Assembly: GCA_934338065.1 (NCBI GenBank)
Contig: CAKRGX010000012.1
Span: forward strand, 1-61,759
Source: an uncultured Eubacterium sp.
Lineage (GTDB): Bacteria > Bacillota > Clostridia > Lachnospirales > Lachnospiraceae
DNA length: 61,759 nucleotides
Direction: 5' to 3'
Part shown: piece after piece, positions 1 to 61,759 of the stretch
Layout: each line of letters starts with the position of its first letter
Position numbering within the stretch: the first letter of the stretch is position 1
Translations under genes and position numbers: made by a program
Notes under the pieces: model-generated
Told to the model about the DNA's origin: nothing
Databases searched by the model: none
The model's input: only the letters and a program-made list of their open reading frames with translations

Positions 1-1460
1 AATTCCGACATATCCAATCTTACCTTAATTTCGGCATCTGGAGCCTTTCGGGACAACAAAATTACAGTTTCCACATGTCCTCCCTGTGGAAACATATCGC
101 ATGCTCTCACCTTTTTCACACCATATCCCTTTTCCGCTAGAATCTTCACATCTCTCGCCAGAGTAGCCGGGTCACAGCTTACATAGACAACCTTTTTCGG
201 AGACATTTCTACAATTGTATCAAGCAGTTTTGCATCACACCCTTTACGTGGCGGATCAACAACTACCACATCCGCCTGAGAAGTTCCATTGGACACAAGA
301 TTGTCCACGACATTCTCTGCCGCACCACAATAGAACTGAACATTTGATAATCCATTTTGTCTGGCATTTTCCCTGGCATTGTCGATTGCCTCTGGGACAA
401 TCTCCACTCCGATCACTCGCCCCATGCCCTTTGCTGCCAGCTGCGAAGCTAAAAATAAAGAAATCGTGCCGATTCCACAATACAGATCCCACACCGTTTC
501 GTCCCCCTGCAAATCGGCAAACGCAAGAGCAGTCCGGTATAATTTTTCTGTCTGCACAGGATTTACCTGATAGAACGATTGTGGCGAAATGCGATAGCGC
601 ACCTCTCCAATGCAATCTTCGATAGTTTCCTCTCCCCATAGCAACTTCATATTGCGACCAAGAATCACATTCGTACGCTCGCAGTTTATATTTAAAAAAA
701 TGCTGGTCATTCCCTTGACCCTGCGCATACAATCCACAAAAAGGTCCTGTTTGGGTAAGGTTTCGCCATTAACGACAAGACATACCATGATCTGTCCGGT
801 ATAATACCCTCTCCGCACATAAATATGGCGTACCAAACCTTTGTGCGAAATTTCATCATAAGCAGATATACCTTGTTTGCGCAGAAAATGTAAAACTGTC
901 TGCACTACCTCATCAATTACCGGATGCTGTATACCACATTTTTCTGTAGCGATCAGACGATGACTGCGTCCGGCAAAAAAACCTGCTGCTGGTTTTCCTG
1001 CTGCGTCCGCACGCACAGGAAATTGCGCCTTGTTCCGATAATGCCATGGTTCTGATACTGCGCCAAGTTCTGAATGATTCATTCCAATGATCGGGAGCCA
1101 CTCAATCTCGTCCTCATTCACACCACCAAGACGGATCAGGCAGTCCCTGACCTTCTTCTCTTTAAAAATAAGCTGTCCCAGATAATCCATATGCTGGAGT
1201 GAACAGCCGCCACAAGGTCCCGCTACAGAGCACAAAGGCGCACAACGGTGCGGTGAAGATTCCACCACTTCCAGCAGATGCGCAAAGCCGTACTTCTTTT
1301 TCGTCTTCATAACAGAGGCACGTACCGTTTCCCCAACAAGCGCCCCTTTAACAAAGAAAGCATAGCCATCTACATGACCAATGCCTTCTCCATCTTTTCC
1401 CATATCATCTATTTTTATCACAATCTCTTCATTCTTTTTATAAAAAACTATACTATCCAT
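1..1460 (-). CDS. rlmD: 23S rRNA (uracil-5-)-methyltransferase RlmD/RumA family, 3' end cut by window edge
   Basis: SAM-dependent RNA uracil C5-methyltransferase; 486 codons are visible and no stop is reached, so the C-terminus lies outside the window. The N-terminus reads as a TRAM domain, followed by cysteines suited to a 4Fe-4S cluster (HRCAPLC, GPCGGC). The SAM-binding block reads DLYCGIGTISLFLA, followed by DPPRKGCD and the catalytic-cysteine block YVSCDPATLARD near 150-190, then FPQGGHVETV. The protein continues past the usual family end (APDAEIKVRLDMSE...), which matches a C-terminal extension known to me from Firmicute members. The ATG lies 20 bases downstream of the yhaM stop, so it is probably co-transcribed with yhaM. 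The exact target (U1939 or U747) is not decidable here. Confidence 0.93.
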   Translation of the reverse strand, partial: MDSIVFYKKNEEIVIKIDDMGKDGEGIGHVDGYAFFVKGALVGETVRASVMKTKKKYGFAHLLEVVESSPHRCAPLCSVAGPCGGCSLQHMDYLGQLIFKEKKVRDCLIRLGGVNEDEIEWLPIIGMNHSELGAVSEPWHYRNKAQFPVRADAAGKPAAGFFAGRSHRLIATEKCGIQHPVIDEVVQTVLHFLRKQGISAYDEISHKGLVRHIYVRRGYYTGQIMVCLVVNGETLPKQDLFVDCMRRVKGMTSIFLNINCERTNVILGRNMKLLWGEETIEDCIGEVRYRISPQSFYQVNPVQTEKLYRTALAFADLQGDETVWDLYCGIGTISLFLASQLAAKGMGRVIGVEIVPEAIDNARENARQNGLSNVQFYCGAAENVVDNLVSNGTSQADVVVVDPPRKGCDAKLLDTIVEMSPKKVVYVSCDPATLARDVKILAEKGYGVKKVRACDMFPQGGHVETVILLSRKAPDAEIKVRLDMSE

Positions 1461-1479
1461 TTATGCACACCTTTTATAT

Positions 1480-2427
1480 CTATTCTTCCAGTGAAGTTCT
1501 ACGCAGATTGCTCTCAAACATCCGATTGTAGCCAAGCCAGTCCATGTTATCCCCCGCTGCCTGAAAAATTTCTTTCATCGTCTGTAACTTAGCATCCGCA
1601 TTGTCTGCCATATGTAATGCCATAGCTTCCATGATGGCAGGAACCTTCGGCGAACCAAATTCCATCTTGCCATGATGGGATAAAATACAATGTACCAGTT
1701 CGTTTTTTAACTTAACCGGAAAGCCCGGAATCTTCGATGCCGCATCTTCCATTGCACGGGCACCAATGTAAATGTGTCCCAGCATCTGGCCATCATCGGT
1801 ATAATCATTCATTGGAAAGTCTGAAATTTCCTGAATTTTCCCCATATCGTGAAACAGTGCCGCTGTGATAAGAAGATCACGGTGAAGCATTGGATAATGC
1901 TCAGTAAAATATTGGCACATATCCGTAACACCCAGCGTATGCTCCAAAAGTCCACCCATAAAGCCGTGATGTACGCTTTTTGCTGCCGAATGTTTTTTAA
2001 AGTTCTCTGTAAATTCCTTGTCCTGTACGAAATACATTTCCAATATCTGGCGGAGATATTTGTTTTGAACACTTGCCACATATTTTAAAATAGCACTAAA
2101 CATCTCATCAATATTTTTTTCCGAACAAGGTACATAATCGGCCGGGTCATACTCTCCCTCATCACTGATGCGGACACGAGAAATATTCATTTGCAGATTC
2201 CCCTGAAAACTCGTTACCATGCCTTCACAGTGAATATAATTCATCGCTTCAAAATTAGCAATGCCATTATTTAACTCCCATATTTTTCCATCTGCCGTTC
2301 CGGTTCTGTCCTGCAAAATAAGAGAATAATAAGTCTTTCCTGCTTTTGTTTTTAATACCTGTTTCTGTTTGCACAGATAGGTTCCTGCAAATTTTTCTCC
2401 TTCTCGATAATCTTTCAAATAATTCAT
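1480..2427 (-). CDS. yhaM: 3'-5' exoribonuclease YhaM family (OB fold + HD domain)
   Basis: The 315-residue length matches YhaM. An OB-type nucleic acid binding domain fills about residues 1-100 (SLILQDRTGTADGKIWE), followed by an HD phosphohydrolase domain with HHGFMGGLLEHTLGV and LFHDMGK, whose His/Asp residues bind the catalytic metals. The family degrades RNA and single-stranded DNA from the 3' end in the cytoplasm. It sits between a secreted-protein gene (28-bp gap) and rlmD (20-bp gap), so the three leftward genes probably form one transcript. Confidence 0.93.
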   Translation of the reverse strand: MNYLKDYREGEKFAGTYLCKQKQVLKTKAGKTYYSLILQDRTGTADGKIWELNNGIANFEAMNYIHCEGMVTSFQGNLQMNISRVRISDEGEYDPADYVPCSEKNIDEMFSAILKYVASVQNKYLRQILEMYFVQDKEFTENFKKHSAAKSVHHGFMGGLLEHTLGVTDMCQYFTEHYPMLHRDLLITAALFHDMGKIQEISDFPMNDYTDDGQMLGHIYIGARAMEDAASKIPGFPVKLKNELVHCILSHHGKMEFGSPKVPAIMEAMALHMADNADAKLQTMKEIFQAAGDNMDWLGYNRMFESNLRRTSLEE

Positions 2428-2454
2428 GTCTTTTACTCCATTCCATCTTTTTAT

Positions 2455-2910
2455 TTAATAGCGCTTCGTAATTGTAACAAATGGTCCATAAACCGTTTTG
2501 CCTTTTACCTTTTTTAAAGCTCGCACTTTGAAACCATACTTCATTCCACGAACTAACATCCCCCTTTTATACTTTCGTCCTTTCATTGTCCGGACCTTAC
2601 TGTACTTTGTCTTGATCCCCCGGACAAATACCTTTGTATACACCTGATATCCACTGGCTCCGGCTGTCTTCTTCCATGTAACAGTAAATTTTTTATGACT
2701 TTTTTTCACCTTTAACCCTTTCACTTTTCCAGGTAAAAACAAGCGTGCCTCCTCATTTGCAGCACCTGCTGCCACTGCAGAGCCACTGGCAGCATTGGCA
2801 TTTCCTGTATTTTCTTCCGCCTGAATCTGCCGCTCCGGCATAAAGCCATAAGACAAACATCCCACAAATAATGCAAGAATAATCCCTAACGAAAAGCCTT
2901 TCTTTCTCAT
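2455..2910 (-). CDS. small secreted fibronectin type III-like protein
   Basis: 151 residues. The N-terminus MRKKGFSLGIILALFVGC is a signal peptide, probably cleaved after about residue 31 (RQIQA). A low-complexity Ala/Gly/Asn linker follows, then one Lys-rich fibronectin type III-like domain (VKGLKVKKSHKKFTVTWKK, then GASGYQVY). I chose the ATG at 2910 because GAGAGGGG lies at good spacing before it; a GTG 21 bases upstream has no comparable site. No enzymatic motif is visible. It is likely surface-exposed or wall-associated; the function is not known. Confidence 0.8.
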   Translation of the reverse strand: MRKKGFSLGIILALFVGCLSYGFMPERQIQAEENTGNANAASGSAVAAGAANEEARLFLPGKVKGLKVKKSHKKFTVTWKKTAGASGYQVYTKVFVRGIKTKYSKVRTMKGRKYKRGMLVRGMKYGFKVRALKKVKGKTVYGPFVTITKRY

Positions 2911-2959
2911 AATCACTGCGCCCCTCTCCACTCTCCAGATAAGTCATATTTTTATCTGT

Positions 2960-2988
2960 ATTTTAACAGAAAGCAAAACGAGTTGCAA
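2960..2988 (-). promoter_or_regulatory. promoter for the fibronectin-like secreted protein operon
   Basis: On the minus strand TTGCAA (2988-2983) and TAAAAT (2965-2960) are separated by exactly 17 bases. It lies 50 bases upstream of the ATG at 2910 and would drive the secreted protein, yhaM and rlmD. Confidence 0.6.
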
Positions 2989-3029
2989 CGGTCTGGCTAT
3001 ACAAATTACATAAGTTTGTTTTTTCTTTC

Positions 3030-3058
3030 TTGACGGCAGTTTTTTCTTATAGTAAAAT
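3030..3058 (+). promoter_or_regulatory. metK promoter
   Basis: TTGACG (3030-3035) and TAAAAT (3053-3058) with a 17-base spacer. The start of transcription should fall near 3065, leaving an 80-base leader before metK. Confidence 0.7.
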
Positions 3059-3086
3059 ATTACTGTTATACAGTTAGAAATATAAA

Positions 3087-3107
3087 GGAGGTTTCATTTA
3101 TACCTCC
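3087..3107 (+). promoter_or_regulatory. hairpin in the metK leader containing a decoy-like Shine-Dalgarno sequence
   Basis: GGAGGT (3087-3092) can pair perfectly with ACCTCC (3102-3107) across a 9-base loop. The left arm belongs to AAAGGAGGT, a full Shine-Dalgarno match, but no start codon follows at usable distance. It is not a recognisable S-box or SMK box. The role is unknown; it could be an RNA regulatory element of metK. Confidence 0.4.
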
Positions 3108-3145
3108 CTGGATAAATTTAATATAGTAAAAGAATGGAGAATATT

Positions 3146-4324
3146 ATGGGTAAGATACTTTTTACTTCTGAGTCAGTAACAGAAGGACATCCTGATAAAA
3201 TCTGTGATCAGATTTCTGATGCCGTATTAGATGCCATGCTGGAACAGGATCCAATGAGCCGCGTTGCCTGTGAAACAGCTATTACAACCGGCCTGGTATT
3301 GGTTATGGGTGAAGTAACATCCAATGCGCAGGTTGATATCCAGAAGATTGTGCGTGATACAATATGCGAAATCGGTTATGATGATACAAAAAAAGGATTC
3401 GATGGTCATCTATGCGGCGTAACGGTTGCTTTGGACAAGCAGTCCGCAGATATTGCCATGGGTGTTGATAAAGCGTTAGAAGCAAAGCTATCTGATGAGC
3501 AGATCGAATCAATTGGTGCAGGCGATCAGGGTATGATGTTTGGATATGCTACCAATGAAACAGATGAATATATGCCTTATCCAATTCATCTGGCACATAA
3601 ATTGTCACGTCAATTAACAAAAGTGCGTAAGGACGGAACGCTTCCTTATCTTCGTCCCGATGGGAAATCACAAGTTACGGTTGAGTATGATGCAGAAGGC
3701 AAACCGCTTCGTCTTGATGCCGTTGTTGTTTCCAGCCAGCATAGTGAAGATGTTTCCTGGGAACAGATTAAAGAAGACATCCGCAAACATGTGATCGACG
3801 TTGTCTTGCCAGCAGAATTGATTGATGATGAGACAAAAATATATATAAATCCTACCGGTCGTTTTGTCATCGGTGGTCCAAATGGTGACAGTGGTGTGAC
3901 TGGCCGCAAAATCATAGTAGATACCTATGGTGGATGGGCTCGTCACGGTGGCGGTGCTTTTTCCGGTAAGGATCCGACAAAAGTTGACCGCTCTGCTGCT
4001 TATGCTGCCCGCTATGTTGCAAAAAATATTGTTGCTGCCGGTTTATGTGACCGTGCAGAAGTACAGTTATCGTATGCGATCGGTGTCGCACAGCCAACTT
4101 CTGTCCGTATAGACACCTTTGGAACAGGAAAGTTAGCAGAAGAAAAATTGGTAGATATCATTAATGATAACTTTGACCTTCGTCCGGCAGGCATCATCCA
4201 GATGCTGAATCTCCGCCGTCCGATTTATAAACAGACAGCAGCCTACGGACATTTCGGCCGAAACGATCTGGATCTTCCTTGGGAAAAATTAGATAAAGCA
4301 GACATATTAAAAAAATATTTATAG
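3146..4324 (+). CDS. metK: S-adenosylmethionine synthase
   Basis: Makes S-adenosylmethionine from methionine and ATP in the cytosol. 392 residues, the usual length. Signature blocks are visible: [13 protein letters not shown] at the N-terminus, [12 protein letters not shown] near residue 115, and [19 protein letters not shown] near 265. The ATG at 3146 is preferred over the one at 3134 because GGAG lies 6-7 bases before it. A hairpin-containing leader and its own promoter lie upstream. It sits beside the sulfur and homocysteine block and consumes that pathway's product methionine, but is transcribed in the opposite direction. Confidence 0.98.
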
Positions 4325-4335
4325 ACGTCTGACGT

Positions 4336-4369
4336 CCCCCAAAAGAACTATCAAACGTTTCTTTGGGGA
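4336..4369 (+). terminator. metK terminator
   Basis: CCCCAAAAGAA (from 4336) pairs with TTCTTTGGGG (to about 4367) with one bulged A. The T-rich but interrupted stretch after it runs into the tRNA gene, so some read-through into the tRNA is possible. Confidence 0.55.
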
Positions 4370-4375
4370 TTGTTT

Positions 4376-4449
4376 GTTCTCGTAGCTCAGCCGGATAGAG
4401 CGACCGCCTCCTAAGCGGTAGGTCGGAGGTTCGAATCCTCTCGGGAACG
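4376..4449 (+). tRNA. tRNA-Arg (anticodon CCT)
   Basis: A complete cloverleaf can be folded by eye. The acceptor stem GTTCTCG (4376-4382) pairs with CGGGAAC (4442-4448), the anticodon stem ACCGC/GCGGT encloses loop CTCCTAA, and the T arm contains GGTTCGAATCC. The anticodon CCT (4410-4412) reads AGG. The 3' CCA is not encoded. Confidence 0.97.
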
Positions 4450-4451
4450 CT

Positions 4452-4498
4452 AAAAACCGTTGGTTTGACACTTTTGTGTCATGTACCAACGGTTTTTT
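4452..4498. terminator. bidirectional terminator after tRNA-Arg and the Rrf2 gene
   Basis: AAAAACCGTTGGT (4452-4464) pairs with ACCAACGGTTTTTT (4485-4498), with an inner GACAC/GTGTC stem. T runs on both strands allow it to end the tRNA transcript (+) and the sulfur/haem block (-). Confidence 0.85.
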
Positions 4499-4548
4499 CA
4501 TTATATAAAATAGCACATAGCTTTTTCCAAGCACAACCTTTACCTTAC

Positions 4549-4971
4549 CTAACCTTTAATCTGCTTTTCACCATCTATTATATCCTTCAGAGTAATGCCT
4601 TCCAGATAGTCAATCACAACCTGATACAGTCCCTCATAAATCGGCAAAGTTTTACATTGCTTACACTTTTCACAGGTATTAGGCTCATCATCCATACAAC
4701 TCACCGGTGTCAGACTCCCCTCAGCACTTTCCAGAATATCTTTCACCGTGATCTGCGATAAATCCTTTGCAATCTTATATCCTCCACCATGACCTTTGTT
4801 CGATGTCAACAGCTTGCTCCGATTCAAAAAAGGAATAATCTGTTCCAGATATTTTCTTGAAATGTCCTGCCTCTCTGCAATATCCCTCAGTGTGATAAAC
4901 CCCTCCTGCTCATTCTCCGCCAGGTCTATCATTAATCTTAAAGAGTATCTTCCTCTTGTTGAAATTTTCAT
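4549..4971 (-). CDS. Rrf2 family transcriptional regulator with cysteine cluster
   Basis: 140 residues. The N-terminal winged helix begins MKISTRGRYSLRLMIDLA and its recognition region is ISRKYLEQIIPFLNRSKLL. Near residues 95-110 four cysteines are grouped (SCMDDEPNTCEKCKQCK), as in IscR/NsrR-type members that bind an Fe-S cluster. It is therefore more likely a redox or Fe-S sensing Rrf2 than a plain CymR. The ATG at 4971 is chosen because GAGGAG lies 8 bases before it. It is the last gene of the leftward sulfur/siroheme block. Its target sites were not identified. Confidence 0.88.
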   Translation of the reverse strand: MKISTRGRYSLRLMIDLAENEQEGFITLRDIAERQDISRKYLEQIIPFLNRSKLLTSNKGHGGGYKIAKDLSQITVKDILESAEGSLTPVSCMDDEPNTCEKCKQCKTLPIYEGLYQVVIDYLEGITLKDIIDGEKQIKG

Positions 4972-5034
4972 TTCTATCACTCCTCAATAGTTTTGCGTTT
5001 TATACCATCTCAGGATTAAAAATCCAAATACTGG

Positions 5035-6195
5035 CTACAATAAAATATTCCCCACTAAGATTCCTAAATAATTTCCAATCACATATCCCAGACATCCACT
5101 CAAAAGAGCTGGTCCGATCAGTTCCTCCCATCCCTTTGCGATTGCCATACTGGCCGCTGTTGTCGGACCTCCAATATTAGCATTTGAAGCAATAATAAGC
5201 ATTTTCCGGTCCATACGAAGTAATGAGCCAAAAAAGAAAGTAAACAGCATATTAAAAGCAACGATAACAAGGGCAAATACCAGCAGAAGCGGCGAGTTAC
5301 GGAGGATCTCCGACACCGAGGCCGGAGCACCGATCACAAACATAAAACAATAGATAAAAAAGGTTCCCACTTCCTGCAGACCAGATAACTTTTTCATTTG
5401 CTTTGCAAATACAGTTGCCAAAACAACCGAACAAGTAGTGATCCACAAATAACGATTGCCACATAACGTTTGCAGCGCCACAAAAAAATCATTTGATGCG
5501 GGAATTAAATCCGTAAACGTCCCCGATATCAGATCTGAAAACGCTATGATCGTAATAGACAGCGCGATTCCAGCAGACAACTTCTTTACCGATAGTGCTT
5601 TTCTTTCTTTTTCTGCATCATGGGAAATCAGTTCGTTCTGTTTATCAACAACAGTCTTTGACTTTACAGGAATTGCCAGTAACACCAGAAAATAAATCGC
5701 CATGTTCAGGTTATCGGCAATCGTTGCCGCCGATACACTTGTGCCTGATACATGAAATATTGAACTGAGAATGGCAAAATTCACACTGCCTCCAATATAA
5801 GTTCCTGTCATCATAGCTGTAAGTCCCGGCAATTCTGCAATCACACTTCTGAATAGCGCATACGATACAAAGGATCCTGCCACCGTACCAGCGGCTCCGA
5901 TTAAAAACGCCACCAGCAAGTGTCCCGATTCCCTGCATATTTTCCTCACATCTGACTGAAACAATAATAACGGCAGTGCTAAAGGCAGACAGTAATCCCA
6001 CACAAAATCATATGCCGGTGCCTTAGCCGGTATCAAATGTACATTAGAAAACAAGATTGACAACAATAATACGATAACCAATGCAGAGACCTTTGCCGCC
6101 CACCGACACCTGCCCTCCAGCCAGACACCCAGGGCTACCGTTCCGGTCATTACAGCCAATAGCAGCCAGGTATTACCTGAATCAATCAGTGACAT
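5035..6195 (-). CDS. DUF819 family integral membrane protein
   Basis: 386 residues with about ten hydrophobic segments. It resembles the DUF819 (YjcL-like) family, including the glycine-rich GTYIGGSVNFAILSSIFHVSG and ANIGGPTTAASMAIAKGW blocks, which are given here in parts. The substrate of the family is unknown to me. It lies 13 bases behind hemB and just ahead of the Rrf2 gene, so it is co-transcribed with sulfur and siroheme genes. A transport role connected with sulfur compounds is only an inference from this position. Confidence 0.8.
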   Translation of the reverse strand: MSLIDSGNTWLLLAVMTGTVALGVWLEGRCRWAAKVSALVIVLLLSILFSNVHLIPAKAPAYDFVWDYCLPLALPLLLFQSDVRKICRESGHLLVAFLIGAAGTVAGSFVSYALFRSVIAELPGLTAMMTGTYIGGSVNFAILSSIFHVSGTSVSAATIADNLNMAIYFLVLLAIPVKSKTVVDKQNELISHDAEKERKALSVKKLSAGIALSITIIAFSDLISGTFTDLIPASNDFFVALQTLCGNRYLWITTCSVVLATVFAKQMKKLSGLQEVGTFFIYCFMFVIGAPASVSEILRNSPLLLVFALVIVAFNMLFTFFFGSLLRMDRKMLIIASNANIGGPTTAASMAIAKGWEELIGPALLSGCLGYVIGNYLGILVGNILL

Positions 6196-6208
6196 AGTGA
6201 CCTTCCTT

Positions 6209-7177
6209 TCATCCGTTCTCTTTTAGCCAGCGCGCAACATCCAAAGCATGATAAGTTATGATACCAACTGCACCTGCTCGTTTTAATCCGATCATGTTCT
6301 CCATAACGATCTTCTTCTCATCGATCCAGCCATTCCCGGCAGCAGCCTTTACCATTGCATACTCGCCACTTACGTTATACGCTATAATTGGAATATTGTA
6401 GTGTAGTGAAATATCCTTGATCACATCCATATAAGCCAGCGCCGGCTTCGCAATGATGAAATCTGCCCCCTCCAGAATATCTTCTTCCACCTCGCGGAGA
6501 GCCTCTTTTCCATTTGCCGGATCCATTTGATAACTCTTCCGGTCACCAAATCCCGGTGCCGAGTGTGCGGCATCACGGAATGGACCATAATAACCCGAAG
6601 CAAACTTTGCACTATAGGATAGGATTGGGATATTGATAAATCCCTCCGCATCCAGTGCCTCACGGATTGCAGCCACACGAAGATCCATCATATCACTTGG
6701 GGCAATAATATCCGCTCCCGCTCTCGCATAACATACAGCAGCCTTCGCAAGCAGAGGCAAGGTCTCATCATTTAATACCTCTCCCTGCCCAATCAATCCA
6801 CAGTGTCCGTGTGAGGTGTACTCACACAGGCACACATCTGCGATCAGCGTAATATCCGGATAAGCCTTCCTGATCACCCGGATTGCTTTAGGAATAATGC
6901 CATTGTCATCGTATGCACCACTGCCTGCCTCATCTTTATGCTCCGGTATGCCAAATAACAATAATGTGTGAATTCCAAGATTCACAGCCTTTTCAACTTC
7001 TTCTATGATCCGTTCCAGTGAAAATTGATAGATTCCCGGCATCGACGTAATGGGATTTTTCACATTCTTTTCTTCTGTAACAAATAACGGATAGATGAGT
7101 TCATCAACGGACAAACGATTCTCCCTTACTAAACTTCTTATCATTTCATTCTTTCGTAATCTTCTTGTTCTATTCAT
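6209..7177 (-). CDS. hemB: delta-aminolevulinic acid dehydratase (porphobilinogen synthase)
   Basis: Condenses two 5-aminolevulinate molecules to porphobilinogen. 322 residues. Zinc-site cysteines appear in ADVCLCEYTSHGHCG, and the Schiff-base lysines in SYSAKFASGYYGPF and IIAKPALAYMD. The ATG at 7177 is chosen because GGAG lies 7 bases before it. It belongs to the run hemC, cobA-hemD, hemB. The products needed further upstream, glutamyl-tRNA reductase and the aminomutase, are not encoded in this window. Confidence 0.97.
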   Translation of the reverse strand: MNRTRRLRKNEMIRSLVRENRLSVDELIYPLFVTEEKNVKNPITSMPGIYQFSLERIIEEVEKAVNLGIHTLLLFGIPEHKDEAGSGAYDDNGIIPKAIRVIRKAYPDITLIADVCLCEYTSHGHCGLIGQGEVLNDETLPLLAKAAVCYARAGADIIAPSDMMDLRVAAIREALDAEGFINIPILSYSAKFASGYYGPFRDAAHSAPGFGDRKSYQMDPANGKEALREVEEDILEGADFIIAKPALAYMDVIKDISLHYNIPIIAYNVSGEYAMVKAAAGNGWIDEKKIVMENMIGLKRAGAVGIITYHALDVARWLKENG

Positions 7178-7220
7178 ACTAATCTCCATTCCTCAGATAT
7201 AACAAATAATAGCTTTATTC

Positions 7221-8765
7221 TTACAAAAGGTCTATCAGTCCCCTGTAACTTGCCGTTTTTGCTTCGATGTATGACCGGTTTGTTTCTTTCCTTATCATCT
7301 CAGAACACTTCGGTCCGATCGAATAAATCTTTTCCGGAAGCACTCCGCCGGATATCTGCACAATACGTTTTACCGATGACCCACTGGTAAAAAAGATGCC
7401 ATCATAAGTCTCCCAGTCCATTTCGTCGTACTTGTGATCCTCCTGTTCCAAGGCATTTTCATAACAGACAACTTTTTGATAATCATACAGCGTACCCAGA
7501 TCTTCTTCTAACTGCTCATTTGATTCTTTTGCCCCAAACAAGGTTATCCTGATACGCTCAGGCTGTTCCTTCGTATGTCTGAGCGTCTCGATAAGACATT
7601 TGCCAAGTTCTCTGCCTGTCTGCTTATCCGGCATAAGATCCGGCTGCAAAGCAGTCTTCGCCAGCGCTTCTCCTGTTTTTTTACCTACTACCGCAATTTT
7701 GGCATGAGATATGGCACGCAGATCCAGACCATTTTCTTTTAAATTCCATAAAAATGCATTGACACCATTCTGACTGGTAAATAAAAGCCAATCCGAACGA
7801 AGACTTTCAAACAATAAATCTCTTTCTATCCGGATGGGGATGATCTCTCCCACCTTAATAGAACATAGTTGTGCTCCCTGCTCACGAAGTTCCGTCTCCA
7901 GCTCTGAATCAAAATGCTCCCGTTTTTTCATCGGAATTACACCCTGATCGTAAGAAAAGGCAAACCTCTCAATAAAGGGGACGAGATATCTTTTCCCAAA
8001 CAGGGGTCTGGATTCATAAAAATTCAATTTTTCAGAAAGCATTACAACCTTTCCCACCACAATAATTGCCGGAGAGGTAAGTCCTTCTTTTATCACAAGA
8101 TCGTAAATATTACTCAATGTTCCCACTACCTTTTTCTGTCTGGCTGTCGTTCCATTAGAAATAACAGCAGCCGGCGTATTGGCATCTCTCCCTGCTGCCA
8201 TCAGTCCGCAGGCAATTTCCTCTGTATGCGCCAGTCCCATTAAAAACAGGTAAGTAATCGCCTCATCCTGCATTTCCGTATAATCAATATCCGCCGGTTT
8301 ATCTTTTCTGCTGTGTGCCGTTACTACCTGAAAACCTTTTGATAACCCGCGATGCGTGATCGGAATTCCGGCATCCTCCAAAGCAGCAATAACGGAACTG
8401 ATCCCCGGCACGACTTCGACCGGAATATTTTTTTCTTTTAAAAAAAGTGCTTCTTCTCCTCCCCTGCCAAACACATAAGGATCACCGCCTTTGAGGCGGA
8501 CTATCAGCCTATATTTCTCTGCCATATCTGCCAGAAGCACATTGATGTCTTCCTGTTTCATCGTATGGTGGTGATTTTCTTTTCCAACATAGATCAGCTC
8601 ACACTCTTTTTTTGCATAAGCTAACAGCTCACTCGCTGCGAGCCGGTCATACACAATGCACTCTGCCTGTTCTATATATTCTTTTCCCCGCAGTGTCAAT
8701 AATTGTGGATCACCAGGACCTGCGCCAACTAAAACTACTTTTCCTCTCATCTCATCAAACCTCAT
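7221..8765 (-). CDS. cobA-hemD: uroporphyrinogen-III C-methyltransferase fused to uroporphyrinogen-III synthase
   Basis: 514 residues with two enzymes in one chain. Residues 1-245 are the SAM-dependent methyltransferase (VVLVGAGPGDPQLLTLRG at the start, VVPGISSVIAALEDAGIPIT in the middle), which makes precorrin-2. Residues about 260-514 are HemD, which closes hydroxymethylbilane to uroporphyrinogen III (LLFTSQNGVNAF, FFTSGSSVKR). The fusion commits tetrapyrrole flow to the siroheme/corrin branch. The start overlaps the end of hemC; an ATG at 8750 is also possible. Confidence 0.95.
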   Translation of the reverse strand: MRFDEMRGKVVLVGAGPGDPQLLTLRGKEYIEQAECIVYDRLAASELLAYAKKECELIYVGKENHHHTMKQEDINVLLADMAEKYRLIVRLKGGDPYVFGRGGEEALFLKEKNIPVEVVPGISSVIAALEDAGIPITHRGLSKGFQVVTAHSRKDKPADIDYTEMQDEAITYLFLMGLAHTEEIACGLMAAGRDANTPAAVISNGTTARQKKVVGTLSNIYDLVIKEGLTSPAIIVVGKVVMLSEKLNFYESRPLFGKRYLVPFIERFAFSYDQGVIPMKKREHFDSELETELREQGAQLCSIKVGEIIPIRIERDLLFESLRSDWLLFTSQNGVNAFLWNLKENGLDLRAISHAKIAVVGKKTGEALAKTALQPDLMPDKQTGRELGKCLIETLRHTKEQPERIRITLFGAKESNEQLEEDLGTLYDYQKVVCYENALEQEDHKYDEMDWETYDGIFFTSGSSVKRIVQISGGVLPEKIYSIGPKCSEMIRKETNRSYIEAKTASYRGLIDLL

Positions 8766-9651
8766 TCAACTTCTCCCGGATCTCCGAAACAACCTCATCT
8801 ACTATAGGATCAATCTCAAAGTCACCTTCAAGACATTTTTTCACATAGGCAAGACGACTTCCATCCTGTTTTCCGAACATAGCATAAAAAAAACCTGACG
8901 GATCATAATAAGCACCAATCGGATAATGACAGTCACCGCCGATAACAGCAAGAAACTTTCTCTCCAGCGCTGCTGCCAGATCAACTTCCTCATCTGCCAG
9001 TACATTCAACTTTTCCAACAGCTCTTTTCTGTCTCTCCTAAGCTCAATAGCAAGAATTCCCTGTGTGGGCGCAGGGATCATTGTATCAAGCGGCAGGTAT
9101 TCTGTAATCTCAGCTTCCCGTTTCAGCCGCTTTATCCCTGCAGCAGCGACTACTATGCCATCCAGACCTTCTTCCGGATTACGAAGTTTTTTTATCCGGG
9201 TATCCACATTTCCACGAATATTCACAACCCTTACATCCGGACGTACTTTTTTCAACTGAAACGCTCTCCGCTTACTCCCCGTACCAATTACTGCACCATG
9301 CGGCAGATCTGCCAGACTCCCTGCCTCTCTAAGAATCAGAACATCTCTTGGATCTTCTCTGTCCCAGGATCTGGCAAACGTCAAACGGCTGTCAATCTCA
9401 CCCGGCATATCCTTCATCGAATGAACCGCCAGAGCAATCTCACCCGATAATAACTGTCTCTCAATCTCATCTGTAAAAATGCCCTTGGTTCCGATCAATT
9501 CTAATGCCTGAATTTGATCTTTATCGCCGGTGGTACGGATTACCTTAATTTCAAAAGTATCCTCTGAATAAACCGACTCCAATCTGCTTTTTACATACTC
9601 TGCCTGGGCCAGTGCAAGCTTTGACCCTCTTGTTCCTATTGCATAATGCAT
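8755..9651 (-). CDS. hemC: porphobilinogen deaminase (hydroxymethylbilane synthase)
   Basis: 298 residues. Begins YAIGTRGSKLALAQAEYV, typical of HemC; VHSMKDMP and RRAFQL substrate-binding arginines follow, and the dipyrromethane-cofactor cysteine lies in GGDCHYPIGAY. Polymerises four porphobilinogens. The ATG at 9651 has GAGG six bases upstream; the GTG at 9663 does not. It starts within a few bases of the upstream thioredoxin reductase stop and overlaps the cobA-hemD start, so it is translationally coupled. Confidence 0.96.
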   Translation of the reverse strand: MHYAIGTRGSKLALAQAEYVKSRLESVYSEDTFEIKVIRTTGDKDQIQALELIGTKGIFTDEIERQLLSGEIALAVHSMKDMPGEIDSRLTFARSWDREDPRDVLILREAGSLADLPHGAVIGTGSKRRAFQLKKVRPDVRVVNIRGNVDTRIKKLRNPEEGLDGIVVAAAGIKRLKREAEITEYLPLDTMIPAPTQGILAIELRRDRKELLEKLNVLADEEVDLAAALERKFLAVIGGDCHYPIGAYYDPSGFFYAMFGKQDGSRLAYVKKCLEGDFEIDPIVDEVVSEIREKLNEV

Positions 9652-9659
9652 ATCTGTCC

Positions 9660-10559
9660 TCACGTATCCTGTAATATTGAATGAATGGCATTTGCCCCAT
9701 CTGCTGCTGCCGTGATCACCTGTCTCAGTTCTTTACTCCGAACATCGCCTGCCACATAAAGCCCCTTACAGGATGTCCGTCCATCCTCCCCGGCACGCAC
9801 ATAACCAGCCTGGTCATACTCAACCAGATCCCCCAGAATAGCAGTCTCCGGAACCATTCCGACAGCAACAAAAACGCCATCCGCCATTAGCTCTGTTCCA
9901 TTGTCCAATACAAGTTTTTCAACCTGTTCCTCCCCTTCGATCGACGTAACATTCACGCCTGTCAAAATGGTTACATTTTCTTTTTGGCGAAGTTTCTCTA
10001 ATGTTGTATAAGAACCTCGAAACTGATCTCTTCTATGCAATAATGTAACATGTCTGGCAATATCAGTCAAATAAAGGGCGTCATCAAGCGCCGTATCTCC
10101 ACCGCCTATAACAGCCACAGACCGGTCACGAAAGAAATTTCCATCGCAGGTAGCACAGTAAGAAACACCTTTTCCCTGCAGACGGCTTTCTCCCTCCACA
10201 TCTAATGTCCTGTGGTGTGCCCCTGCACAATAAATGATGCTGGCTGCCTCAAAGACTTCTTCCTTCTTTCGGACTTTTACACCAACCCGGAAACCATTTT
10301 CAACCCGTTCAATCGAAAGTACCGTGGCATTTTTTATCTCTGCCCCTAAATAAAGCGCATGTTCTCTGAAATGCTCCCCCAATTCGTATCCATCTATATC
10401 ATAGTACCCGGGATAATTGTCCACTTTGCTGCTAAGTGCAATCTGTCCCGTTCCTTCATATTCTTTTTCTATCACTAATGCTTTTTTGCCTGCCCGCAAA
10501 GCATATATTGCCGCGGTCAAACCAGCTGGTCCACTGCCGATCACTATTATATCATACAT
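9660..10559 (-). CDS. trxB: thioredoxin reductase-like FAD/NAD(P)H oxidoreductase
   Basis: 299 residues. FAD-binding IGSGPAGLTAAIYALRAG at the N-terminus, redox-active CATC near residue 135 (SYCATCDGNFF), NAD(P)H-binding VIGGGDTALDDALYL, and C-terminal GLYVAGDVR. Probably reduces a thioredoxin such as the one at 13216-13533, though ferredoxin- or NADH-linked members exist. It lies between the CymR-like regulator and hemC in one leftward unit. Confidence 0.92.
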   Translation of the reverse strand: MYDIIVIGSGPAGLTAAIYALRAGKKALVIEKEYEGTGQIALSSKVDNYPGYYDIDGYELGEHFREHALYLGAEIKNATVLSIERVENGFRVGVKVRKKEEVFEAASIIYCAGAHHRTLDVEGESRLQGKGVSYCATCDGNFFRDRSVAVIGGGDTALDDALYLTDIARHVTLLHRRDQFRGSYTTLEKLRQKENVTILTGVNVTSIEGEEQVEKLVLDNGTELMADGVFVAVGMVPETAILGDLVEYDQAGYVRAGEDGRTSCKGLYVAGDVRSKELRQVITAAADGANAIHSILQDT

Positions 10560-10573
10560 TTCTCTCTGTCACC

Positions 10574-10987
10574 TCAAATACAATAATTTAAAACCATATC
10601 ATCTTCCCATTCTACCAGATCCTGAAGATAAATGCCATCTACCACATCTTCAATCGCATCTTCTAACTTTTCACATACTTTAACTGTCACATCTGCTTCT
10701 TCCTCATTCGCAGACTCCGTAAGAAACATATTACGCTCCATTTTTCTAAGTATCATACCAACGGTCATTTCTGACGGATCACCATTTAAAAGGTAGCCCC
10801 CATACGGTCCCCGGACAGAACGGACCAAACCCGCTGTATTTAATACACTGATACTCTGTTCTAAAAACTTTTCGGATATGTGACGTCTCTTGGCCACATC
10901 TTTCAGACAGATTGGTTCTCCGGTATTATATTTCGCCAGATCTACCATAAATAATATAGCACACCTTGACTTTGATGAGATCTTCAT
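10574..10987 (-). CDS. cymR: Rrf2 family regulator, CymR-like
   Basis: 137 residues. MKISSKSRCAILFMVDLA starts the winged helix and LVRSVRGPYGGYLL matches the recognition wing of CymR, the repressor of sulfur assimilation genes in Bacillus and Staphylococcus. It lacks the clustered Fe-S cysteines of the other Rrf2 protein at 4549. CymR in those hosts acts in complex with CysK, and cysK heads this same sulfur block. It probably binds the 17-bp palindromes before cysK, sbp and metY. The assignment is by motif and context only. Confidence 0.8.
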   Translation of the reverse strand: MKISSKSRCAILFMVDLAKYNTGEPICLKDVAKRRHISEKFLEQSISVLNTAGLVRSVRGPYGGYLLNGDPSEMTVGMILRKMERNMFLTESANEEEADVTVKVCEKLEDAIEDVVDGIYLQDLVEWEDDMVLNYCI

Positions 10988-11017
10988 ATTATCCTCCTTT
11001 CTGCAGACATTCTGCTA

Positions 11018-11638
11018 TTAAAATGACTTGTTATAATAAGCTATATAATCGCAAATATCTTTCTCACAAAGAAGTTTGCCGCTTTCATCTGCCTTTCGCA
11101 GCAGATCATAATACAGTTTTTTCCGAAGTGCCGGATCTGCTATCTCCTCTGAGACTCTCCCCCGGAACTTTCCCAGCACTTCCATATTTTTTTCATAATA
11201 CGGTGGAATACTCTGTTCTATTTTCTCCTTTAAAAATGCTGCCCCTGCGGGGGAATTACCTCCGGTTGAAATGCCCACTACAAGATCGTCCTTTTTGATG
11301 ATAGCAGGAAAAATAAAAGAACACGCATCTTTAATATCTACTGCATTAACAAGTATCTGTCTTTCCTCACACTGACTTGCTATCTTACGGTTTATGTCTT
11401 CTTGATCCGTAGCAGCAATCACCAGAAATCTGCCAAAGATATCCTCTGTCTGATACTCTTTTTCTATAATCCGTATATCCTGCATTGCCCGGATTTCATC
11501 ACAGATGCCAATTGAAACTACCGTAACATGAGCCCCAAACCGGAGCAGGTCTGACACCTTCCGGCAGGCAATACGGCCGCCCCCCACAACTAAGCAATCC
11601 TTGTCTTTCATATCTATCATAAATGGAAAATAAGCCAT
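11018..11638 (-). CDS. sirC: precorrin-2 dehydrogenase / sirohydrochlorin ferrochelatase (SirC/Met8-type)
   Basis: 206 residues. Begins MAYFPFMIDMKDKDCLVVGG; the NAD-binding GGGRIACRKVSDLLRFGA and STGGNSPAGAAFL blocks match the N-terminal part of CysG and Met8. Oxidises precorrin-2 to sirohydrochlorin and may insert iron to give siroheme for the sulfite reductase at 13806. Start chosen at 11638, where GGAGG sits 5 bases upstream. A terminator-like hairpin lies 11 bases upstream of the ATG. Confidence 0.92.
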   Translation of the reverse strand: MAYFPFMIDMKDKDCLVVGGGRIACRKVSDLLRFGAHVTVVSIGICDEIRAMQDIRIIEKEYQTEDIFGRFLVIAATDQEDINRKIASQCEERQILVNAVDIKDACSFIFPAIIKKDDLVVGISTGGNSPAGAAFLKEKIEQSIPPYYEKNMEVLGKFRGRVSEEIADPALRKKLYYDLLRKADESGKLLCEKDICDYIAYYNKSF

Positions 11639-11648
11639 ATCATCCTCC

Positions 11649-11677
11649 GAAAAAAGGCTGTGACAACTGCCACAGCC
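11649..11677 (-). terminator. terminator or attenuator between the JAMM protease gene and sirC
   Basis: On the minus strand GGCTGTG (11677-11671) pairs with CACAGCC (11662-11656), followed by six T. It ends the metY-to-JAMM transcript or attenuates entry into the sirC-hem genes. A weak promoter candidate (TTGACG, 17 bases, TATCAA) overlaps the end of the upstream gene. Confidence 0.75.
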
Positions 11678-11696
11678 CAAATTTGATATTAGTTAC

Positions 11697-12149
11697 TCAT
11701 AAGATCGTCAACTCGTGAACCGTAACATCTTTCTCCTGATCAATGTGAAACCCTCTGAGAATCGGTTCGCCCGGTTCCATCAAAGAAAGTATCATATAGA
11801 TAGCACTCGTATCATATGCTAACTTTTTATCCTCCTCAGATGGTCTTGATGGAGATTCCGGGTGGGAATGAAAATTCCCTAACATCGTCAGATTATTTGC
11901 TCTGGCATCTTTCACTGCTGCTAATTGTTCCTTAGGATCCATCGTAAAGTGTTCGTTCGAATGATCCATATTGGTTAATAAATATACTTTTTCGATGCTG
12001 TTATAATTTTCTTCCTTGTGTCCGGCGATCAACCCACAGGATTCTTCAGGAAGACCTTCCTTACAGTGCTTCAATATCAACTCATAATCTTCTTTTTTTA
12101 TCGTAATCGTCTCTCCGGTTTCCGGATATGGAACAATAACCGCTGCCAC
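11697..12149 (-). CDS. hcyD: JAMM/Mov34-type metalloprotease, HcyD/Mec-like
   Basis: 150 residues. The zinc motif is complete: a glutamate in PEESCGLIAG near residue 37, then HSHPESPSRPSEED, which fits H-x-H-x10-D. Relatives (Mec in Mycobacterium, HcyD in Wolinella) trim the C-terminus of a ubiquitin-like sulfur carrier and release the amino acid built on it. Here it follows the carrier gene and its activating enzyme, and the carrier has residues beyond Gly-Gly that need removal. Last gene before a terminator. Confidence 0.88.
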   Translation of the reverse strand: MAAVIVPYPETGETITIKKEDYELILKHCKEGLPEESCGLIAGHKEENYNSIEKVYLLTNMDHSNEHFTMDPKEQLAAVKDARANNLTMLGNFHSHPESPSRPSEEDKKLAYDTSAIYMILSLMEPGEPILRGFHIDQEKDVTVHELTIL

Positions 12150-12162
12150 TTCATTTCCCCCC

Positions 12163-12969
12163 TTAATGCTTCATGTCGCACTCAGCCTGTTCATAATCAA
12201 TCAATTCCGTAATCGTTCTGTTCTCTGAGCAGATTGCGCAATTGCAATCTCTTGGAACTTTAATCGTTCTAAAATTCATCTTAAGTGCATCATAAGTCAA
12301 AAGTCTTCCCGTCAGCAGATCCCCCTGACCAATAATATACTTAATCGCTTCCATTGCCTGCAAACATCCAATGACACCTGCCATTGCCCCGATCACGCCG
12401 GCCTGTTTACAAGTTGGTACTGCATCCTTTGGAGGCGGATCCTTGAATACGCATCGATAGCATGGTCCTTCTCCCGGAACATAGGTCATAAGCTGTCCCT
12501 GAAAACGGATGATCCCCGCATGGCTGAATGGTTTACCCGCCATAACACAGGCATCATTGATCAGAAACTTAGCAGGAAAATTATCTGTTCCATCCAAAAT
12601 AAAATCATACTCATCCACCAATTCTTTTATATTGGTCGAATCAACAAACATACGGTATGTTTTAACCGTAACATCCGGATTGATTGCTTCCATAGATTCT
12701 TTCGCAGATTTTACTTTGGCTTTTCCAAGATCATTTGTAGAATGAATGATCTGACGCTGAAGATTGGAAAGATCTACTTCATCCGCATCTACGATTCCAA
12801 TCGTACCAACACCTGCTGCCGCAAGATACAAAGCAGCCGGTGCTCCCAGTCCTCCTGCACCAATAATCAGAACCTTCGCATTGAGCAGCTTCTTCTGTCC
12901 CTTCACGCCAACCTCTTTCAAGATGATATGCCGGGAGTACCGCTCTAATTGTTCGTTTGTAAATGCCAT
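12163..12969 (-). CDS. hcyF: ThiF/MoeB family adenylyltransferase, HcyF-like
   Basis: 268 residues. Begins with the family hallmark ERYSRHIILKEVGVKGQ, then nucleotide-binding IIGAGGLGAPAALYLAAAGV, DADEVDLSNLQRQI and DGTDNFPAKFLIND. Zinc-binding pairs CYRC and CAIC are present near residues 173 and 248. Adenylates the C-terminal glycine of a ubiquitin-like carrier using ATP, preparing it to receive sulfide. Its start codon overlaps the carrier stop as TAATG, so the two are made together. MoeB or ThiF roles are less likely because no molybdopterin or thiazole genes lie nearby. Confidence 0.9.
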   Translation of the reverse strand: MAFTNEQLERYSRHIILKEVGVKGQKKLLNAKVLIIGAGGLGAPAALYLAAAGVGTIGIVDADEVDLSNLQRQIIHSTNDLGKAKVKSAKESMEAINPDVTVKTYRMFVDSTNIKELVDEYDFILDGTDNFPAKFLINDACVMAGKPFSHAGIIRFQGQLMTYVPGEGPCYRCVFKDPPPKDAVPTCKQAGVIGAMAGVIGCLQAMEAIKYIIGQGDLLTGRLLTYDALKMNFRTIKVPRDCNCAICSENRTITELIDYEQAECDMKH

Positions 12970-13178
12970 TATCTAGCACCTCCTCCCATGAAATACAAAA
13001 ATTCTACTTCGTCGGATTCTTTTAATGCTGTCGTTGGAAACGCTTCACGGTCAACAAACTCATCATTTACCGTTACCGTTACATATTCCGGGTTGTCCAC
13101 ATTTTCTTTCTCGATCAATTCTGTGATTGTAATTCCCTCTGCATATTCCTTCTTTTCTCCTGCGATACTAATTATCAT
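12969..13178 (-). CDS. hcyS: ThiS/MoaD-like sulfur carrier protein with C-terminal GGGAR, HcyS-like
   Basis: 69 residues with a beta-grasp pattern (MIISIAGEKKEYAEGITITE, then VTVTVNDEFVDREAF). The chain ends FMGGGAR: the usual Gly-Gly terminus is followed by Ala-Arg (or Gly-Ala-Arg). ThiS itself ends in Gly-Gly, so a C-terminal extension implies trimming, as for HcyS-Ala of Wolinella. The JAMM protease two genes downstream is the obvious partner. The GGAGGAGG that encodes the glycines is also the ribosome binding site for the next gene. Confidence 0.88.
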   Translation of the reverse strand: MIISIAGEKKEYAEGITITELIEKENVDNPEYVTVTVNDEFVDREAFPTTALKESDEVEFLYFMGGGAR

Positions 13179-13215
13179 TTCCTGTTACCTCCCCAATCTT
13201 ATTTTCATTGCATTT

Positions 13216-13533
13216 TTACAAATAATCTTCAATCAGTCCATCTATTTCATCATAGGACGCTGCACCGGTATTTCGCAAAACTTCCTTCCCTTCTTTGAAA
13301 AAAACTAAGGTTGGAACCGATGCAACCGCATACTGTTTTGCAAGTGCTTCGTCATAATTTACATTCACCTTGTATACAAGAAGTTTTCCCTCATTATCTT
13401 CTTCCATATCTCCTAACGGACCATTTAGCTTCTTGCATGGAATACATGTGTCAGAATAAAAATCCACAAGTACTGGCAGCTTTGCATCCAGAACAAGTTC
13501 GTTAAATTGCTCCTCTTTTATTCTCTGTGCCAT
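13216..13533 (-). CDS. trxA: thioredoxin family protein (CIPC active site)
   Basis: 105 residues, thioredoxin fold with LVDFYSDTCIPCKKLNG near residue 27-43 and the cis-proline block SVPTLVFFKEG. The active site is CIPC rather than the standard CGPC, which hints at a specialised partner. Start at 13533 chosen for GGAAGGGAG upstream. It lies between tusA and the carrier gene, so it may reduce sulfur-relay or sulfite-reductase intermediates (inference). Confidence 0.92.
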   Translation of the reverse strand: MAQRIKEEQFNELVLDAKLPVLVDFYSDTCIPCKKLNGPLGDMEEDNEGKLLVYKVNVNYDEALAKQYAVASVPTLVFFKEGKEVLRNTGAASYDEIDGLIEDYL

Positions 13534-13567
13534 AGTTTTCTCCCTTCCACAGATGTAACTTATCACA

Positions 13568-13813
13568 TTAATCTTCTATTTTTTTCACGATCAATGTATA
13601 GGTGCCATCCTCATTATCGTCAAGTTTTAGTATCTGATGTCCCTCTTCTTTAATGCTTCTAGGCACATTCTGCACAGGCTCTCCATCATTCATTCGGACA
13701 GCAAGAATCTGTCCATCGTCCAGTTCTTCCAAAGCCACTTTTGCCTTAACAAATGTTACCGGGCAGACAACATCCGTAATGTCCACCGTATCATCAATTT
13801 TAATATCAGCCAT
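13568..13813 (-). CDS. tusA: TusA-family sulfur relay protein
   Basis: 81 residues. The family core VVCPVTFVKAKVALEEL is present, with the sulfur-binding Cys-Pro near residue 17, followed by the GxxL-type strand pattern DDGQILAV. These proteins carry sulfur as a persulfide. The start codon lies inside the end of the sulfite reductase gene (SD GGAGG 6 bases before the second of two ATGs), so the pair is coupled. It may pass reduced sulfur from the reductase to the carrier protein; that step is inferred. Confidence 0.9.
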   Translation of the reverse strand: MADIKIDDTVDITDVVCPVTFVKAKVALEELDDGQILAVRMNDGEPVQNVPRSIKEEGHQILKLDDNEDGTYTLIVKKIED

Positions 13814-14666
13814 CATATGCCTCCTTCAATACTTTTTCTAATTCGTCCCTTCCTACACGATCCAATGTAAACTTAAACCTCTCGCCTGCATTGGCATGAT
13901 TCTCAAAGAACCGGATCGCAGCATCGGTCACCCGGAATAACTGCTCCTCCGACTTAATAAGCGGAAGTGGTGTGTATCCTGCCTGAATCGAGTTACCAAA
14001 TGTTCCACCAAAGGATACCTCGTAAGCACTCTCTGCATCCCAGGCGTCAGTCGGACAGCTCTTAACACAGCGGCCACAGGAGTTACACTTATCATAATCA
14101 ACTGCCACCTCATTATCTTCAATGGTGATCGCTTCCTCACGACATACCTTTACACAAAGTCCGCATTGAATACAGGCCTCTTTCTTCCACTTCACATCCA
14201 TAGCGCCTTTGATTCCTACATCGTTCTCCTCAGCCTTTAAACAATTGTTCCGGCATCCTGTCACACCAAACTTGAACTTATGCGGCAGTTCCCGTCCAAA
14301 ATATCTCTCATCTAGCTTTTTCGCAATATCATAAGAATCAATATTTCCACTTGGGCAGATCTGATTGCCCTGACAGGCTGTTACCGTACGGACTCTCGGT
14401 CCACAGACACCAGGACGGCAGCCTCCTTCCGCAAGGGCTTCTTTCACCGCATCAATATCATCCAGCTTGATGAATGGTATCTCGACCCCCTGACGTGAAG
14501 TCAGATGAACATGTCCATCTCCATACTTCTCTGCCACTTCTGCAATCTTGGCAAGATTTTCTGAAGTAAGTGTTCCACCAACAACTGCCAGCCTCAATGA
14601 AAAATTGTTCTTCTGTTTCTGTCTCATAAATCCACCCTTTTTCAGGGTTGCATAATCTACTGCCAT
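13806..14666 (-). CDS. small siroheme sulfite (nitrite) reductase with two 4Fe-4S ferredoxin motifs
   Basis: 286 residues. The siroheme/4Fe-4S site is C-x5-C (CQGNQIC) and C-x3-C (CRNNC). Between residues about 165 and 210 a ferredoxin domain holds CIQCGLCVKVC and CNSCGRCVKSC. The compact single-chain plan resembles the anaerobic AsrC-type and small assimilatory reductases rather than the 570-residue CysI. Reduces sulfite to sulfide. It starts 8 bases after an SD that lies in the metY end, and precedes tusA with overlap. Siroheme genes lie 3-8 kb downstream in the same direction. Confidence 0.9.
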   Translation of the reverse strand: MAVDYATLKKGGFMRQKQKNNFSLRLAVVGGTLTSENLAKIAEVAEKYGDGHVHLTSRQGVEIPFIKLDDIDAVKEALAEGGCRPGVCGPRVRTVTACQGNQICPSGNIDSYDIAKKLDERYFGRELPHKFKFGVTGCRNNCLKAEENDVGIKGAMDVKWKKEACIQCGLCVKVCREEAITIEDNEVAVDYDKCNSCGRCVKSCPTDAWDAESAYEVSFGGTFGNSIQAGYTPLPLIKSEEQLFRVTDAAIRFFENHANAGERFKFTLDRVGRDELEKVLKEAYDG

Positions 14667-14669
14667 ATC

Positions 14670-15914
14670 TTAGTCCTCCACGCTTTTGATTGCTTGTTTA
14701 AAATCTTGTTTCAGATCCTCAATGTCTTCAATCCCGACACTAATACGAATCAAATCCTCATAAACTCCGGATTGCTGTTTTTCGATATCCGACAAATGTG
14801 TTGCTATCGTAGATTCCGGATGAATCACTAATGTCTTGGTATCACCAATATTGGCTAGTATATACGGAATCTTAAGTGCGTCAATAATCTTATACGCCTT
14901 TTCTTTTGATCCAACACGTACGGTAACAATTGCTCCATATCCACGCTGAAACAACTTGTCTGCAAGTGTATAATATTTGCTGCTTTCCAGTCCCGGATAA
15001 TTGACTTCGAGTCCCATATCGCTCTCTAAAAACCTCGCAAGCTCTAACGCATTGCTGCACTCACGATCCATACGGAGACCTAACGTCTCCAAACCTAACG
15101 TATTGTAAAAAGCATTTTGTGGAGCCAGGCATCCACCGCTGTTCCGGAATAAGCCATTTCTTAATTTGACTATGTAAGACATCGCTCCAAACTTTTTATA
15201 AGGCAGAAGTCCCGGGTATTTTTCATAATCCCACTTGAACTTACCACTCCAGGTAAGGATCCCACTTATCGAATTGCTATGTCCGTTCATATACTTTGAC
15301 GATGAGTTCACAACAATATCGGCACCCAGACTGATCGGTTTGACCAGATATGGCGTAGCAACTGTATTGTCAATGATCAGCGGTATGTTATGTGCGTGAG
15401 CAATCTCTGCTACCGCCTCAATATCCGTAACATCTAACTTAGGATTGCCTATCGTTTCAGCAAAAATAAGTTTTGTTTTGTCTGTGATCAGCGCCTCATA
15501 GTTGGACGGATCATTATCTAAAACATATTTTGTTGTAATGCCAAGCCCCTCAAAATCATCAAATAATTCAACAGTTCCACCGTATAACCCGGCAGCGGCA
15601 ACAATCTCATCCCCCGTCTGCAGGATATTCATCATCGCATTAAAAAGTGCTGCCATTCCGGAAGAACATGCCACAGAAGACAAGCCTCCCTCTAACTGAT
15701 TCACTCTTTTCTCAAATGCTTCGACGGTCGGATTATTAATTCTTGTATAAGAAAACCCCATCGCCTTATTATTAAATATCTTTTCCAATGTCTCAGCATC
15801 CGGCTGTCTGAACGCACTGCTCTGATAGATTGGAACAGTCGTAGTTCCATATGGATTTTCATCATCGATTCCATGCAACAATGTTGTATTAAAACCATAT
15901 TGTTTCCCTGTCAT
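14670..15914 (-). CDS. metY: O-acetylhomoserine sulfhydrylase (PLP enzyme)
   Basis: 414 residues of the Cys/Met metabolism PLP family. The catalytic lysine lies in VNSSSKYMNGHSN, the PLP phosphate and stacking regions in ACSSGMAALFNAM and GGTVELFDDF, and YGTTTVPIYQSSAF opens the fold. Makes homocysteine from O-acetylhomoserine and a sulfide donor. As first gene ahead of the reductase, TusA, carrier, activator and protease, it most likely takes sulfur from the carrier thiocarboxylate as in Wolinella. Start at 15914 has AGAGGT upstream. Confidence 0.95.
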   Translation of the reverse strand: MTGKQYGFNTTLLHGIDDENPYGTTTVPIYQSSAFRQPDAETLEKIFNNKAMGFSYTRINNPTVEAFEKRVNQLEGGLSSVACSSGMAALFNAMMNILQTGDEIVAAAGLYGGTVELFDDFEGLGITTKYVLDNDPSNYEALITDKTKLIFAETIGNPKLDVTDIEAVAEIAHAHNIPLIIDNTVATPYLVKPISLGADIVVNSSSKYMNGHSNSISGILTWSGKFKWDYEKYPGLLPYKKFGAMSYIVKLRNGLFRNSGGCLAPQNAFYNTLGLETLGLRMDRECSNALELARFLESDMGLEVNYPGLESSKYYTLADKLFQRGYGAIVTVRVGSKEKAYKIIDALKIPYILANIGDTKTLVIHPESTIATHLSDIEKQQSGVYEDLIRISVGIEDIEDLKQDFKQAIKSVED

Positions 15915-15945
15915 ATCTCTACCTCTGTTTTTATTGGATGAAACC

Positions 15946-15978
15946 ATCATACCACATTTATCCTACCAAGTCAATAGG
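15946..15978 (-). promoter_or_regulatory. metY promoter overlapped by a 17-bp palindromic operator
   Basis: On the minus strand TTGACT (15974-15969), 17 bases, TATGAT (15951-15946). The palindrome CCTATTGACTTGGTAGG covers 15978-15962 and contains the -35 box, so a bound repressor would block polymerase. The same element precedes sbp and cysK. Confidence 0.75.
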
Positions 15979-15988
15979 TTTTATAGGA

Positions 15989-17623
15989 TTAAATGAAAGC
16001 TCCATTCGAAACTTCTTGTGCAAAAATACCGGAATACTTATAAATCCGCTGCGCTGCATCGCTTGCGGACAATTTTTCTTCCCGCCAATTGTTAATGTAG
16101 GACCGGTTCTCCGCAAAAACCGAAGTGTCGATTCCATCGGCATACAACAGCACCACAATTCCTGCATTATTTAAATGTTTCACGACGGTTGCTATGTCTT
16201 CGCCTTCCTTCGGCTGATACAGATAAGTATGTCGTCCCATAATCGCAAGCTCTTTCTCGACCTTTTGTACATATTCTAATGTTGTGTCGTATTCAGCACA
16301 ATTAAATTCAACTGTTATCGCACGCTGTCCCTTATAATTACTTCTTGCTTCACGGTCAACTACACTGTCTGAAGAGTCATGTGCATCTGCCAAAAGTTCC
16401 GTTACAACGCCGCAGGCGGAAGTCATGTTTGTCACACGATCAATCAGGATTAATTCTCCCAGTGTTTTGTGATTTTCAAACAGATCAACGACGATAGAAT
16501 CAGCAAATACTAACTCACATACGGCGATCTCATTTTTCTTTAATGTATTTGCGTCTTTTTTCTCACCCGTATTCACATCGATGGTATACTTAATATTTTT
16601 AATAACACCCGGAATTAATTTTGTTCCTAATTTAACAAAATAGTTCTTACCCTCTTCCAGTTCTGTGTCATCCATCCACAGCAAGGTTGCTTCTACGGAT
16701 GATGTGACGAATATATTGGCATCTAAGGAAAGAACGCAACCTCTGGATACATCTACTTCACGGTCTAACTGAATCGTCACCGGCTGTCCTGCTTCTGCCT
16801 GTTCCTGTTTCTGATCGGCAACATGAATACTCTTAACATGAGCTTGTTCATTACTTGGGTAAGTCGTGATCTCATCGCCAACGGCAATGCTTCCTGACTC
16901 AATCTGTCCCTGGAAACCACGGAATGTATGGTTTGGACGGCATACTCTTTGTACCGGCATATAAAAGCCCTGTTCCTCACGGCTGTGCTTAATGTCAACC
17001 TGCTCCAGATAGGTCAGCAGAGCGGGGCCGTCATACCAGTCCGTATTGTCACTCTTCGATGTAATATTATCTCCCTCTGTTGCAGACACCGGAATGATCA
17101 CCGTGTTTTCCAGTCCAAGTTCATTCTTCAGCGTCTGAATCTGTGCTTCGATCTCTTGAAAACGTTTCTGGTCATAACTGACCAGATCCATTTTATTCAC
17201 GGCAAATACAAAATACCGGATACCCATCAGGGAGCATATCCTTGCATGACGCCTTGTCTGGGTCAGCACACCCTGCTTTGCATCGATCAGAATAACGGCA
17301 AGATCAGCAAAGGAAGCTCCCACCGCCATGTTTCTTGTATACTCCTCATGTCCCGGTGTATCCGCAACAATAAAGCTTCTATTGTCCGTCGTAAAATACC
17401 GGTACGCAACGTCAATGGTGATTCCCTGTTCACGCTCTGCCATCAAACCATCTAACAACAGGGAGTAATCGATCGCGCCCTCTCTGCTCCCGACCTTTGA
17501 ATCCAACTCCAATGCTTTCTCCTGATCTGCATATAATAATTTTGAATCATATAAAATGTGCCCGATCAAAGTGGATTTACCATCATCAACACTTCCACAT
17601 GTAATAAATTTAAGTAACTGCAT
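15989..17623 (-). CDS. cysN: sulfate adenylyltransferase subunit 1 (GTPase)
   Basis: 544 residues. GTPase motifs are complete: GSVDDGKST (P-loop), DTPGHEEYTRNM and NKMD. EF-Tu-like beta-barrel domains follow. GTP hydrolysis drives adenylation of sulfate by CysD. The start has GGAGGG 7 bases upstream, 20 bases after cysD. The stop lies just before the metY promoter and operator. A CysC fusion is absent, and APS kinase is encoded separately at 39141. Confidence 0.97.
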   Translation of the reverse strand: MQLLKFITCGSVDDGKSTLIGHILYDSKLLYADQEKALELDSKVGSREGAIDYSLLLDGLMAEREQGITIDVAYRYFTTDNRSFIVADTPGHEEYTRNMAVGASFADLAVILIDAKQGVLTQTRRHARICSLMGIRYFVFAVNKMDLVSYDQKRFQEIEAQIQTLKNELGLENTVIIPVSATEGDNITSKSDNTDWYDGPALLTYLEQVDIKHSREEQGFYMPVQRVCRPNHTFRGFQGQIESGSIAVGDEITTYPSNEQAHVKSIHVADQKQEQAEAGQPVTIQLDREVDVSRGCVLSLDANIFVTSSVEATLLWMDDTELEEGKNYFVKLGTKLIPGVIKNIKYTIDVNTGEKKDANTLKKNEIAVCELVFADSIVVDLFENHKTLGELILIDRVTNMTSACGVVTELLADAHDSSDSVVDREARSNYKGQRAITVEFNCAEYDTTLEYVQKVEKELAIMGRHTYLYQPKEGEDIATVVKHLNNAGIVVLLYADGIDTSVFAENRSYINNWREEKLSASDAAQRIYKYSGIFAQEVSNGAFI

Positions 17624-17643
17624 ATTTTATCCCTCCGTCTTTC

Positions 17644-18549
17644 CTAGAAATATCCTTCTCTTTTTCTTCGTTCCATAGAACCTGCTGCCTCATTATCAAT
17701 CACACGCGTCGTACGCTCCGAGGATACAGCACTTAATGTCTCATCAATAATGGCATCTAAGGTATCCGCATCGGATTCCACACCGCCGGTAAGTGGATAG
17801 CAGCCCAGCGTTCTAAAACGAACTTTCTTATACTCAATCTTTTCACCCGGAAGCAGCCTCTCTTTTATGCGGTCATCATCAACCATAATAATATTTCCAT
17901 CACGCTCTATAACTGGTCGTTCTTTTGCAAAATATAGTGATGGGATTTCAATCTTTTCTCTTGCAATATACTGCCAGATATCTTTCTCTGTCCAGTTTGA
18001 AAGTGGGAATACCCGGACCTCTTCTCCCTTGAACAGCTTTGTATTAAACAGCTTCCACATCTCAGGCCTCTGATTCTTCGGATCCCAGGCATGTGCAGAA
18101 TTACGGAAGGAAAAAATTCTTTCTTTTGCCCTTGATTTCTCCTCGTCTCTTCGTCCACCACCAAATGCTGCCGTAAAGCCATACTTATCTAACGCCTGTT
18201 TCAGTGCCTGCGTCTTCATGATATCCGTATAAGCAGACCCATGATCAAATGGGTTGATTCCCTTCTTCACACCTTCCTCATTGATATACTCCAGCATCTC
18301 TAATCCGTACTTCTCGGCTACATGATCGCGAAATTCAATCATCTCTTTGAATTTCCATGTTGTATTGACATGAAGAAATGGAAATGGTGGTTTTTCAGGA
18401 TAAAATGCTTTCAACGCCAGATGAAGCATGACAGAACTGTCCTTTCCAATTGAATACAGCATGACGGGTTTCTCACATTCTGCCGCAACCTCTCTGATAA
18501 TGTATATTGCTTCTGCTTCTAATTCGTCTAAGTGTGTCATTGTACTCAT
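17644..18549 (-). CDS. cysD: sulfate adenylyltransferase subunit 2
   Basis: 301 residues. The PP-loop motif [18 protein letters not shown] and the substrate region [17 protein letters not shown] are visible; the C-terminus [12 protein letters not shown] is typical of CysD. Makes adenosine 5'-phosphosulfate (APS) with CysN. It is preceded within 13 bases by the AprB-like gene, so activation and reduction of sulfate are encoded together. Confidence 0.97.
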
Positions 18550-18561
18550 AAGATCTCTCCT

Positions 18562-18873
18562 TTAATATTTATTTGATTCTTTCGTATTGATTACAATAGT
18601 TTTCTTGTTTCCATCCGGAGCGGTTACTGTCCATATTCTTTCGTCACCTTTTTCTTCCACAGAAAGAACTGAACCCTTTCCCCCCATATCAGCACCTAGG
18701 AAAAACGCAATTGCTTTACACTTACATTCTTTCAGGCAGGAAGTACACCCCCAGCAATCCTTTTCCCTTTTTATGACTGCCTTTCCATCTCTGAGCTTAA
18801 TCAAATTTCCGGGACATGCCTGCACACATTTTCCGCATCCTACGCATTTCTGATGATTGATTGCTATACTCAT
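18562..18873 (-). CDS. aprB: APS reductase beta-like ferredoxin (AprB-type)
   Basis: 103 residues. Two 4Fe-4S sites are visible: CVGCGKCVQACP and CWGCTSCLKECKC. It is shorter than the AprB of sulfate-respiring bacteria. Passes electrons to the FAD of the alpha subunit. The ATG at 18873 lies 2 bases after the aprA stop and uses the GGAGG at the aprA end, so the two subunits are coupled. No membrane Qmo complex is encoded nearby, which supports an assimilatory role. Confidence 0.88.
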   Translation of the reverse strand: MSIAINHQKCVGCGKCVQACPGNLIKLRDGKAVIKREKDCWGCTSCLKECKCKAIAFFLGADMGGKGSVLSVEEKGDERIWTVTAPDGNKKTIVINTKESNKY

Positions 18874-18875
18874 TT

Positions 18876-20606
18876 TTACCTCCATTCCCGAACTCTGTTA
18901 TTTTCATCAAAAGAGAAAACCAGTTTATGTTTTGCATCCACTAACTCTCTCATAACGATATGAACTGTCCCATTTTCTTTAAAGGAATTTACATATTTTT
19001 CAAATGCACTGCTCTTCTTAGGATAATTCATATTTTCGGCAAAACTGTGCCATCTTGTTTCCTTTCTTGCCTTCAGATGTTCAATAACAGAAAAACAGAC
19101 CGTCATTCTCTCCTGAATTTCATAAATCTGCAACAGTTCATCCATATCCTCTGCGTGCAGTGAACGGATTACTGGAAGCAGTCCCTCCAGTTTTTCTTTC
19201 GCAAGGTCAAGACCTGCTTCATTAAATTGATAACTACTCCCTATCCCGCCGGCATAAGTATCCATGATCTTTTGCATCGTCTCCTCAGCTTGTTCGATCG
19301 TAATATAAGAGCTTTCATTTTCAAAATAATGCTGATAGCGTTCTATACATTTGTGTGCTTTTTCCTTAAAACTGTCTCCCCTCCGGGTGTCCTCATTTCT
19401 TTCATTTAAAAAGCTCTCGATACTTTCACCCGCAATTTTTCCTTCTACCAGAGCCCCTGTCACATATTTCTGAGGAGCACCACCTGCAACATCCCCTGCG
19501 GCATAGAGTCCCTTTATCGTAGTAGAACGATTATCATCGATCCAGTATCCACTTGCCGTATGTCCACCGACAATATAAGGCTCTGTTCCTTCAATCTCGA
19601 CATTCTGCGATGCCGGTCCCTGTCCACCCTCCAGCCATTTCAGTGTCTGGCTTGGTGCCATATTTAAATAGGCTTTATATAAATCTTCTTCCTGTTCTTT
19701 CGTAATCTCATCCGTCTTAAGGTAACATGGTCCGCGTCCTTCCTGATTCTCCTTTGTCGTACCATATACCCTCTCACAAGTTGCAACTCCATATTTAGTC
19801 TCATATATTTCGGAAAGTCCATTCATCTGCTTCGCATGAACCCCCTGGGCAATCGTGCCTGTAGGCGCGATGGTATCCTTACAGCGCAAGGCAATGAAGC
19901 GCATCTCAAAAGTAGTCATTTCTGCTCCTGCATTAATCCCCATTGCATATCCTGCCCCTGTATTAAAAGGCGGATACCACATCTTATGCCTGGAAAACCC
20001 CGGATTATTTGGCCGGTAAAGTCCTGCCGCCCCTCCGGTAGCCGTCAATACCGCCCTTGCCCGGATCACATAAGCCACTTTCTTGTCCACATCAAAACCG
20101 GCCGCTCCAAGAATCTCATTATTCTCCACTATGTAGTCCGTTATATTAATGTGGTTTAATACGGTAACATTCCTCTGACGTTCTGCCATTTCCGCCAGAA
20201 TCGGTTTGATGTTTTCACCATTGATCTTGATATTGCGGTTTCCTCTCGTCACATATTTCCCGTCTGCGTCCTTTAAAATAACAAGTCCGTTATCTTCCAA
20301 CACTTTTGTTACTTCATTCAGGTCTTCTGACATAGATAAAAGCAAGTCCTCTCTCACAATTCCTTTGGCATCCTGCTTTGCATAATTGACATAATCCATA
20401 GGAACTCTGCCCTCTGTAATGTACGCATTAATCGCATTTACTCCTGCCGCCAGACAGCCACTCCGCCTAATGTTCGCTTTCTCTGCGATCAAAACGTCAC
20501 AGTTTTCTTTTTGTCCTAATACATAAGCTGCATAACAGCCTGCTGTTCCACCACCAATGATCAAAACATCCGTTGAGATAAATTTTGTTTCAAATTGTTC
20601 TTTCAT
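18876..20606 (-). CDS. aprA: adenylylsulfate reductase alpha-like flavoprotein (AprA-type)
   Basis: 576 residues of the fumarate reductase/AprA flavoprotein family. FAD-binding VLIIGGGTAGCYAAYVLGQ at the N-terminus, RSGCLAAGVNAINAY next, then MRFIALRCKDTIAPTG and GLYAAGDVAGGAPQKY. Reduces APS to sulfite and AMP. Together with AprB, CysDN and the sulfate transporter, it replaces the usual CysH thioredoxin-dependent reductase; no CysH is seen. Start at 20606 has GGAG 6 bases upstream. Direction of catalysis is inferred from context. Confidence 0.9.
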   Translation of the reverse strand: MKEQFETKFISTDVLIIGGGTAGCYAAYVLGQKENCDVLIAEKANIRRSGCLAAGVNAINAYITEGRVPMDYVNYAKQDAKGIVREDLLLSMSEDLNEVTKVLEDNGLVILKDADGKYVTRGNRNIKINGENIKPILAEMAERQRNVTVLNHINITDYIVENNEILGAAGFDVDKKVAYVIRARAVLTATGGAAGLYRPNNPGFSRHKMWYPPFNTGAGYAMGINAGAEMTTFEMRFIALRCKDTIAPTGTIAQGVHAKQMNGLSEIYETKYGVATCERVYGTTKENQEGRGPCYLKTDEITKEQEEDLYKAYLNMAPSQTLKWLEGGQGPASQNVEIEGTEPYIVGGHTASGYWIDDNRSTTIKGLYAAGDVAGGAPQKYVTGALVEGKIAGESIESFLNERNEDTRRGDSFKEKAHKCIERYQHYFENESSYITIEQAEETMQKIMDTYAGGIGSSYQFNEAGLDLAKEKLEGLLPVIRSLHAEDMDELLQIYEIQERMTVCFSVIEHLKARKETRWHSFAENMNYPKKSSAFEKYVNSFKENGTVHIVMRELVDAKHKLVFSFDENNRVREWR

Positions 20607-20626
20607 ATTGATCTCCATTCCTGGTT

Positions 20627-21688
20627 TTACATAAATACTTCATCACCCAATAAAACGTAATTATCAAGAATCTTCACTTCTTCATCCTTTGTCAGGATCA
20701 GACGGTACACAAGCACATAGACTTCCTCACCAACCGATACAGGATTTTCGCCCATGCTCCGGGAACCAACGATAACTTTATCTCCTACCTTTACCGTTAT
20801 CTCCGAATAATCTCCGCGGAACACAACCCTGGTAACAACTCCCGGTGATGATGTTGCCGCAAATTGCTGGGATTCATTTTCTTTATAGATTCTTACAAAT
20901 TCCGGCCGGATCAGCACCTCGTCAAAACCGTCAACCTGTTCAAAAGAACGAAGTCCCTCATAATCCTTAAATACTGCATTTTGTCCGAAAAAATTCGCCG
21001 TAAATGAAGTTTTGGGATTGGCATAAATGTCTGCCGGCGAACCAATCTGTTCAATTCTTCCCTTATTCGTTAGTATGATCTCATCCGACACCTCAATCGC
21101 CTCGTCCTGATCGTGTGTGACAAATATACTCGTAATTCCCAGATTGGTAATCATTTCTTTCAACCAGCTTCTAAGCTCCTGTCTGACCTTAGCATCGATT
21201 GCCGCAAAAGGCTCATCTAGCAGCAGCAATTGGGGATTTGGAGCAATCGCTCTGGCAAAGGCAACCCTCTGCCTCTGTCCACCGGATAACTGATTGGGGT
21301 ACCGCTTTCCCAGCCCCTTCAGATTAACCAGTTCAAGCAGTTCCTCCACTCTCTCTTCTATCTGTTTCTTCGGCACCTTTTGTATTTTCAGACCAGCCGC
21401 AATATTTTCAGCCACTGTCATATAGCGAAACAAAGCATAATTTTGAAAGACAAATCCAATTCCTCTCTTGCTCCCCGGAAGATCATTCACTATTTTTCCG
21501 TTTATGATAATGTCCCCACTATCTTGTTTTTCCAGCCCGGCGATCATCCGTAAGATTGTCGTCTTGCCCGAACCACTCGGTCCTAACAACGCCACCAGTT
21601 TTCCTTTTTCTATGCTGAAATTAACATCCGTTGACGCCTGATACGATCCATAGGTCTTATTGATATTTTTCAGAGTTATGTATTCCAT
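20627..21688 (-). CDS. cysA: sulfate/thiosulfate ABC transporter ATP-binding protein
   Basis: 353 residues. Walker A GPSGSGKTT, signature LSGGQRQRVAFARA and Walker B LLLDEPFAAID are intact. The C-terminal about 110 residues form the TOBE-type regulatory region. Powers sulfate uptake through CysT and CysW. The gap to cysW is 13 bases and to aprA 20 bases, so transport and reduction are one unit. Confidence 0.96.
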   Translation of the reverse strand: MEYITLKNINKTYGSYQASTDVNFSIEKGKLVALLGPSGSGKTTILRMIAGLEKQDSGDIIINGKIVNDLPGSKRGIGFVFQNYALFRYMTVAENIAAGLKIQKVPKKQIEERVEELLELVNLKGLGKRYPNQLSGGQRQRVAFARAIAPNPQLLLLDEPFAAIDAKVRQELRSWLKEMITNLGITSIFVTHDQDEAIEVSDEIILTNKGRIEQIGSPADIYANPKTSFTANFFGQNAVFKDYEGLRSFEQVDGFDEVLIRPEFVRIYKENESQQFAATSSPGVVTRVVFRGDYSEITVKVGDKVIVGSRSMGENPVSVGEEVYVLVYRLILTKDEEVKILDNYVLLGDEVFM

Positions 21689-21701
21689 CGTAAATCATTC
21701 C

Positions 21702-22517
21702 TCATTTCTTTTCTAAAACATTCCTCAGCACCAATATGATGACTGCCATGAGTATCAGCAATGATGATACAGCAAAAGCTCCCGTAAAATCATATCCCTG
21801 ATACAGCATTTCCACATGTAACGGAAGTGTATTCGTGAGCCCCTTCAAATGCCCTGACAAAACTGACACAGCTCCAAATTCCCCCATTGCCCTTGCTGCA
21901 CAGAGAACTACGCCAAAAAGAAATGCCCATCGAATATGCGGAAATGTTATTTTCCGGAAAATCGTAAAACCATTCATTCCCATCAGTGCTGCTGCCTCTT
22001 CTTCATCCGTTCCCAATGCATTTAATACAGGGATGATCTCTCTTGAGATATAAGGAAAGGTAACAAAGATCGTTGCCAGTACAACACCGGGAACAGCAAA
22101 TATAATCGAAACTCCAAAATAATCCAGTAAAGGATACAGAATACTTTTGCGCCCATAGGTCAATAAAAAGATCAGACCTGCAATAACCGGTGAAATAGTC
22201 AGCGGCAGATCAATGAGTGCCGAGATCACTTTCCTGCCTTTGAACTCAAACCTTGTCAGACACCAGGCAGCACTCAGTCCAAACAGCGTATTAACCCCCA
22301 GCGCCCATAACATAGTAAAGATCGTAAGCTTCATTGCCTTCCGTGTATAGGGATCCGCTATGGAGCCGGCAAACTTCTTCACCCCCGCAGCCAGCGATGT
22401 GTAAACAATATAACTGAGAGGCAAAATAAGCATGACCACTAGAAACAAAATACATACACCGATCATCAGCCATTTAACAAATTTATTTTCTTTTCTAATA
22501 GATGATTTTTTCTCCAT
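21702..22517 (-). CDS. cysW: sulfate ABC transporter permease CysW
   Basis: 271 residues with about six membrane segments. The permease coupling loop reads EEEAAALMGMNGFTIFRKI, and LPLTISPVIAGLIFLLTYG and ARAMGEFGAVSVLSG are typical of CysW. The start is taken as ATG 22517; a GTG at 22526 is possible but has no ribosome binding site. It directly follows cysT. Confidence 0.93.
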   Translation of the reverse strand: MEKKSSIRKENKFVKWLMIGVCILFLVVMLILPLSYIVYTSLAAGVKKFAGSIADPYTRKAMKLTIFTMLWALGVNTLFGLSAAWCLTRFEFKGRKVISALIDLPLTISPVIAGLIFLLTYGRKSILYPLLDYFGVSIIFAVPGVVLATIFVTFPYISREIIPVLNALGTDEEEAAALMGMNGFTIFRKITFPHIRWAFLFGVVLCAARAMGEFGAVSVLSGHLKGLTNTLPLHVEMLYQGYDFTGAFAVSSLLILMAVIILVLRNVLEKK

Positions 22518-22529
22518 ATCGTTCACCCA

Positions 22530-23357
22530 CTATTTCACTTTCTTTGCTGCTCTGTATTGAATAACAGAATTCATCATTAATATGACAAATGCCGTAATAA
22601 GCATAACCAGAGCAATCGATGTTGCCGCTGTATAATCAAACTCCTGCAATTTTGACATGATCATCAGCGGAGCAATCTCCGTATCAAACGGCTTATTTCC
22701 TGCAATAAACACAACACTTCCATACTCACCCAGGCATCGGGCAAAAGCCATCGTAAAGCCGCCGATCAGCGCCGGAAAGATCTCCGGAAAGATTGCCTTC
22801 CGAAATGTCCGGAACGGAGAAGCCCCCAATATCTCCATAGCCTCTTCATAAGATCCGTCTAATTTTTCCAGCACTGGCTGAACACTTCTTACAACAAACG
22901 GAATACCGACAAACACTAAAGCAAAAATAATACCGGCTTTCGTATAAGCAATCGAAATTCCCATTTTAGCGAAAACTCGTCCAATCCATCCATCCGTCGT
23001 TGTCAGATGGGTAAGTGCAATACCCGCTACCGCAGTCGGCAGGGCAAAAGGAAGTTCGATCATGCCGTCCATGATTTTTTTCCCCGGAAAATCATACCTG
23101 ACCAGTACCCATGCCAGAATCACTCCCATCACGGCATTGATCAGCGAAGCAATAAATGCAGTAGAAAAACTGACCCAGAAAGCATACAGCACTCTTTTTC
23201 CTGTAATAATCCCGAAAAATTCCACCGGGGACAATCTGGCTGTATAAACCACCAAAGAACAAAGAGGAATCAGTACAATAACACTCAGCATTGATATTGT
23301 AATCCCCCATGTTAATCCAAAGCCCGGAATCACTCGTTTTTGTCTTGTTTTACTCAT
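22530..23357 (-). CDS. cysT: sulfate ABC transporter permease CysT
   Basis: 275 residues, six predicted membrane segments, with the coupling loop YEEAMEILGASPFRTFRKAI and the CysT block LPFALPTAVAGIALTHL. The ATG at 23357 overlaps the last codons and stop of sbp, which is a sign of coupled translation; upstream in-frame codons extend into sbp and look unused. Confidence 0.93.
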   Translation of the reverse strand: MSKTRQKRVIPGFGLTWGITISMLSVIVLIPLCSLVVYTARLSPVEFFGIITGKRVLYAFWVSFSTAFIASLINAVMGVILAWVLVRYDFPGKKIMDGMIELPFALPTAVAGIALTHLTTTDGWIGRVFAKMGISIAYTKAGIIFALVFVGIPFVVRSVQPVLEKLDGSYEEAMEILGASPFRTFRKAIFPEIFPALIGGFTMAFARCLGEYGSVVFIAGNKPFDTEIAPLMIMSKLQEFDYTAATSIALVMLITAFVILMMNSVIQYRAAKKVK

Positions 23358-24408
23358 ATATCCTGTCGAAAAGGCCGCCATCTGAGAAATGCTTCGTAGC
23401 AGCTTCTTTCCATCCTCCAAAATGTTCAATATCTGTCAAGTCAACATTTTTTACAATCCACCGATGATCTTTAGGTATTGTTTTAATATTCCTTTCATCA
23501 TTCAGAATCTCATATTGTTTCGAAATCTCTGTGTCAACCGGACGATAATAATTATCTGCCTCTGTCTTCTGTGCCTCTTTAGAATATAAGTAACTCAGAT
23601 ATTCTGTTGACACATCTGTTGTTCCATGTTTTTTTACCATTTCATCCACAAGAGCGACCGTAGGCTGGCAGATGATGGAAGCCGAAGGAACAACAATCTC
23701 ATATTCACCCGGATATTCTTCCAGACTCAAGAACGCCTCATTTTCCCATGCGATCAACACATCTCCCTGTCCATTTTCAACAAATGATGTTGTCGATGCC
23801 CGTGCACCGGAATCTAATACAAGCACATTTTTATAAAGCGTCTCCATTGATTTTAAAATCTGTTCTTCGCTCTTTCCCTGCTTTTGAAAATAATACCACG
23901 CTGCCAGATAATTCCATCTCGCTCCGCCACTCGTTTTCGGATTGGGTGTGATCACACCAACATCTTTCCTCAATAGATCATTCCAGTCATAAATCTTCTT
24001 GGGATTACCACCCCGAACCAAAAATACGATCGTAGAAGTATACGGAGCCGACTGTTTAGGAAATCTCTTCACGAAATCATCGGCTAGCATCCCTGTATCA
24101 GAAATGGCGCGGATATCCTGCTCCAATGCCAGAGTAACAACATCCGCCTCCAATCCATTGGACACTTCCAGCGCTTGTTTGCCAGATCCGCCATGTGATT
24201 GAATAATTTCAATATCCTGTCCCGTTTTTTGTTTCCAATGTTCTGTAAAAAGCTTGTTATAGCTTTCATATAATTCTCTTGTCGGATCATACGAAACATT
24301 AATAATGTAATTTCTTTTTGTTATCCCACACCCGGAGCAAAGGACTGCCAAGCTCAAAATAATTAAAAAAACTGACCTTTTTTTTAATTTATGTAAATCT
24401 TTTATCAT
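23350..24408 (-). CDS. sbp: sulfate-binding lipoprotein
   Basis: 352 residues. The lipobox LAVLCSGCG gives a lipid-anchored extracellular binding protein. The mature part begins INVSYDPTRELYESYNKLF and contains QSHGGSGKQAL, the sulfate-contacting pattern, and TPNPKTSGGARWNYLAAW. Delivers sulfate (possibly thiosulfate) to CysTW. It is preceded by a copy of the 17-bp palindrome and by a 28-bp perfect hairpin after cysK. Confidence 0.94.
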   Translation of the reverse strand: MIKDLHKLKKRSVFLIILSLAVLCSGCGITKRNYIINVSYDPTRELYESYNKLFTEHWKQKTGQDIEIIQSHGGSGKQALEVSNGLEADVVTLALEQDIRAISDTGMLADDFVKRFPKQSAPYTSTIVFLVRGGNPKKIYDWNDLLRKDVGVITPNPKTSGGARWNYLAAWYYFQKQGKSEEQILKSMETLYKNVLVLDSGARASTTSFVENGQGDVLIAWENEAFLSLEEYPGEYEIVVPSASIICQPTVALVDEMVKKHGTTDVSTEYLSYLYSKEAQKTEADNYYRPVDTEISKQYEILNDERNIKTIPKDHRWIVKNVDLTDIEHFGGWKEAATKHFSDGGLFDRIYE

Positions 24409-24416
24409 TTCTTTTC

Positions 24417-24433
24417 CCTACCATTTCAATAGG
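24417..24433. promoter_or_regulatory. 17-bp palindromic operator before sbp
   Basis: On the minus strand CCTATTGAAATGGTAGG, almost identical to the element at metY (2 differences). It lies 8 bases before the sbp start codon, so binding there would block elongation or a promoter just upstream. Likely a CymR-type site. Confidence 0.65.
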
Positions 24434-24448
24434 TTTTTAAGTGATATT

Positions 24449-24476
24449 TTTTCCCGCATTTTAAAATGCGGGAAAA
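24449..24476. repeat. 28-bp perfect palindrome between cysK and sbp
   Basis: CCCGCATTTT (24453-24462) is followed directly by its complement AAAATGCGGG, with TTTT and AAAA extending the arms. On either strand the right arm is followed by A rather than T residues, so it is a poor intrinsic terminator. It may stabilise or process the cysK mRNA, or set the cysK to transporter ratio. Confidence 0.6.
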
Positions 24477-24484
24477 TCAAGTTT

Positions 24485-25423
24485 TTATTTCTTTGCAAAT
24501 AATGATGTGGATAAATAACGATCGCCGGAATCCGGAAGCAGGGCAACAATTGTTTTTCCTTTATTTTCCGGTCTCTTAGCTAAGATCTCCGCAGCCTTTA
24601 ATGCTGCACCGGATGAAATACCAACGAGAATACCCTCCGACACGGCAAAATTTCTTCCCTCTTCAAAAGCATCATCATTTTCTATTGTAATAACCTCATC
24701 ATAAACCTTTGTATTCAATACCTCCGGCACAAATCCTGCACCGATTCCCTGAATCTTATGCGGTCCTGCGGTTCCTTTTGAAAGGACAGGGCTTGACGCC
24801 GGTTCTACCGCAACAATCTTGATATCCGGATTCTTTGACTTCAAATACTCCCCGATACCGGTAATCGTTCCACCGGTTCCCACTCCCGCTACGAACAGGT
24901 CAACCTTTCCATCCGTCTGATTCCAGATCTCCGGACCGGTTGTCTGCTTATGCATCTTAGGGTTTGCCGGATTCACAAACTGTCCAAGAATGTAAGAGCC
25001 CGGAGTTTCTTTATTGATCTCTTCTGCTTTTTCAATAGCTCCCTTCATTCCCTTTGCGCCTTCTGTAAGTACGATCTCAGCACCATAAGCCTTTAACAGA
25101 TTTCTTCTCTCAATACTCATTGTATCCGGAAGCGTAAGCACTGCCTTATACCCCTTCGCTGCTGCAACTGCTGCAAGACCAATACCCGTATTGCCACTCG
25201 TTGGCTCAATGATCGTTGCTCCTGGTTTTAATAATCCCTTCTCCTCTGCATCCTCAATCATCGAAAGGGCAATACGATCTTTTACAGAACCTGCCGGGTT
25301 CAGGTATTCCAGCTTGGCAAGAATCGTCGCCTCTGTCACTCCTGCTTTTTTTTGATAATTATTTAACTGTAATAATGGTGTGTTACCAATCAACTCTGTT
25401 GCACTCTGTTTAATATCTGCCAT
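24485..25423 (-). CDS. cysK: cysteine synthase (O-acetylserine sulfhydrylase)
   Basis: 312 residues. The PLP lysine lies in [15 protein letters not shown], the phosphate-binding loop is [14 protein letters not shown], and [10 protein letters not shown] is intact. Makes cysteine from O-acetylserine and sulfide. In Gram-positive bacteria CysK also partners CymR as a sensor, and a CymR-like gene is found in the same block. First gene of the leftward sulfur cluster, under a promoter with the 17-bp operator. Serine acetyltransferase is not encoded in this window. Confidence 0.97.
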
Positions 25424-25440
25424 TTTTTCTTCCTACCTTT

Positions 25441-25486
25441 CCTATCAATTTAGTAGGATAATAACATAATCTATTTAAACTGTCAA
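25441..25486 (-). promoter_or_regulatory. cysK promoter with 17-bp operator at the transcription start
   Basis: On the minus strand TTGACA, 17 bases, TATTAT, the best promoter in the window. Directly downstream lies the palindrome whose plus-strand reading is CCTATCAATTTAGTAGG (25441-25457). Position over the start site suggests repression. A further CCTAC half-site follows at 25432. Confidence 0.75.
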
Positions 25487-25547
25487 CAATTTTGTGATAA
25501 TTTCCGTTTATAAAAATGGACTTTTGACCCCTGATCCTATAAAATTA

Positions 25548-25588
25548 AAAAACCGATGTTTCAGCTTTTCGCCAAAACAACGGTTTTT
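25548..25588. terminator. terminator after the L25 gene
   Basis: AAAAACCG (25548-25555) pairs with CGGTTTTT (25581-25588), with inner GTTT/AAAC and GC/GC pairs. On the minus strand a run of T follows, so it ends the rplY transcript. Confidence 0.8.
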
Positions 25589-25607
25589 ATATTTCTTTAA
25601 CTGTCCA

Positions 25608-26192
25608 TTATTCTTCTGCAGATGCCTCTTCCTCATCAGCCGGCTCTTCATTATGACTTGCAAGAATACTTACAATCGGTGCATCCAGTTCAACATGAAG
25701 ATCAACCTTGCCACTCTTGGCCATATCAAGATCTCCAACTCTCAAAGTATCACCTAATCTCAATGTGCTGCAGTCAATCTCAACCTTTTCAACAAGGTTC
25801 TCAGGTGTCGCCTTATATGGAATCTCTTCCAAAAGCTGTTCCAGTACACCTTCTGTCACTTTCTCTTTATTCAGCAAAATGACTTCCGCAACGGAATGTA
25901 CTTTCTCACCTTTTACCAAAGCCTGGAAATCCATTTCAAGAATCTGATGATCCATTGCCCGGTAATCAAGCTCTTTGATCAGAACATCATATGTCTTTCC
26001 TTCCAGTTCAAGATAAAGCTGGCTTCCTTTCATGCACTCTCTCTGAATTCTCTCTGCCTCCTGCTTGTCAATCTGCAGCGGGATCGAACCCTCAATCTCC
26101 TTGCCAAAAAGGTTACCTGTCACATAGCCTTCTCTTCTCAGCTTCTTAGCCTTTGTTTCCATGTTTCTTCTTTGTACTCTTAAAGTAGTCAT
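25608..26192 (-). CDS. rplY: 50S ribosomal protein L25/general stress protein Ctc
   Basis: 194 residues, the long Ctc-type form. The N-terminal 5S rRNA-binding domain contains RREGYVTGNLFGKEIEGSIPL and a beta-barrel TL5 domain follows (EQLLEEIPYKATPENLVEKV). The C-terminus is acidic (PADEEEASAEE). The ATG at 26192 has GGAGG 9 bases upstream. Single-gene transcript with its own promoter. Confidence 0.94.
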   Translation of the reverse strand: MTTLRVQRRNMETKAKKLRREGYVTGNLFGKEIEGSIPLQIDKQEAERIQRECMKGSQLYLELEGKTYDVLIKELDYRAMDHQILEMDFQALVKGEKVHSVAEVILLNKEKVTEGVLEQLLEEIPYKATPENLVEKVEIDCSTLRLGDTLRVGDLDMAKSGKVDLHVELDAPIVSILASHNEEPADEEEASAEE

Positions 26193-26302
26193 TTGTCTTT
26201 TCCTCCATTCATACAAATTGATAACATAGGGAAGTTTGCGGAATGTCGATATTAAATTGGCGTTTCGTTTCTCTTGTTATTCTCATTTTTTGTTGCAACT
26301 CT

Positions 26303-26331
26303 GTTATAGCACTATTTAAAAAAAACGTCAA
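26303..26331 (-). promoter_or_regulatory. rplY promoter
   Basis: On the minus strand TTGACG (26331-26326), 17 bases, TATAAC (26308-26303). It leaves a leader of about 105 bases before rplY. The 26193-26558 intergenic stretch otherwise holds only this promoter and that of putP. Confidence 0.65.
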
Positions 26332-26457
26332 CCCCTTTTTTACGGAGTATAAATTCTCACCATTTCTAACATTTTTTATTTTAATATCAAGCATAACCAG
26401 TCTATTTATATTTGTCAAAAAAACGATGGCCGGCGCAAAACAGACGCCAATGTTCTA

Positions 26458-26487
26458 TTTACACTATGCCATCTTATATGTTATACT
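26458..26487 (+). promoter_or_regulatory. putP promoter candidate
   Basis: TTTACA (26458-26463), 18 bases, TATACT (26482-26487), about 70 bases before the putP start. Confidence 0.5.
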
Positions 26488-26558
26488 AGAGTTCAAAAGG
26501 GAAAATTTACAATTTCCTATTAAAATGATGCGGCTAGCACTCGAGAAAGGGGATTATT

Positions 26559-28082
26559 ATGTCCGGAAGTACAATTGCTATTTTGATAGCATTTGCATGT
26601 TACTTATGTATTATGATTTTTATTGGAGTCAATTCCATGCGAAAGACCAACAACACGGAAGATTATTTTCTTGGTGGACGTGGTCTGAACAGCTGGGTCG
26701 CTGCTCTGTCTGCACAGGCATCGGATATGAGTGGATGGCTTTTGATGGGACTGCCTGGTTCAATCTATGCACTGGGTACCGGTCAGGCATGGATTGCCAT
26801 AGGATTATTTATTGGTACTGCTCTTAACTGGTTATGTATCGCCAAACGATTACGGCGTTACACGATCGTCGCAAACAATTCTTTAACATTACCGGAATTT
26901 TTCGAAAATCGTTTTCATGACAAAAAGAAGATTCTTCTTGGTATATCTTCTATTGTTATCGTTATTTTCTTCCTTGTATATACTGCGTCTGCATTAGCTT
27001 CAGGTGGAAAGCTATTCAACATGGTATTTGGTGTTGACTATCACATTGCCTTAGCTATCGGTGCGATTGTAATTCTTACTTACACGTTTCTTGGCGGATT
27101 CCTTGCCGTATGTACAACCGACTTCATTCAAGGTACAATGATGCTGATTGCTTTACTTGTTGTTCCGATTGCTGCTTATCATATGATTGGTACTGACCTG
27201 GGTACAGCTGTGGTAAATTCCGGCGTGGCAAGTTCCGATTACATGAGCCTGTTTTCAAATGGTGGGAAACCATATTCATTTGTTGATATTATTTCCCAGC
27301 TTGCATGGGGACTCGGTTATTGCGGTATGCCACACATTCTTGTTCGTTTTATGGCAATCCGCAACGAAAAAGAAATCAAAAAATCCAGCACGATTGCCAT
27401 TGTATGGGTTGCCGTTTCATTGTTCGCAGCCTGTGCTATTGGTGTTATCGGCCGTGCTTTCCTCGGTGGCGTACTGAAAGATAGTGAAAATGTATTTATC
27501 CAGATGATACAGCATGTATTTTCAAGCAATATCGTTCTGATTTTTATCGGAGGCCTGTTCTTATGTGGAATTCTGGCAGCTATTATGTCAACGGCTGACT
27601 CACAGCTTCTTGTCTGTGCATCTTCCGTATCCAAAGACATTTATAAAAATATATTAAAACCGGAATCTAACGATAAAAAAGTATTAAAGGTCAGCCGCAT
27701 TACCGTTCTCGTTGTTGCTGTACTTGCTTTTCTTATTGCGTGGAATCCGAACAGCAGTATTATGAATCTGGTTTCCGATGCCTGGGCAGGACTTGGTTCC
27801 GCATTTGGTCCACTTGTTGTCTGCTCCTTGTTCTGGAAACGAACCAATCTTCCGGGTGCCGTAGCCGGTATCCTGTCTGGCGGATTGTTTGTCATCATCT
27901 GGGATTATCTTCCGATAATAAACGGAGACACACTTTATGCTGCTACAGGAATCTATTCACTATTACTTGGTTTCTTCATCAGTCTGGCATGTATCGTGAT
28001 CGTCAGCCTTTGCACAAAGAAACCGGATCAGGAAATCTTAGATGAATTTGAAGAGGTAAATAACTATGTAGAACAAGCATAA
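26559..28082 (+). CDS. putP: sodium/proline symporter
   Basis: 507 residues, solute:sodium symporter family with about 13 membrane helices. NNTEDYFLGGRGLNSWVAAL and ASDMSGWLLMGLPGSIYA match PutP, as do SQLAWGLGYCGMPHILVRFMA (read in parts) and MSTADSQLLVCASS. Imports proline with sodium. It is followed by a 21-bp gap and an EAL-PocR signalling gene, probably on the same transcript. Confidence 0.94.
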   Translation: MSGSTIAILIAFACYLCIMIFIGVNSMRKTNNTEDYFLGGRGLNSWVAALSAQASDMSGWLLMGLPGSIYALGTGQAWIAIGLFIGTALNWLCIAKRLRRYTIVANNSLTLPEFFENRFHDKKKILLGISSIVIVIFFLVYTASALASGGKLFNMVFGVDYHIALAIGAIVILTYTFLGGFLAVCTTDFIQGTMMLIALLVVPIAAYHMIGTDLGTAVVNSGVASSDYMSLFSNGGKPYSFVDIISQLAWGLGYCGMPHILVRFMAIRNEKEIKKSSTIAIVWVAVSLFAACAIGVIGRAFLGGVLKDSENVFIQMIQHVFSSNIVLIFIGGLFLCGILAAIMSTADSQLLVCASSVSKDIYKNILKPESNDKKVLKVSRITVLVVAVLAFLIAWNPNSSIMNLVSDAWAGLGSAFGPLVVCSLFWKRTNLPGAVAGILSGGLFVIIWDYLPIINGDTLYAATGIYSLLLGFFISLACIVIVSLCTKKPDQEILDEFEEVNNYVEQA

Positions 28083-28103
28083 AACGCAAATGGAGGTTTG
28101 CAT

Positions 28104-30365
28104 ATGAAAGAGTCAACAATTAGGGCAGAAGCGGTACATCTTTTAACAGAGGCATACTATAAAGTACTTGCCATAAATCTGACTACCGATTCCCATGAGG
28201 AAATAAAAAAAAGCCCTATATCGTCTTCTGAAAAAACGTCAAGCAAAATATCCGAATGGTTTCATGACTTTGCATATTCCAACGAGATATACATAGATGA
28301 CCAAGAAAAATTTTTACGTTTCACATCACTGAACCACTTACGCAATTTGTTTGACAATGGCAAAACATATGCCTGTTGCCATTACCGGCGTAAAGTTGGA
28401 AATGATATGCGCTGGGTCTGCATGGAACTTATTCCTGCTCAGGAATACTCGTCCCGGCATCAGGAGATATTTTTATACATCAAAGATATTCATGATGAAT
28501 TTATTTCGATCATTAGTTCGAAGGATTTTGTTACCGGCGGCTTTAACCGTCACGGCTTTTTGCATGAAACCAAAAGTATACTGAATAATAGCAGTTCTGA
28601 GCAAAAGTTTGCTCTTGTTTTGTTTGACATAAGTGATTTTAAAGCAGTCAATGAGTACTTTGGTACCGAAGGCGGCGACTATCTTCTTCACAAAATATAC
28701 AAGAAGCTTCGTTCATCCGCACTACATCCACTGATTATCGGGCGCATGTATGGTGACCATTTCTTATGTCTGGTTGAACAAAAAAACGTAACAGAGGATA
28801 CCGTAACAAAATTATGTAAAATTTCTTTTTCACATGGCGAAAAATCTCTTAACATCAGTTTAACCTGTGGAATTTATAACATAGAAGATACCTCTGTGAA
28901 TGTTGGCACCATGTGTGACTATGCAGAGCTGGCAAAAAAAAGTATTGTGGATCTGTACCTTCAGCCTTATGCTGTCTTTGACAGCAGTATGCGGATTGAC
29001 TACATTGTTCAATCGGAAGTACGCGGACGGACACTGAAGGCATTGGATAATAATGAGTTTCACGTTTATTTTCAACCCATCTACGATGCACGGACCGGGG
29101 AGCTCGCTTCTGCTGAAGCACTGATCCGTTGGGAGTATCCGGGCAAAGGACTGATCTCTCCTGCCATTTTTATTCCAGCATTAGAAGAAAGCGGCCACAT
29201 ATCGAAGCTTGACCACTTCGTAGCCAACCATGTTGCCCAATTTCTTAAAGACCGGGCAGACCAAGGTAAAACAACTATTCCTATTTCGGTTAATCTTTCC
29301 TGGATGGACTTTTATGATAAAAATATGATCAATTCTATTCTAGTGGAAGTACGTAACAACAAGAATCCAAACGTCCTGCCTCGTTTCGAGATTACTGAAA
29401 CTTCCTATGCGGCATTACATGGCCAGCATAATAATATGATAACGGCACTCCAGGAAGCAGGCGGCAAAGTGCTTCTTGATGATTTTGGAAGCGGCTATTC
29501 TTCCTTTAGTACATTACGTGACTACAACTTTGATATTGCTAAGCTGGATATGGGATTTATCCAGCAGCTTGGAAAGGGCAATCAGATCAAAAGTATTATC
29601 CATTCCATTATTGATATGTTCCATCACATGAATGTCAAAGTAATTGCGGAAGGAGTAGAAACTGAAGCACAATTAGATTTCTTACGCCGTCATGGATGTG
29701 ATTACATTCAGGGCTATTATTTTTCTAAACCACTTCCACAGGATGAGTTTGAAAAATTATTAGATGAAAATAAGAAGAAAGAAATTCCGGTAATTTCTTT
29801 GGTTGACATGAAGTTGACGGATCTGATTCCACGGGATATTTTACAGGAATTACAGGATTCCTTCTCTCATATGACAGGAATGGCAGCCATCACCACCGAT
29901 CGGAACGGTGTTCCCGTTACAAATCCTTCCAATTTTACAGACTTCTGCACAAAATACATCCGGGGGACAAAAGAAGGACTGAACCGATGCAACAAATGTG
30001 ACACGGAAGGTGCCAGAAAATCTCTCCAGGAAGGAAATGTTTACTGCTATGAATGTCATGCCGGTCTATTAGACTATGCCGCACCAATTATGGTAAACGG
30101 TGAACTTGTCGGACGCTTTCTGGGAGGACAGATTCTTAGCAAAAAGCCTGATCCGGGACATTACCGGACTCTGGCAGAAGAGCTTAATCTTGATCCCGGG
30201 GCATTTCTTGATTCCTTAAAAAGTATCACCATTATGGAACAGGAGAAAATAGATCAGGCGGCACAATTTTTCTTTACAACAGCTAATATTATATCCGAAA
30301 TCGCATATAACCGTCATATGCTGCAGAGGAAAAATATTGAGTTAGAATCAACTATAGAAAAATAA
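28104..30365 (+). CDS. GGDEF(degenerate)-EAL-PocR signalling protein
   Basis: 753 residues, no membrane segments. Residues 1-140 are an unassigned sensor-like region. About 150-305 is a GGDEF-like domain whose active site reads YGDHF, so cyclase activity is unlikely. About 310-555 is an EAL domain with ASAEALIRWEYPG, SVNLSW, FEITET, LLDDFGSGYSS, KLDMGF and EGVET kept, so c-di-GMP hydrolysis is likely. About 580-740 is a PocR ligand-binding domain with cysteines (NRCNKCDTEG, YCYECHAGLLDYAAPI). Start at 28104 is set by GGAGG 7 bases upstream. It probably links proline uptake or a bound small molecule to c-di-GMP; that link is inferred. Confidence 0.9.
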   Translation: MKESTIRAEAVHLLTEAYYKVLAINLTTDSHEEIKKSPISSSEKTSSKISEWFHDFAYSNEIYIDDQEKFLRFTSLNHLRNLFDNGKTYACCHYRRKVGNDMRWVCMELIPAQEYSSRHQEIFLYIKDIHDEFISIISSKDFVTGGFNRHGFLHETKSILNNSSSEQKFALVLFDISDFKAVNEYFGTEGGDYLLHKIYKKLRSSALHPLIIGRMYGDHFLCLVEQKNVTEDTVTKLCKISFSHGEKSLNISLTCGIYNIEDTSVNVGTMCDYAELAKKSIVDLYLQPYAVFDSSMRIDYIVQSEVRGRTLKALDNNEFHVYFQPIYDARTGELASAEALIRWEYPGKGLISPAIFIPALEESGHISKLDHFVANHVAQFLKDRADQGKTTIPISVNLSWMDFYDKNMINSILVEVRNNKNPNVLPRFEITETSYAALHGQHNNMITALQEAGGKVLLDDFGSGYSSFSTLRDYNFDIAKLDMGFIQQLGKGNQIKSIIHSIIDMFHHMNVKVIAEGVETEAQLDFLRRHGCDYIQGYYFSKPLPQDEFEKLLDENKKKEIPVISLVDMKLTDLIPRDILQELQDSFSHMTGMAAITTDRNGVPVTNPSNFTDFCTKYIRGTKEGLNRCNKCDTEGARKSLQEGNVYCYECHAGLLDYAAPIMVNGELVGRFLGGQILSKKPDPGHYRTLAEELNLDPGAFLDSLKSITIMEQEKIDQAAQFFFTTANIISEIAYNRHMLQRKNIELESTIEK

Positions 30366-30387
30366 AGATATTATTTTGGTCTTACAA

Positions 30388-30415
30388 GGGGTGCCGATTT
30401 TGTGCACCCCTTTTT
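30388..30415 (+). terminator. terminator after the EAL-PocR gene
   Basis: GGGGTGC (30388-30394) pairs with GCACCCC (30404-30410), followed by TTTTT. Read from the minus strand it could also follow the convergent gene ending at 30421. Confidence 0.88.
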
Positions 30416-30420
30416 GATCT

Positions 30421-32385
30421 TTATCTGACAAGGTCACAGTCCCAGTAATCACCAACAAATCCCTCTATAATACTGGCCCCCGCCCATGGCATAAGAGCAA
30501 ACCAGGTACTTGCCGGACTTCCATCCGGATATGTTTCTACAACAAGTCCTTCGCTATAGCAAAAACGTTCCGACATCCAGCCTCTTTTTCCATATCCATA
30601 TTCTCCTTCATATGTATTATATGTCTGGCATCCCCACGCAGCAGTATCGCGCATACGGCTTAACACATACTCATCCCCGGTCTTATCATAATAATATAAC
30701 ATTTCATCTACAATCGTGCTCGACATTGGATGAATGTGAGGATTCGCTGTCGATGTCACACTTCCTCCACAACTCGACCAGCCAATCTCACTTAGTGGCG
30801 GAATCTGTACCGGAGAATTATACATGAACTTGAACGTAAATTCATAATCCAATCCCGCTTTCATATGATGCAGATATTTCTCCTGCTGTGTCAGATCATA
30901 AAGATATCTCACCGCTCTTATATAGGCAAGAACTCCCTCCGAATCAACAGCCTTATCCGTATCAAGCGGCGCACCATAACACTCCACTCTTCTTACAAAC
31001 TTATCATAATAATGCTGTTCACTGCGCTGTGCCTGTTCCAGATAGCTTTTGTCCCCGGTTATCTGCATATAATAAGCAATTGCAGCCAGACACCAAGCTC
31101 CAGACATAGAATCATATTCCAGCCCGGAACCATCTTCTTCGGAAAAAACAAAAGGAAATTCCCCGGCTGAGTTTTTATTCTCATCAAATACACGCAAAAC
31201 CGGTTTGACAAATTCCAGCCACTCTTTATGCTCCTTATCGTTTAATTTCTTTTCATAGTAATAAGCTTTTAATATATAATACATAGCCTGTCCTGCAAGG
31301 TATGCGGAGTGTCCTCCCGTATGCATATTCTGGAACCACCACCCATGTATGCTCCAAACACCATCCGTTACAGCATCATAGGGAAGTCCGGATGCCTTAT
31401 TCATACAATTTTCAACAATCCTATTGATACATGCCAATGCCTGCTCATACATGGTCTTATCCCCAAGCCTTGTACCGGCAAGCAGCATGGGAACCGCTAC
31501 CGACAGCCCATTGGTCCACGAAAGAGAGCCCAATTTATTATAGGTAAAGGTTCCATCCGGCTGATCCCATACAAAACCGGAATAGCACTTTTCATCTTCC
31601 AGCCAGGCGTATTCTGATATTGCACCGGCTATATCCTTTACTGCCACCTTCCGGTCAATCCCCTGTATCCTACGAGGCGGTTCGTGATAGGCTGAATAAA
31701 TATGAATAAAGGCTTTGTGTATCGCCGTCTCATCTTCCCCTTCATAATCATACACGTTCATATGAACATGGACAGATTCTCCCACATTTAATGAAACACA
31801 ATTTTCTTTATTCAGGGTATAATTATTTATAATCGTTGTTGACTGGACAAAAAGCCAAGGCGCATTCTCATATCCCAATGTATATCCAACGCTGGCACCA
31901 TCCCGGATACTGCAGCAATATCCGGCATAATAATCCAGTTCACCGTTTTTGTCTACATAATACGGCTTTGCATCGAATCCGTACACATGACCCTCATCAT
32001 AGATCAGTGCTGCCGGCATCGCAAGCCTGTCCCCGCGTACCATCCAATGATCGGAAGCCGGAAGTGACGGCTCTCCTTTTCGGATCCTCGGATATTTGCG
32101 CGGCACATCAATTGGAGCTTCACCTCTGTTTGTTCCGTACATGAACCCGGGCATATAAAAACGTGGATTGTCTGCTTTATTTTTTACATTAAACTGCACG
32201 ACACCACGCCATATTTGTTCTGACATATTCGTTACGGTTATATCCAACCCATATGGATTCTCCGGGGTCCCCTCTCCCCCTTTCCAGTCAAGGTCAAATT
32301 GTAGTACTTCCGCTGCCTGATCATATTTTCCCGTTAATCCTGCCTGATCGTACGATCTGGCAAGACATAAAATATCTGGTTTCAT
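30421..32385 (-). CDS. putative (alpha/alpha)6-barrel glycosidase-like protein, unassigned family
   Basis: 654 residues, no signal peptide, so probably cytoplasmic. The first 240 residues look like a beta-sandwich (PENPYGLDITVTNMSEQIW, and so on). Residues about 260-650 show repeated aromatic-rich helices (GHSAYLAGQAMYYILKAYYY, YDSMSGAWCLAAIAYYMQIT, SEGVLAYIRAVRYLYDLTQ), typical of six-hairpin glycosidases. I do not recognise the family. A terminator is shared with the previous gene. The substrate may be a plant or host glycan fragment, but nothing in the sequence proves it. Confidence 0.6.
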   Translation of the reverse strand: MKPDILCLARSYDQAGLTGKYDQAAEVLQFDLDWKGGEGTPENPYGLDITVTNMSEQIWRGVVQFNVKNKADNPRFYMPGFMYGTNRGEAPIDVPRKYPRIRKGEPSLPASDHWMVRGDRLAMPAALIYDEGHVYGFDAKPYYVDKNGELDYYAGYCCSIRDGASVGYTLGYENAPWLFVQSTTIINNYTLNKENCVSLNVGESVHVHMNVYDYEGEDETAIHKAFIHIYSAYHEPPRRIQGIDRKVAVKDIAGAISEYAWLEDEKCYSGFVWDQPDGTFTYNKLGSLSWTNGLSVAVPMLLAGTRLGDKTMYEQALACINRIVENCMNKASGLPYDAVTDGVWSIHGWWFQNMHTGGHSAYLAGQAMYYILKAYYYEKKLNDKEHKEWLEFVKPVLRVFDENKNSAGEFPFVFSEEDGSGLEYDSMSGAWCLAAIAYYMQITGDKSYLEQAQRSEQHYYDKFVRRVECYGAPLDTDKAVDSEGVLAYIRAVRYLYDLTQQEKYLHHMKAGLDYEFTFKFMYNSPVQIPPLSEIGWSSCGGSVTSTANPHIHPMSSTIVDEMLYYYDKTGDEYVLSRMRDTAAWGCQTYNTYEGEYGYGKRGWMSERFCYSEGLVVETYPDGSPASTWFALMPWAGASIIEGFVGDYWDCDLVR

Positions 32386-32428
32386 AGCCTGTCTCCTCCT
32401 TGTTTATTGTCCTTTATTTTATCATATA

Positions 32429-32457
32429 TATATACGCTTCACCATATTGATTTTCAA
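32429..32457 (-). promoter_or_regulatory. promoter before the putative glycosidase
   Basis: On the minus strand TTGAAA (32457-32452), 17 bases, TATATA (32434-32429), in the 110-base gap behind the Big2 gene. Confidence 0.45.
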
Positions 32458-32463
32458 CATGTT

Positions 32464-32479
32464 CCCAATTTCTCCCCAC
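32464..32479 (-). repeat. 16-bp inverted repeat, 3' arm after the Big2 stop codon
   Basis: Plus strand CCCAATTTCTCCCCAC, exact reverse complement of 33549-33564. On the mRNA of the Big2 gene this is GTGGGGAGAAATTGGG, 15 bases after the stop codon. See the finding on 5'/3' UTR pairing. Confidence 0.85.
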
Positions 32480-32494
32480 TTACACCAACAACTA

Positions 32495-33529
32495 TTATAC
32501 CGTTACACGAACATGACAGCTCTCTCTGGCACCATCTTCTGACGCATAAATATAGCAGGTTCCTTTTTTCCTTGCTTTTATCTTACCCTTACTGCTGACA
32601 CTGGCAACACTTGATTTACTACTCTTCCATGTCACATCATTTCCGGAAGTTACCGATACCGTCAGATTCAGCATTTTTCCTTTTTTTAGTGAAACAGAAG
32701 TTTTGTTCAACCGGATTACCGGCGGTTTCACCGTAACCTGACACTCACTCGTCACTCCATCCACAGATGCCGTTATAACTGCCGTTCCATGTTTCATTGC
32801 TGTTACAGTTCCTGCCTCATTGACCCGAGCAACACTTTTTTTATTTGATTTCCATGTCACCTTTCTTCCGGAAGAAACCTTAACGTCTAATAGTATACTC
32901 TGCCTGCGGTACAAGGTCACTTGTCTATTCTCTAACTGAATCTTCGGTTTTTTGACTGTAACGCGGCATACTCCCGTACTTCCATCTGCTTTTGCCGTAA
33001 TTGTAGTCTCTCCAGGCTTCATGGCACGGAGCTTTCCTCGTTCATCAATTGATGCTACACTTGACTTCTGTGACTTCCACATAACAGAAGATCCATTTGA
33101 AGTCGATGCACTAAGTGATGTTGTCGTTCCATTTTCCATCGTAATATTTGTCGCAGATAATGTAATTTTTGTTCTCTCTACCGTTACGGTACAGCTTGCT
33201 TCACCACCGGATACTTTTCCCGTAATCTTGCATGTTCCTGCTTTCTTCGCCGTAACTTTACCATATGTATTAACACTTGCAATAGAAGACTGACTGCTTT
33301 TCCATATAACTCGTTTTGCATTTGTTGCTACTCCAACGAGATAAAAACTCTGTCCAATCTTCAGAGTCCTATGATAACACGATAAAGCAACAAGGGAATA
33401 CCCGGATGCCTGTGCGATATTATACTGTATCGGAATGTTCATGGTGATAAACACCAATGTAAGAAGAATAGCCATACATCTTCGTTTCACTATTCTCTGA
33501 ATGTTGAAATAATCAGATATATCTTTCAT
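32495..33529 (-). CDS. secreted protein with four Big2 (bacterial Ig-like) repeats
   Basis: 344 residues. Signal peptide near residues 15-41 (CMAILLTLVFITMNIPIQ). Four Ig-like group 2 domains of about 75 residues follow, each with the pattern VTWKSxxxSVAxV, a central GxVTAxKxGT and an end such as CQVTVK. Such domains mediate adhesion or present surface proteins; no anchor signal (LPxTG) is seen. GGGAGGAGG lies 9 bases before the ATG. Its 5' and 3' flanks carry a 16-bp inverted repeat pair. Confidence 0.88.
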   Translation of the reverse strand: MKDISDYFNIQRIVKRRCMAILLTLVFITMNIPIQYNIAQASGYSLVALSCYHRTLKIGQSFYLVGVATNAKRVIWKSSQSSIASVNTYGKVTAKKAGTCKITGKVSGGEASCTVTVERTKITLSATNITMENGTTTSLSASTSNGSSVMWKSQKSSVASIDERGKLRAMKPGETTITAKADGSTGVCRVTVKKPKIQLENRQVTLYRRQSILLDVKVSSGRKVTWKSNKKSVARVNEAGTVTAMKHGTAVITASVDGVTSECQVTVKPPVIRLNKTSVSLKKGKMLNLTVSVTSGNDVTWKSSKSSVASVSSKGKIKARKKGTCYIYASEDGARESCHVRVTV

Positions 33530-33548
33530 ATAAGAATTCCTCCTCCCT

Positions 33549-33564
33549 GTGGGGAGAAATTGGG
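33549..33564 (-). repeat. 16-bp inverted repeat, 5' arm at the Big2 transcript start
   Basis: Plus strand GTGGGGAGAAATTGGG. On the Big2 mRNA it reads CCCAATTTCTCCCCAC at the predicted +1 region, next to the ribosome binding site GGGAGGAGG, with which its CTCCC can pair (33552-33556 with 33543-33547). Confidence 0.85.
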
Positions 33565-33571
33565 TAAAGGT

Positions 33572-33600
33572 AATATAACATAGGTCTGAGGATTTTGCAA
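33572..33600 (-). promoter_or_regulatory. Big2 gene promoter
   Basis: On the minus strand TTGCAA (33600-33595), 17 bases, TATATT (33577-33572). Transcription would start near 33565, at the outer edge of the inverted repeat. Confidence 0.65.
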
Positions 33601-33641
33601 GGGAATTTATTGAAAAGTTTCTTTATAATGTTTGAAAAAAT

Positions 33642-33670
33642 ATTGACTTTTTCTTTGCCATTCCCCATAA
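33642..33670 (+). promoter_or_regulatory. Rpn nuclease gene promoter
   Basis: TTGACT (33642-33647), 17 bases, CATAAT (33665-33670). Start expected near 33677, just before the 5' arm of the Rpn inverted repeat. Divergent from the Big2 promoter 42 bases away. Confidence 0.65.
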
Positions 33671-33680
33671 TAAGAAGCAG

Positions 33681-33699
33681 GGTTTGTGTGTTCTCCCAT
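33681..33699 (+). repeat. inverted repeat, 5' arm in the Rpn gene leader
   Basis: GGTTTGTGTGTTC (33681-33693) then TCCCAT; reverse complement of 34694-34710 apart from one bulged T. The CTCCCA part (33693-33698) can instead pair with TGGGAG (33702-33707), which holds the ribosome binding site. Confidence 0.8.
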
Positions 33700-33715
33700 C
33701 GTGGGAGGGAAACAA

Positions 33716-34678
33716 ATGAACGAAACAAATCGGGGAAAACCGGGAGAAACAGCCGGGTCCGCATCTGTGATCAAAGCACCTGTGCGGCGGAATTTCAAAG
33801 ACACGGTTTTCCGAAAACTCTTTAATAACAAGCAGGAACTTCTGGAACTCTATAACGCTTTAAATGATTCTGATTATCAAAATCCGGATGATATCGAGAT
33901 CATCACTCTGGATAATGCCCTGTTTTTCAAAATGAAAAATGACGTAGCCTTTCTGATCAACACCAACGAAATGTGTCTGGTGGAACACAGCAGCACGGTC
34001 TGTCTGAATTATCCGCTGCGGGGACTGCTCTATCTGGCAAAGGAATACGAATCTATCATTAAAATGAGAAATGTAAACATTCTCCAGTACTCACTGGTGA
34101 AGATCCCGACGCCAAAGTGTATCGTTCTCTATAACGGACAATTGCCCCGTCCGGAACGAGAGACGCTTCGTCTGTCCGATGCCTTTGAAAACAGGGAGGT
34201 TGAGCCGTGTCTGGAAATGACCGTCGAGATTCTCAACATCAATCTTGGGAAAAACTCCAAACTCTTAAACTCTTGTAAAACGCTCGGTGACTATGCTATA
34301 CTGGTATCAAAGATACGTGGCTTTATGCAGCAGACAGAAGATCTCGCGCAGGCGATCCGGTTAGCCGTGGACAGCTGCATTGAGCAGGATTGCCTGAGAG
34401 ATTTTCTGATACGCAACCGAGTGGAGGTGGAATCCATGCTTTTGTCAGAGGGAACCGTAGAGGAATACGTTGACAGTATGTATGAGGAGATTGACCGGAT
34501 CAAGCAGGAGCTGTCTGATACAAGACAGAAAATAGCGGATGCTGACCAACAAATGGCAGATATGCAGGAAGTTTTGGAACAAAAAGATGTATCCTTGAGA
34601 CAGAAAGACGCTTCGCTGAAACAGAAAGATGCAGAAATCAAGAGACTAAAAGCATTATTGGTAACAAAAGACAGCTAA
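33716..34678 (+). CDS. Rpn family recombination-promoting nuclease / PD-(D/E)XK transposase-like protein
   Basis: 320 residues. The N-terminal region RRNFKDTVFRKLFNNKQELLELYNAL and the later block DVAFLINTNEMCLVEHSS match Rpn/transposase_31-type proteins, with the glutamate of LVEHSS in the catalytic place. The last 75 residues are a coiled coil with a direct repeat (EQKDVSLRQKDASLKQKDA). Start at 33716 with GGGAGG upstream, embedded in a hairpin. Local base composition is somewhat richer in G+C than the neighbours, a possible sign of transfer. Family members act on DNA and are often in many copies. Confidence 0.8.
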   Translation: MNETNRGKPGETAGSASVIKAPVRRNFKDTVFRKLFNNKQELLELYNALNDSDYQNPDDIEIITLDNALFFKMKNDVAFLINTNEMCLVEHSSTVCLNYPLRGLLYLAKEYESIIKMRNVNILQYSLVKIPTPKCIVLYNGQLPRPERETLRLSDAFENREVEPCLEMTVEILNINLGKNSKLLNSCKTLGDYAILVSKIRGFMQQTEDLAQAIRLAVDSCIEQDCLRDFLIRNRVEVESMLLSEGTVEEYVDSMYEEIDRIKQELSDTRQKIADADQQMADMQEVLEQKDVSLRQKDASLKQKDAEIKRLKALLVTKDS

Positions 34679-34693
34679 GCACATAACAACAAA

Positions 34694-34710
34694 TGGGGAA
34701 CACACAAACC
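34694..34710 (+). repeat. inverted repeat, 3' arm after the Rpn stop codon
   Basis: ATGGGGAACACACAAACC at about 34693-34710, complementary to the 5' arm at 33681-33699 with one bulge. It starts about 15 bases after the stop codon, the same geometry as in the Big2 gene. Confidence 0.8.
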
Positions 34711-34745
34711 AATATTAATTTACGATCTGACCAGGAAAGGAATAA

Positions 34746-35156
34746 ATGGTGATGAAAAAATCTTCCCATTGGCAGTCCAATGTTTCTATTATATTATTTA
34801 TTATCTTATTTTACCTGATCCTAGAGGGCGTTGGTATTACATGCCCGATTAAATTTATGACTGGGATTTCGTGTGCCGGATGTGGGATGTCAAGGGCATG
34901 GATGGCTGTTTTTCATTTGGATTTTTCAAGAGCCTTTTATTATCATCCCCTTTACTGGACACCGCCTATTCTTATCCTTATACTATTATCAAGAGGAAAA
35001 TTGAAACCTATGCTTTTCAAAGTTTTCATATTTACAATAATTATGCTATATGTTATTGTTTATATGTATAGACTTATATGTGGGGATCATGAAATTGTTG
35101 CCTTTGAACCGGCAAATGGATTCGTATGGTACCTCATACACGAAGTATTTAACTAA
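34746..35156 (+). CDS. DUF2752 family membrane protein
   Basis: 136 residues, three to four hydrophobic segments. The DUF2752 core is ITCPIKFMTGISCAGCGMSRA, a CxGCGxxRA motif, followed by FYYHPLYW. The function of the family is not known to me. ATG 34746 used; GTG 34749 or ATG 34752 are alternatives. It probably forms a unit with the next two genes. Confidence 0.82.
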   Translation: MVMKKSSHWQSNVSIILFIILFYLILEGVGITCPIKFMTGISCAGCGMSRAWMAVFHLDFSRAFYYHPLYWTPPILILILLSRGKLKPMLFKVFIFTIIMLYVIVYMYRLICGDHEIVAFEPANGFVWYLIHEVFN

Positions 35157-35171
35157 AAAGAGGAGGATATT

Positions 35172-35777
35172 ATGTTTTGTGCAAATTGTGGTGCCCAGGT
35201 TGAGGACGGAGCAAAATTTTGTCCCTCTTGCGGCAAAGCATGTTCTACGCAGGAAAAAGCAAAGCAAGCAGCGGAGAATGTATTCGAAAAAAGTGAACAG
35301 GAACTGGGAAACGCCTTTGATGATGTAAAGCAAAGCTTTCAAGGCAATGGTGGAAATTACACACCACCTTATTCCGGAGAAAGGTTAAAAGAAGACCGAT
35401 CTCTGATCATTTATATTTTACTTTCTTTTGTCACTTGCGGAATTTATGGTTACTATTTTATTTACAAAATGGCGCAGGATGTAAATATTGCATGTAACAG
35501 AGATGGAGAACAGACATCCGGTTTGGTAGTTTTCATTCTATTATCTTTTATTACTTGCGGCATTTACAAATACTACTGGTATTACAAACTCGGTAACCGG
35601 CTGGCAGCCAATGCCTCCCGCTACAATCTGCATTTTGAGGAAAATGGTACAACCGTATTGATGTGGTGCATCTTTGGTGCCTTGTTATGCGGTATCGGTT
35701 TGTTTATCGGTATTTATATTCTAATCAAGAACACAAATATGATTTGTGCAGCATACAATCGTTCAAAAGGATTGTAA
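35172..35777 (+). CDS. zinc-ribbon and DUF4234 membrane protein
   Basis: 201 residues. N-terminal zinc ribbon FCANCGAQVEDGAKFCPSCG, a Glu/Lys-rich linker to about residue 75, then two copies of a membrane motif (ILLSFVTCGIYGYYFIYKM and ILLSFITCGIYKYYWYYKL) typical of DUF4234, and a last helix. The ribbon faces the cytoplasm in related proteins. It lies 15 bases after the DUF2752 gene. Function unknown. Confidence 0.85.
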   Translation: MFCANCGAQVEDGAKFCPSCGKACSTQEKAKQAAENVFEKSEQELGNAFDDVKQSFQGNGGNYTPPYSGERLKEDRSLIIYILLSFVTCGIYGYYFIYKMAQDVNIACNRDGEQTSGLVVFILLSFITCGIYKYYWYYKLGNRLAANASRYNLHFEENGTTVLMWCIFGALLCGIGLFIGIYILIKNTNMICAAYNRSKGL

Positions 35778-35797
35778 TTCAATATACGGAGTTAATT

Positions 35798-37087
35798 ATG
35801 AACAATAGCAAATCATTTAAGCAGATTTTATATCTTGTTATTGAAGGCGGACTGATCGGCACATTAGCCGGTCTGACCGCCGTTGTTTATCGTTTTTTCC
35901 TAACTTGGGCAGAAACTGGTCTGAATCATGTTTTATTCTTTATCAAGGGCAATATACCCGCTATCATCCTTTGGTTTCTCGCCCTTATCGTGATGGGATG
36001 TATCGTCGCACGTATTGTAAAATGGGAGGGCATGGCTTCTGGTTCAGGTATTCCGCAGGTTTCCGGTGAGGTAAAAGGATTCTTAAATCCTTGCTGGTGG
36101 CGTGTACTGATTGCCAAATTCACCGGCGGTACGATCAGTATTTTTGCCGGTCTTTCTCTCGGTCGTGAAGGTCCCTCGATCCAGTTAGGCGCAATGGCAG
36201 CAAAAGGATACTCCCGGATACGCAAATGCGATAAGTCTACCGAATTGCGTCTTCTTTGCTTTGGCGCTGGTGCAGGACTGGCTGCCGCATTCAATGCCCC
36301 GCTTGCCGGTATTTTATTTGTTTTAGAAGAGATGACACATACCTTTGATCACATCATCATTCTGGCCGGTATCATTGCAACATTATCCGCCGATTATATT
36401 TCAAAAATATTTTTTGGACAAGCCACTATTTTTCATTTTCACCCGTATACGATTCCTTTACGATATTACTGGCTTCTCGTATTGCTGGGGATTCTTCTTG
36501 GTTTAGCGGGTGCCGGATACAACTATGTCATGATCAAAACACAGAAGTTATTTCAGTCTGTTAAGCATATTCCACTGGAAGTTCTATTCTCTGCAACTTT
36601 TGTGATGGCAGGAATTTTCGGTTTGTTTCTGCCACAGGTCCTTGCTGGTGGACACAGCATGATCGTTTTGCTGGAAAATGGTGAACCGGCACTGATAACT
36701 CTTGTTATTCTGCTCATTTTTAAATTCATCTTTTCCGCCATTTCGTTCGGGTCTGGAGCACCTGGAGGTATTTTCTTCCCATTATTGATCCTCGGTGCTT
36801 TCGCCGGTGCAGCATTTGGTGAGACCGCTTTAACATTTCTTCCCTTGCCGGATCATGTTCTTCCGCAGCTTATCACTCTCGGCATGGCAGGGTTGTTCGC
36901 AGGAATTGTGCGTGCGCCTCTCACCGGTATTATTCTTATCACAGAAATGACTGGAAATATGCACCGTTTACTAGATATTGCTGTTGTCAGTATCCTTGCC
37001 TATGCCGTAGCCAATCTGGTTGGCAGCAAGCCGATCTATGACTCGCTTCTGGATAATATTCTGAGCCGACAAAGGAAGAAAAATTAA
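35798..37087 (+). CDS. ClC family chloride channel/transporter
   Basis: 429 residues, about ten or more helices. Anion-path motifs GSGIPQVSGEV, GREGPSIQLGA with the gating glutamate, and GSGAPGGIFFPLL are all intact, so a Cl-/H+ exchanger is likely. No C-terminal CBS domains. ATG 35798 chosen with CGGAG upstream; longer readings extend into the preceding gene. The stop overlaps the stop of the convergent arylsulfotransferase gene by 4 bases, with no terminator between. Confidence 0.92.
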   Translation: MNNSKSFKQILYLVIEGGLIGTLAGLTAVVYRFFLTWAETGLNHVLFFIKGNIPAIILWFLALIVMGCIVARIVKWEGMASGSGIPQVSGEVKGFLNPCWWRVLIAKFTGGTISIFAGLSLGREGPSIQLGAMAAKGYSRIRKCDKSTELRLLCFGAGAGLAAAFNAPLAGILFVLEEMTHTFDHIIILAGIIATLSADYISKIFFGQATIFHFHPYTIPLRYYWLLVLLGILLGLAGAGYNYVMIKTQKLFQSVKHIPLEVLFSATFVMAGIFGLFLPQVLAGGHSMIVLLENGEPALITLVILLIFKFIFSAISFGSGAPGGIFFPLLILGAFAGAAFGETALTFLPLPDHVLPQLITLGMAGLFAGIVRAPLTGIILITEMTGNMHRLLDIAVVSILAYAVANLVGSKPIYDSLLDNILSRQRKKN

Positions 37088-39114
37088 GCTAAAAGCGATC
37101 TTTTCTTAATATATTTACCAGTGTCCTGTAACTGGTCGTTCATAACGATATAAAGGTTATAATATCCTTCCGGTATATCTTCCAGATGAGCCGTATGAGC
37201 ATACACCATTTTGCTAAATATAGGCATTGTCTGACAGGTATCACTGTAGTCAGTTTCATAATTTCCCTTCTCCCCGAACAAGTATATTTTCTTCAGACAA
37301 TGATCTTTGGCGCGCACCATCAATATATCTTCCTGTAACCAATAAACCACAACTGTACTGTTTACCGGATGTATTTTCTGTTCCATAATCTTTTGATACA
37401 CATCCTGACTAATCTTTTTAGGATGCTTCAATTCTCCAGCAAAATAGTCCCGTGAATATTTCATTGGCTTTGCGAGTTCTTCTATATGCGGCTCAAAACT
37501 GTATCCACGGAAAAAGCCTGTTTTGACACCATAATGGCTTACCGTTTCACCGCTTGCAAATTCATATTCAAACACAGCTCCCTGATCCCCATCCTCTGGT
37601 TCTGCAAAACAGCCTGCCATATTGTATACTCTTTTTTTGTCTGGCACATAAATACCGTTGGCACGAATCCTTGCCTTGGGTCCCGCAAACCTTTTATATA
37701 ACCTTACCGTTTTCTCTTCTTCATTGACATCATAAAAGGACACATAGGATAGCGGATCTTTATCAAACGACGCTGCCTTGCGCCGTTTTGCCCAGTGATT
37801 ATCATATATCATGATATGCTTAACACCGGCAATCTCTTCCAATCCCTCGTCGACAACATATGCTGCATGTTGCTGGTAAGTCCATCGTATCTCACCTTCT
37901 GGTTTGAGCAGATATGCTGTCATTGATGTATTCTTCCAGAAATCAGGGTCGGACAACAGCCATCGAAGCTCTTTTTTCTGATAGTCCACACAGATTACAG
38001 AATGAATATTACGCAGCGAGATCAGAACCGAATCATCCTTTTCATAATAAACAGCCGAATTTACATGCGCCCAATCGGTCCTGTCTATGTAAGTGTCATC
38101 AAACAGATCCTCGACGTCTAACTGCCACACGATTTCACCAGTCACCCGGTCAATCTCGACCACCCTGTCTTCCGTATGTCCAAGCATCGTATTACTTCCC
38201 GCCAAAAAATTACCATTCTCCCTTTCTTCCACTGTGTGATGTACACCATTTTTTGTATGATATGTGCGAAACACTCTGCCGAAATAATCCATGTCATGCG
38301 ACTGCACTGTTTGCGGATTTGAGAAAGAAGGAGCTGCCACATCCTTTTCCATGTAAAAGAAATGTCCTTTTGATAATGGAAAAATGCCATATCCCCTTGA
38401 CTTTCGTTTTAGATAAAAGCGGATTTCTCCATCTGCATCAAAAGCACATGTATGAATGTCAACTCCACCATTAATGAGAATAAACGGAAACGCCGGATCA
38501 GACGCCCTTTTCTTTACCGATATACAACTTTTCATATATGCTGGCAGGCGGGGAGTCTGAACAGGAACCACATGGCTGGCTGATATGGTATCATCCGCAT
38601 CCAGCAGCTCGATCAGAACCTCATTTTTTCTGTCCGCATACAATCCTAGAATGGGAATGCGATGTTTTTTCCCCGCAGAGATAACCGATACATAATCTGT
38701 CTCTGGTGTCTTTCCTTTTACTGTGACCCTTACTTTACATTTTTTTTCTGTGACAAAAAGCGCCAATGCTGTAAGTGGCGACTCCCCATAAGGGTTACGA
38801 ATCACATACATATGGTCAAAGGTATATTCCCCACTCTGAAGCATTGATTCCAAGACATAATCTCTCGCCTGTGTTCTGGCCGCCAGCGAAATTTCTGTCC
38901 TCATATTAGTCTTATACTGACCGGCCTGCAAACGTTGAAAATTTTTTATCTGTTCTTCTGCTCTGTGTTTCAGCAGATCCAGACTCCCCTGCATAATCTC
39001 GCCGCCATCCGGCAAGTACACTTTCCTGTCTTTTACAATAAGTTTTTGACCTTTGATCTTTCGTAATATTTTTTTTGCCAACCTTTGACAAAAAGCAAAA
39101 AGCACATTTTTCAT
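37084..39114 (-). CDS. arylsulfotransferase (ASST)-like protein
   Basis: 676 residues. Residues about 90-190 are an ASST N-terminal-type domain (IRNPYGESPLTALALFVTEK). The beta-propeller follows, with conserved DWAHVNSAVYYEKDDSVLIS and RNIHSVICVD, the histidine-bearing blocks of the family. ASST moves sulfate between phenols without PAPS through a sulfo-histidine. No clear signal peptide starts the chain (MKNVLFAFCQRLAKKIL), unlike periplasmic homologues. It lies 26 bases behind the APS kinase gene, so donor supply and transfer may be linked. Confidence 0.82.
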   Translation of the reverse strand: MKNVLFAFCQRLAKKILRKIKGQKLIVKDRKVYLPDGGEIMQGSLDLLKHRAEEQIKNFQRLQAGQYKTNMRTEISLAARTQARDYVLESMLQSGEYTFDHMYVIRNPYGESPLTALALFVTEKKCKVRVTVKGKTPETDYVSVISAGKKHRIPILGLYADRKNEVLIELLDADDTISASHVVPVQTPRLPAYMKSCISVKKRASDPAFPFILINGGVDIHTCAFDADGEIRFYLKRKSRGYGIFPLSKGHFFYMEKDVAAPSFSNPQTVQSHDMDYFGRVFRTYHTKNGVHHTVEERENGNFLAGSNTMLGHTEDRVVEIDRVTGEIVWQLDVEDLFDDTYIDRTDWAHVNSAVYYEKDDSVLISLRNIHSVICVDYQKKELRWLLSDPDFWKNTSMTAYLLKPEGEIRWTYQQHAAYVVDEGLEEIAGVKHIMIYDNHWAKRRKAASFDKDPLSYVSFYDVNEEEKTVRLYKRFAGPKARIRANGIYVPDKKRVYNMAGCFAEPEDGDQGAVFEYEFASGETVSHYGVKTGFFRGYSFEPHIEELAKPMKYSRDYFAGELKHPKKISQDVYQKIMEQKIHPVNSTVVVYWLQEDILMVRAKDHCLKKIYLFGEKGNYETDYSDTCQTMPIFSKMVYAHTAHLEDIPEGYYNLYIVMNDQLQDTGKYIKKRSLLA

Positions 39115-39140
39115 CAATGACACTTCCTCTCCATCTTCTG

Positions 39141-39731
39141 TTACAGGGTAGCAACAATTGCATGATAAACATCTTTGGCACATTCTGCCGGTGTAACACC
39201 AATGGTATTCATGACCAGTTCTGCATTGTCCGGTGCTTCATAAGAAGAATCTTTCCCTGTAAAATTTTTGATTTTCTTTTTATAAAGACCTTTCGGATCA
39301 CGTTTTTGACAGGTTTCAAAATCCGTACTCACATATACCTCTATGAAATTACCTGTTCCTGCCCGTTCACGTGCATACTCTCTCATTTTTTTAAAAGGGG
39401 AAATTGCTGAAACGATGGCAATAAGACCGGCATCCGCAAACAGCGCGGCAATCTCACCCAATCTACGTATATTTTCTGTACGGTCTTCATCACTAAAACC
39501 AAGATCTGAGTTTATTCCATGTCGCACATTATCTCCATCCAGAAGATAGGCCGCATGCCCCGCATCAATAAGCATTTTTTCAACTTCAATCGCTATGGTC
39601 GATTTGCCGGCCCCGGATAACCCGGTAAACCATACAACAAGTCCCCGCTGATGCAGAACTTTACTGCGCTCATCTATGGATACTTTATTCGATTGCCATA
39701 CAATATTTTTATCCTGTTCAAAATGGTCCAT
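39141..39731 (-). CDS. cysC: adenylylsulfate kinase (APS kinase)
   Basis: 196 residues. P-loop WFTGLSGAGKSTIA, the APS-binding LLDGDNVRHGINSDLGFSDEDR, and SPFKKMREYARE are typical. Converts APS to PAPS. The sulfate assimilation cluster at 15-25 kb reduces APS directly, so PAPS made here is more likely used for sulfation. It is the first gene of a leftward pair with the arylsulfotransferase-like gene. Confidence 0.95.
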   Translation of the reverse strand: MDHFEQDKNIVWQSNKVSIDERSKVLHQRGLVVWFTGLSGAGKSTIAIEVEKMLIDAGHAAYLLDGDNVRHGINSDLGFSDEDRTENIRRLGEIAALFADAGLIAIVSAISPFKKMREYARERAGTGNFIEVYVSTDFETCQKRDPKGLYKKKIKNFTGKDSSYEAPDNAELVMNTIGVTPAECAKDVYHAIVATL

Positions 39732-39854
39732 AACTTCCTCCCAAATTTCATATTTATTTTTATATTATTGGAAATTTCAGGCAGAATTATGAATTTTTTT
39801 TGACAGAATATTGACAAGAAAAAGTCAAAAACATGGCATTTATTTACGATTTTA

Positions 39855-41195
39855 TTATAGTTTTTTATAGACAGTAAAGATCATCGTGGCAAAGCAGACA
39901 CCACCGCCAATAAGATTTGAAATCGGTTCCGCAAGAAACACACCATGAACCGGTGAGGATACCAGCAAGGGAAGAAGAAGTGTCAATGGTACCACTATGA
40001 TTACTTTGCGGAAAATAGAAAAGAAGATGGCACGTTTACTAAAGCCCAGACCGGTAAATGTGGTCTGACCGCTAAACTGGAGTGCCATAAAGAAAAATCC
40101 AAAAAAGTATATATGCAGACAAGATTCCCCCATCTGCATGACTGCTTTATCATTCGTAAATATTCCCATAAAGAAATGAGGGAATAAAAATAAAATTCCC
40201 CAGACTGTCAGCGTATATAAGATCAGAACAGCCGACATAAATGAGATACTCTCTTTCACACGTTTATTCTCCCCTGCCCCATAGTTATACCCCATGACCG
40301 GCTGCGCACCGGAACCGACACCCGTTACCGGCATGGTCACAACCTCGCGGATCGAATTAATGATTGTCATAATCCCTACATAAACATCACCACCATAACG
40401 GATAAGACTGGCATTGCAAACTATCTGTACCAGTGAGTTGGTAACAGCCATAGTAAAGCCGGATAATCCCAGAACAAGAATTCTCCTAACCCGTTTGGGC
40501 TGCAGGCAGAGACGGTCACGCCGGATGCGCACAACCGCCTTTTTTCCCAATAAAAAACGAAACGTCCAGATGGTCGCCATCGCTTGAGATATCACAGTAG
40601 CCATCGCTGCTCCCCGTACCCCAAAACCAAAGGTAAAGATAAACAACGGATCCAAAATAATATTCACACCGGCTCCGATCGCAACCGTCCACATACCGGT
40701 CCTTCCAAACCCCTGAGCATTGATGAAATTATTTAACCCCAGACTCAGCATAACGAAAATATTACCAAGCAAATAAACTGACAGATAGCTGTCAGCATAA
40801 CCAATCGTCTTCTTGCTGGCTCCCAGCAGATACAAAAGCGGCACTTTACCTGCATAGACAAGAATCGTTAAAAAGATGCCACAGAGAATTAACAATACGA
40901 CACAGTTTCCCAGAATGTATTCGGCTTCTTTCTGATCTTTTTTCCCTCGTTCGATAGAAAAAAGCGGAGCACCACCCATCCCGATCAGATTTGCAAATGC
41001 TATAATGATCGAAATGATCGGCAAACAGACTCCTACACCGGTCAGCGCCAGTGAATTTCCTCCATCCATCCGTCCAATGTAAATCCGGTCTACAATATTG
41101 TAAAGAACATTTATAAGCTGTGCCAATGTCATCGGCATAGCAAGGCGTAAAATATTTTTCTTAATACTTCCTTTTGAAAAATCAGTTACTTCCAA
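39855..41195 (-). CDS. MATE family efflux transporter
   Basis: 446 residues, twelve hydrophobic segments, with the pattern FSKGSIKKNILRLAMPMTLAQ and VGSGAQPVMGYNYGAGENKR. Exports cationic or organic compounds against sodium or protons. The start is TTG at 41195, overlapping the DUF5662 stop by 10 bases with AAGGA upstream. The 39732-39854 stretch after it holds the cysC upstream region with repeated TGTCAA sequences but no clear promoter. Confidence 0.93.
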   Translation of the reverse strand: MEVTDFSKGSIKKNILRLAMPMTLAQLINVLYNIVDRIYIGRMDGGNSLALTGVGVCLPIISIIIAFANLIGMGGAPLFSIERGKKDQKEAEYILGNCVVLLILCGIFLTILVYAGKVPLLYLLGASKKTIGYADSYLSVYLLGNIFVMLSLGLNNFINAQGFGRTGMWTVAIGAGVNIILDPLFIFTFGFGVRGAAMATVISQAMATIWTFRFLLGKKAVVRIRRDRLCLQPKRVRRILVLGLSGFTMAVTNSLVQIVCNASLIRYGGDVYVGIMTIINSIREVVTMPVTGVGSGAQPVMGYNYGAGENKRVKESISFMSAVLILYTLTVWGILFLFPHFFMGIFTNDKAVMQMGESCLHIYFFGFFFMALQFSGQTTFTGLGFSKRAIFFSIFRKVIIVVPLTLLLPLLVSSPVHGVFLAEPISNLIGGGVCFATMIFTVYKKL

Positions 41196-41740
41196 TGTTT
41201 TTTATCCTTCTTTCCCTCTTTGCACACAACATTTCGGATATAAGAAAATGTCCTGTCTTCTCCTTCATCCCGCAGCATGATCAATAATCGTTCCAATTCA
41301 TGTGAGGTTTCCTCATGCATCCAGCGCCGCTTGCGCCCTTTGTTAAAATACTCGTATGGTTTCGCTTCATTGTACTCGTCACCATAATAAATCTTACTGG
41401 CAGCTACACGGTCGCAAAACATTTCTATCAAATATTTCGTTGGCATACGGACAGGCTCTTTGCGGTTTAATGCCAGATCATAATCCACCCAATATTCAAA
41501 ATGATGTTTATTACGTCCCTGGTGATGCAGCCAGGCACGGGAAAAACCATATAACTTTCTTTCTTTTTCATTCGGGCTCATATCTCCCAGATAATTTTTT
41601 GCTCCGGCTATGAACTCTGTCGGACTATACTTAGACAGATCATGGCGAAGTCCCTGCCAGAATATCCCTGCCTTATAACAATGAACAATTACTTTGTGGC
41701 GATGCCTGGTTATCGTTGAAAAATGTTTCCAAATATGCAT
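41186..41740 (-). CDS. DUF5662 family protein
   Basis: 184 residues, rich in His, Tyr and Lys: HRHKVIVHCYKAGIFWQGLRHDLSKY, WLHHQGRNKHHFEYWVDYD (each read in parts). This matches the DUF5662 family, whose His/Asp pattern suggests a metal-binding hydrolase fold; the activity is unknown to me. ATG 41740 has GGAG 6 bases upstream. It overlaps the MATE gene and follows the chromate transporter gene by 18 bases. Confidence 0.82.
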   Translation of the reverse strand: MHIWKHFSTITRHRHKVIVHCYKAGIFWQGLRHDLSKYSPTEFIAGAKNYLGDMSPNEKERKLYGFSRAWLHHQGRNKHHFEYWVDYDLALNRKEPVRMPTKYLIEMFCDRVAASKIYYGDEYNEAKPYEYFNKGRKRRWMHEETSHELERLLIMLRDEGEDRTFSYIRNVVCKEGKKDKKHWK

Positions 41741-41770
41741 ATTATTCTCCATTCCAAAATGTTATTCCAT

Positions 41771-43084
41771 TCAGACTCCTACCACATTACAAAGAACCAA
41801 AGCCACAGTCAGCGAGATTACAGCCCGCATCAGGTTGTTACACTTACACTTGTGATAAAGAATCATATTGATACTATATAAAAAGATCATAATGCCTAAA
41901 ACGGTATATCGTGGTAAGAAAGCATTTACGTTACAGTCTATCCCCGACTTGACAAGGCTCACCATAACCGTGATGAGCAGCCCGGAAACAACAACACGAA
42001 TTGCCTTACGAACGATAACAAATACCCCGGACTGTTCCAGTCGGTCATAAAGGTGAAGAGCAACATAAAACACAGCACAGGAAGCTGCTACACTACAGGC
42101 ATACCCGGCGACAGCCATGAGAACTCCTCCCAGCATTGTATGGGTCAGTGAAAATCCATATACATACCCTATTCCCGATAACGTTTTACATAAAATTGAA
42201 CCAGGCAGAACGTTTACAAGAAGTACCAAATGATTATAAAATTCATTTTCACTGATGTATTCCGGTATGAACAGACCATCTGCTATCGAAAGATAGGCAT
42301 CCCCTCCCCCAAAAGAAAGGAAAGATGATGCAAGTCCCTGTATATCAAAAAAAACAACAGCTCTGCCGACAAAGAAAAAAGCCGGAGCGGATAAAAGGAC
42401 AAAGAAAAGCACCCAGACAGCAATCCGTCCAATCAATGATTTCCACGATATGGTGCAGGCCACCTTTTCTTTCTTCTCTGTCCTTCTCAACAAAAATTTT
42501 CTAAACAGATAAACGACCGTACTGCCAAATAATGTCAAAAGAAGAAGATGTATCGTCGATAACCGGGGTATTCCTATCGATGGTAGATGAAAAATTCCCA
42601 GCAACGCATGTGTCCCCGTAGCAAGAAATACTCCCAATATAATAATCCATATCATAACGCGATATCGGGAATTACCGTATCTCTGCAGCGTATCCAGAAT
42701 ATATTGTGTGAGCAGACACATAATAAATCCCGTGACACCAACGGAAGCATACTGTATCTGGTCGAGTACAGCACCACCAATCTGAAAAAAAACGGTAAGA
42801 AATAGGACAGTAAGAACTGCTCCCGGTAATGCCATAGCCGTCCCCGCTGCTACCATGCCACGGATTCCATTACTCTGAAACCCGACACCGGCTGCGATTT
42901 CCACCGGTAAGGCTCCCGGCGTCATCGTAGCTGCAATGGTATCCTTATCAAAATCTTCCTTTGTAACCAATTCTTTTTCTTTGACCACTTCCTGTTCCAT
43001 AACAGGAATCAGTGCATTCCCACCCCCAAATCCAATCATTCCCACCTTTACCATTGATGAAATCAATGATTGTGTTTTCCCCAT
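41771..43084 (-). CDS. chrA: chromate transporter (CHR) family, two-domain form
   Basis: 437 residues with two homologous halves. The first has GFGGGNALIPVMEQEVV and MTPGALPVEIAAGVGF, the second SFGGGDAYLSIADGLFI and VNVLPGSILCKTLSGIGY. This duplicated layout is the long-chain CHR form. Exports chromate or sulfate-like anions in the families studied; the substrate here is unproven, but the number of sulfate genes in the window makes sulfate analogues plausible. Confidence 0.88.
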   Translation of the reverse strand: MGKTQSLISSMVKVGMIGFGGGNALIPVMEQEVVKEKELVTKEDFDKDTIAATMTPGALPVEIAAGVGFQSNGIRGMVAAGTAMALPGAVLTVLFLTVFFQIGGAVLDQIQYASVGVTGFIMCLLTQYILDTLQRYGNSRYRVMIWIIILGVFLATGTHALLGIFHLPSIGIPRLSTIHLLLLTLFGSTVVYLFRKFLLRRTEKKEKVACTISWKSLIGRIAVWVLFFVLLSAPAFFFVGRAVVFFDIQGLASSFLSFGGGDAYLSIADGLFIPEYISENEFYNHLVLLVNVLPGSILCKTLSGIGYVYGFSLTHTMLGGVLMAVAGYACSVAASCAVFYVALHLYDRLEQSGVFVIVRKAIRVVVSGLLITVMVSLVKSGIDCNVNAFLPRYTVLGIMIFLYSINMILYHKCKCNNLMRAVISLTVALVLCNVVGV

Positions 43085-43199
43085 ACAATGAATCCTTCCT
43101 TTTTGTTAAAATTTGGAACATTGTATAAAATGATCTTGTCAGAAGTATGACGAAGATATTTTTTCATATACATATAATAAGGTTATTTTAGGTGGTTCT

Positions 43200-44495
43200 A
43201 TGCAGACTCTGATTTCCCTAAATCAATTATTATGGGGCGGTCCCATTCTCCTTTTACTTCTTGGCATACATATTTATCATACTATACATTTGCGTCTGGT
43301 GCAACGCAGAATTATGAAAGGGATCCGGCTTTCATTCGGCGACGATGCTGGTGCAGAAAGACATGGGTTCTCCCGCTTCGGCTCATTAACAACAACACTC
43401 GCCGCCACATTAGGAACCGGAAATATCGTTGGCATCTCAACAGCCGTTTATCTGGGAGGCTCTGGTGCTGTTTTCTGGTGCTGGCTCACGGGTATTCTCG
43501 GTATGGCTACCACTTATGCAGAAACCTATCTAAGCGGCCATCTTCGATGGCAGGATAACGACGGACATTATCACGGCGGTCCCATGTATATCTTGGACCA
43601 TACACTTCACAAGAAGGGAATGGCTTTTTTCTATAGTCTGGCGCTCTGTTTTTCCGCCTTCTGCATTGGCTGTACAACACAAAGCAATGCTATAACAGAA
43701 GCCTGTCAGGAAGTCTTTCACTGTCCTCCCCTCTATAGTGCGATTGTGACTGCTTTTTTAGTCGGGTTGATCCTTATGCAGGGAACTGACTGGATTGAAC
43801 GTTTTTCCATGGCAGTAGTCCCTGGTATGGCTATGTTTTTCTTTGGTGGCTGTATTCTTTATCTACTTTTACACGCCAGCTTCCTGCTTCCCTCAATACA
43901 GCAGATTCTTTCCTCTGCCTTTCACAGTTCCTCTATTACTGGTGGAATTGCCGGTTACTCCGTTGGAAAAGCGATTCGTTTTGGTGTAGCACGGGGGCTG
44001 TTTACCAATGAGGCTGGGCTCGGCACAGCCGGCCTGATTGCCGGGTCCTCTGCAGAAGAAAAGCCGGAAAATCAGGCTCTGATCTCAATGAGCGCAACCT
44101 TTTGGGATACGGTTGTCCTCTGCGCTGTTACCGGGATCGTGCTGGTTGCCTATCAGCTGGAATATCCGTTGGAATGGCAGGCTGGATCGGCTGGTTCCCT
44201 GACTACGGCAGCTTTTCGAAAACTACCTTTTTTAGGAGACGAAATACTGGGAATCGCTATTATCTGTTTTGCTATAGCTACTCTTGTCGGATGGAGTTAT
44301 CTTGGAAAACAAGGGTATGATTACCTGCTCTCCAACCGTTTTCCAAAGATTTATCAGACCATTTATGTGGTGATGATCTTTGTTGGCGGTATGCTTCCTC
44401 TTACACTTGTCTGGGAGTTGACGGATTTTATCAATCTTTTCCTTTTGATTCCGACCGTTTATCTTCTGATCCGCTGCCGTCGATATTTGAAATAA
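43200..44495 (+). CDS. alanine/glycine:cation symporter (AGCS family)
   Basis: 431 residues, about ten helices. LAATLGTGNIVGISTAVYLGGSGAVFWCW, TTQSNAITEAC and TNEAGLGTAGLIAGSS (read in parts) are AGCS signatures. Imports alanine or glycine with sodium. Divergent from the chromate transporter gene; the 115-base gap between them holds a TATAAT (43173-43178) without a convincing -35. Confidence 0.93.
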   Translation: MQTLISLNQLLWGGPILLLLLGIHIYHTIHLRLVQRRIMKGIRLSFGDDAGAERHGFSRFGSLTTTLAATLGTGNIVGISTAVYLGGSGAVFWCWLTGILGMATTYAETYLSGHLRWQDNDGHYHGGPMYILDHTLHKKGMAFFYSLALCFSAFCIGCTTQSNAITEACQEVFHCPPLYSAIVTAFLVGLILMQGTDWIERFSMAVVPGMAMFFFGGCILYLLLHASFLLPSIQQILSSAFHSSSITGGIAGYSVGKAIRFGVARGLFTNEAGLGTAGLIAGSSAEEKPENQALISMSATFWDTVVLCAVTGIVLVAYQLEYPLEWQAGSAGSLTTAAFRKLPFLGDEILGIAIICFAIATLVGWSYLGKQGYDYLLSNRFPKIYQTIYVVMIFVGGMLPLTLVWELTDFINLFLLIPTVYLLIRCRRYLK

Positions 44496-44648
44496 TATGT
44501 TTGTGTCCTTTATAATGTTGCTATTTGACAAGGCATTTCCAAAAAAAACATATTTTTTTCATATTTTTTGGGTTATAATAGAAGTATTGATGATAAAATG
44601 GGGTAGCAGATAATGGCTTTGCCATCGTTTTACTAAGGAGGTATTTTC

Positions 44649-45959
44649 ATGTCAGGCAAACTAAAAGAATGGTTCTCGCAAAAAAGAGTATTTAACAAAA
44701 TTGATTATATGAGCCTGAACCGGCTGCGTCAAAATCAATCCGTGACAAGTTCTATTCCCGTCCGTCTTTCCCATGCTGAAAAAACACGACGGGCAGATAA
44801 TCTCATCTGGGTCCGCAGCCATGATACTTCACTCACTTTTGACAGCATGACTCTGACACACAACCCATACGGTGTGACACCACTGACAGCATTAGCAATC
44901 TTTCACTCAGATGTGCCCTGCCGTCTTTCCTTTACGGTTCATTGCGGTGATTCCGTAGATTTTCATTATGATTATACACATCTGACAACTTCACATGTGG
45001 CTCCGATCTGGGGAATGTGTCCCAATGCCCACAACACCATAACGATTACCTTATACCGTGAAAATGGTGCAGAATTATGTACACGATCCTTTGACTGTCA
45101 GACAGATGCACTATCGGATGACTATGAGTACCCTTCTTTTTGTGATGAAAATGGCGTTACACGTTATATCATGACCATGCCTTCGCCAAAGGGAAAAATT
45201 TATCCTTTACCAAACGGTCATTTTCTGCTGGTCAATGATAAGATGCGCACCCGGACCGGCGCAGAACCGCTGCCTACCCATATTCATGAAGTCGATCTGC
45301 TGGGACGAACTTATCAGACTTGTTATGTCGGCAGCGGAATAGAACATGTCTATAATGCGTGTGATGAGGAGAATCACCTTCTTGTTACGATCCATGCTTT
45401 GGAAGATGAACAGTCTTTATTTGCTATCATCGATCGTGAAACCGGAACAGTTATACGTACGAGCAACGAACTTCCTTCCGAAGAGTGCGAGCCGTCTATT
45501 TACCTAACACGGCAACATCTGGAAGCAGTTTTCAAGGATTCTCTGGAAGATTTTGTCCTTGCCGGAGAATCTCTGGAACAAATAGACTTTGCCGAAACAG
45601 GATGGCTCCGCCCACCTGTATTCTACAAAGCGGCCTCCGTAGAGACTACCGGTGCAGTCAGCCTTGACGATATGAAAGAACAGTACGGACTGACTTTTTC
45701 CATTGTGGGAAACAATCTTTCGATTGATACCTGCCATGATGATATTCAGGAAATTGTCTTTAGTCATGCAGACCGATTATACGAACTGGATCTGACTAAT
45801 CCACCCCTTTCCGACCCCCAATACGAAAAATACCACTACACACTTGCTGTTCCTTTTACAGAAATGTATAGTGGCACATATTCCATCGTGATCCGTTTTC
45901 GTAATGGTGGACAAGCCGTGCTTCAAGACACGGTTTCCCTTTCAAGAGAGCGTAAATAA
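44649..45959 (+). CDS. shortened ASST-like protein lacking the catalytic propeller block
   Basis: 436 residues. It aligns with the 676-residue ASST-like protein at 37084: THNPYGVTPLTALAIFHSD against IRNPYGESPLTALALFVTE, GRTYQTCYVGSGIEHVY against GRVFRTYHTKNGVHHTV, and IIDRETGTVIRTSNE against EIDRVTGEIVWQLDVE. Directly after the last match the 37084 protein has DWAHVNS and about 250 more residues; these are missing here, and the sequence goes to a C-terminal beta domain instead. It is probably catalytically inactive, with a possible binding or structural role. AAGGAGGT lies before the ATG. Confidence 0.72.
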   Translation: MSGKLKEWFSQKRVFNKIDYMSLNRLRQNQSVTSSIPVRLSHAEKTRRADNLIWVRSHDTSLTFDSMTLTHNPYGVTPLTALAIFHSDVPCRLSFTVHCGDSVDFHYDYTHLTTSHVAPIWGMCPNAHNTITITLYRENGAELCTRSFDCQTDALSDDYEYPSFCDENGVTRYIMTMPSPKGKIYPLPNGHFLLVNDKMRTRTGAEPLPTHIHEVDLLGRTYQTCYVGSGIEHVYNACDEENHLLVTIHALEDEQSLFAIIDRETGTVIRTSNELPSEECEPSIYLTRQHLEAVFKDSLEDFVLAGESLEQIDFAETGWLRPPVFYKAASVETTGAVSLDDMKEQYGLTFSIVGNNLSIDTCHDDIQEIVFSHADRLYELDLTNPPLSDPQYEKYHYTLAVPFTEMYSGTYSIVIRFRNGGQAVLQDTVSLSRERK

Positions 45960-45963
45960 TCTC

Positions 45964-46698
45964 TTACTCTGCTACTTCATACAGATAACTGTTACCTTTT
46001 TTTCCAACACGGTCCACCACTCCAAGATAGTGCAGTACATGCAATGCCGTCTGCGCCCGCTTTACGGTCAGACGGGTTGCTTTGGCATACTCATTGGAAC
46101 AAAATACTTCTAACTCGGGTGGTATAAGCATGCGGTAATCTTCTACCCGCTCCAGATGAAGTTCCTCTACCAGTTCCGTAGGTATCCTATCATGCCGGCT
46201 CGATCCTTTTTTGCGATCCCGGCTCCAGCCATTTAACAACCGCGTCTCCTCAATATCGATAAGCAGAATATGAATAGACAGGTTCGGGTCTTTTAAAAAT
46301 GTCTTAATCCGGTACAGCTCCGCAAATACCGCCTGTGGCGTTCCTCTTTTTGGCGATTTCCGCCGGTCACTGATCTCTCCTGTGTCCTCATCTATCCAGC
46401 GCAGCCACTTTGTGGCCGGCACCGGATAGACAATAGTCACCTGATAGAGAGGAAGAAATTTGGTTAGCTTTCCCCGGAGAGTATTAAAATTGGCTGTCTG
46501 TATCTCATATACATGCCCTTCCCGATACACATCTGCCACATATCCTTCTAATGGCACCTCATGGTAATCTTCGTCCGGTTCTACATAATTTTTGAGAATA
46601 GCATGCAGTGTTTTCTCACCGAGCGTACCAATCCCGTGTTCTTCATGTTCTCTGCCTAAGACTCTGGCTGCTGCCTGATTAAAGGTTATCCTGTCCAT
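45964..46698 (-). CDS. unknown protein, nuclease-like core plus winged helix
   Basis: 244 residues, family not recognised. Residues about 50-110 ([20 protein letters not shown], then [14 protein letters not shown]) have the Asp...Glu-x-Gln layout of a PD-(D/E)XK nuclease. The C-terminal 60 residues ([20 protein letters not shown]) look like a winged helix. Its start overlaps the araD end by about 20 bases; 46698, 46707 and 46716 are all possible ATGs and none has a strong ribosome binding site, which suggests coupling to araD translation. It may be a regulator or restriction-like protein. Confidence 0.6.
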
Positions 46699-47374
46699 AG
46701 TACGCATTAGCACCATGTTTTCTGAAATAGTGCTTGTCCATTAAGTACTGTGGTGCTCTTTTTACCCGTGGGTTTAATGTCAGAGTATGGTGTGCCATCT
46801 CTGCTACCTTATCTAATACTACAGCATTATAAACAGCATTTGCCGGTGATGTTCCCCATGCAAAAGGTCCATGATTTTTCACTACGATACCAGGCACTTC
46901 CATCGGATCTTTATCTCCGATTGTCTCAATAATAACAACTCCTGTATTTCTCTCATAGTCCAGATTGATCTCCTCTGCTGTCAAGTCTCTTGTACATGGA
47001 ATATCACCATAGAAATAGTCCGCATGTGTTGTTCCGAGTGCCGGGATCGACATACCAGCCTGAGCAAACGTAACTGCCCATGTAGAATGAGTATGTACAA
47101 CTCCGCCCAGAGATGGATAAGCCTTGTATAATTCTATATGTGTAGCTGTATCAGAAGACGGACGGTATTTTCCTTCAATAACATTCTGGTCAAAATCAAC
47201 GACTACCATATCCTCCGGCTTCAGCTCATCATATTCCACGCCACTTGGCTTGATAACAACATAGTTATTCTCACGGTCAATACCACTGACATTTCCCCAT
47301 GTATAAATAACCATTCCTTTTTCCTGAAGCTCCATATTTGCTTCATATACTTCTTTTTTTAATTGCTCTAACAT
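46679..47374 (-). CDS. araD: L-ribulose-5-phosphate 4-epimerase
   Basis: 231 residues. Class II aldolase/AraD fold: [11 protein letters not shown], metal-binding VVHTHSTWA and the later [14 protein letters not shown] are visible. Converts L-ribulose 5-phosphate to D-xylulose 5-phosphate in arabinose use. No araA or araB is found here, so it is an orphan. ATG 47374 is placed by GGAGG 5 bases upstream. A palindrome and promoter precede it. Confidence 0.95.
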
Positions 47375-47388
47375 CATATCCTCCATTC

Positions 47389-47409
47389 TAAAGCATGGCT
47401 CATGCTTTA
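47389..47409. promoter_or_regulatory. 21-bp palindrome in the araD leader
   Basis: TAAAGCATG (47389-47397), GCT, CATGCTTTA (47401-47409): perfect 9-bp arms just upstream of the araD ribosome binding site. It is either an operator or an mRNA hairpin that can affect initiation. Confidence 0.55.
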
Positions 47410-47431
47410 CTGTAATTATTTCTTATTTCCT

Positions 47432-47459
47432 AGTATAACATGTTTTTCATTTCTGTAAA
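47432..47459 (-). promoter_or_regulatory. araD promoter
   Basis: On the minus strand TTTACA (47459-47454), 16 bases, TATACT (47437-47432). The palindrome at 47389-47409 lies 22 bases downstream. Confidence 0.6.
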
Positions 47460-47504
47460 TACCATTCACCATTTCTGATAATGTGTCAGATACATTCTTG
47501 ACCG

Positions 47505-47597
47505 TCAAATTATATATTCCATCTGGCGCTCTTTGGTTTTCATTCCCATTTTTTCATAAAAATGTTCCGCCCTTCGTATAGTCACACTATTCTCCAT
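47505..47597 (-). pseudogene. 30-codon remnant resembling the C-terminus of a GNAT acetyltransferase
   Basis: Reads MENSVTIRRAEHFYEKMG then KTKERQMEYII and stops. The HFYEKMGMKTK pattern is the last helix-strand of many GNAT acetyltransferases. A GGGGAGG lies 7 bases before the ATG. Too short to be an active enzyme; a decayed fragment or a small peptide gene. Confidence 0.4.
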
Positions 47598-47614
47598 CGT
47601 TCATCCTCCCCATC

Positions 47615-48763
47615 TTATTTATCATACTCATCCAGGAAATGATGCTTCACACCATCTTTTTTGTATGCAATAACCGTACTCAGATTCACATTTTCCACAC
47701 TCTTAAAGATGTTTCCCTCGATATACGGATTATCTTCCTTTAGCTTTGCAATCAGCTTTTTTGTTTCTAACCGCTTGGAAGATGTCGTACCGTCCTCATG
47801 GCAGGTACTGCAGGTCTCTGTGAAATGGCAGGCACACTGCAAAAAATGAAGTTCGTTATAATCTCTCCATCTGCATATAGCTTCTTCCCGGATAAGATAC
47901 AAAGGGCGGATCAGTTCCATTCCTGCAAAATTAGTACTGTGAAGCTTAGGCATCATCGTCTGGATCTGCCCCCCGTGGATCATTCCCATGAGAATCGTCT
48001 CAATCACATCGTTATAGTGATGCCCCAATGCGATCTTATTGCATCCCAGTTCCTTTGCCTTACTGTAAAGGTAACCTCTCCTCATCCTTGCACATAAGTA
48101 ACATGGATTCTTTTCTACGTGGTCAACAGCATCAAATATTATGCTGTCAAAAATCGTCACTGGTATGCCAAGCTTCCGTGCATTGCTCTCGATCAATGCA
48201 CGGTTTTCTTTATTATAACCGGGATCCATCACCAAAAAAGTTAATTCAAACTTGACCTTTTTATGCCTTTGTATCTCCTGAAAAAGTTTCGCCATAAGCA
48301 TAGAATCCTTACCACCCGATATACAGACGGCAATATGGTCTCCGTCCTGGATCAGTTCATATGTCCTGCATGCCTTTGCAAAAGGGGTAAATAGTTGTTT
48401 GTGAAATTTTTTACGGATACTCTGCTCCGCTCTTTCTTTCACATCAATTTCTTCTTCATCACTCAAGGCATCCATTAAAAAAGCCTGGTATCCACCGGTA
48501 AGACTGTAACTATTTATTCCTGATTTTTCCATCTGTTCCGCAATATCCTTAGACTTCTCCCCCCGCTGGCAATAAAAGATAACGTCTCCTTTTTTCTGTA
48601 AACGTGCCAGACATTCTTCCTCATTTTCCATAAAGAGTTTTATTGGAATATGAATCGCTCCGGGGATCATGCCATACAAAACACTTCCTTCATCCCGGAT
48701 ATCTATTATCTGGCAGGAGTCTTTCGGGCGTGCCTTAAGCTCAGCAATTGTTATTTCTTTCAC
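47615..48763 (-). CDS. rhodanese domain fused to TtcA-family PP-loop protein
   Basis: 382 residues. Residues 1-95 are a rhodanese domain with IIDIRDEGSVLYGMIPGAIH and the active-site FYCQRGEKSKD, whose cysteine can hold a persulfide. Residues about 130-330 are a PP-loop ATPase: VCISGGKDSMLMAKLF, PCYLCARMRRGYLY, GHHYNDVIET, like TtcA, which thiolates cytidine 32 in tRNA. A final cysteine group CACHFTETCSTC could bind a metal or cluster. The GTG start overlaps the tcdA stop as GTGA, so the two tRNA-modification genes are coupled. Confidence 0.85.
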   Translation of the reverse strand: MKEITIAELKARPKDSCQIIDIRDEGSVLYGMIPGAIHIPIKLFMENEEECLARLQKKGDVIFYCQRGEKSKDIAEQMEKSGINSYSLTGGYQAFLMDALSDEEEIDVKERAEQSIRKKFHKQLFTPFAKACRTYELIQDGDHIAVCISGGKDSMLMAKLFQEIQRHKKVKFELTFLVMDPGYNKENRALIESNARKLGIPVTIFDSIIFDAVDHVEKNPCYLCARMRRGYLYSKAKELGCNKIALGHHYNDVIETILMGMIHGGQIQTMMPKLHSTNFAGMELIRPLYLIREEAICRWRDYNELHFLQCACHFTETCSTCHEDGTTSSKRLETKKLIAKLKEDNPYIEGNIFKSVENVNLSTVIAYKKDGVKHHFLDEYDK

Positions 48764-49530
48764 TCCATAGTCCCCCTTTTTCCTGTTAAATCCTTTACCA
48801 CTTCTCCGGCAATGATCAGCCCTGCCGTAGAAGGTACAAAAGCAGTACTTCCTGGAATATCTCTTCGTTCTGTACAGGTATGCTTTGCCCCCGGAGGGCA
48901 GACACAGTTGGTCCGGCAACTGATTGACATATCTTCAATCGGGCGGATTGGCTTTTCCTCCGAATAAACCACCTTAAGTTTTTTTATTCCCCGTTTCTTT
49001 AACTCACGTCTCATAACTTTGGCAAGCGGACACATCTTTGTCTTATAAATATCTGCAACCTGAAAAGCACTTGCCTCAAGCTTGTTTCCTGCTCCCATGG
49101 AACTGATGATCGAAACCTTTTCCTTCTGGCATTTCATCACTAATTCAATTTTCGCCGTTACGGTATCTACGGCATCTACCACATAATCATATTCAGAAAA
49201 CGGAAATTTATCTGCGTTCTCCGGTAGGAAAAAACACTTGTGAACTCTTACATCCGCATCCGGATTGATCTCCCATATTCTATCCCTCATTACCTCTGCT
49301 TTGTACTTTCCTATTGTTTTTCTTGTTGCAATGATCTGTCTGTTAAGATTGGTAAGACATACTTTATCATCATCTATCAGATCAAATGCTCCGATTCCAC
49401 TCCTTACCAAAGCCTCGCATACGTAGCCCCCCACGCCACCAACGCCAAATACAGCGACCCGCGCATTTTTTAATCTATCCATTGCTTCTTCTCCAAGAAG
49501 AAGCTGTGTTCTTGAAAATTGTGTAAGCAT
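48760..49530 (-). CDS. tcdA: tRNA threonylcarbamoyladenosine dehydratase (TcdA/CsdL)
   Basis: 256 residues of the E1-like family. FSRTQLLLGEEAMDRLKNARVAVFGVGGVGGYVCEAL (read in parts), DDKVCLTNLNRQI and DAVDTVTAKIELV are typical. It makes the cyclic form of t6A at position 37 of tRNAs reading ANN codons, using ATP. The ATG at 49530 has GGAG 7 bases upstream. It is followed with overlap by the rhodanese-TtcA gene; both act on tRNA anticodon loops. Confidence 0.93.
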   Translation of the reverse strand: MLTQFSRTQLLLGEEAMDRLKNARVAVFGVGGVGGYVCEALVRSGIGAFDLIDDDKVCLTNLNRQIIATRKTIGKYKAEVMRDRIWEINPDADVRVHKCFFLPENADKFPFSEYDYVVDAVDTVTAKIELVMKCQKEKVSIISSMGAGNKLEASAFQVADIYKTKMCPLAKVMRRELKKRGIKKLKVVYSEEKPIRPIEDMSISCRTNCVCPPGAKHTCTERRDIPGSTAFVPSTAGLIIAGEVVKDLTGKRGTME

Positions 49531-49554
49531 TCCCATTCTCCTTTTTACTTATTA

Positions 49555-51315
49555 TCAATTCAAAAGACCGGATATGTCCTTAATCATGGCTTCGTTTGTT
49601 ATACCAAGCTCCTGAAGTAATTCTGCCGGGTCATACCGGTCATAGAATTTTTTCTCTAAACCATAATTTTTGACTTTAACTTCACTAGTCGAATAATGCG
49701 CTGCTATCTTTTGTCCAAAGCCTCCGTCCAGAATACCATCCTCAAGTGTCACAATAACCTTATGATCTTCTCCCAATTCATTCAGCAGTTCTTTGTCAAT
49801 CGTGGATGCAAATCTTGGGTTTATCAACGTTGGTTCAAAGCCTAGTTTTTCTTTTACCGCTGCTGCCAATCTCTCCCCCATCTGATAGAAATCTCCCAGT
49901 GCAAGTATCGCAGCTTTTTCCCCTTTCTTTTCAATCTTAAACCTGCCTATAATACCATAATCTTCATCCGCCTCACGATCGGTCACTTCATTTCCCGGCA
50001 TAAGGATCATAACCGGATATTCATTCTGGTCCAGTGACCAGTCTAGCATATTCAGATATTCCGTTTTTGAACTTGGCGCAAGTATCTGAAGATTTGGTAT
50101 ATTTGAAAATGCCGAAATGCCAAAGATACCAAGATGTGTTACATCCGTAAGTCCGGCAAAACTTGAATAATTCAGCAAAATAGTAACCGCTGTACCGTTG
50201 ATACAGACGTCCTGGGAAATCTGGTCATAGGTTCTCTGGATAAATGTGGCGTTTGTCACTACAAGGGGTTTTGCCCCATTTCGGGCAGCACCCGAAGCCA
50301 TGGCAACGGCCTGTTCCTCGGCAATGCCAACATCTACATACTGGCTTCCTAATTCCTCTCTAAGCTCCCTGGAAAGCCCGCCCGTCATCGGCATCGCCGG
50401 CGTGATAACAAGAAAATCTTTATCTTTCTCTGCCTTCTGCATAATATAATCTGCTGTGATCGAGGTATAATCTTCTTCCGGGAAATCTTCTATCGGCTTG
50501 CCGGTTGTACGGTCAAAAGGCACGCACCAATGCCAATCTTCTTTGTTATCCTCCGCAGGCTTATAACCAAACCCTTTTGTTGTGTGAATGTGAACAACAA
50601 TCGGATGGTCGATATCTTTCACCTGATTAAAAGCCCGGATTAGTTCAATGATGTCGTTCCCTTTTTCCACATACATATAATCAAGACCAAAGGCTTTAAA
50701 AATATTATTTACTGCCTTGCCTTCTGAATTACGTAATTCTTCAAGATTTTTATACAGTCCCCCATGATTCTCAGCAATTGCCATTTCATTGTCATTCACA
50801 ACAATGATTAAATTAGAATCCAGTTCGCTTCCAGCAACATTTAATGCCTCTAATGCCTCTCCTCCAGATAATGAGCCATCACCGATAACGGCAATTACAT
50901 TTCTCTTTTCTGCCTTTAAATCTCTCGCTTTCGCAAGTCCGGACGCAAGGGAAATAGAAGTAGAAGTATGGCCAACATTAAAAATATCATGCTCACTTTC
51001 CTCCGGATTGGTGTATCCGGAATCCTCAGAAAAATGGTCATCATATAGATAGCCGGCCTTCCTCCCCGTCAATATCTTGTGCGGGTAACTCTGGTGTGAT
51101 ACATCAAATACAAACTGATCCTTCGGCGATTCAAATACATAGTGCAAGGCTATCTCAGCCTCAACAATTCCAAAGTTTGGTCCAAAGTGCCCTCCGGCCT
51201 TTGTTAATCGATTAAACAAAGCCTCTCTGATTTCTGCCGCTACATCATCCAGTTCTTCAATCTTAAACTTTTTAATATCCGAGGCGTCATTTATTCTTTT
51301 CAGTAATTCGTACAT
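49555..51315 (-). CDS. DXS-like 1-deoxy-D-xylulose-5-phosphate synthase / transketolase family
   Basis: 586 residues, somewhat shorter than typical DXS (about 620). GGHFGPNFGIVEAEIALHYVFESPKDQFVFDVSHQSYPHKILTGR (in parts) is the DXS opening; VIGDGSLSGGEALEALN and VVNDNEMAIAEN bind thiamine diphosphate and Mg. The C-terminal half has VDVGIAEEQAVAMASGAAR. Divergence from canonical DXS (GPN instead of APN, DVSHQ instead of DVGHQ) suggests a paralogue with altered substrate; dxs itself may lie elsewhere. ATG 51315 has GGAG upstream. Confidence 0.82.
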   Translation of the reverse strand: MYELLKRINDASDIKKFKIEELDDVAAEIREALFNRLTKAGGHFGPNFGIVEAEIALHYVFESPKDQFVFDVSHQSYPHKILTGRKAGYLYDDHFSEDSGYTNPEESEHDIFNVGHTSTSISLASGLAKARDLKAEKRNVIAVIGDGSLSGGEALEALNVAGSELDSNLIIVVNDNEMAIAENHGGLYKNLEELRNSEGKAVNNIFKAFGLDYMYVEKGNDIIELIRAFNQVKDIDHPIVVHIHTTKGFGYKPAEDNKEDWHWCVPFDRTTGKPIEDFPEEDYTSITADYIMQKAEKDKDFLVITPAMPMTGGLSRELREELGSQYVDVGIAEEQAVAMASGAARNGAKPLVVTNATFIQRTYDQISQDVCINGTAVTILLNYSSFAGLTDVTHLGIFGISAFSNIPNLQILAPSSKTEYLNMLDWSLDQNEYPVMILMPGNEVTDREADEDYGIIGRFKIEKKGEKAAILALGDFYQMGERLAAAVKEKLGFEPTLINPRFASTIDKELLNELGEDHKVIVTLEDGILDGGFGQKIAAHYSTSEVKVKNYGLEKKFYDRYDPAELLQELGITNEAMIKDISGLLN

Positions 51316-51349
51316 AATATACTCCACTCCATTCATTTTTGTTGCAAAC

Positions 51350-51378
51350 AGTATACCACAGCACTATTGCTTTTACAA
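51350..51378 (-). promoter_or_regulatory. promoter of the DXS-like, tcdA, rhodanese-TtcA transcript
   Basis: On the minus strand TTGTAA (51378-51373), 17 bases, TATACT (51355-51350). Confidence 0.6.
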
Positions 51379-51402
51379 TTGATTTAAGAAATCAGATTCT
51401 CC

Positions 51403-51431
51403 TTGAAACTTCCCCTCTTTTCATCTACAAT
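51403..51431 (+). promoter_or_regulatory. AEC transporter promoter
   Basis: TTGAAA (51403-51408), 17 bases, TACAAT (51426-51431); divergent from the DXS-like promoter. Confidence 0.55.
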
Positions 51432-51464
51432 ATCAATGTATTTAAGAAATGTGAGGTTTTACAG

Positions 51465-52406
51465 ATGGAAAATTTTTTATACAGTTTAAATGCAACACTG
51501 CCAATTTTTATGATTATGATTTTGGGCAAGGTACTCTGCCGCCTGCATATCATTGATACCCATTTCACACAAGTTGCCGACAAGTACGTCTTCATGGTCG
51601 GCATCCCGGCTCTTGTGTTTAAAGATATTACGGAAAACAACATTGGCAAAAGCTTTAACGGACACTATGTCCTGTTCTGCTTTCTTGTTACACTGACAAT
51701 GATCCTCGTTATCTGGGGAGTTACTGTGCTTTTCATGAAAAACAGATCTGAGCAGGGTGCTTTTATACAGGCATCCTATCGAAGCAGTGCCGCCATCCTC
51801 GGACTTGCCTTTATTGATAATATGTATGATGGTGCTGGCATGGCACCTCTGATGATCATCGGAGCAGTCCCTCTGTTTAATATCTTTGCCGTTATCATCC
51901 TGACGATCCACGGAGAAAATAACGGCCAAAAACCCGATATTAAAACAACAATTCTCAATATTTGTAAGAATCCTATTTTATTAAGTATCGTCATTTCCCT
52001 GCCATTTGCTTTTGGCATTGTACAATTTCCAATGTTTATCAACAAAGCAATCGCCAGCGTGGGGAACACAGCAACACCTTTGGCATTAATCTCAATCGGT
52101 GCCACTTTTGAGGGCCGTAAAGCTATAAAAAAAATAAGACCAACTCTGATTGCCTCCTTCATCAAGCTGGTCTTACTTGCTGCTCTCTTTCTACCTCTAG
52201 CAGTTTATCTAGGATACCGCAATCAGGAACTGATGGCTATCCTCATCATGCTTGGCTCTCCTACAACTGTGTCCTGCTATATTATGGCGAAAAATACGGG
52301 AAATGATTCTACCTTGACATCCAGTATTATTGTACTCACGACCCTGCTATCTTCGGTCACACTTACCGGATGGATTTTTATTTTACGCAGTATCCATGTC
52401 CTGTAA
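51465..52406 (+). CDS. AEC (auxin efflux carrier-like) family transporter
   Basis: 313 residues with about ten helices in two halves, ILGKVLCRLHIIDTHFTQVADKYVFMVGIPALVF (read in parts) at the start and LGSPTTVSCYIMAKNTGND near the end, as in AEC permeases for malate or other organic acids. The ATG at 51465 has GAGG 8 bases upstream; longer upstream reading lies in the promoter region. The substrate is unknown. Confidence 0.88.
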   Translation: MENFLYSLNATLPIFMIMILGKVLCRLHIIDTHFTQVADKYVFMVGIPALVFKDITENNIGKSFNGHYVLFCFLVTLTMILVIWGVTVLFMKNRSEQGAFIQASYRSSAAILGLAFIDNMYDGAGMAPLMIIGAVPLFNIFAVIILTIHGENNGQKPDIKTTILNICKNPILLSIVISLPFAFGIVQFPMFINKAIASVGNTATPLALISIGATFEGRKAIKKIRPTLIASFIKLVLLAALFLPLAVYLGYRNQELMAILIMLGSPTTVSCYIMAKNTGNDSTLTSSIIVLTTLLSSVTLTGWIFILRSIHVL

Positions 52407-52417
52407 TTTCCCTGTTG

Positions 52418-53029
52418 TTAATATCTCAGGATCATAATGTTCATTAACATATTATAAAGCCACCGATATTTAATAATCGCTGAAAACATTCGATTGAAAA
52501 TCTGAAAAATTGTTAATAACAAAGACGATAATATGAAAAATAAATTTAAGATTTCACATACCTCAGATAACATAAAAATATTATTTGTCTCCGTATGTGC
52601 AAAACTGAATCCCCCTGCTACCGCTGCTACTGCCAGATAACTGATGACACACCAGCGGCGCTGTTCTTTCTGTTCCACTATAATCCTGTCCCGCAGCCCA
52701 TCGAGGATCAGTCCCAGTTTACTATAAGTATTTATGTCCAGATGACTTAAGATTGCTTCCAATCGTTCCATCTGTAGTGCGCAATCTTCTACATCCATTT
52801 TATGAGAAGAAATATTGTTTCTTTTTGAAAGAAAATTTAAAAACACGGCACCCAGACTGAACATCATTAAAACAATTTGCATTTCCATGTTTTTGGCATA
52901 TTTATGATTGCAGATCAACAATCCAAATAACACCGCCAAAATCATTACGTCTACCCAATAGATTCCCTTTCTTTGAGTAATTCCCGGTGAGTATTCTTTT
53001 TCATACGAGAACAAGATGAGATCACTCAT
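52418..53029 (-). CDS. hypothetical membrane protein, four predicted helices
   Basis: 203 residues. Two helices near 28-75 (VDVMILAVLFGLLICNH, QIVLMMFSLGAVFLNFLS), a soluble middle of about 50 residues (CALQMERLEAILSHLDINTY) and two more helices near 130-190. It starts MSDLILFSYEKEYSPG. I do not recognise the family. It converges on the AEC gene with an 11-base gap. Confidence 0.65.
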   Translation of the reverse strand: MSDLILFSYEKEYSPGITQRKGIYWVDVMILAVLFGLLICNHKYAKNMEMQIVLMMFSLGAVFLNFLSKRNNISSHKMDVEDCALQMERLEAILSHLDINTYSKLGLILDGLRDRIIVEQKEQRRWCVISYLAVAAVAGGFSFAHTETNNIFMLSEVCEILNLFFILSSLLLTIFQIFNRMFSAIIKYRWLYNMLMNIMILRY

Positions 53030-53096
53030 TTTTCATTCCACTCCTTCTTAATAAATTTTCTCAAAAACGCTCCCACCTAACGTATTTGTGTTAAAT

Positions 53097-53125
53097 ATTA
53101 TAGCATTTTCATTTTTTCATGACAA
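53097..53125 (-). promoter_or_regulatory. promoter of the four-helix membrane protein gene
   Basis: On the minus strand TTGTCA (53125-53120), 17 bases, TATAAT (53102-53097). Confidence 0.65.
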
Positions 53126-53167
53126 CTAAATATGCGTTTTTCAGGCAATTCTGTCTACTATAGCTAT

Positions 53168-53199
53168 AAAAACTCCGGACCGATCAACGATCCGGAGTT
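53168..53199 (-). terminator. terminator after the GH115 gene
   Basis: AACTCCGGA (53171-53179) pairs with TCCGGAGTT (53191-53199); on the minus strand TTTTT follows. It lies 26 bases after the GH115 stop. Confidence 0.85.
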
Positions 53200-53224
53200 C
53201 TTTTATGTGAGATTAAACATATTT

Positions 53225-56200
53225 TTACTGATTGGCCTGCTTTTGTTCTGTAACAAAATACTGAATCTTTGCCGTGCCCTTAGTTACCTTTGCTTTGAAA
53301 ATGCCATCTGCATTTTTAATTGCCTTTATCTCGCCCAGATTATAATCCTGCTCTCCCGTACCAAGTTTAATTGTACCAAGAAGTTTGCCATTAAAGTACA
53401 GTTCAATCTCTGCACCATCAGCAGATGAACCATGTATGCCCAACTGATAATATGCCCATTCTGTCACAACAGCAGAGTAAGAATACTCCTCGCCGGCTTT
53501 CATCGTACAATCCTTTTCATATTTACGGTTTGCATCATTCATGGAAGCCTGTATTTTCCCCGGTATGATAAACCGGTCAAAATTCAATTGCGTCTGTGCG
53601 GTCTTTGCAGAAAGTTTTTTCCCTGTATAATAACTCTCTTCCGGTCCAAGGAAGGAAGATTTCACGCTTTCCTTGGAAACTACCAGTTTTTGCAGCACAA
53701 ATGCCGGATCTGCAGCATAAATACGGATTGTATTCACGCCTTCTTTCAATGCCATCGTAATCTCGTTCTTTCTTCCGTTGTTTTTTACATCATTCGGCCA
53801 TTCACAATTATAAGTTCCCGGTACATACCTTTTGCTGTCAATCGTATTGATCTTTTGCACCTGACCGTCATTGGCGGACAATCCAAAATAGATGCCTACA
53901 TCATCGCGCTCCAGATTATTGGATGGTGCACTGTATACCGTCACTTTATAGTCTCCTTCTGATGGCAGATATACACGGTATTCTGCATATGGCGCCTTAG
54001 AAACATCCTGCGCATATCGTTTATTGGCTGGCTGGATTTTCAGAGACTGTTCCATTCTGCCATATCCATTCATAACAAGGATATCTGCTCCTTCTTCGTT
54101 CGCTTTCTTTGCCGTATAATTACCCGGCATCACCGAAGCGTAACCCTTGGCATACACGTAGGTTTTATCGTCCAGTTTAGAAACATCCATTACTTTGGCA
54201 TTGACCTTTACGATAACCTTATTATTTCCACTTTTGACTGTGACAAATGCACTCTTATCACCAGTTACCTTGCTCCAGTCTACAGATACCTCAAACGTAT
54301 CCTGTGTCTGTACCGTTCCAGACTGTTTTGACAATTTTACCCAATCCTCACTGGCAGATGCCGTATAATCATACACATTATCACCCTGGTTAGAAAGTGT
54401 AACCGTGTAAGATTCCTGATTTATATTTGTAAAATCGTCTAGTGTAATCTCTCCCTGTGTAACAACAGCATCCTTATCTTCAACTGTAATTGCCATTTTT
54501 GCATTACCGGCAGGCTTATACCATTTGGCTGTCGGATATTTCCAGCCATCTGAATTCCAGGTTTTGTAGCCGACATGTGGAGAACTCATCATCTTCTCCC
54601 ATTTGTTACCAACTCCCGGCATATTTTTATTATATGTTTCCTGTAATTCTTTATCCCGCGCAATGCATTGATCGACCATGATACCATACAGGTTTGCATT
54701 GGTACTCTTCTTATCATAAAAGTATTTATTCAAGCCACTGCATATCTGCATCTTCGCTACATTTGCCGATGCGACGGCAGGATAATAAACAAGCTGGTAA
54801 TACGCTGCCTGCAAACGTTCTGGCACAATCTTCGTAACTTCGTCTGCTTTTGTTATCATCCTCTCGATACGTCCAAGCATCTCCTGCGATTCATTATAAT
54901 TGCTGACATGATAGGTAGAAGAAGATAACACTTCCGGTTTACACGTTCCATTCAGCCATGTATACTCCTGAAGAAGGGATTGGATATCTGCCTGCTGTGT
55001 CTTATTCAAGGCATCACCAAACTGCTGTTCCACCCATTTCTCCATATACTCATCTGTCTTATTCCCACCATTTTTCCCCCAGGAATCATAATCATAGGCC
55101 ATGTCAAGGAAATACGAAATATTCATTTCCATTGGCTTTAGGTCACCAACATTAACAATCCAGATATCATCAATTCCATGCTCGTATGCCATCGACATCT
55201 GTTCCCAAACTTTATTTAACTGAGTTGTATTAACCCATTCATATGAAGTAGGTCCACCATGATAATCAAAGTGATAGTACATACCCCATCCGCCTTTGCG
55301 ATTGATGTCTTCACCTTCCGGCAGCGTACGCATATTACCAAAGTTATCATCGCAAAGCATAATTGTTACATCATCCAGCACATTCCATTTTTTCAAACCT
55401 TCTACTTCGGAAGTTCCATGCCAGAAATCTTCTACCTCTTTATATACGGTAAGAACCTGAGGTGCATCCTGAAGATTGTTCTCTTTTAATATATTTTTCT
55501 GTGTTGTAATAACCCGTTTTAACAGATCAATGTTATCAGCAACGCTTCCACCAAGAGCAGAATCGGCCTCACCACGCATACCTAATGTATACACGTTTTC
55601 ATATGGCATATTTCTCTTCACACCATCACGCCAAAATTCTGTGATAGCTTTTTCATTCACGTTAAAGTCCCATTTATTGCTTGTGCCATATTTTTTATAT
55701 TTTTCCTGCCATTCCACACCGGCGCGGCAAAGCGGTTCATGATGGGACGTTCCCATAACTACACCGTATTTATCAGCCAGATCGGCATTGGCTATCTTAC
55801 TGCTCTTACCATTTTCACTGAATTTATTCGACCACATTGCCGGCCATAAATAATTGCCCTTGCAGCGGAGAATTAACTCAAACACATTAACATAAAAGTT
55901 CTCATTATAGTTGCCAAACTTTTTCTTTACCCATCCGGATAGCGAAGGTGCCTCATCATTAAGGAAAATACCACGATATTTAACGGAAGGTTCCTTAGAG
56001 GTATACGAATAACTTGCATATGGGAAAGATACTTTATCCTTCTGCGCCGGGATAACATCACCCCAGTATACCCATGGTGACACGCCCATTTTCTCTGATA
56101 TATGATAAATACCATAAATCGTACCACGTTTATCACTTCCGGCAATAACCAAGCCTAACTCGACACCGTCTGCCGGATTTTTCACTACCTGTATCTTATA

Positions 56201-57214
56201 GGTCTCTTTTTTATCCTTAATATCCGATACATCCAGTTTTCCTTCTGCGATCAATTTGTCGATCACTTCATTGTTTCCTATTGATCCTGCAATGATCGCC
56301 GATTTGCGGATTTTTGAAACCTCATCTACAACACGCGGTTTTGCCCCTTTAGTAGTAACAACGGTAACATCTTTTTGGAATGACTGGGCAACCAGTGACA
56401 AGCCATCGTAATCTTTTCCTTTTTTATCAACATAAATGTCGGCTGAAGATACATCTGATGCAATAATAAAATTACCCGGCTCATTCTGTTCCAAAACAGG
56501 CACTTCAGTCGGTGTCGGCTCTGCTGTCGGTGCCGCTGTCACCTTCTCTGAATCGCCCGGTTTCGGTGACTCTTTTGTAGCAACAGGATCTGTCACCTTG
56601 ATTGTTATAACCGCTTTTGCCCCACGGCCATCACCGGCATATGCTATAATATCTGTCTTTCCTTTTTTCTTTGCCGTGACAATCCCTTTCTTTGAAACAA
56701 CAGCTATTTTTTTATCCCTGCTCCGGTAGATCACATTCTTTACCGTAGCCTTTGCCGGAATCACCGCTGATGTTAAAACTGCGCTTTCTCCTGTATACAA
56801 CGTATTCTTCGATGCAGATAAATGAATCTTTTTTACTTTTGTAAACTTCTTATAAACCCGTACTTTTATTTTGATCCGCTTTTTAGGCGTTGTTTTTGAA
56901 CTAATCGTAACGGTAGCCGTACCTGGCTTTTTAGCTTTCAGTTTCCCTTTTTTATTTACTGTAACTACTGATTTTTTACTGGAAGAAAGAACGACCTTTC
57001 CCTTAGCCGGCTTAATCTCCCATTTCAGGCGGAAACTCTCTCCCTTTTTCAAAGCCAGTGTTTCAACTACCGGCTTTTTCCATGTCAGTTTTTTCGTTTT
57101 AACCGTTTTTGCTTCCAGCAACTGCCCCGGCACAGCAGCAACCCCCGGCACAGCCATCGATAACGACAATACCGTTGCCAGAATCCGTTTTTTCATTCCC
57201 TTGTGATAACTCAC
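53225..57214 (-). CDS. secreted GH115-type alpha-glucuronidase with Ig-like and BACON-like domains
   Basis: 1329 residues. Signal peptide MKKRILATVLSLSMAVPGVA just after the GTG start. Two Big2-like domains fill about 40-210, then a Pro/Thr-rich linker. About 245-870 resembles GH115 xylan alpha-1,2-glucuronidase (VKYRGIFLNDEAPSLSGWV, MWSNKFSENGKSSKIANAD, VMGTSHHEPLCRAGVEWQ). A BACON-like domain lies near 930-1010 (ASEDWVKLSKQSGTV), followed by a C-terminal beta-sandwich. GGAG is 8 bases before the GTG. It removes glucuronic acid from xylan outside the cell (family knowledge). No other xylanase is nearby. Confidence 0.85.
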   Translation of the reverse strand: MSYHKGMKKRILATVLSLSMAVPGVAAVPGQLLEAKTVKTKKLTWKKPVVETLALKKGESFRLKWEIKPAKGKVVLSSSKKSVVTVNKKGKLKAKKPGTATVTISSKTTPKKRIKIKVRVYKKFTKVKKIHLSASKNTLYTGESAVLTSAVIPAKATVKNVIYRSRDKKIAVVSKKGIVTAKKKGKTDIIAYAGDGRGAKAVITIKVTDPVATKESPKPGDSEKVTAAPTAEPTPTEVPVLEQNEPGNFIIASDVSSADIYVDKKGKDYDGLSLVAQSFQKDVTVVTTKGAKPRVVDEVSKIRKSAIIAGSIGNNEVIDKLIAEGKLDVSDIKDKKETYKIQVVKNPADGVELGLVIAGSDKRGTIYGIYHISEKMGVSPWVYWGDVIPAQKDKVSFPYASYSYTSKEPSVKYRGIFLNDEAPSLSGWVKKKFGNYNENFYVNVFELILRCKGNYLWPAMWSNKFSENGKSSKIANADLADKYGVVMGTSHHEPLCRAGVEWQEKYKKYGTSNKWDFNVNEKAITEFWRDGVKRNMPYENVYTLGMRGEADSALGGSVADNIDLLKRVITTQKNILKENNLQDAPQVLTVYKEVEDFWHGTSEVEGLKKWNVLDDVTIMLCDDNFGNMRTLPEGEDINRKGGWGMYYHFDYHGGPTSYEWVNTTQLNKVWEQMSMAYEHGIDDIWIVNVGDLKPMEMNISYFLDMAYDYDSWGKNGGNKTDEYMEKWVEQQFGDALNKTQQADIQSLLQEYTWLNGTCKPEVLSSSTYHVSNYNESQEMLGRIERMITKADEVTKIVPERLQAAYYQLVYYPAVASANVAKMQICSGLNKYFYDKKSTNANLYGIMVDQCIARDKELQETYNKNMPGVGNKWEKMMSSPHVGYKTWNSDGWKYPTAKWYKPAGNAKMAITVEDKDAVVTQGEITLDDFTNINQESYTVTLSNQGDNVYDYTASASEDWVKLSKQSGTVQTQDTFEVSVDWSKVTGDKSAFVTVKSGNNKVIVKVNAKVMDVSKLDDKTYVYAKGYASVMPGNYTAKKANEEGADILVMNGYGRMEQSLKIQPANKRYAQDVSKAPYAEYRVYLPSEGDYKVTVYSAPSNNLERDDVGIYFGLSANDGQVQKINTIDSKRYVPGTYNCEWPNDVKNNGRKNEITMALKEGVNTIRIYAADPAFVLQKLVVSKESVKSSFLGPEESYYTGKKLSAKTAQTQLNFDRFIIPGKIQASMNDANRKYEKDCTMKAGEEYSYSAVVTEWAYYQLGIHGSSADGAEIELYFNGKLLGTIKLGTGEQDYNLGEIKAIKNADGIFKAKVTKGTAKIQYFVTEQKQANQ

Positions 57215-57267
57215 TTTACCATCTCCTTTTATTTTTTTACAATATTTTAACAAATAAGATTCTAAAA

Positions 57268-57906
57268 TTACTGTTGAACCGCATTTCCCGCTTCATCAAA
57301 TCCCACTACCCGGATCTGTCCGTCAGCCATCAGCACCCGGCAGATATATTCCGAATCCTGCATGGAGAAATAAACCATTTTCCCTGCCATCGGATAATCT
57401 GTAAAATGCTCCTCTGCATAGTTCTTCAATTGCTTTTTTGCTAAGATTGGATAGATTGGATTGCGGAACATAGCAACGTAAGGTCCTGCGATCAACAAGA
57501 TCCCCAATACACAGGATATCACGCGGATATACATTCTTTTATCCTTGTCCGGAAGCATACGGATCAACGCACCTCCACCCATCCCTGCTAATTCAAAAAG
57601 GAGCAGCACAGACAGACAACGCAGCAAGATTCCACTCACACTTTCCACATTCGTCTGTAACCGTGCAACAGCATTGGCATTACCGGCTAATATCTGATAC
57701 AAACAGGAAATCAAAATCGTCCCCGCTAACACAAAAAAGCTTTTCTTTTTCAGCATCAGCATAGCCGCTGCTCCAAGAACAGGAGCAATCAGCATAACCT
57801 GTGGCAGATCAAAATACTTCATCAACTGCACATACAGCCATACACCCAGAATGACATACACAATCATCCATACTGCTGTCCGAATGGTCTTCCATCGCTC
57901 TTTCAT
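57268..57906 (-). CDS. hypothetical membrane protein
   Basis: 212 residues. About four hydrophobic segments (AVWMIVYVILGVWLYVQL, VMLIAPVLGAAAMLML, FVLAGTILISCLYQIL and others) and a C-terminal soluble part of about 60 residues (MQDSEYICRVLMADGQIRVV) that may lie outside. GGAGG is 5 bases before the ATG at 57906. It precedes the GH115 gene by 53 bases and is probably co-transcribed with it. No family recognised. Confidence 0.65.
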   Translation of the reverse strand: MKERWKTIRTAVWMIVYVILGVWLYVQLMKYFDLPQVMLIAPVLGAAAMLMLKKKSFFVLAGTILISCLYQILAGNANAVARLQTNVESVSGILLRCLSVLLLFELAGMGGGALIRMLPDKDKRMYIRVISCVLGILLIAGPYVAMFRNPIYPILAKKQLKNYAEEHFTDYPMAGKMVYFSMQDSEYICRVLMADGQIRVVGFDEAGNAVQQ

Positions 57907-57948
57907 CACAACCTCCATTTGTACAATATTTTCTGTAATCCTATTTAC

Positions 57949-57977
57949 ATAATAAGCAATATTGTGTTGTTTCGCAA
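57949..57977 (-). promoter_or_regulatory. promoter before the membrane protein and GH115 genes
   Basis: On the minus strand TTGCGA (57977-57972), 17 bases, TATTAT (57954-57949). Confidence 0.6.
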
Positions 57978-57998
57978 GTCTATTTTACGGAAAGTTTT

Positions 57999-58030
57999 AA
58001 GGGGCATCCCCTACGCACAGGATGCCCCTT
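57999..58030. terminator. terminator after the LRR-like secreted protein gene
   Basis: AAGGGGCATCC (57999-58009) pairs perfectly with GGATGCCCCTT (58020-58030). The T tract on the minus strand is short (CCCCTTAAAAC), but an 11-bp GC-rich stem is strong. Confidence 0.7.
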
Positions 58031-58066
58031 CTATATTCTCTGCTTACTACTCCCAAATCCTATTTA

Positions 58067-59617
58067 TTACTTGATTTTTGCCGCCTGCAATGCATACGTT
58101 GTTTTGTCTTCATCTATCATTGTGGAAACCAGGTAAAGTTCTTTTTCACTCTTCATAGTCATTCGGTATGACATATTTGTGTCCTGCAAACCACCGATTC
58201 TGCTGACACCATACAACTGTGTAAATTTTTTAGCTGTAAATTTAGCCTTAAAGAATCCCTCGCCACTGATTGCATAAAGGTAGTTGTCGCGGATCTGCAT
58301 ATCATATGGTCCCCCCACCCCCAGAAAACGGGTCGGCAGATATATGGTATGACTGGAAGCTAAACGATATTCTTCGATCTCAGCTTCTCCCTCTCCAATC
58401 TTCTGCTTTGTACCATTTGCCATCTTACTTACTACAGCAGATTCATAAGTGTTAATACCAGCTACTATATCACCCTCTGCTGTCATTGGAAAAAATTCGC
58501 AGGCAGCCTGTCTCGTCGCTGTCATATTGACTGTGTCAAAGTAAACTACTCCATGATGGGTCTCTTCTCCCTGTACCCCCAGAATAACCGTGTTGTTATT
58601 GTCCTGTCCCAGATACTTCATTGAAAAATGCTTATCAAAACTGCTTACACGGATCTGATCGTTCAGCTTTACTTCTTTTTCTATTGTTCCCTGATGATTA
58701 ACCTTATAAATATAATAAACAGTCTGTTCTACCATATCACCATCTTTATCTGCTACAAAATAGAAGTTTCCTTGTGCATCCTGCCACTGGGCAGTAATCT
58801 TTTGCAGCGCTTTTGTTTTTGTTATCGTATTGTTATCCAATGCGACCGGTGTCTCAACAAGAGAAGCACCGTTCAAAGTTTTTTTCAAGCAATAAGAGTG
58901 ATCCACAGCCCATTCATAAATGCAGTAATTTCCTGACGGATCAATCATTCCACCATCATTGAGTTGTGCAAGATTCCCTTTGATGTTAGATACACCAAAT
59001 GGAACATAATACTCTTCGCCTTCCACGATCGTCTTTTTATTCCTGTCGATTTTCAGATTTTTAACCATATGTCCCTTGACATTAACATAAAGCAGTTTCT
59101 TGCACTTGTTCATCTTTAATGAGGTAAGCTGATTATACTGCAAATATACATATTTTAATTTTTTGTTGCTATTGAGGTCTAACTTCTGAAGTTTTCCATC
59201 TACCATTTCAACATAAGTCAGTTTTTTATTCTTCTTGAAATTAATCGTCTTTACTGACGTATTGTCTGCAATAAATTTCTGCATATTGGTAAGTTTTTCA
59301 ATTCCTTTGAAGCTCTTTATGTCTTTAATATATTTCTTTACATATTTTCCATACTTTGATGTTTTAATCTTAACAGAATTTTTATTAGAATATGTTCCAA
59401 ATCTCTTTGCTTTCTTAATCTCACTGGCAGAAAGCTTTTTATCTTTGTTCTTATCATAGTTTGACTTTACCAGCTCACGAAATACCTGATCCGGAAAATT
59501 CTTTTTGTTAATTGCTATCTTTTTTGATGCCGCCTGTGACTCCTGTCCGGTAACGCCTCCGGTAATTCCTGCTGCCATCATAAATGCTGTTGTAACCATA
59601 ATAATTTGTTTTCTCAT
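58067..59617 (-). CDS. secreted LRR-like protein with EF-hand-like motif and C-terminal propeller-like region
   Basis: 516 residues. Signal peptide MRKQIIMVTTAFMMAAGITG. At about residue 45-60 YDKNKDKKLSASEIKKAK resembles a calcium-binding EF-hand/dockerin loop. Residues about 80-190 carry leucine-rich repeats (LTYVEMVDGKLQKLDLNSNK, LKYVYLQYNQLTSLKMNKCK). The remaining 300 residues look like a beta-propeller. Start at 59617 with GGGAGG. Likely a cell-surface binding protein; ligand unknown. Confidence 0.8.
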   Translation of the reverse strand: MRKQIIMVTTAFMMAAGITGGVTGQESQAASKKIAINKKNFPDQVFRELVKSNYDKNKDKKLSASEIKKAKRFGTYSNKNSVKIKTSKYGKYVKKYIKDIKSFKGIEKLTNMQKFIADNTSVKTINFKKNKKLTYVEMVDGKLQKLDLNSNKKLKYVYLQYNQLTSLKMNKCKKLLYVNVKGHMVKNLKIDRNKKTIVEGEEYYVPFGVSNIKGNLAQLNDGGMIDPSGNYCIYEWAVDHSYCLKKTLNGASLVETPVALDNNTITKTKALQKITAQWQDAQGNFYFVADKDGDMVEQTVYYIYKVNHQGTIEKEVKLNDQIRVSSFDKHFSMKYLGQDNNNTVILGVQGEETHHGVVYFDTVNMTATRQAACEFFPMTAEGDIVAGINTYESAVVSKMANGTKQKIGEGEAEIEEYRLASSHTIYLPTRFLGVGGPYDMQIRDNYLYAISGEGFFKAKFTAKKFTQLYGVSRIGGLQDTNMSYRMTMKSEKELYLVSTMIDEDKTTYALQAAKIK

Positions 59618-59781
59618 AGAAAAACCTCCCATTCTTTTCATATTATAATTTAAGTTGAAACTTTTATATGTCTCTCTTGGGCCCTTTATACTAATAACAC
59701 GATTGAATGAGAGGAAATGTTGCACTAATGCAATTTTTTTTTAATTTTTTCTTTTCCCTGCGTTTTCCTTCTCCGACCCGG

Positions 59782-60024
59782 TTATTTGGTACAGCGCGGG
59801 GAACGATAGGAAGTCTCATTAAATGGCTCTACCAGGTCGATATGAAGCGCTACCAGCTTTCCTTTTGCATCTGCCTCATAGTCTAACATATAACAACCTT
59901 TCTCAAGAACCTGCGAAATCTCCTTTGCCGTCTTATTTACACAGGAAATGCCATCTACGTCTACCTTCATCCCCTGTTTTCTGGCATAGGCTACCTCATC
60001 CAGAATCCATTGATTTCTTTGCAT
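59782..60024 (-). CDS. small unknown protein
   Basis: 80 residues, MQRNQWILDEVAYARKQGMK at the start, a cysteine-containing middle (VNKTAKEISQVLEKGCYMLD) and a Pro-rich end. AGGAGG lies 6 bases before the ATG at 60024, which argues that it is a real gene. No family recognised. Confidence 0.5.
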   Translation of the reverse strand: MQRNQWILDEVAYARKQGMKVDVDGISCVNKTAKEISQVLEKGCYMLDYEADAKGKLVALHIDLVEPFNETSYRSPRCTK

Positions 60025-60399
60025 TTGTATCCTCCTATATTCTATGGCAAAGAAGATGCCCCGTGATACTATTTCTGTCATAATTACCATAGAATGAATG
60101 GTAAGCCGCGATCATAAAACAATAGTTACTGTGAATTTTTCCAGATAAAAAGATATTACCCAGACAAAAGAAATAAAGATATAAGGAAAAGGAAACTTCC
60201 TTATTATATAAGGTAACTCTATTTTCCCATAAACCACCCCCCCTATTCCATTGCTAACTTACCTATATCTATTATAAAATTTTTAATTGACACATTTCAA
60301 GTGCTCTCTGTCAGTTTAAATTGCTTCGTAACTAATAAAAGTTTTAAAACTGTTTTAATGCCAATATTTACAATAGGGTAAAGTTTTTATCTATTTTTA

Positions 60400-60428
60400 T
60401 TGACTTTACAGGCAATTTAAACTATACT
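60400..60428 (+). promoter_or_regulatory. mecA promoter
   Basis: TTGACT (60400-60405), 17 bases, TATACT (60423-60428). The 60091-60400 stretch upstream is very AT-rich and shows nothing else I can support. Confidence 0.7.
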
Positions 60429-60457
60429 CTTTTACAAATACATGAAAGAAAGGAAGT

Positions 60458-61276
60458 ATGCTTGTGAAAATCGAACGAATCAGTGAAAATCAGATCCGTT
60501 GCACTCTAAGCAAACACGATCTGATGGAACGCCACCTGAAGATAAGTGAACTGGCTTATGGTTCCGACAAAGCAAAGGAGCTTTTTCGCGACATGATGGA
60601 ACAAGCTAACATCGATCTGGGATTCGATGCCGATGATATTCCTTTGATGATAGAAGCGATTCCTACTTCAAGAGAGTCCATCATCCTTGTTATTACCAAA
60701 GTAGACAATCCTGAAGAATTTGATGAACGTTTTTCCCGGTTTGGATTGCAGGCAGATGATAGTGACGAACAAGATGAAAGCGAATTTGATGATGTAATTG
60801 ACCAGGAAAACGATACAGCTTCTGAATCACAGGAGCTTGTTAATTGTTTTGAACAGTTACATGATCTTTTGGAAGAAGCTGGTTCTAAGGATGAAACATC
60901 TGAATTTGTTCCATTGAGTGAAACTCTTCAAAACCAGAAGGAAAAAACGATCAAAAAAAAGAAAAAAATGGAAAATATTAATGATTCCGTTCGCGTTTTT
61001 TCTTTTGATTCACTTAAGGATCTTATCTCATTAGCGCATTTGGTAAGCCCACAGTACACGGCAAAAAATACGATCTGGAAGGATCCTATACATGATCGGT
61101 ACTATTTGTACTTGAACCGGGGACACGGCAAAGCAGTATTCCGCTCTGCTTGTTCCATGATTTCTGAATTTGGTAAAGAAGAACCTGTAACTTATGCCAC
61201 ACAGGCTTATTATAATGAACATTTTCAGGTTATCATTAAAGATAAAGCTTTGGAACAATTAGCACAATTATCCTGA
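60458..61276 (+). CDS. mecA: adaptor protein MecA (ClpC/ClpP adaptor)
   Basis: 272 residues. N-terminal substrate-binding domain KIERISENQIRCTLSKHDLM, acidic linker rich in Asp and Glu (about residues 95-150), and the C-terminal ClpC-binding domain FSFDSLKDLISLAHLV and so on. MecA brings proteins to ClpC for degradation. AAAGGA precedes; the GTG at 60464 gives the family-typical MKIERI start and is an equally good choice. It ends 9 bases before the group II intron 3' boundary. Confidence 0.92.
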   Translation: MLVKIERISENQIRCTLSKHDLMERHLKISELAYGSDKAKELFRDMMEQANIDLGFDADDIPLMIEAIPTSRESIILVITKVDNPEEFDERFSRFGLQADDSDEQDESEFDDVIDQENDTASESQELVNCFEQLHDLLEEAGSKDETSEFVPLSETLQNQKEKTIKKKKKMENINDSVRVFSFDSLKDLISLAHLVSPQYTAKNTIWKDPIHDRYYLYLNRGHGKAVFRSACSMISEFGKEEPVTYATQAYYNEHFQVIIKDKALEQLAQLS

Positions 61277-61285
61277 TCAATCTTA

Positions 61286-61759
61286 ATCGGGCAGGAGGTA
61301 AATAATTATTTTATTTACCGTCCTCCCACACCACCGTGCGTCAGACTGTCTAACAATTCGAAAATTCAGTCTGATGTACGGTATTTTTATCTTCGATTTT
61401 TTTTATATCATTACTACAAGTTTCATACTCTGCTTCCACTTGTTGACAAGACCTCTCTTGGCACCACACGTTTCTTTCTCTCCACCTATCTGCCACATTT
61501 ACCATAGTTAATTCCGAGTAGTTATTGGACTTTAGTTTGTATTGCAACCTTATCCTTAACTATAGCCTGATGTGATTTCTGTTCGTCAGACCAGAGATTT
61601 GCCATCCGACTTCCTTCAGATTCCACCTCACGATGGACACCCTTGTCTTTGGCTGTATCCCTCCCACTACTAGGGCGGATTAGGGTAGGGTCAAGCGATG
61701 GCGCGGTAGTCCGTTTCCATCGCCTGCCACCTCAAACCGTGCATGAGGTTCTCCCTCAC
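61286..61759 (-). mobile_element. partial ORF-less group II intron, right part outside the window
   Basis: On the minus strand the domain V/VI region reads GCACGGTGGTGTGGGAGGAC, followed by hairpin GGTAAATAA/TTATTTACC and an end ...CCCGAT at 61286, which fits a group II intron 3' end. Upstream CTGAAGGAAGTCGGATGGCA and CTGACGAACAGAAATCACAT match intron domain I-III sequence seen in clostridial introns. No reverse transcriptase reading frame lies between the two blocks, so it is ORF-less or truncated. A second ATGCACGGTTTGAGGTGGCA block lies near 61710-61745. Confidence 0.65.

Follow-up and report, generated by a model that had tools for sequence, protein, structure and literature searches.

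Two divergent genes in this stretch of DNA, one encoding a Big2 protein and the other an Rpn-like protein, raise the question of why the start of a transcript should be complementary to a sequence just past its own stop codon, and whether such complementarity does anything for the gene. A sequence-only reading had proposed that the Rpn-like gene shares this design with its Big2 neighbor. Here, we use "the window" for the whole 61,759-nt stretch that was analyzed. The features concerned are as follows.

32464..32479, minus strand: trailer arm of Big2, GTGGGGAGAAATTGGG on the minus strand, 15-31 nt past the stop
32495..33529, minus strand: Big2 protein, 344 aa, with Big_2 domains (PF02368)
33540..33547, minus strand: Shine-Dalgarno region of Big2, GGGAGGAG
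33549..33564, minus strand: leader arm of the Big2 transcript, CCCAATTTCTCCCCAC
33572..33600, minus strand: promoter-like site of the Big2 gene, TTGCAA-17-TATATT (predicted)
33643..33671, plus strand: promoter-like site of the Rpn-like gene, TTGACT-17-CATAAT (predicted)
33681..33699, plus strand: leader (5') arm of the Rpn-like transcript, GGTTTGTGTGTTCTCCCAT; its anti-SD part is CTCCCA, 33693-33698
33702..33708, plus strand: Shine-Dalgarno (SD) region of the Rpn-like gene, TGGGAGG
33716..34678, plus strand: Rpn-like (PDDEXK_2-like, weak) protein, 320 aa, long C-terminal helix predicted
34693..34710, plus strand: trailer (3') arm of the Rpn-like gene, complement of the leader arm, 14-32 nt past the stop

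Complementary ends of the two genes in the window

The complementarity at the Rpn-like gene is present as had been claimed. GGTTTGTGTGTTC at 33681-33693, followed by TCCCAT, is complementary to ATGGGGAACACACAAACC at 34693-34710 with one bulged T, and the two arms (33681-33699 and 34693-34710) form 18 pairs with one bulge. The left arm lies near the predicted start of the transcript, with 9 nt between the -10 box of the promoter-like site ahead of it and the start of the arm. The right arm, described earlier as about 15 bases past the stop, runs from +14 to +32. CTCCCA (33693-33698) is able to pair with TGGGAG (33702-33707), which holds the ribosome binding site. The divergent Big2 gene has the same layout, with arms of unrelated sequence: relative to start and stop, the arms lie at -35 to -16 and +14 to +32 in the Rpn-like gene and at -35 to -19 and +15 to +31 in Big2, an agreement within 3 nt. 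In Big2, 7 nt separate the -10 box from the leader arm. The N-terminus of the Big2 protein looks like a signal sequence.

The Big2 arms, with 16 exact pairs, are the longest exact inverted pair less than 4 kb apart in the window. The 13-bp exact core of the Rpn match is ordinary when taken alone, as five other 13-mers and one 14-mer form inverted pairs within the same distance. What is unusual about the Rpn match is its position: Big2 (score 32) and Rpn (31) have the highest scores between their own leader and trailer among the 46 genes of the window. Dinucleotide shuffles matched the Rpn score in 3 of 5000 trials when the trailer was shuffled and in 0 of 5000 when the leader was, and with wider sequence spans in 3 and 1 of 3000. 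The third-best score in the window (30) belongs to the gene at 49555-51336, with an imperfect match of 38 nt and unchanged SD folding.

Conservation among Big2 orthologs

Reached through an observation on the Rpn-like gene, the conserved element centers on the neighboring Big2 gene family. Lachnoclostridium sp. UBA3262 has the closest genome (metK DNA 77%) among the 397 members of the bacterial family sampled. For the genus, with 39 genomes, we took the top 24 compact orthologs of the 41 matches listed; one is cut by a contig end, which leaves 23 plus the window. Outside the genus, 26 compact orthologs of the 73 matches listed were taken from the family sample. Longer, partial, and weaker matches, for example a 337-residue ORF in genome G255, were omitted from both sets.

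All 24 genus loci are complementary, with scores of 21-35 and a mean of 28.3 for own pairs, compared with 16.0 for mismatched pairs. The own pair is the top of its row in only 14 of the 24, because some relatives share arms. Outside the genus (26 loci), the means are 26.0 and 13.2. Over all 50 loci (the window and 49 Lachnospiraceae orthologs), own pairs average 28.0 and mismatched pairs 15.0; own scores reach at least 21 in 45 loci, at least 24 in 41, and at least 27 in 34, levels attained by 6.4, 2.8, and 1.6% of mismatched pairs, respectively. Direct repeats showed no excess in the same 50 loci (14.6 for own and 14.5 for mismatched pairs). The five orthologs scoring below 21 (L225, L239, L240, L247, and L250) are all among the 26 from outside the genus, and the start of L239 seems to be misplaced.

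The arms change in a coordinated fashion. In an alignment of 13 Big2 sequences (A3), standard pairs fill 93.7% of the cells, compared with 47-57% when the partners are slid; both sides have changed in 7 of 15 pairs (19 cells), and none of 500 shuffles attains the covariation score. In a second alignment of 8 sequences (A4), covariation was not significant, with too little variation present. Across the 45 matching loci, U.G wobbles outnumber A.C mismatches by 19 to 7 (p 0.014), and in a looser alignment by 37 to 21 (p 0.024). This excess fits an RNA helix and not DNA ends. When the Rpn-like gene was included (25 loci), the mean duplex energy was -35.4 kcal/mol for own pairs and -22.4 kcal/mol for mismatched pairs, and the sense strand gave the more stable duplex in 18 of the 25. 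The Big2 arms contain a median of 16 Watson-Crick pairs (range 11-44).

A forward promoter-like site precedes the Big2 arm in 21 of the 24 genus loci. The spacing from promoter to arm in these 21 has a median of 8 nt and is 6-11 nt in 14, which is only suggestive, since the scan was confined to spacings of about -4 to 21 nt. Terminators were found within 300 nt in 3 of 25 loci, none of them between the stop and the arm. Six stretches from other species share neighbors with the window Big2 gene: a symporter in four of the six, a CLC-like channel in three, and an arylsulfotransferase-like gene in five. These names, like metK and divIVA, are our presumptive identifications, made from the look of the sequences and not taken from a family search. 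In the window itself (32385-37087), Big2 is inverted relative to the six loci with shared neighbors, and the Rpn-like gene, a DUF2752 gene, and a zinc-ribbon/DUF4234 gene separate it from the CLC-like channel gene.

The Big2 half of the paired-ends reading is thus strongly supported by the ortholog comparison. At the level of sequence, we consider the complementarity and its conservation to be secure, and the comparison of loci establishes its long-range nature, its covariation, and the conserved neighbors of the gene. That the element acts as RNA is well supported.

Predicted masking and release of the Shine-Dalgarno region

The foldings used here are equilibrium predictions in which a linker of 30 A residues replaces the gene, and they therefore show what is possible, not kinetics. 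When the leader was folded alone in 46 loci, 82% of the predicted SD pairing went to the leader arm, and the share was above half in 42 loci; in 551 control genes, the stretch from -37 to -19 takes 29% of SD pairing, and more than half in 153. For the 24 genus Big2 loci plus Rpn, the predicted probability that the SD is unpaired is 0.17 for the leader alone, 0.40 with its own trailer, and 0.24 with foreign trailers; it rises with the own trailer in 23 of 25 loci and exceeds that with foreign trailers in 20. Outside the genus (25 loci, with L239 left out), the corresponding values are 0.20, 0.31, and 0.19, with a rise in 20 loci and an advantage over foreign trailers in 21. Seven of the 50 foldings (L159, L169, L233, L242, L246, L247, and L250) show no predicted opening. 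In the 551 controls, the value goes from 0.54 alone to 0.48 with the own trailer and rises in 216 genes, by at least 0.33 in 10 and by at least 0.58 in 1.

Folding covered 31 of the 46 window genes, and the largest predicted rise among them (0.58) is that of the Rpn-like gene. Big2 is third with 0.33, and second is a gene without arms at 34746-35156 (0.34). In the folded Rpn leader, 0.99 of SD pairing is with the leader arm, and the SD goes from 0.28 to 0.66 unpaired; longer leaders start from 0.08 or 0.11 and end at the same 0.66. With each of 59 foreign trailers instead, the value never exceeds 0.17. Masking of the SD and its release by the trailer may therefore be within reach of these messages, as far as such models can say.

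The Rpn-like gene among its relatives

The name of this gene calls for some care. It was inherited from the sequence-only reading, and the window protein may, on weak profile support, belong to the Rpn family. A search returned 817 relatives. Against Pfam, no PDDEXK or Transposase_31 model appeared among the 18 matches up to E 10, and none was found in NCBIfam; PF12784 was detected in 2 of 26 relatives, with a best E of 0.007. The predicted structure is of low confidence (mean pLDDT 66) and had no fold match at E <=0.001, and models of defense proteins gave only weak matches, mostly to the coiled-coil part. Compared with a 96% identical relative (P0001), the main difference in the C-terminal part (34561-34678) is one copy of a 7-residue repeat. 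A 55% identical relative (P0087) is called a HigB mRNA-degrading endonuclease by one source, perhaps a misnomer.

A search of Rpn-type genes for complementary flanks had been suggested, and its outcome was divided. Of 137 ORFs found, 120 distinct loci were scored, 27 of them from the genus, and their own pairs average 15.0, compared with 14.5 for mismatched pairs. Only the window copy (31) and its 57% identical ortholog L008 (32) score at least 24, whereas 0.07 loci would be expected at 30 or above. The other 118 have no leader/trailer match of that level; therefore, this is not a general trait of Rpn-type genes. Two earlier sets had led us to reject such a trait as well, with means of 17.1 and 16.7 for own and mismatched pairs in one (91 distinct loci, 99 ORFs, from 96 of 105 sources) and of 15.7 and 15.4 in the other (31 ORFs at 34 loci, some duplicated); in both, the start rule misplaces L008. 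In phage and plasmid records there was no relative covering 80% of the query, and no relative was found in viral contigs. L302-L305 gave no match, one being partial and one cut. A phage-record relative of 298 bits, which lacks the N-terminus, shows no match.

L008 has complementary flanks with other letters. Its match lies at -55 to -29 and +6 to +33, is AT-rich, and comprises 23 matches, 3 mismatches, and 1 gap; shuffles attain its score in 3 and 1 of 3000 trials. Crossing its arms with those of the window copy gives scores of 14 and 16, so the two sets of arms are unrelated. In the protein profile, the two stand apart from the rest at 472 and 530 bits, the next being 279, and the Big2 gene of the L008 genome is on a different contig. 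Complementarity is thus found in both full-length members of this subfamily that were compared at the DNA level; the protein relatives P0001-P0004 (96% and 67-70% identical) lie outside that comparison. The part of the reading that concerns the ribosome binding site holds for the window gene but not for L008, in which the SD is barely masked: it is predicted to be 0.57 unpaired alone and 0.90 with its own trailer, a value that 10 of 59 foreign trailers also attain. A promoter-like TTTACA-16-TAAAAT appears to overlap the L008 arm, which would then fall outside the transcript.

It is a serious, if lesser, prospect that the Big2 element is conserved and the Rpn complementarity is a coincidence beside it. 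This would account for the 118 of 120 loci without a match, and it gains from the selection of this finding out of 46 genes, from the possibility that the AT-rich L008 match sits in a promoter, and from divIVA genes, which have unconserved matches of equal score. Coincidence is harder to reconcile with the confinement of such arms to two members of one subfamily (31 and 32, with 0.07 expected at 30 or above), with the unrelated letters of those arms, and with the SD opening of the window copy, the largest of the window genes folded. We lean toward the Rpn element being functional. L008 raises that likelihood only modestly because its match is AT-rich, its masking weak, its SD opened by foreign trailers, and its arm overlapped by a promoter-like site. 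The case for the Rpn copy comes from two loci with unequal support.

A possible switch and its sign

We propose a two-state switch in the Big2 mRNA, and probably in the Rpn-like mRNA, that would free the SD on complete messages, and we are evenly divided as to whether it exists in this form. While the message is being made, the leader stretch near its 5' end would mask the SD. The complement past the stop codon, once transcribed, could then capture the leader arm, which would free the SD and might enclose the 5' terminus in a helix as well. In this way, complete messages that retain their 3' end would be favored for translation. We infer both the direction (on when the 3' end is present) and the purpose of the switch. 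If the direction is true, this would be a bacterial means of preferring intact messages. More speculatively, and with the balance somewhat against it, Lachnospiraceae may use a sequence-free form of mRNA self-recognition, in which each species keeps its own rapidly changing match between message start and post-stop sequence to unlock the SD on complete messages, and which is portable enough to serve a nuclease-like subfamily as well.

The same long-range helix could instead have the opposite sign, with end pairing yielding an inert message or an RNase III substrate that is relieved by 3' processing or by another RNA. Precedent points this way. In the icaR mRNA of Staphylococcus aureus, a short UCCCCUG in the 3' UTR covers the SD and represses (PMC3868564). 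In aapA3, long-distance pairing of the ends locks the full-length mRNA off until 3' trimming activates it (PMC6733600). In both, end-to-end pairing turns a single gene off (PMC3868564, PMC6733600). Arms with a median of 16 Watson-Crick pairs (11-44) would also be a possible RNase III substrate, and seven of the 50 foldings are without predicted opening. However, the 3' element of icaR and aapA3 covers the SD itself. In 43 of the 45 matching Big2 loci, by contrast, the main arm does not extend downstream of -16 (the exceptions are L236, at -14, and L246, at -5), and 43 of 50 foldings predict a more accessible SD, counting an increase of any size. We therefore regard the opposite sign as unlikely, though well short of negligible.

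Relation to known systems

Among open PubMed Central papers, icaR and aapA3 were the nearest systems, and no Big2 or Lachnospiraceae element of this kind was found there. icaR resembles the proposed switch in that a non-toxin mRNA pairs its 3' UTR with its own leader to control translation (PMC3868564). It differs in the longer 3' arm of the present case (median 16 pairs, 11-44), which covers the SD-masking stretch, and in a sign that is here a prediction. aapA3 shares SD-masking hairpins during transcription followed by long-distance end pairing (PMC6733600). The products of aapA3/IsoA3 (PMC6733600) and of hok/Sok are small toxins with an antisense RNA, unlike the products here, which have 320 and 344 aa (a comparison of size only), and the predicted polarity is reversed. 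The complementary mRNA ends of hok and aapA have a counterpart here in sequence complementarity, conserved in Big2 and present at two Rpn loci. Hiding of the SD by end pairing is not what folding predicts, accessibility rising in 43 of 50 cases.

Rpn proteins, to which the window protein may belong on its weak profile support, reportedly include toxic anti-phage proteins with an intragenic antitoxin (PMC10327210). Their regulation as published there is by a protein made inside the gene; the feature described here is complementarity of mRNA ends. The Big2 complementarity is kept in 45 of 50 loci while its sequence is wholly replaced, and it would therefore escape sequence searches. For an experimental test of a Big2 switch, compensatory mutations are already present in the ortholog comparison.

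Explanations at the DNA level

With the promoter outside the inverted repeats and the gene inside, a recombinase acting on the arms could flip the gene while leaving its promoter in place, and the window Big2 gene is indeed inverted relative to six orthologs. Such phase variation is nevertheless very improbable: the window gene retains a promoter-like site upstream, 6 of the 24 genus loci have reverse promoter-like sites past the trailer arm, compared with 21 that have forward sites ahead of the leader arm (outside the genus the contrast is weaker, 7 compared with 11 of 21), and the U.G excess is that of RNA. The arms might also be terminal inverted repeats of transposable elements, one per gene, given their inverted orientation around a single ORF and the reported link of Rpn-type proteins to DNA mobility (PMC5350276), but this is hardly credible, since the Big2 arms covary and turn over in their letters while neighbors are kept in six other species, most Rpn loci are without arms, and the arms of the two exceptions are unlike in sequence.

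Leader and trailer matches in other genes

A sample of 687 genes was drawn from 40 stretches of related genomes and the window (840 kb). The sample is not neutral, as six stretches are centered on Big2 orthologs and some of the rest on matches to that query of lower strength, and in it five own pairs score at least 30, compared with 0.07 predicted by mismatched pairs: three Big2 genes, the Rpn-like gene, and divIVA. In the 679 genes without Big2 and Rpn, there is no general shift in the mean (11.18 compared with 11.19). A small tail is present, with 6 genes compared with 1.3 at 22 or above (permutation p 0.004, for a threshold picked afterwards).

divIVA was considered as a further conserved case and rejected. 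Of 30 loci, 22 were readable (query included), with a mean of 16.5 for own and 15.5 for mismatched pairs, and 19 scored 18 or less; those reaching at least 25 are L253 (34), L255 (36), and L259 (25). The divIVA matches are unconserved, yet not cleanly a product of chance. Scores of 34 and 36 in the absence of conservation mean that single high scores can mislead. The divIVA genes at L136:6770-7927 and in L255 have leader/trailer scores of 34 and 36, and in the former, the trailer is without effect on the SD (0.35 to 0.34).

A scan of the window with Rfam 15 at the gathering score returned only a tRNA and a group II intron piece, the latter a domain match of 146.5 bits at 61466-61637 on the minus strand. 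In one of the related stretches, a gene for a 554-aa protein with a signal-like start (L218:4949-6610, minus strand) has a match of score 27 at -45 to -23 and +9 to +31, and this protein has relatives.
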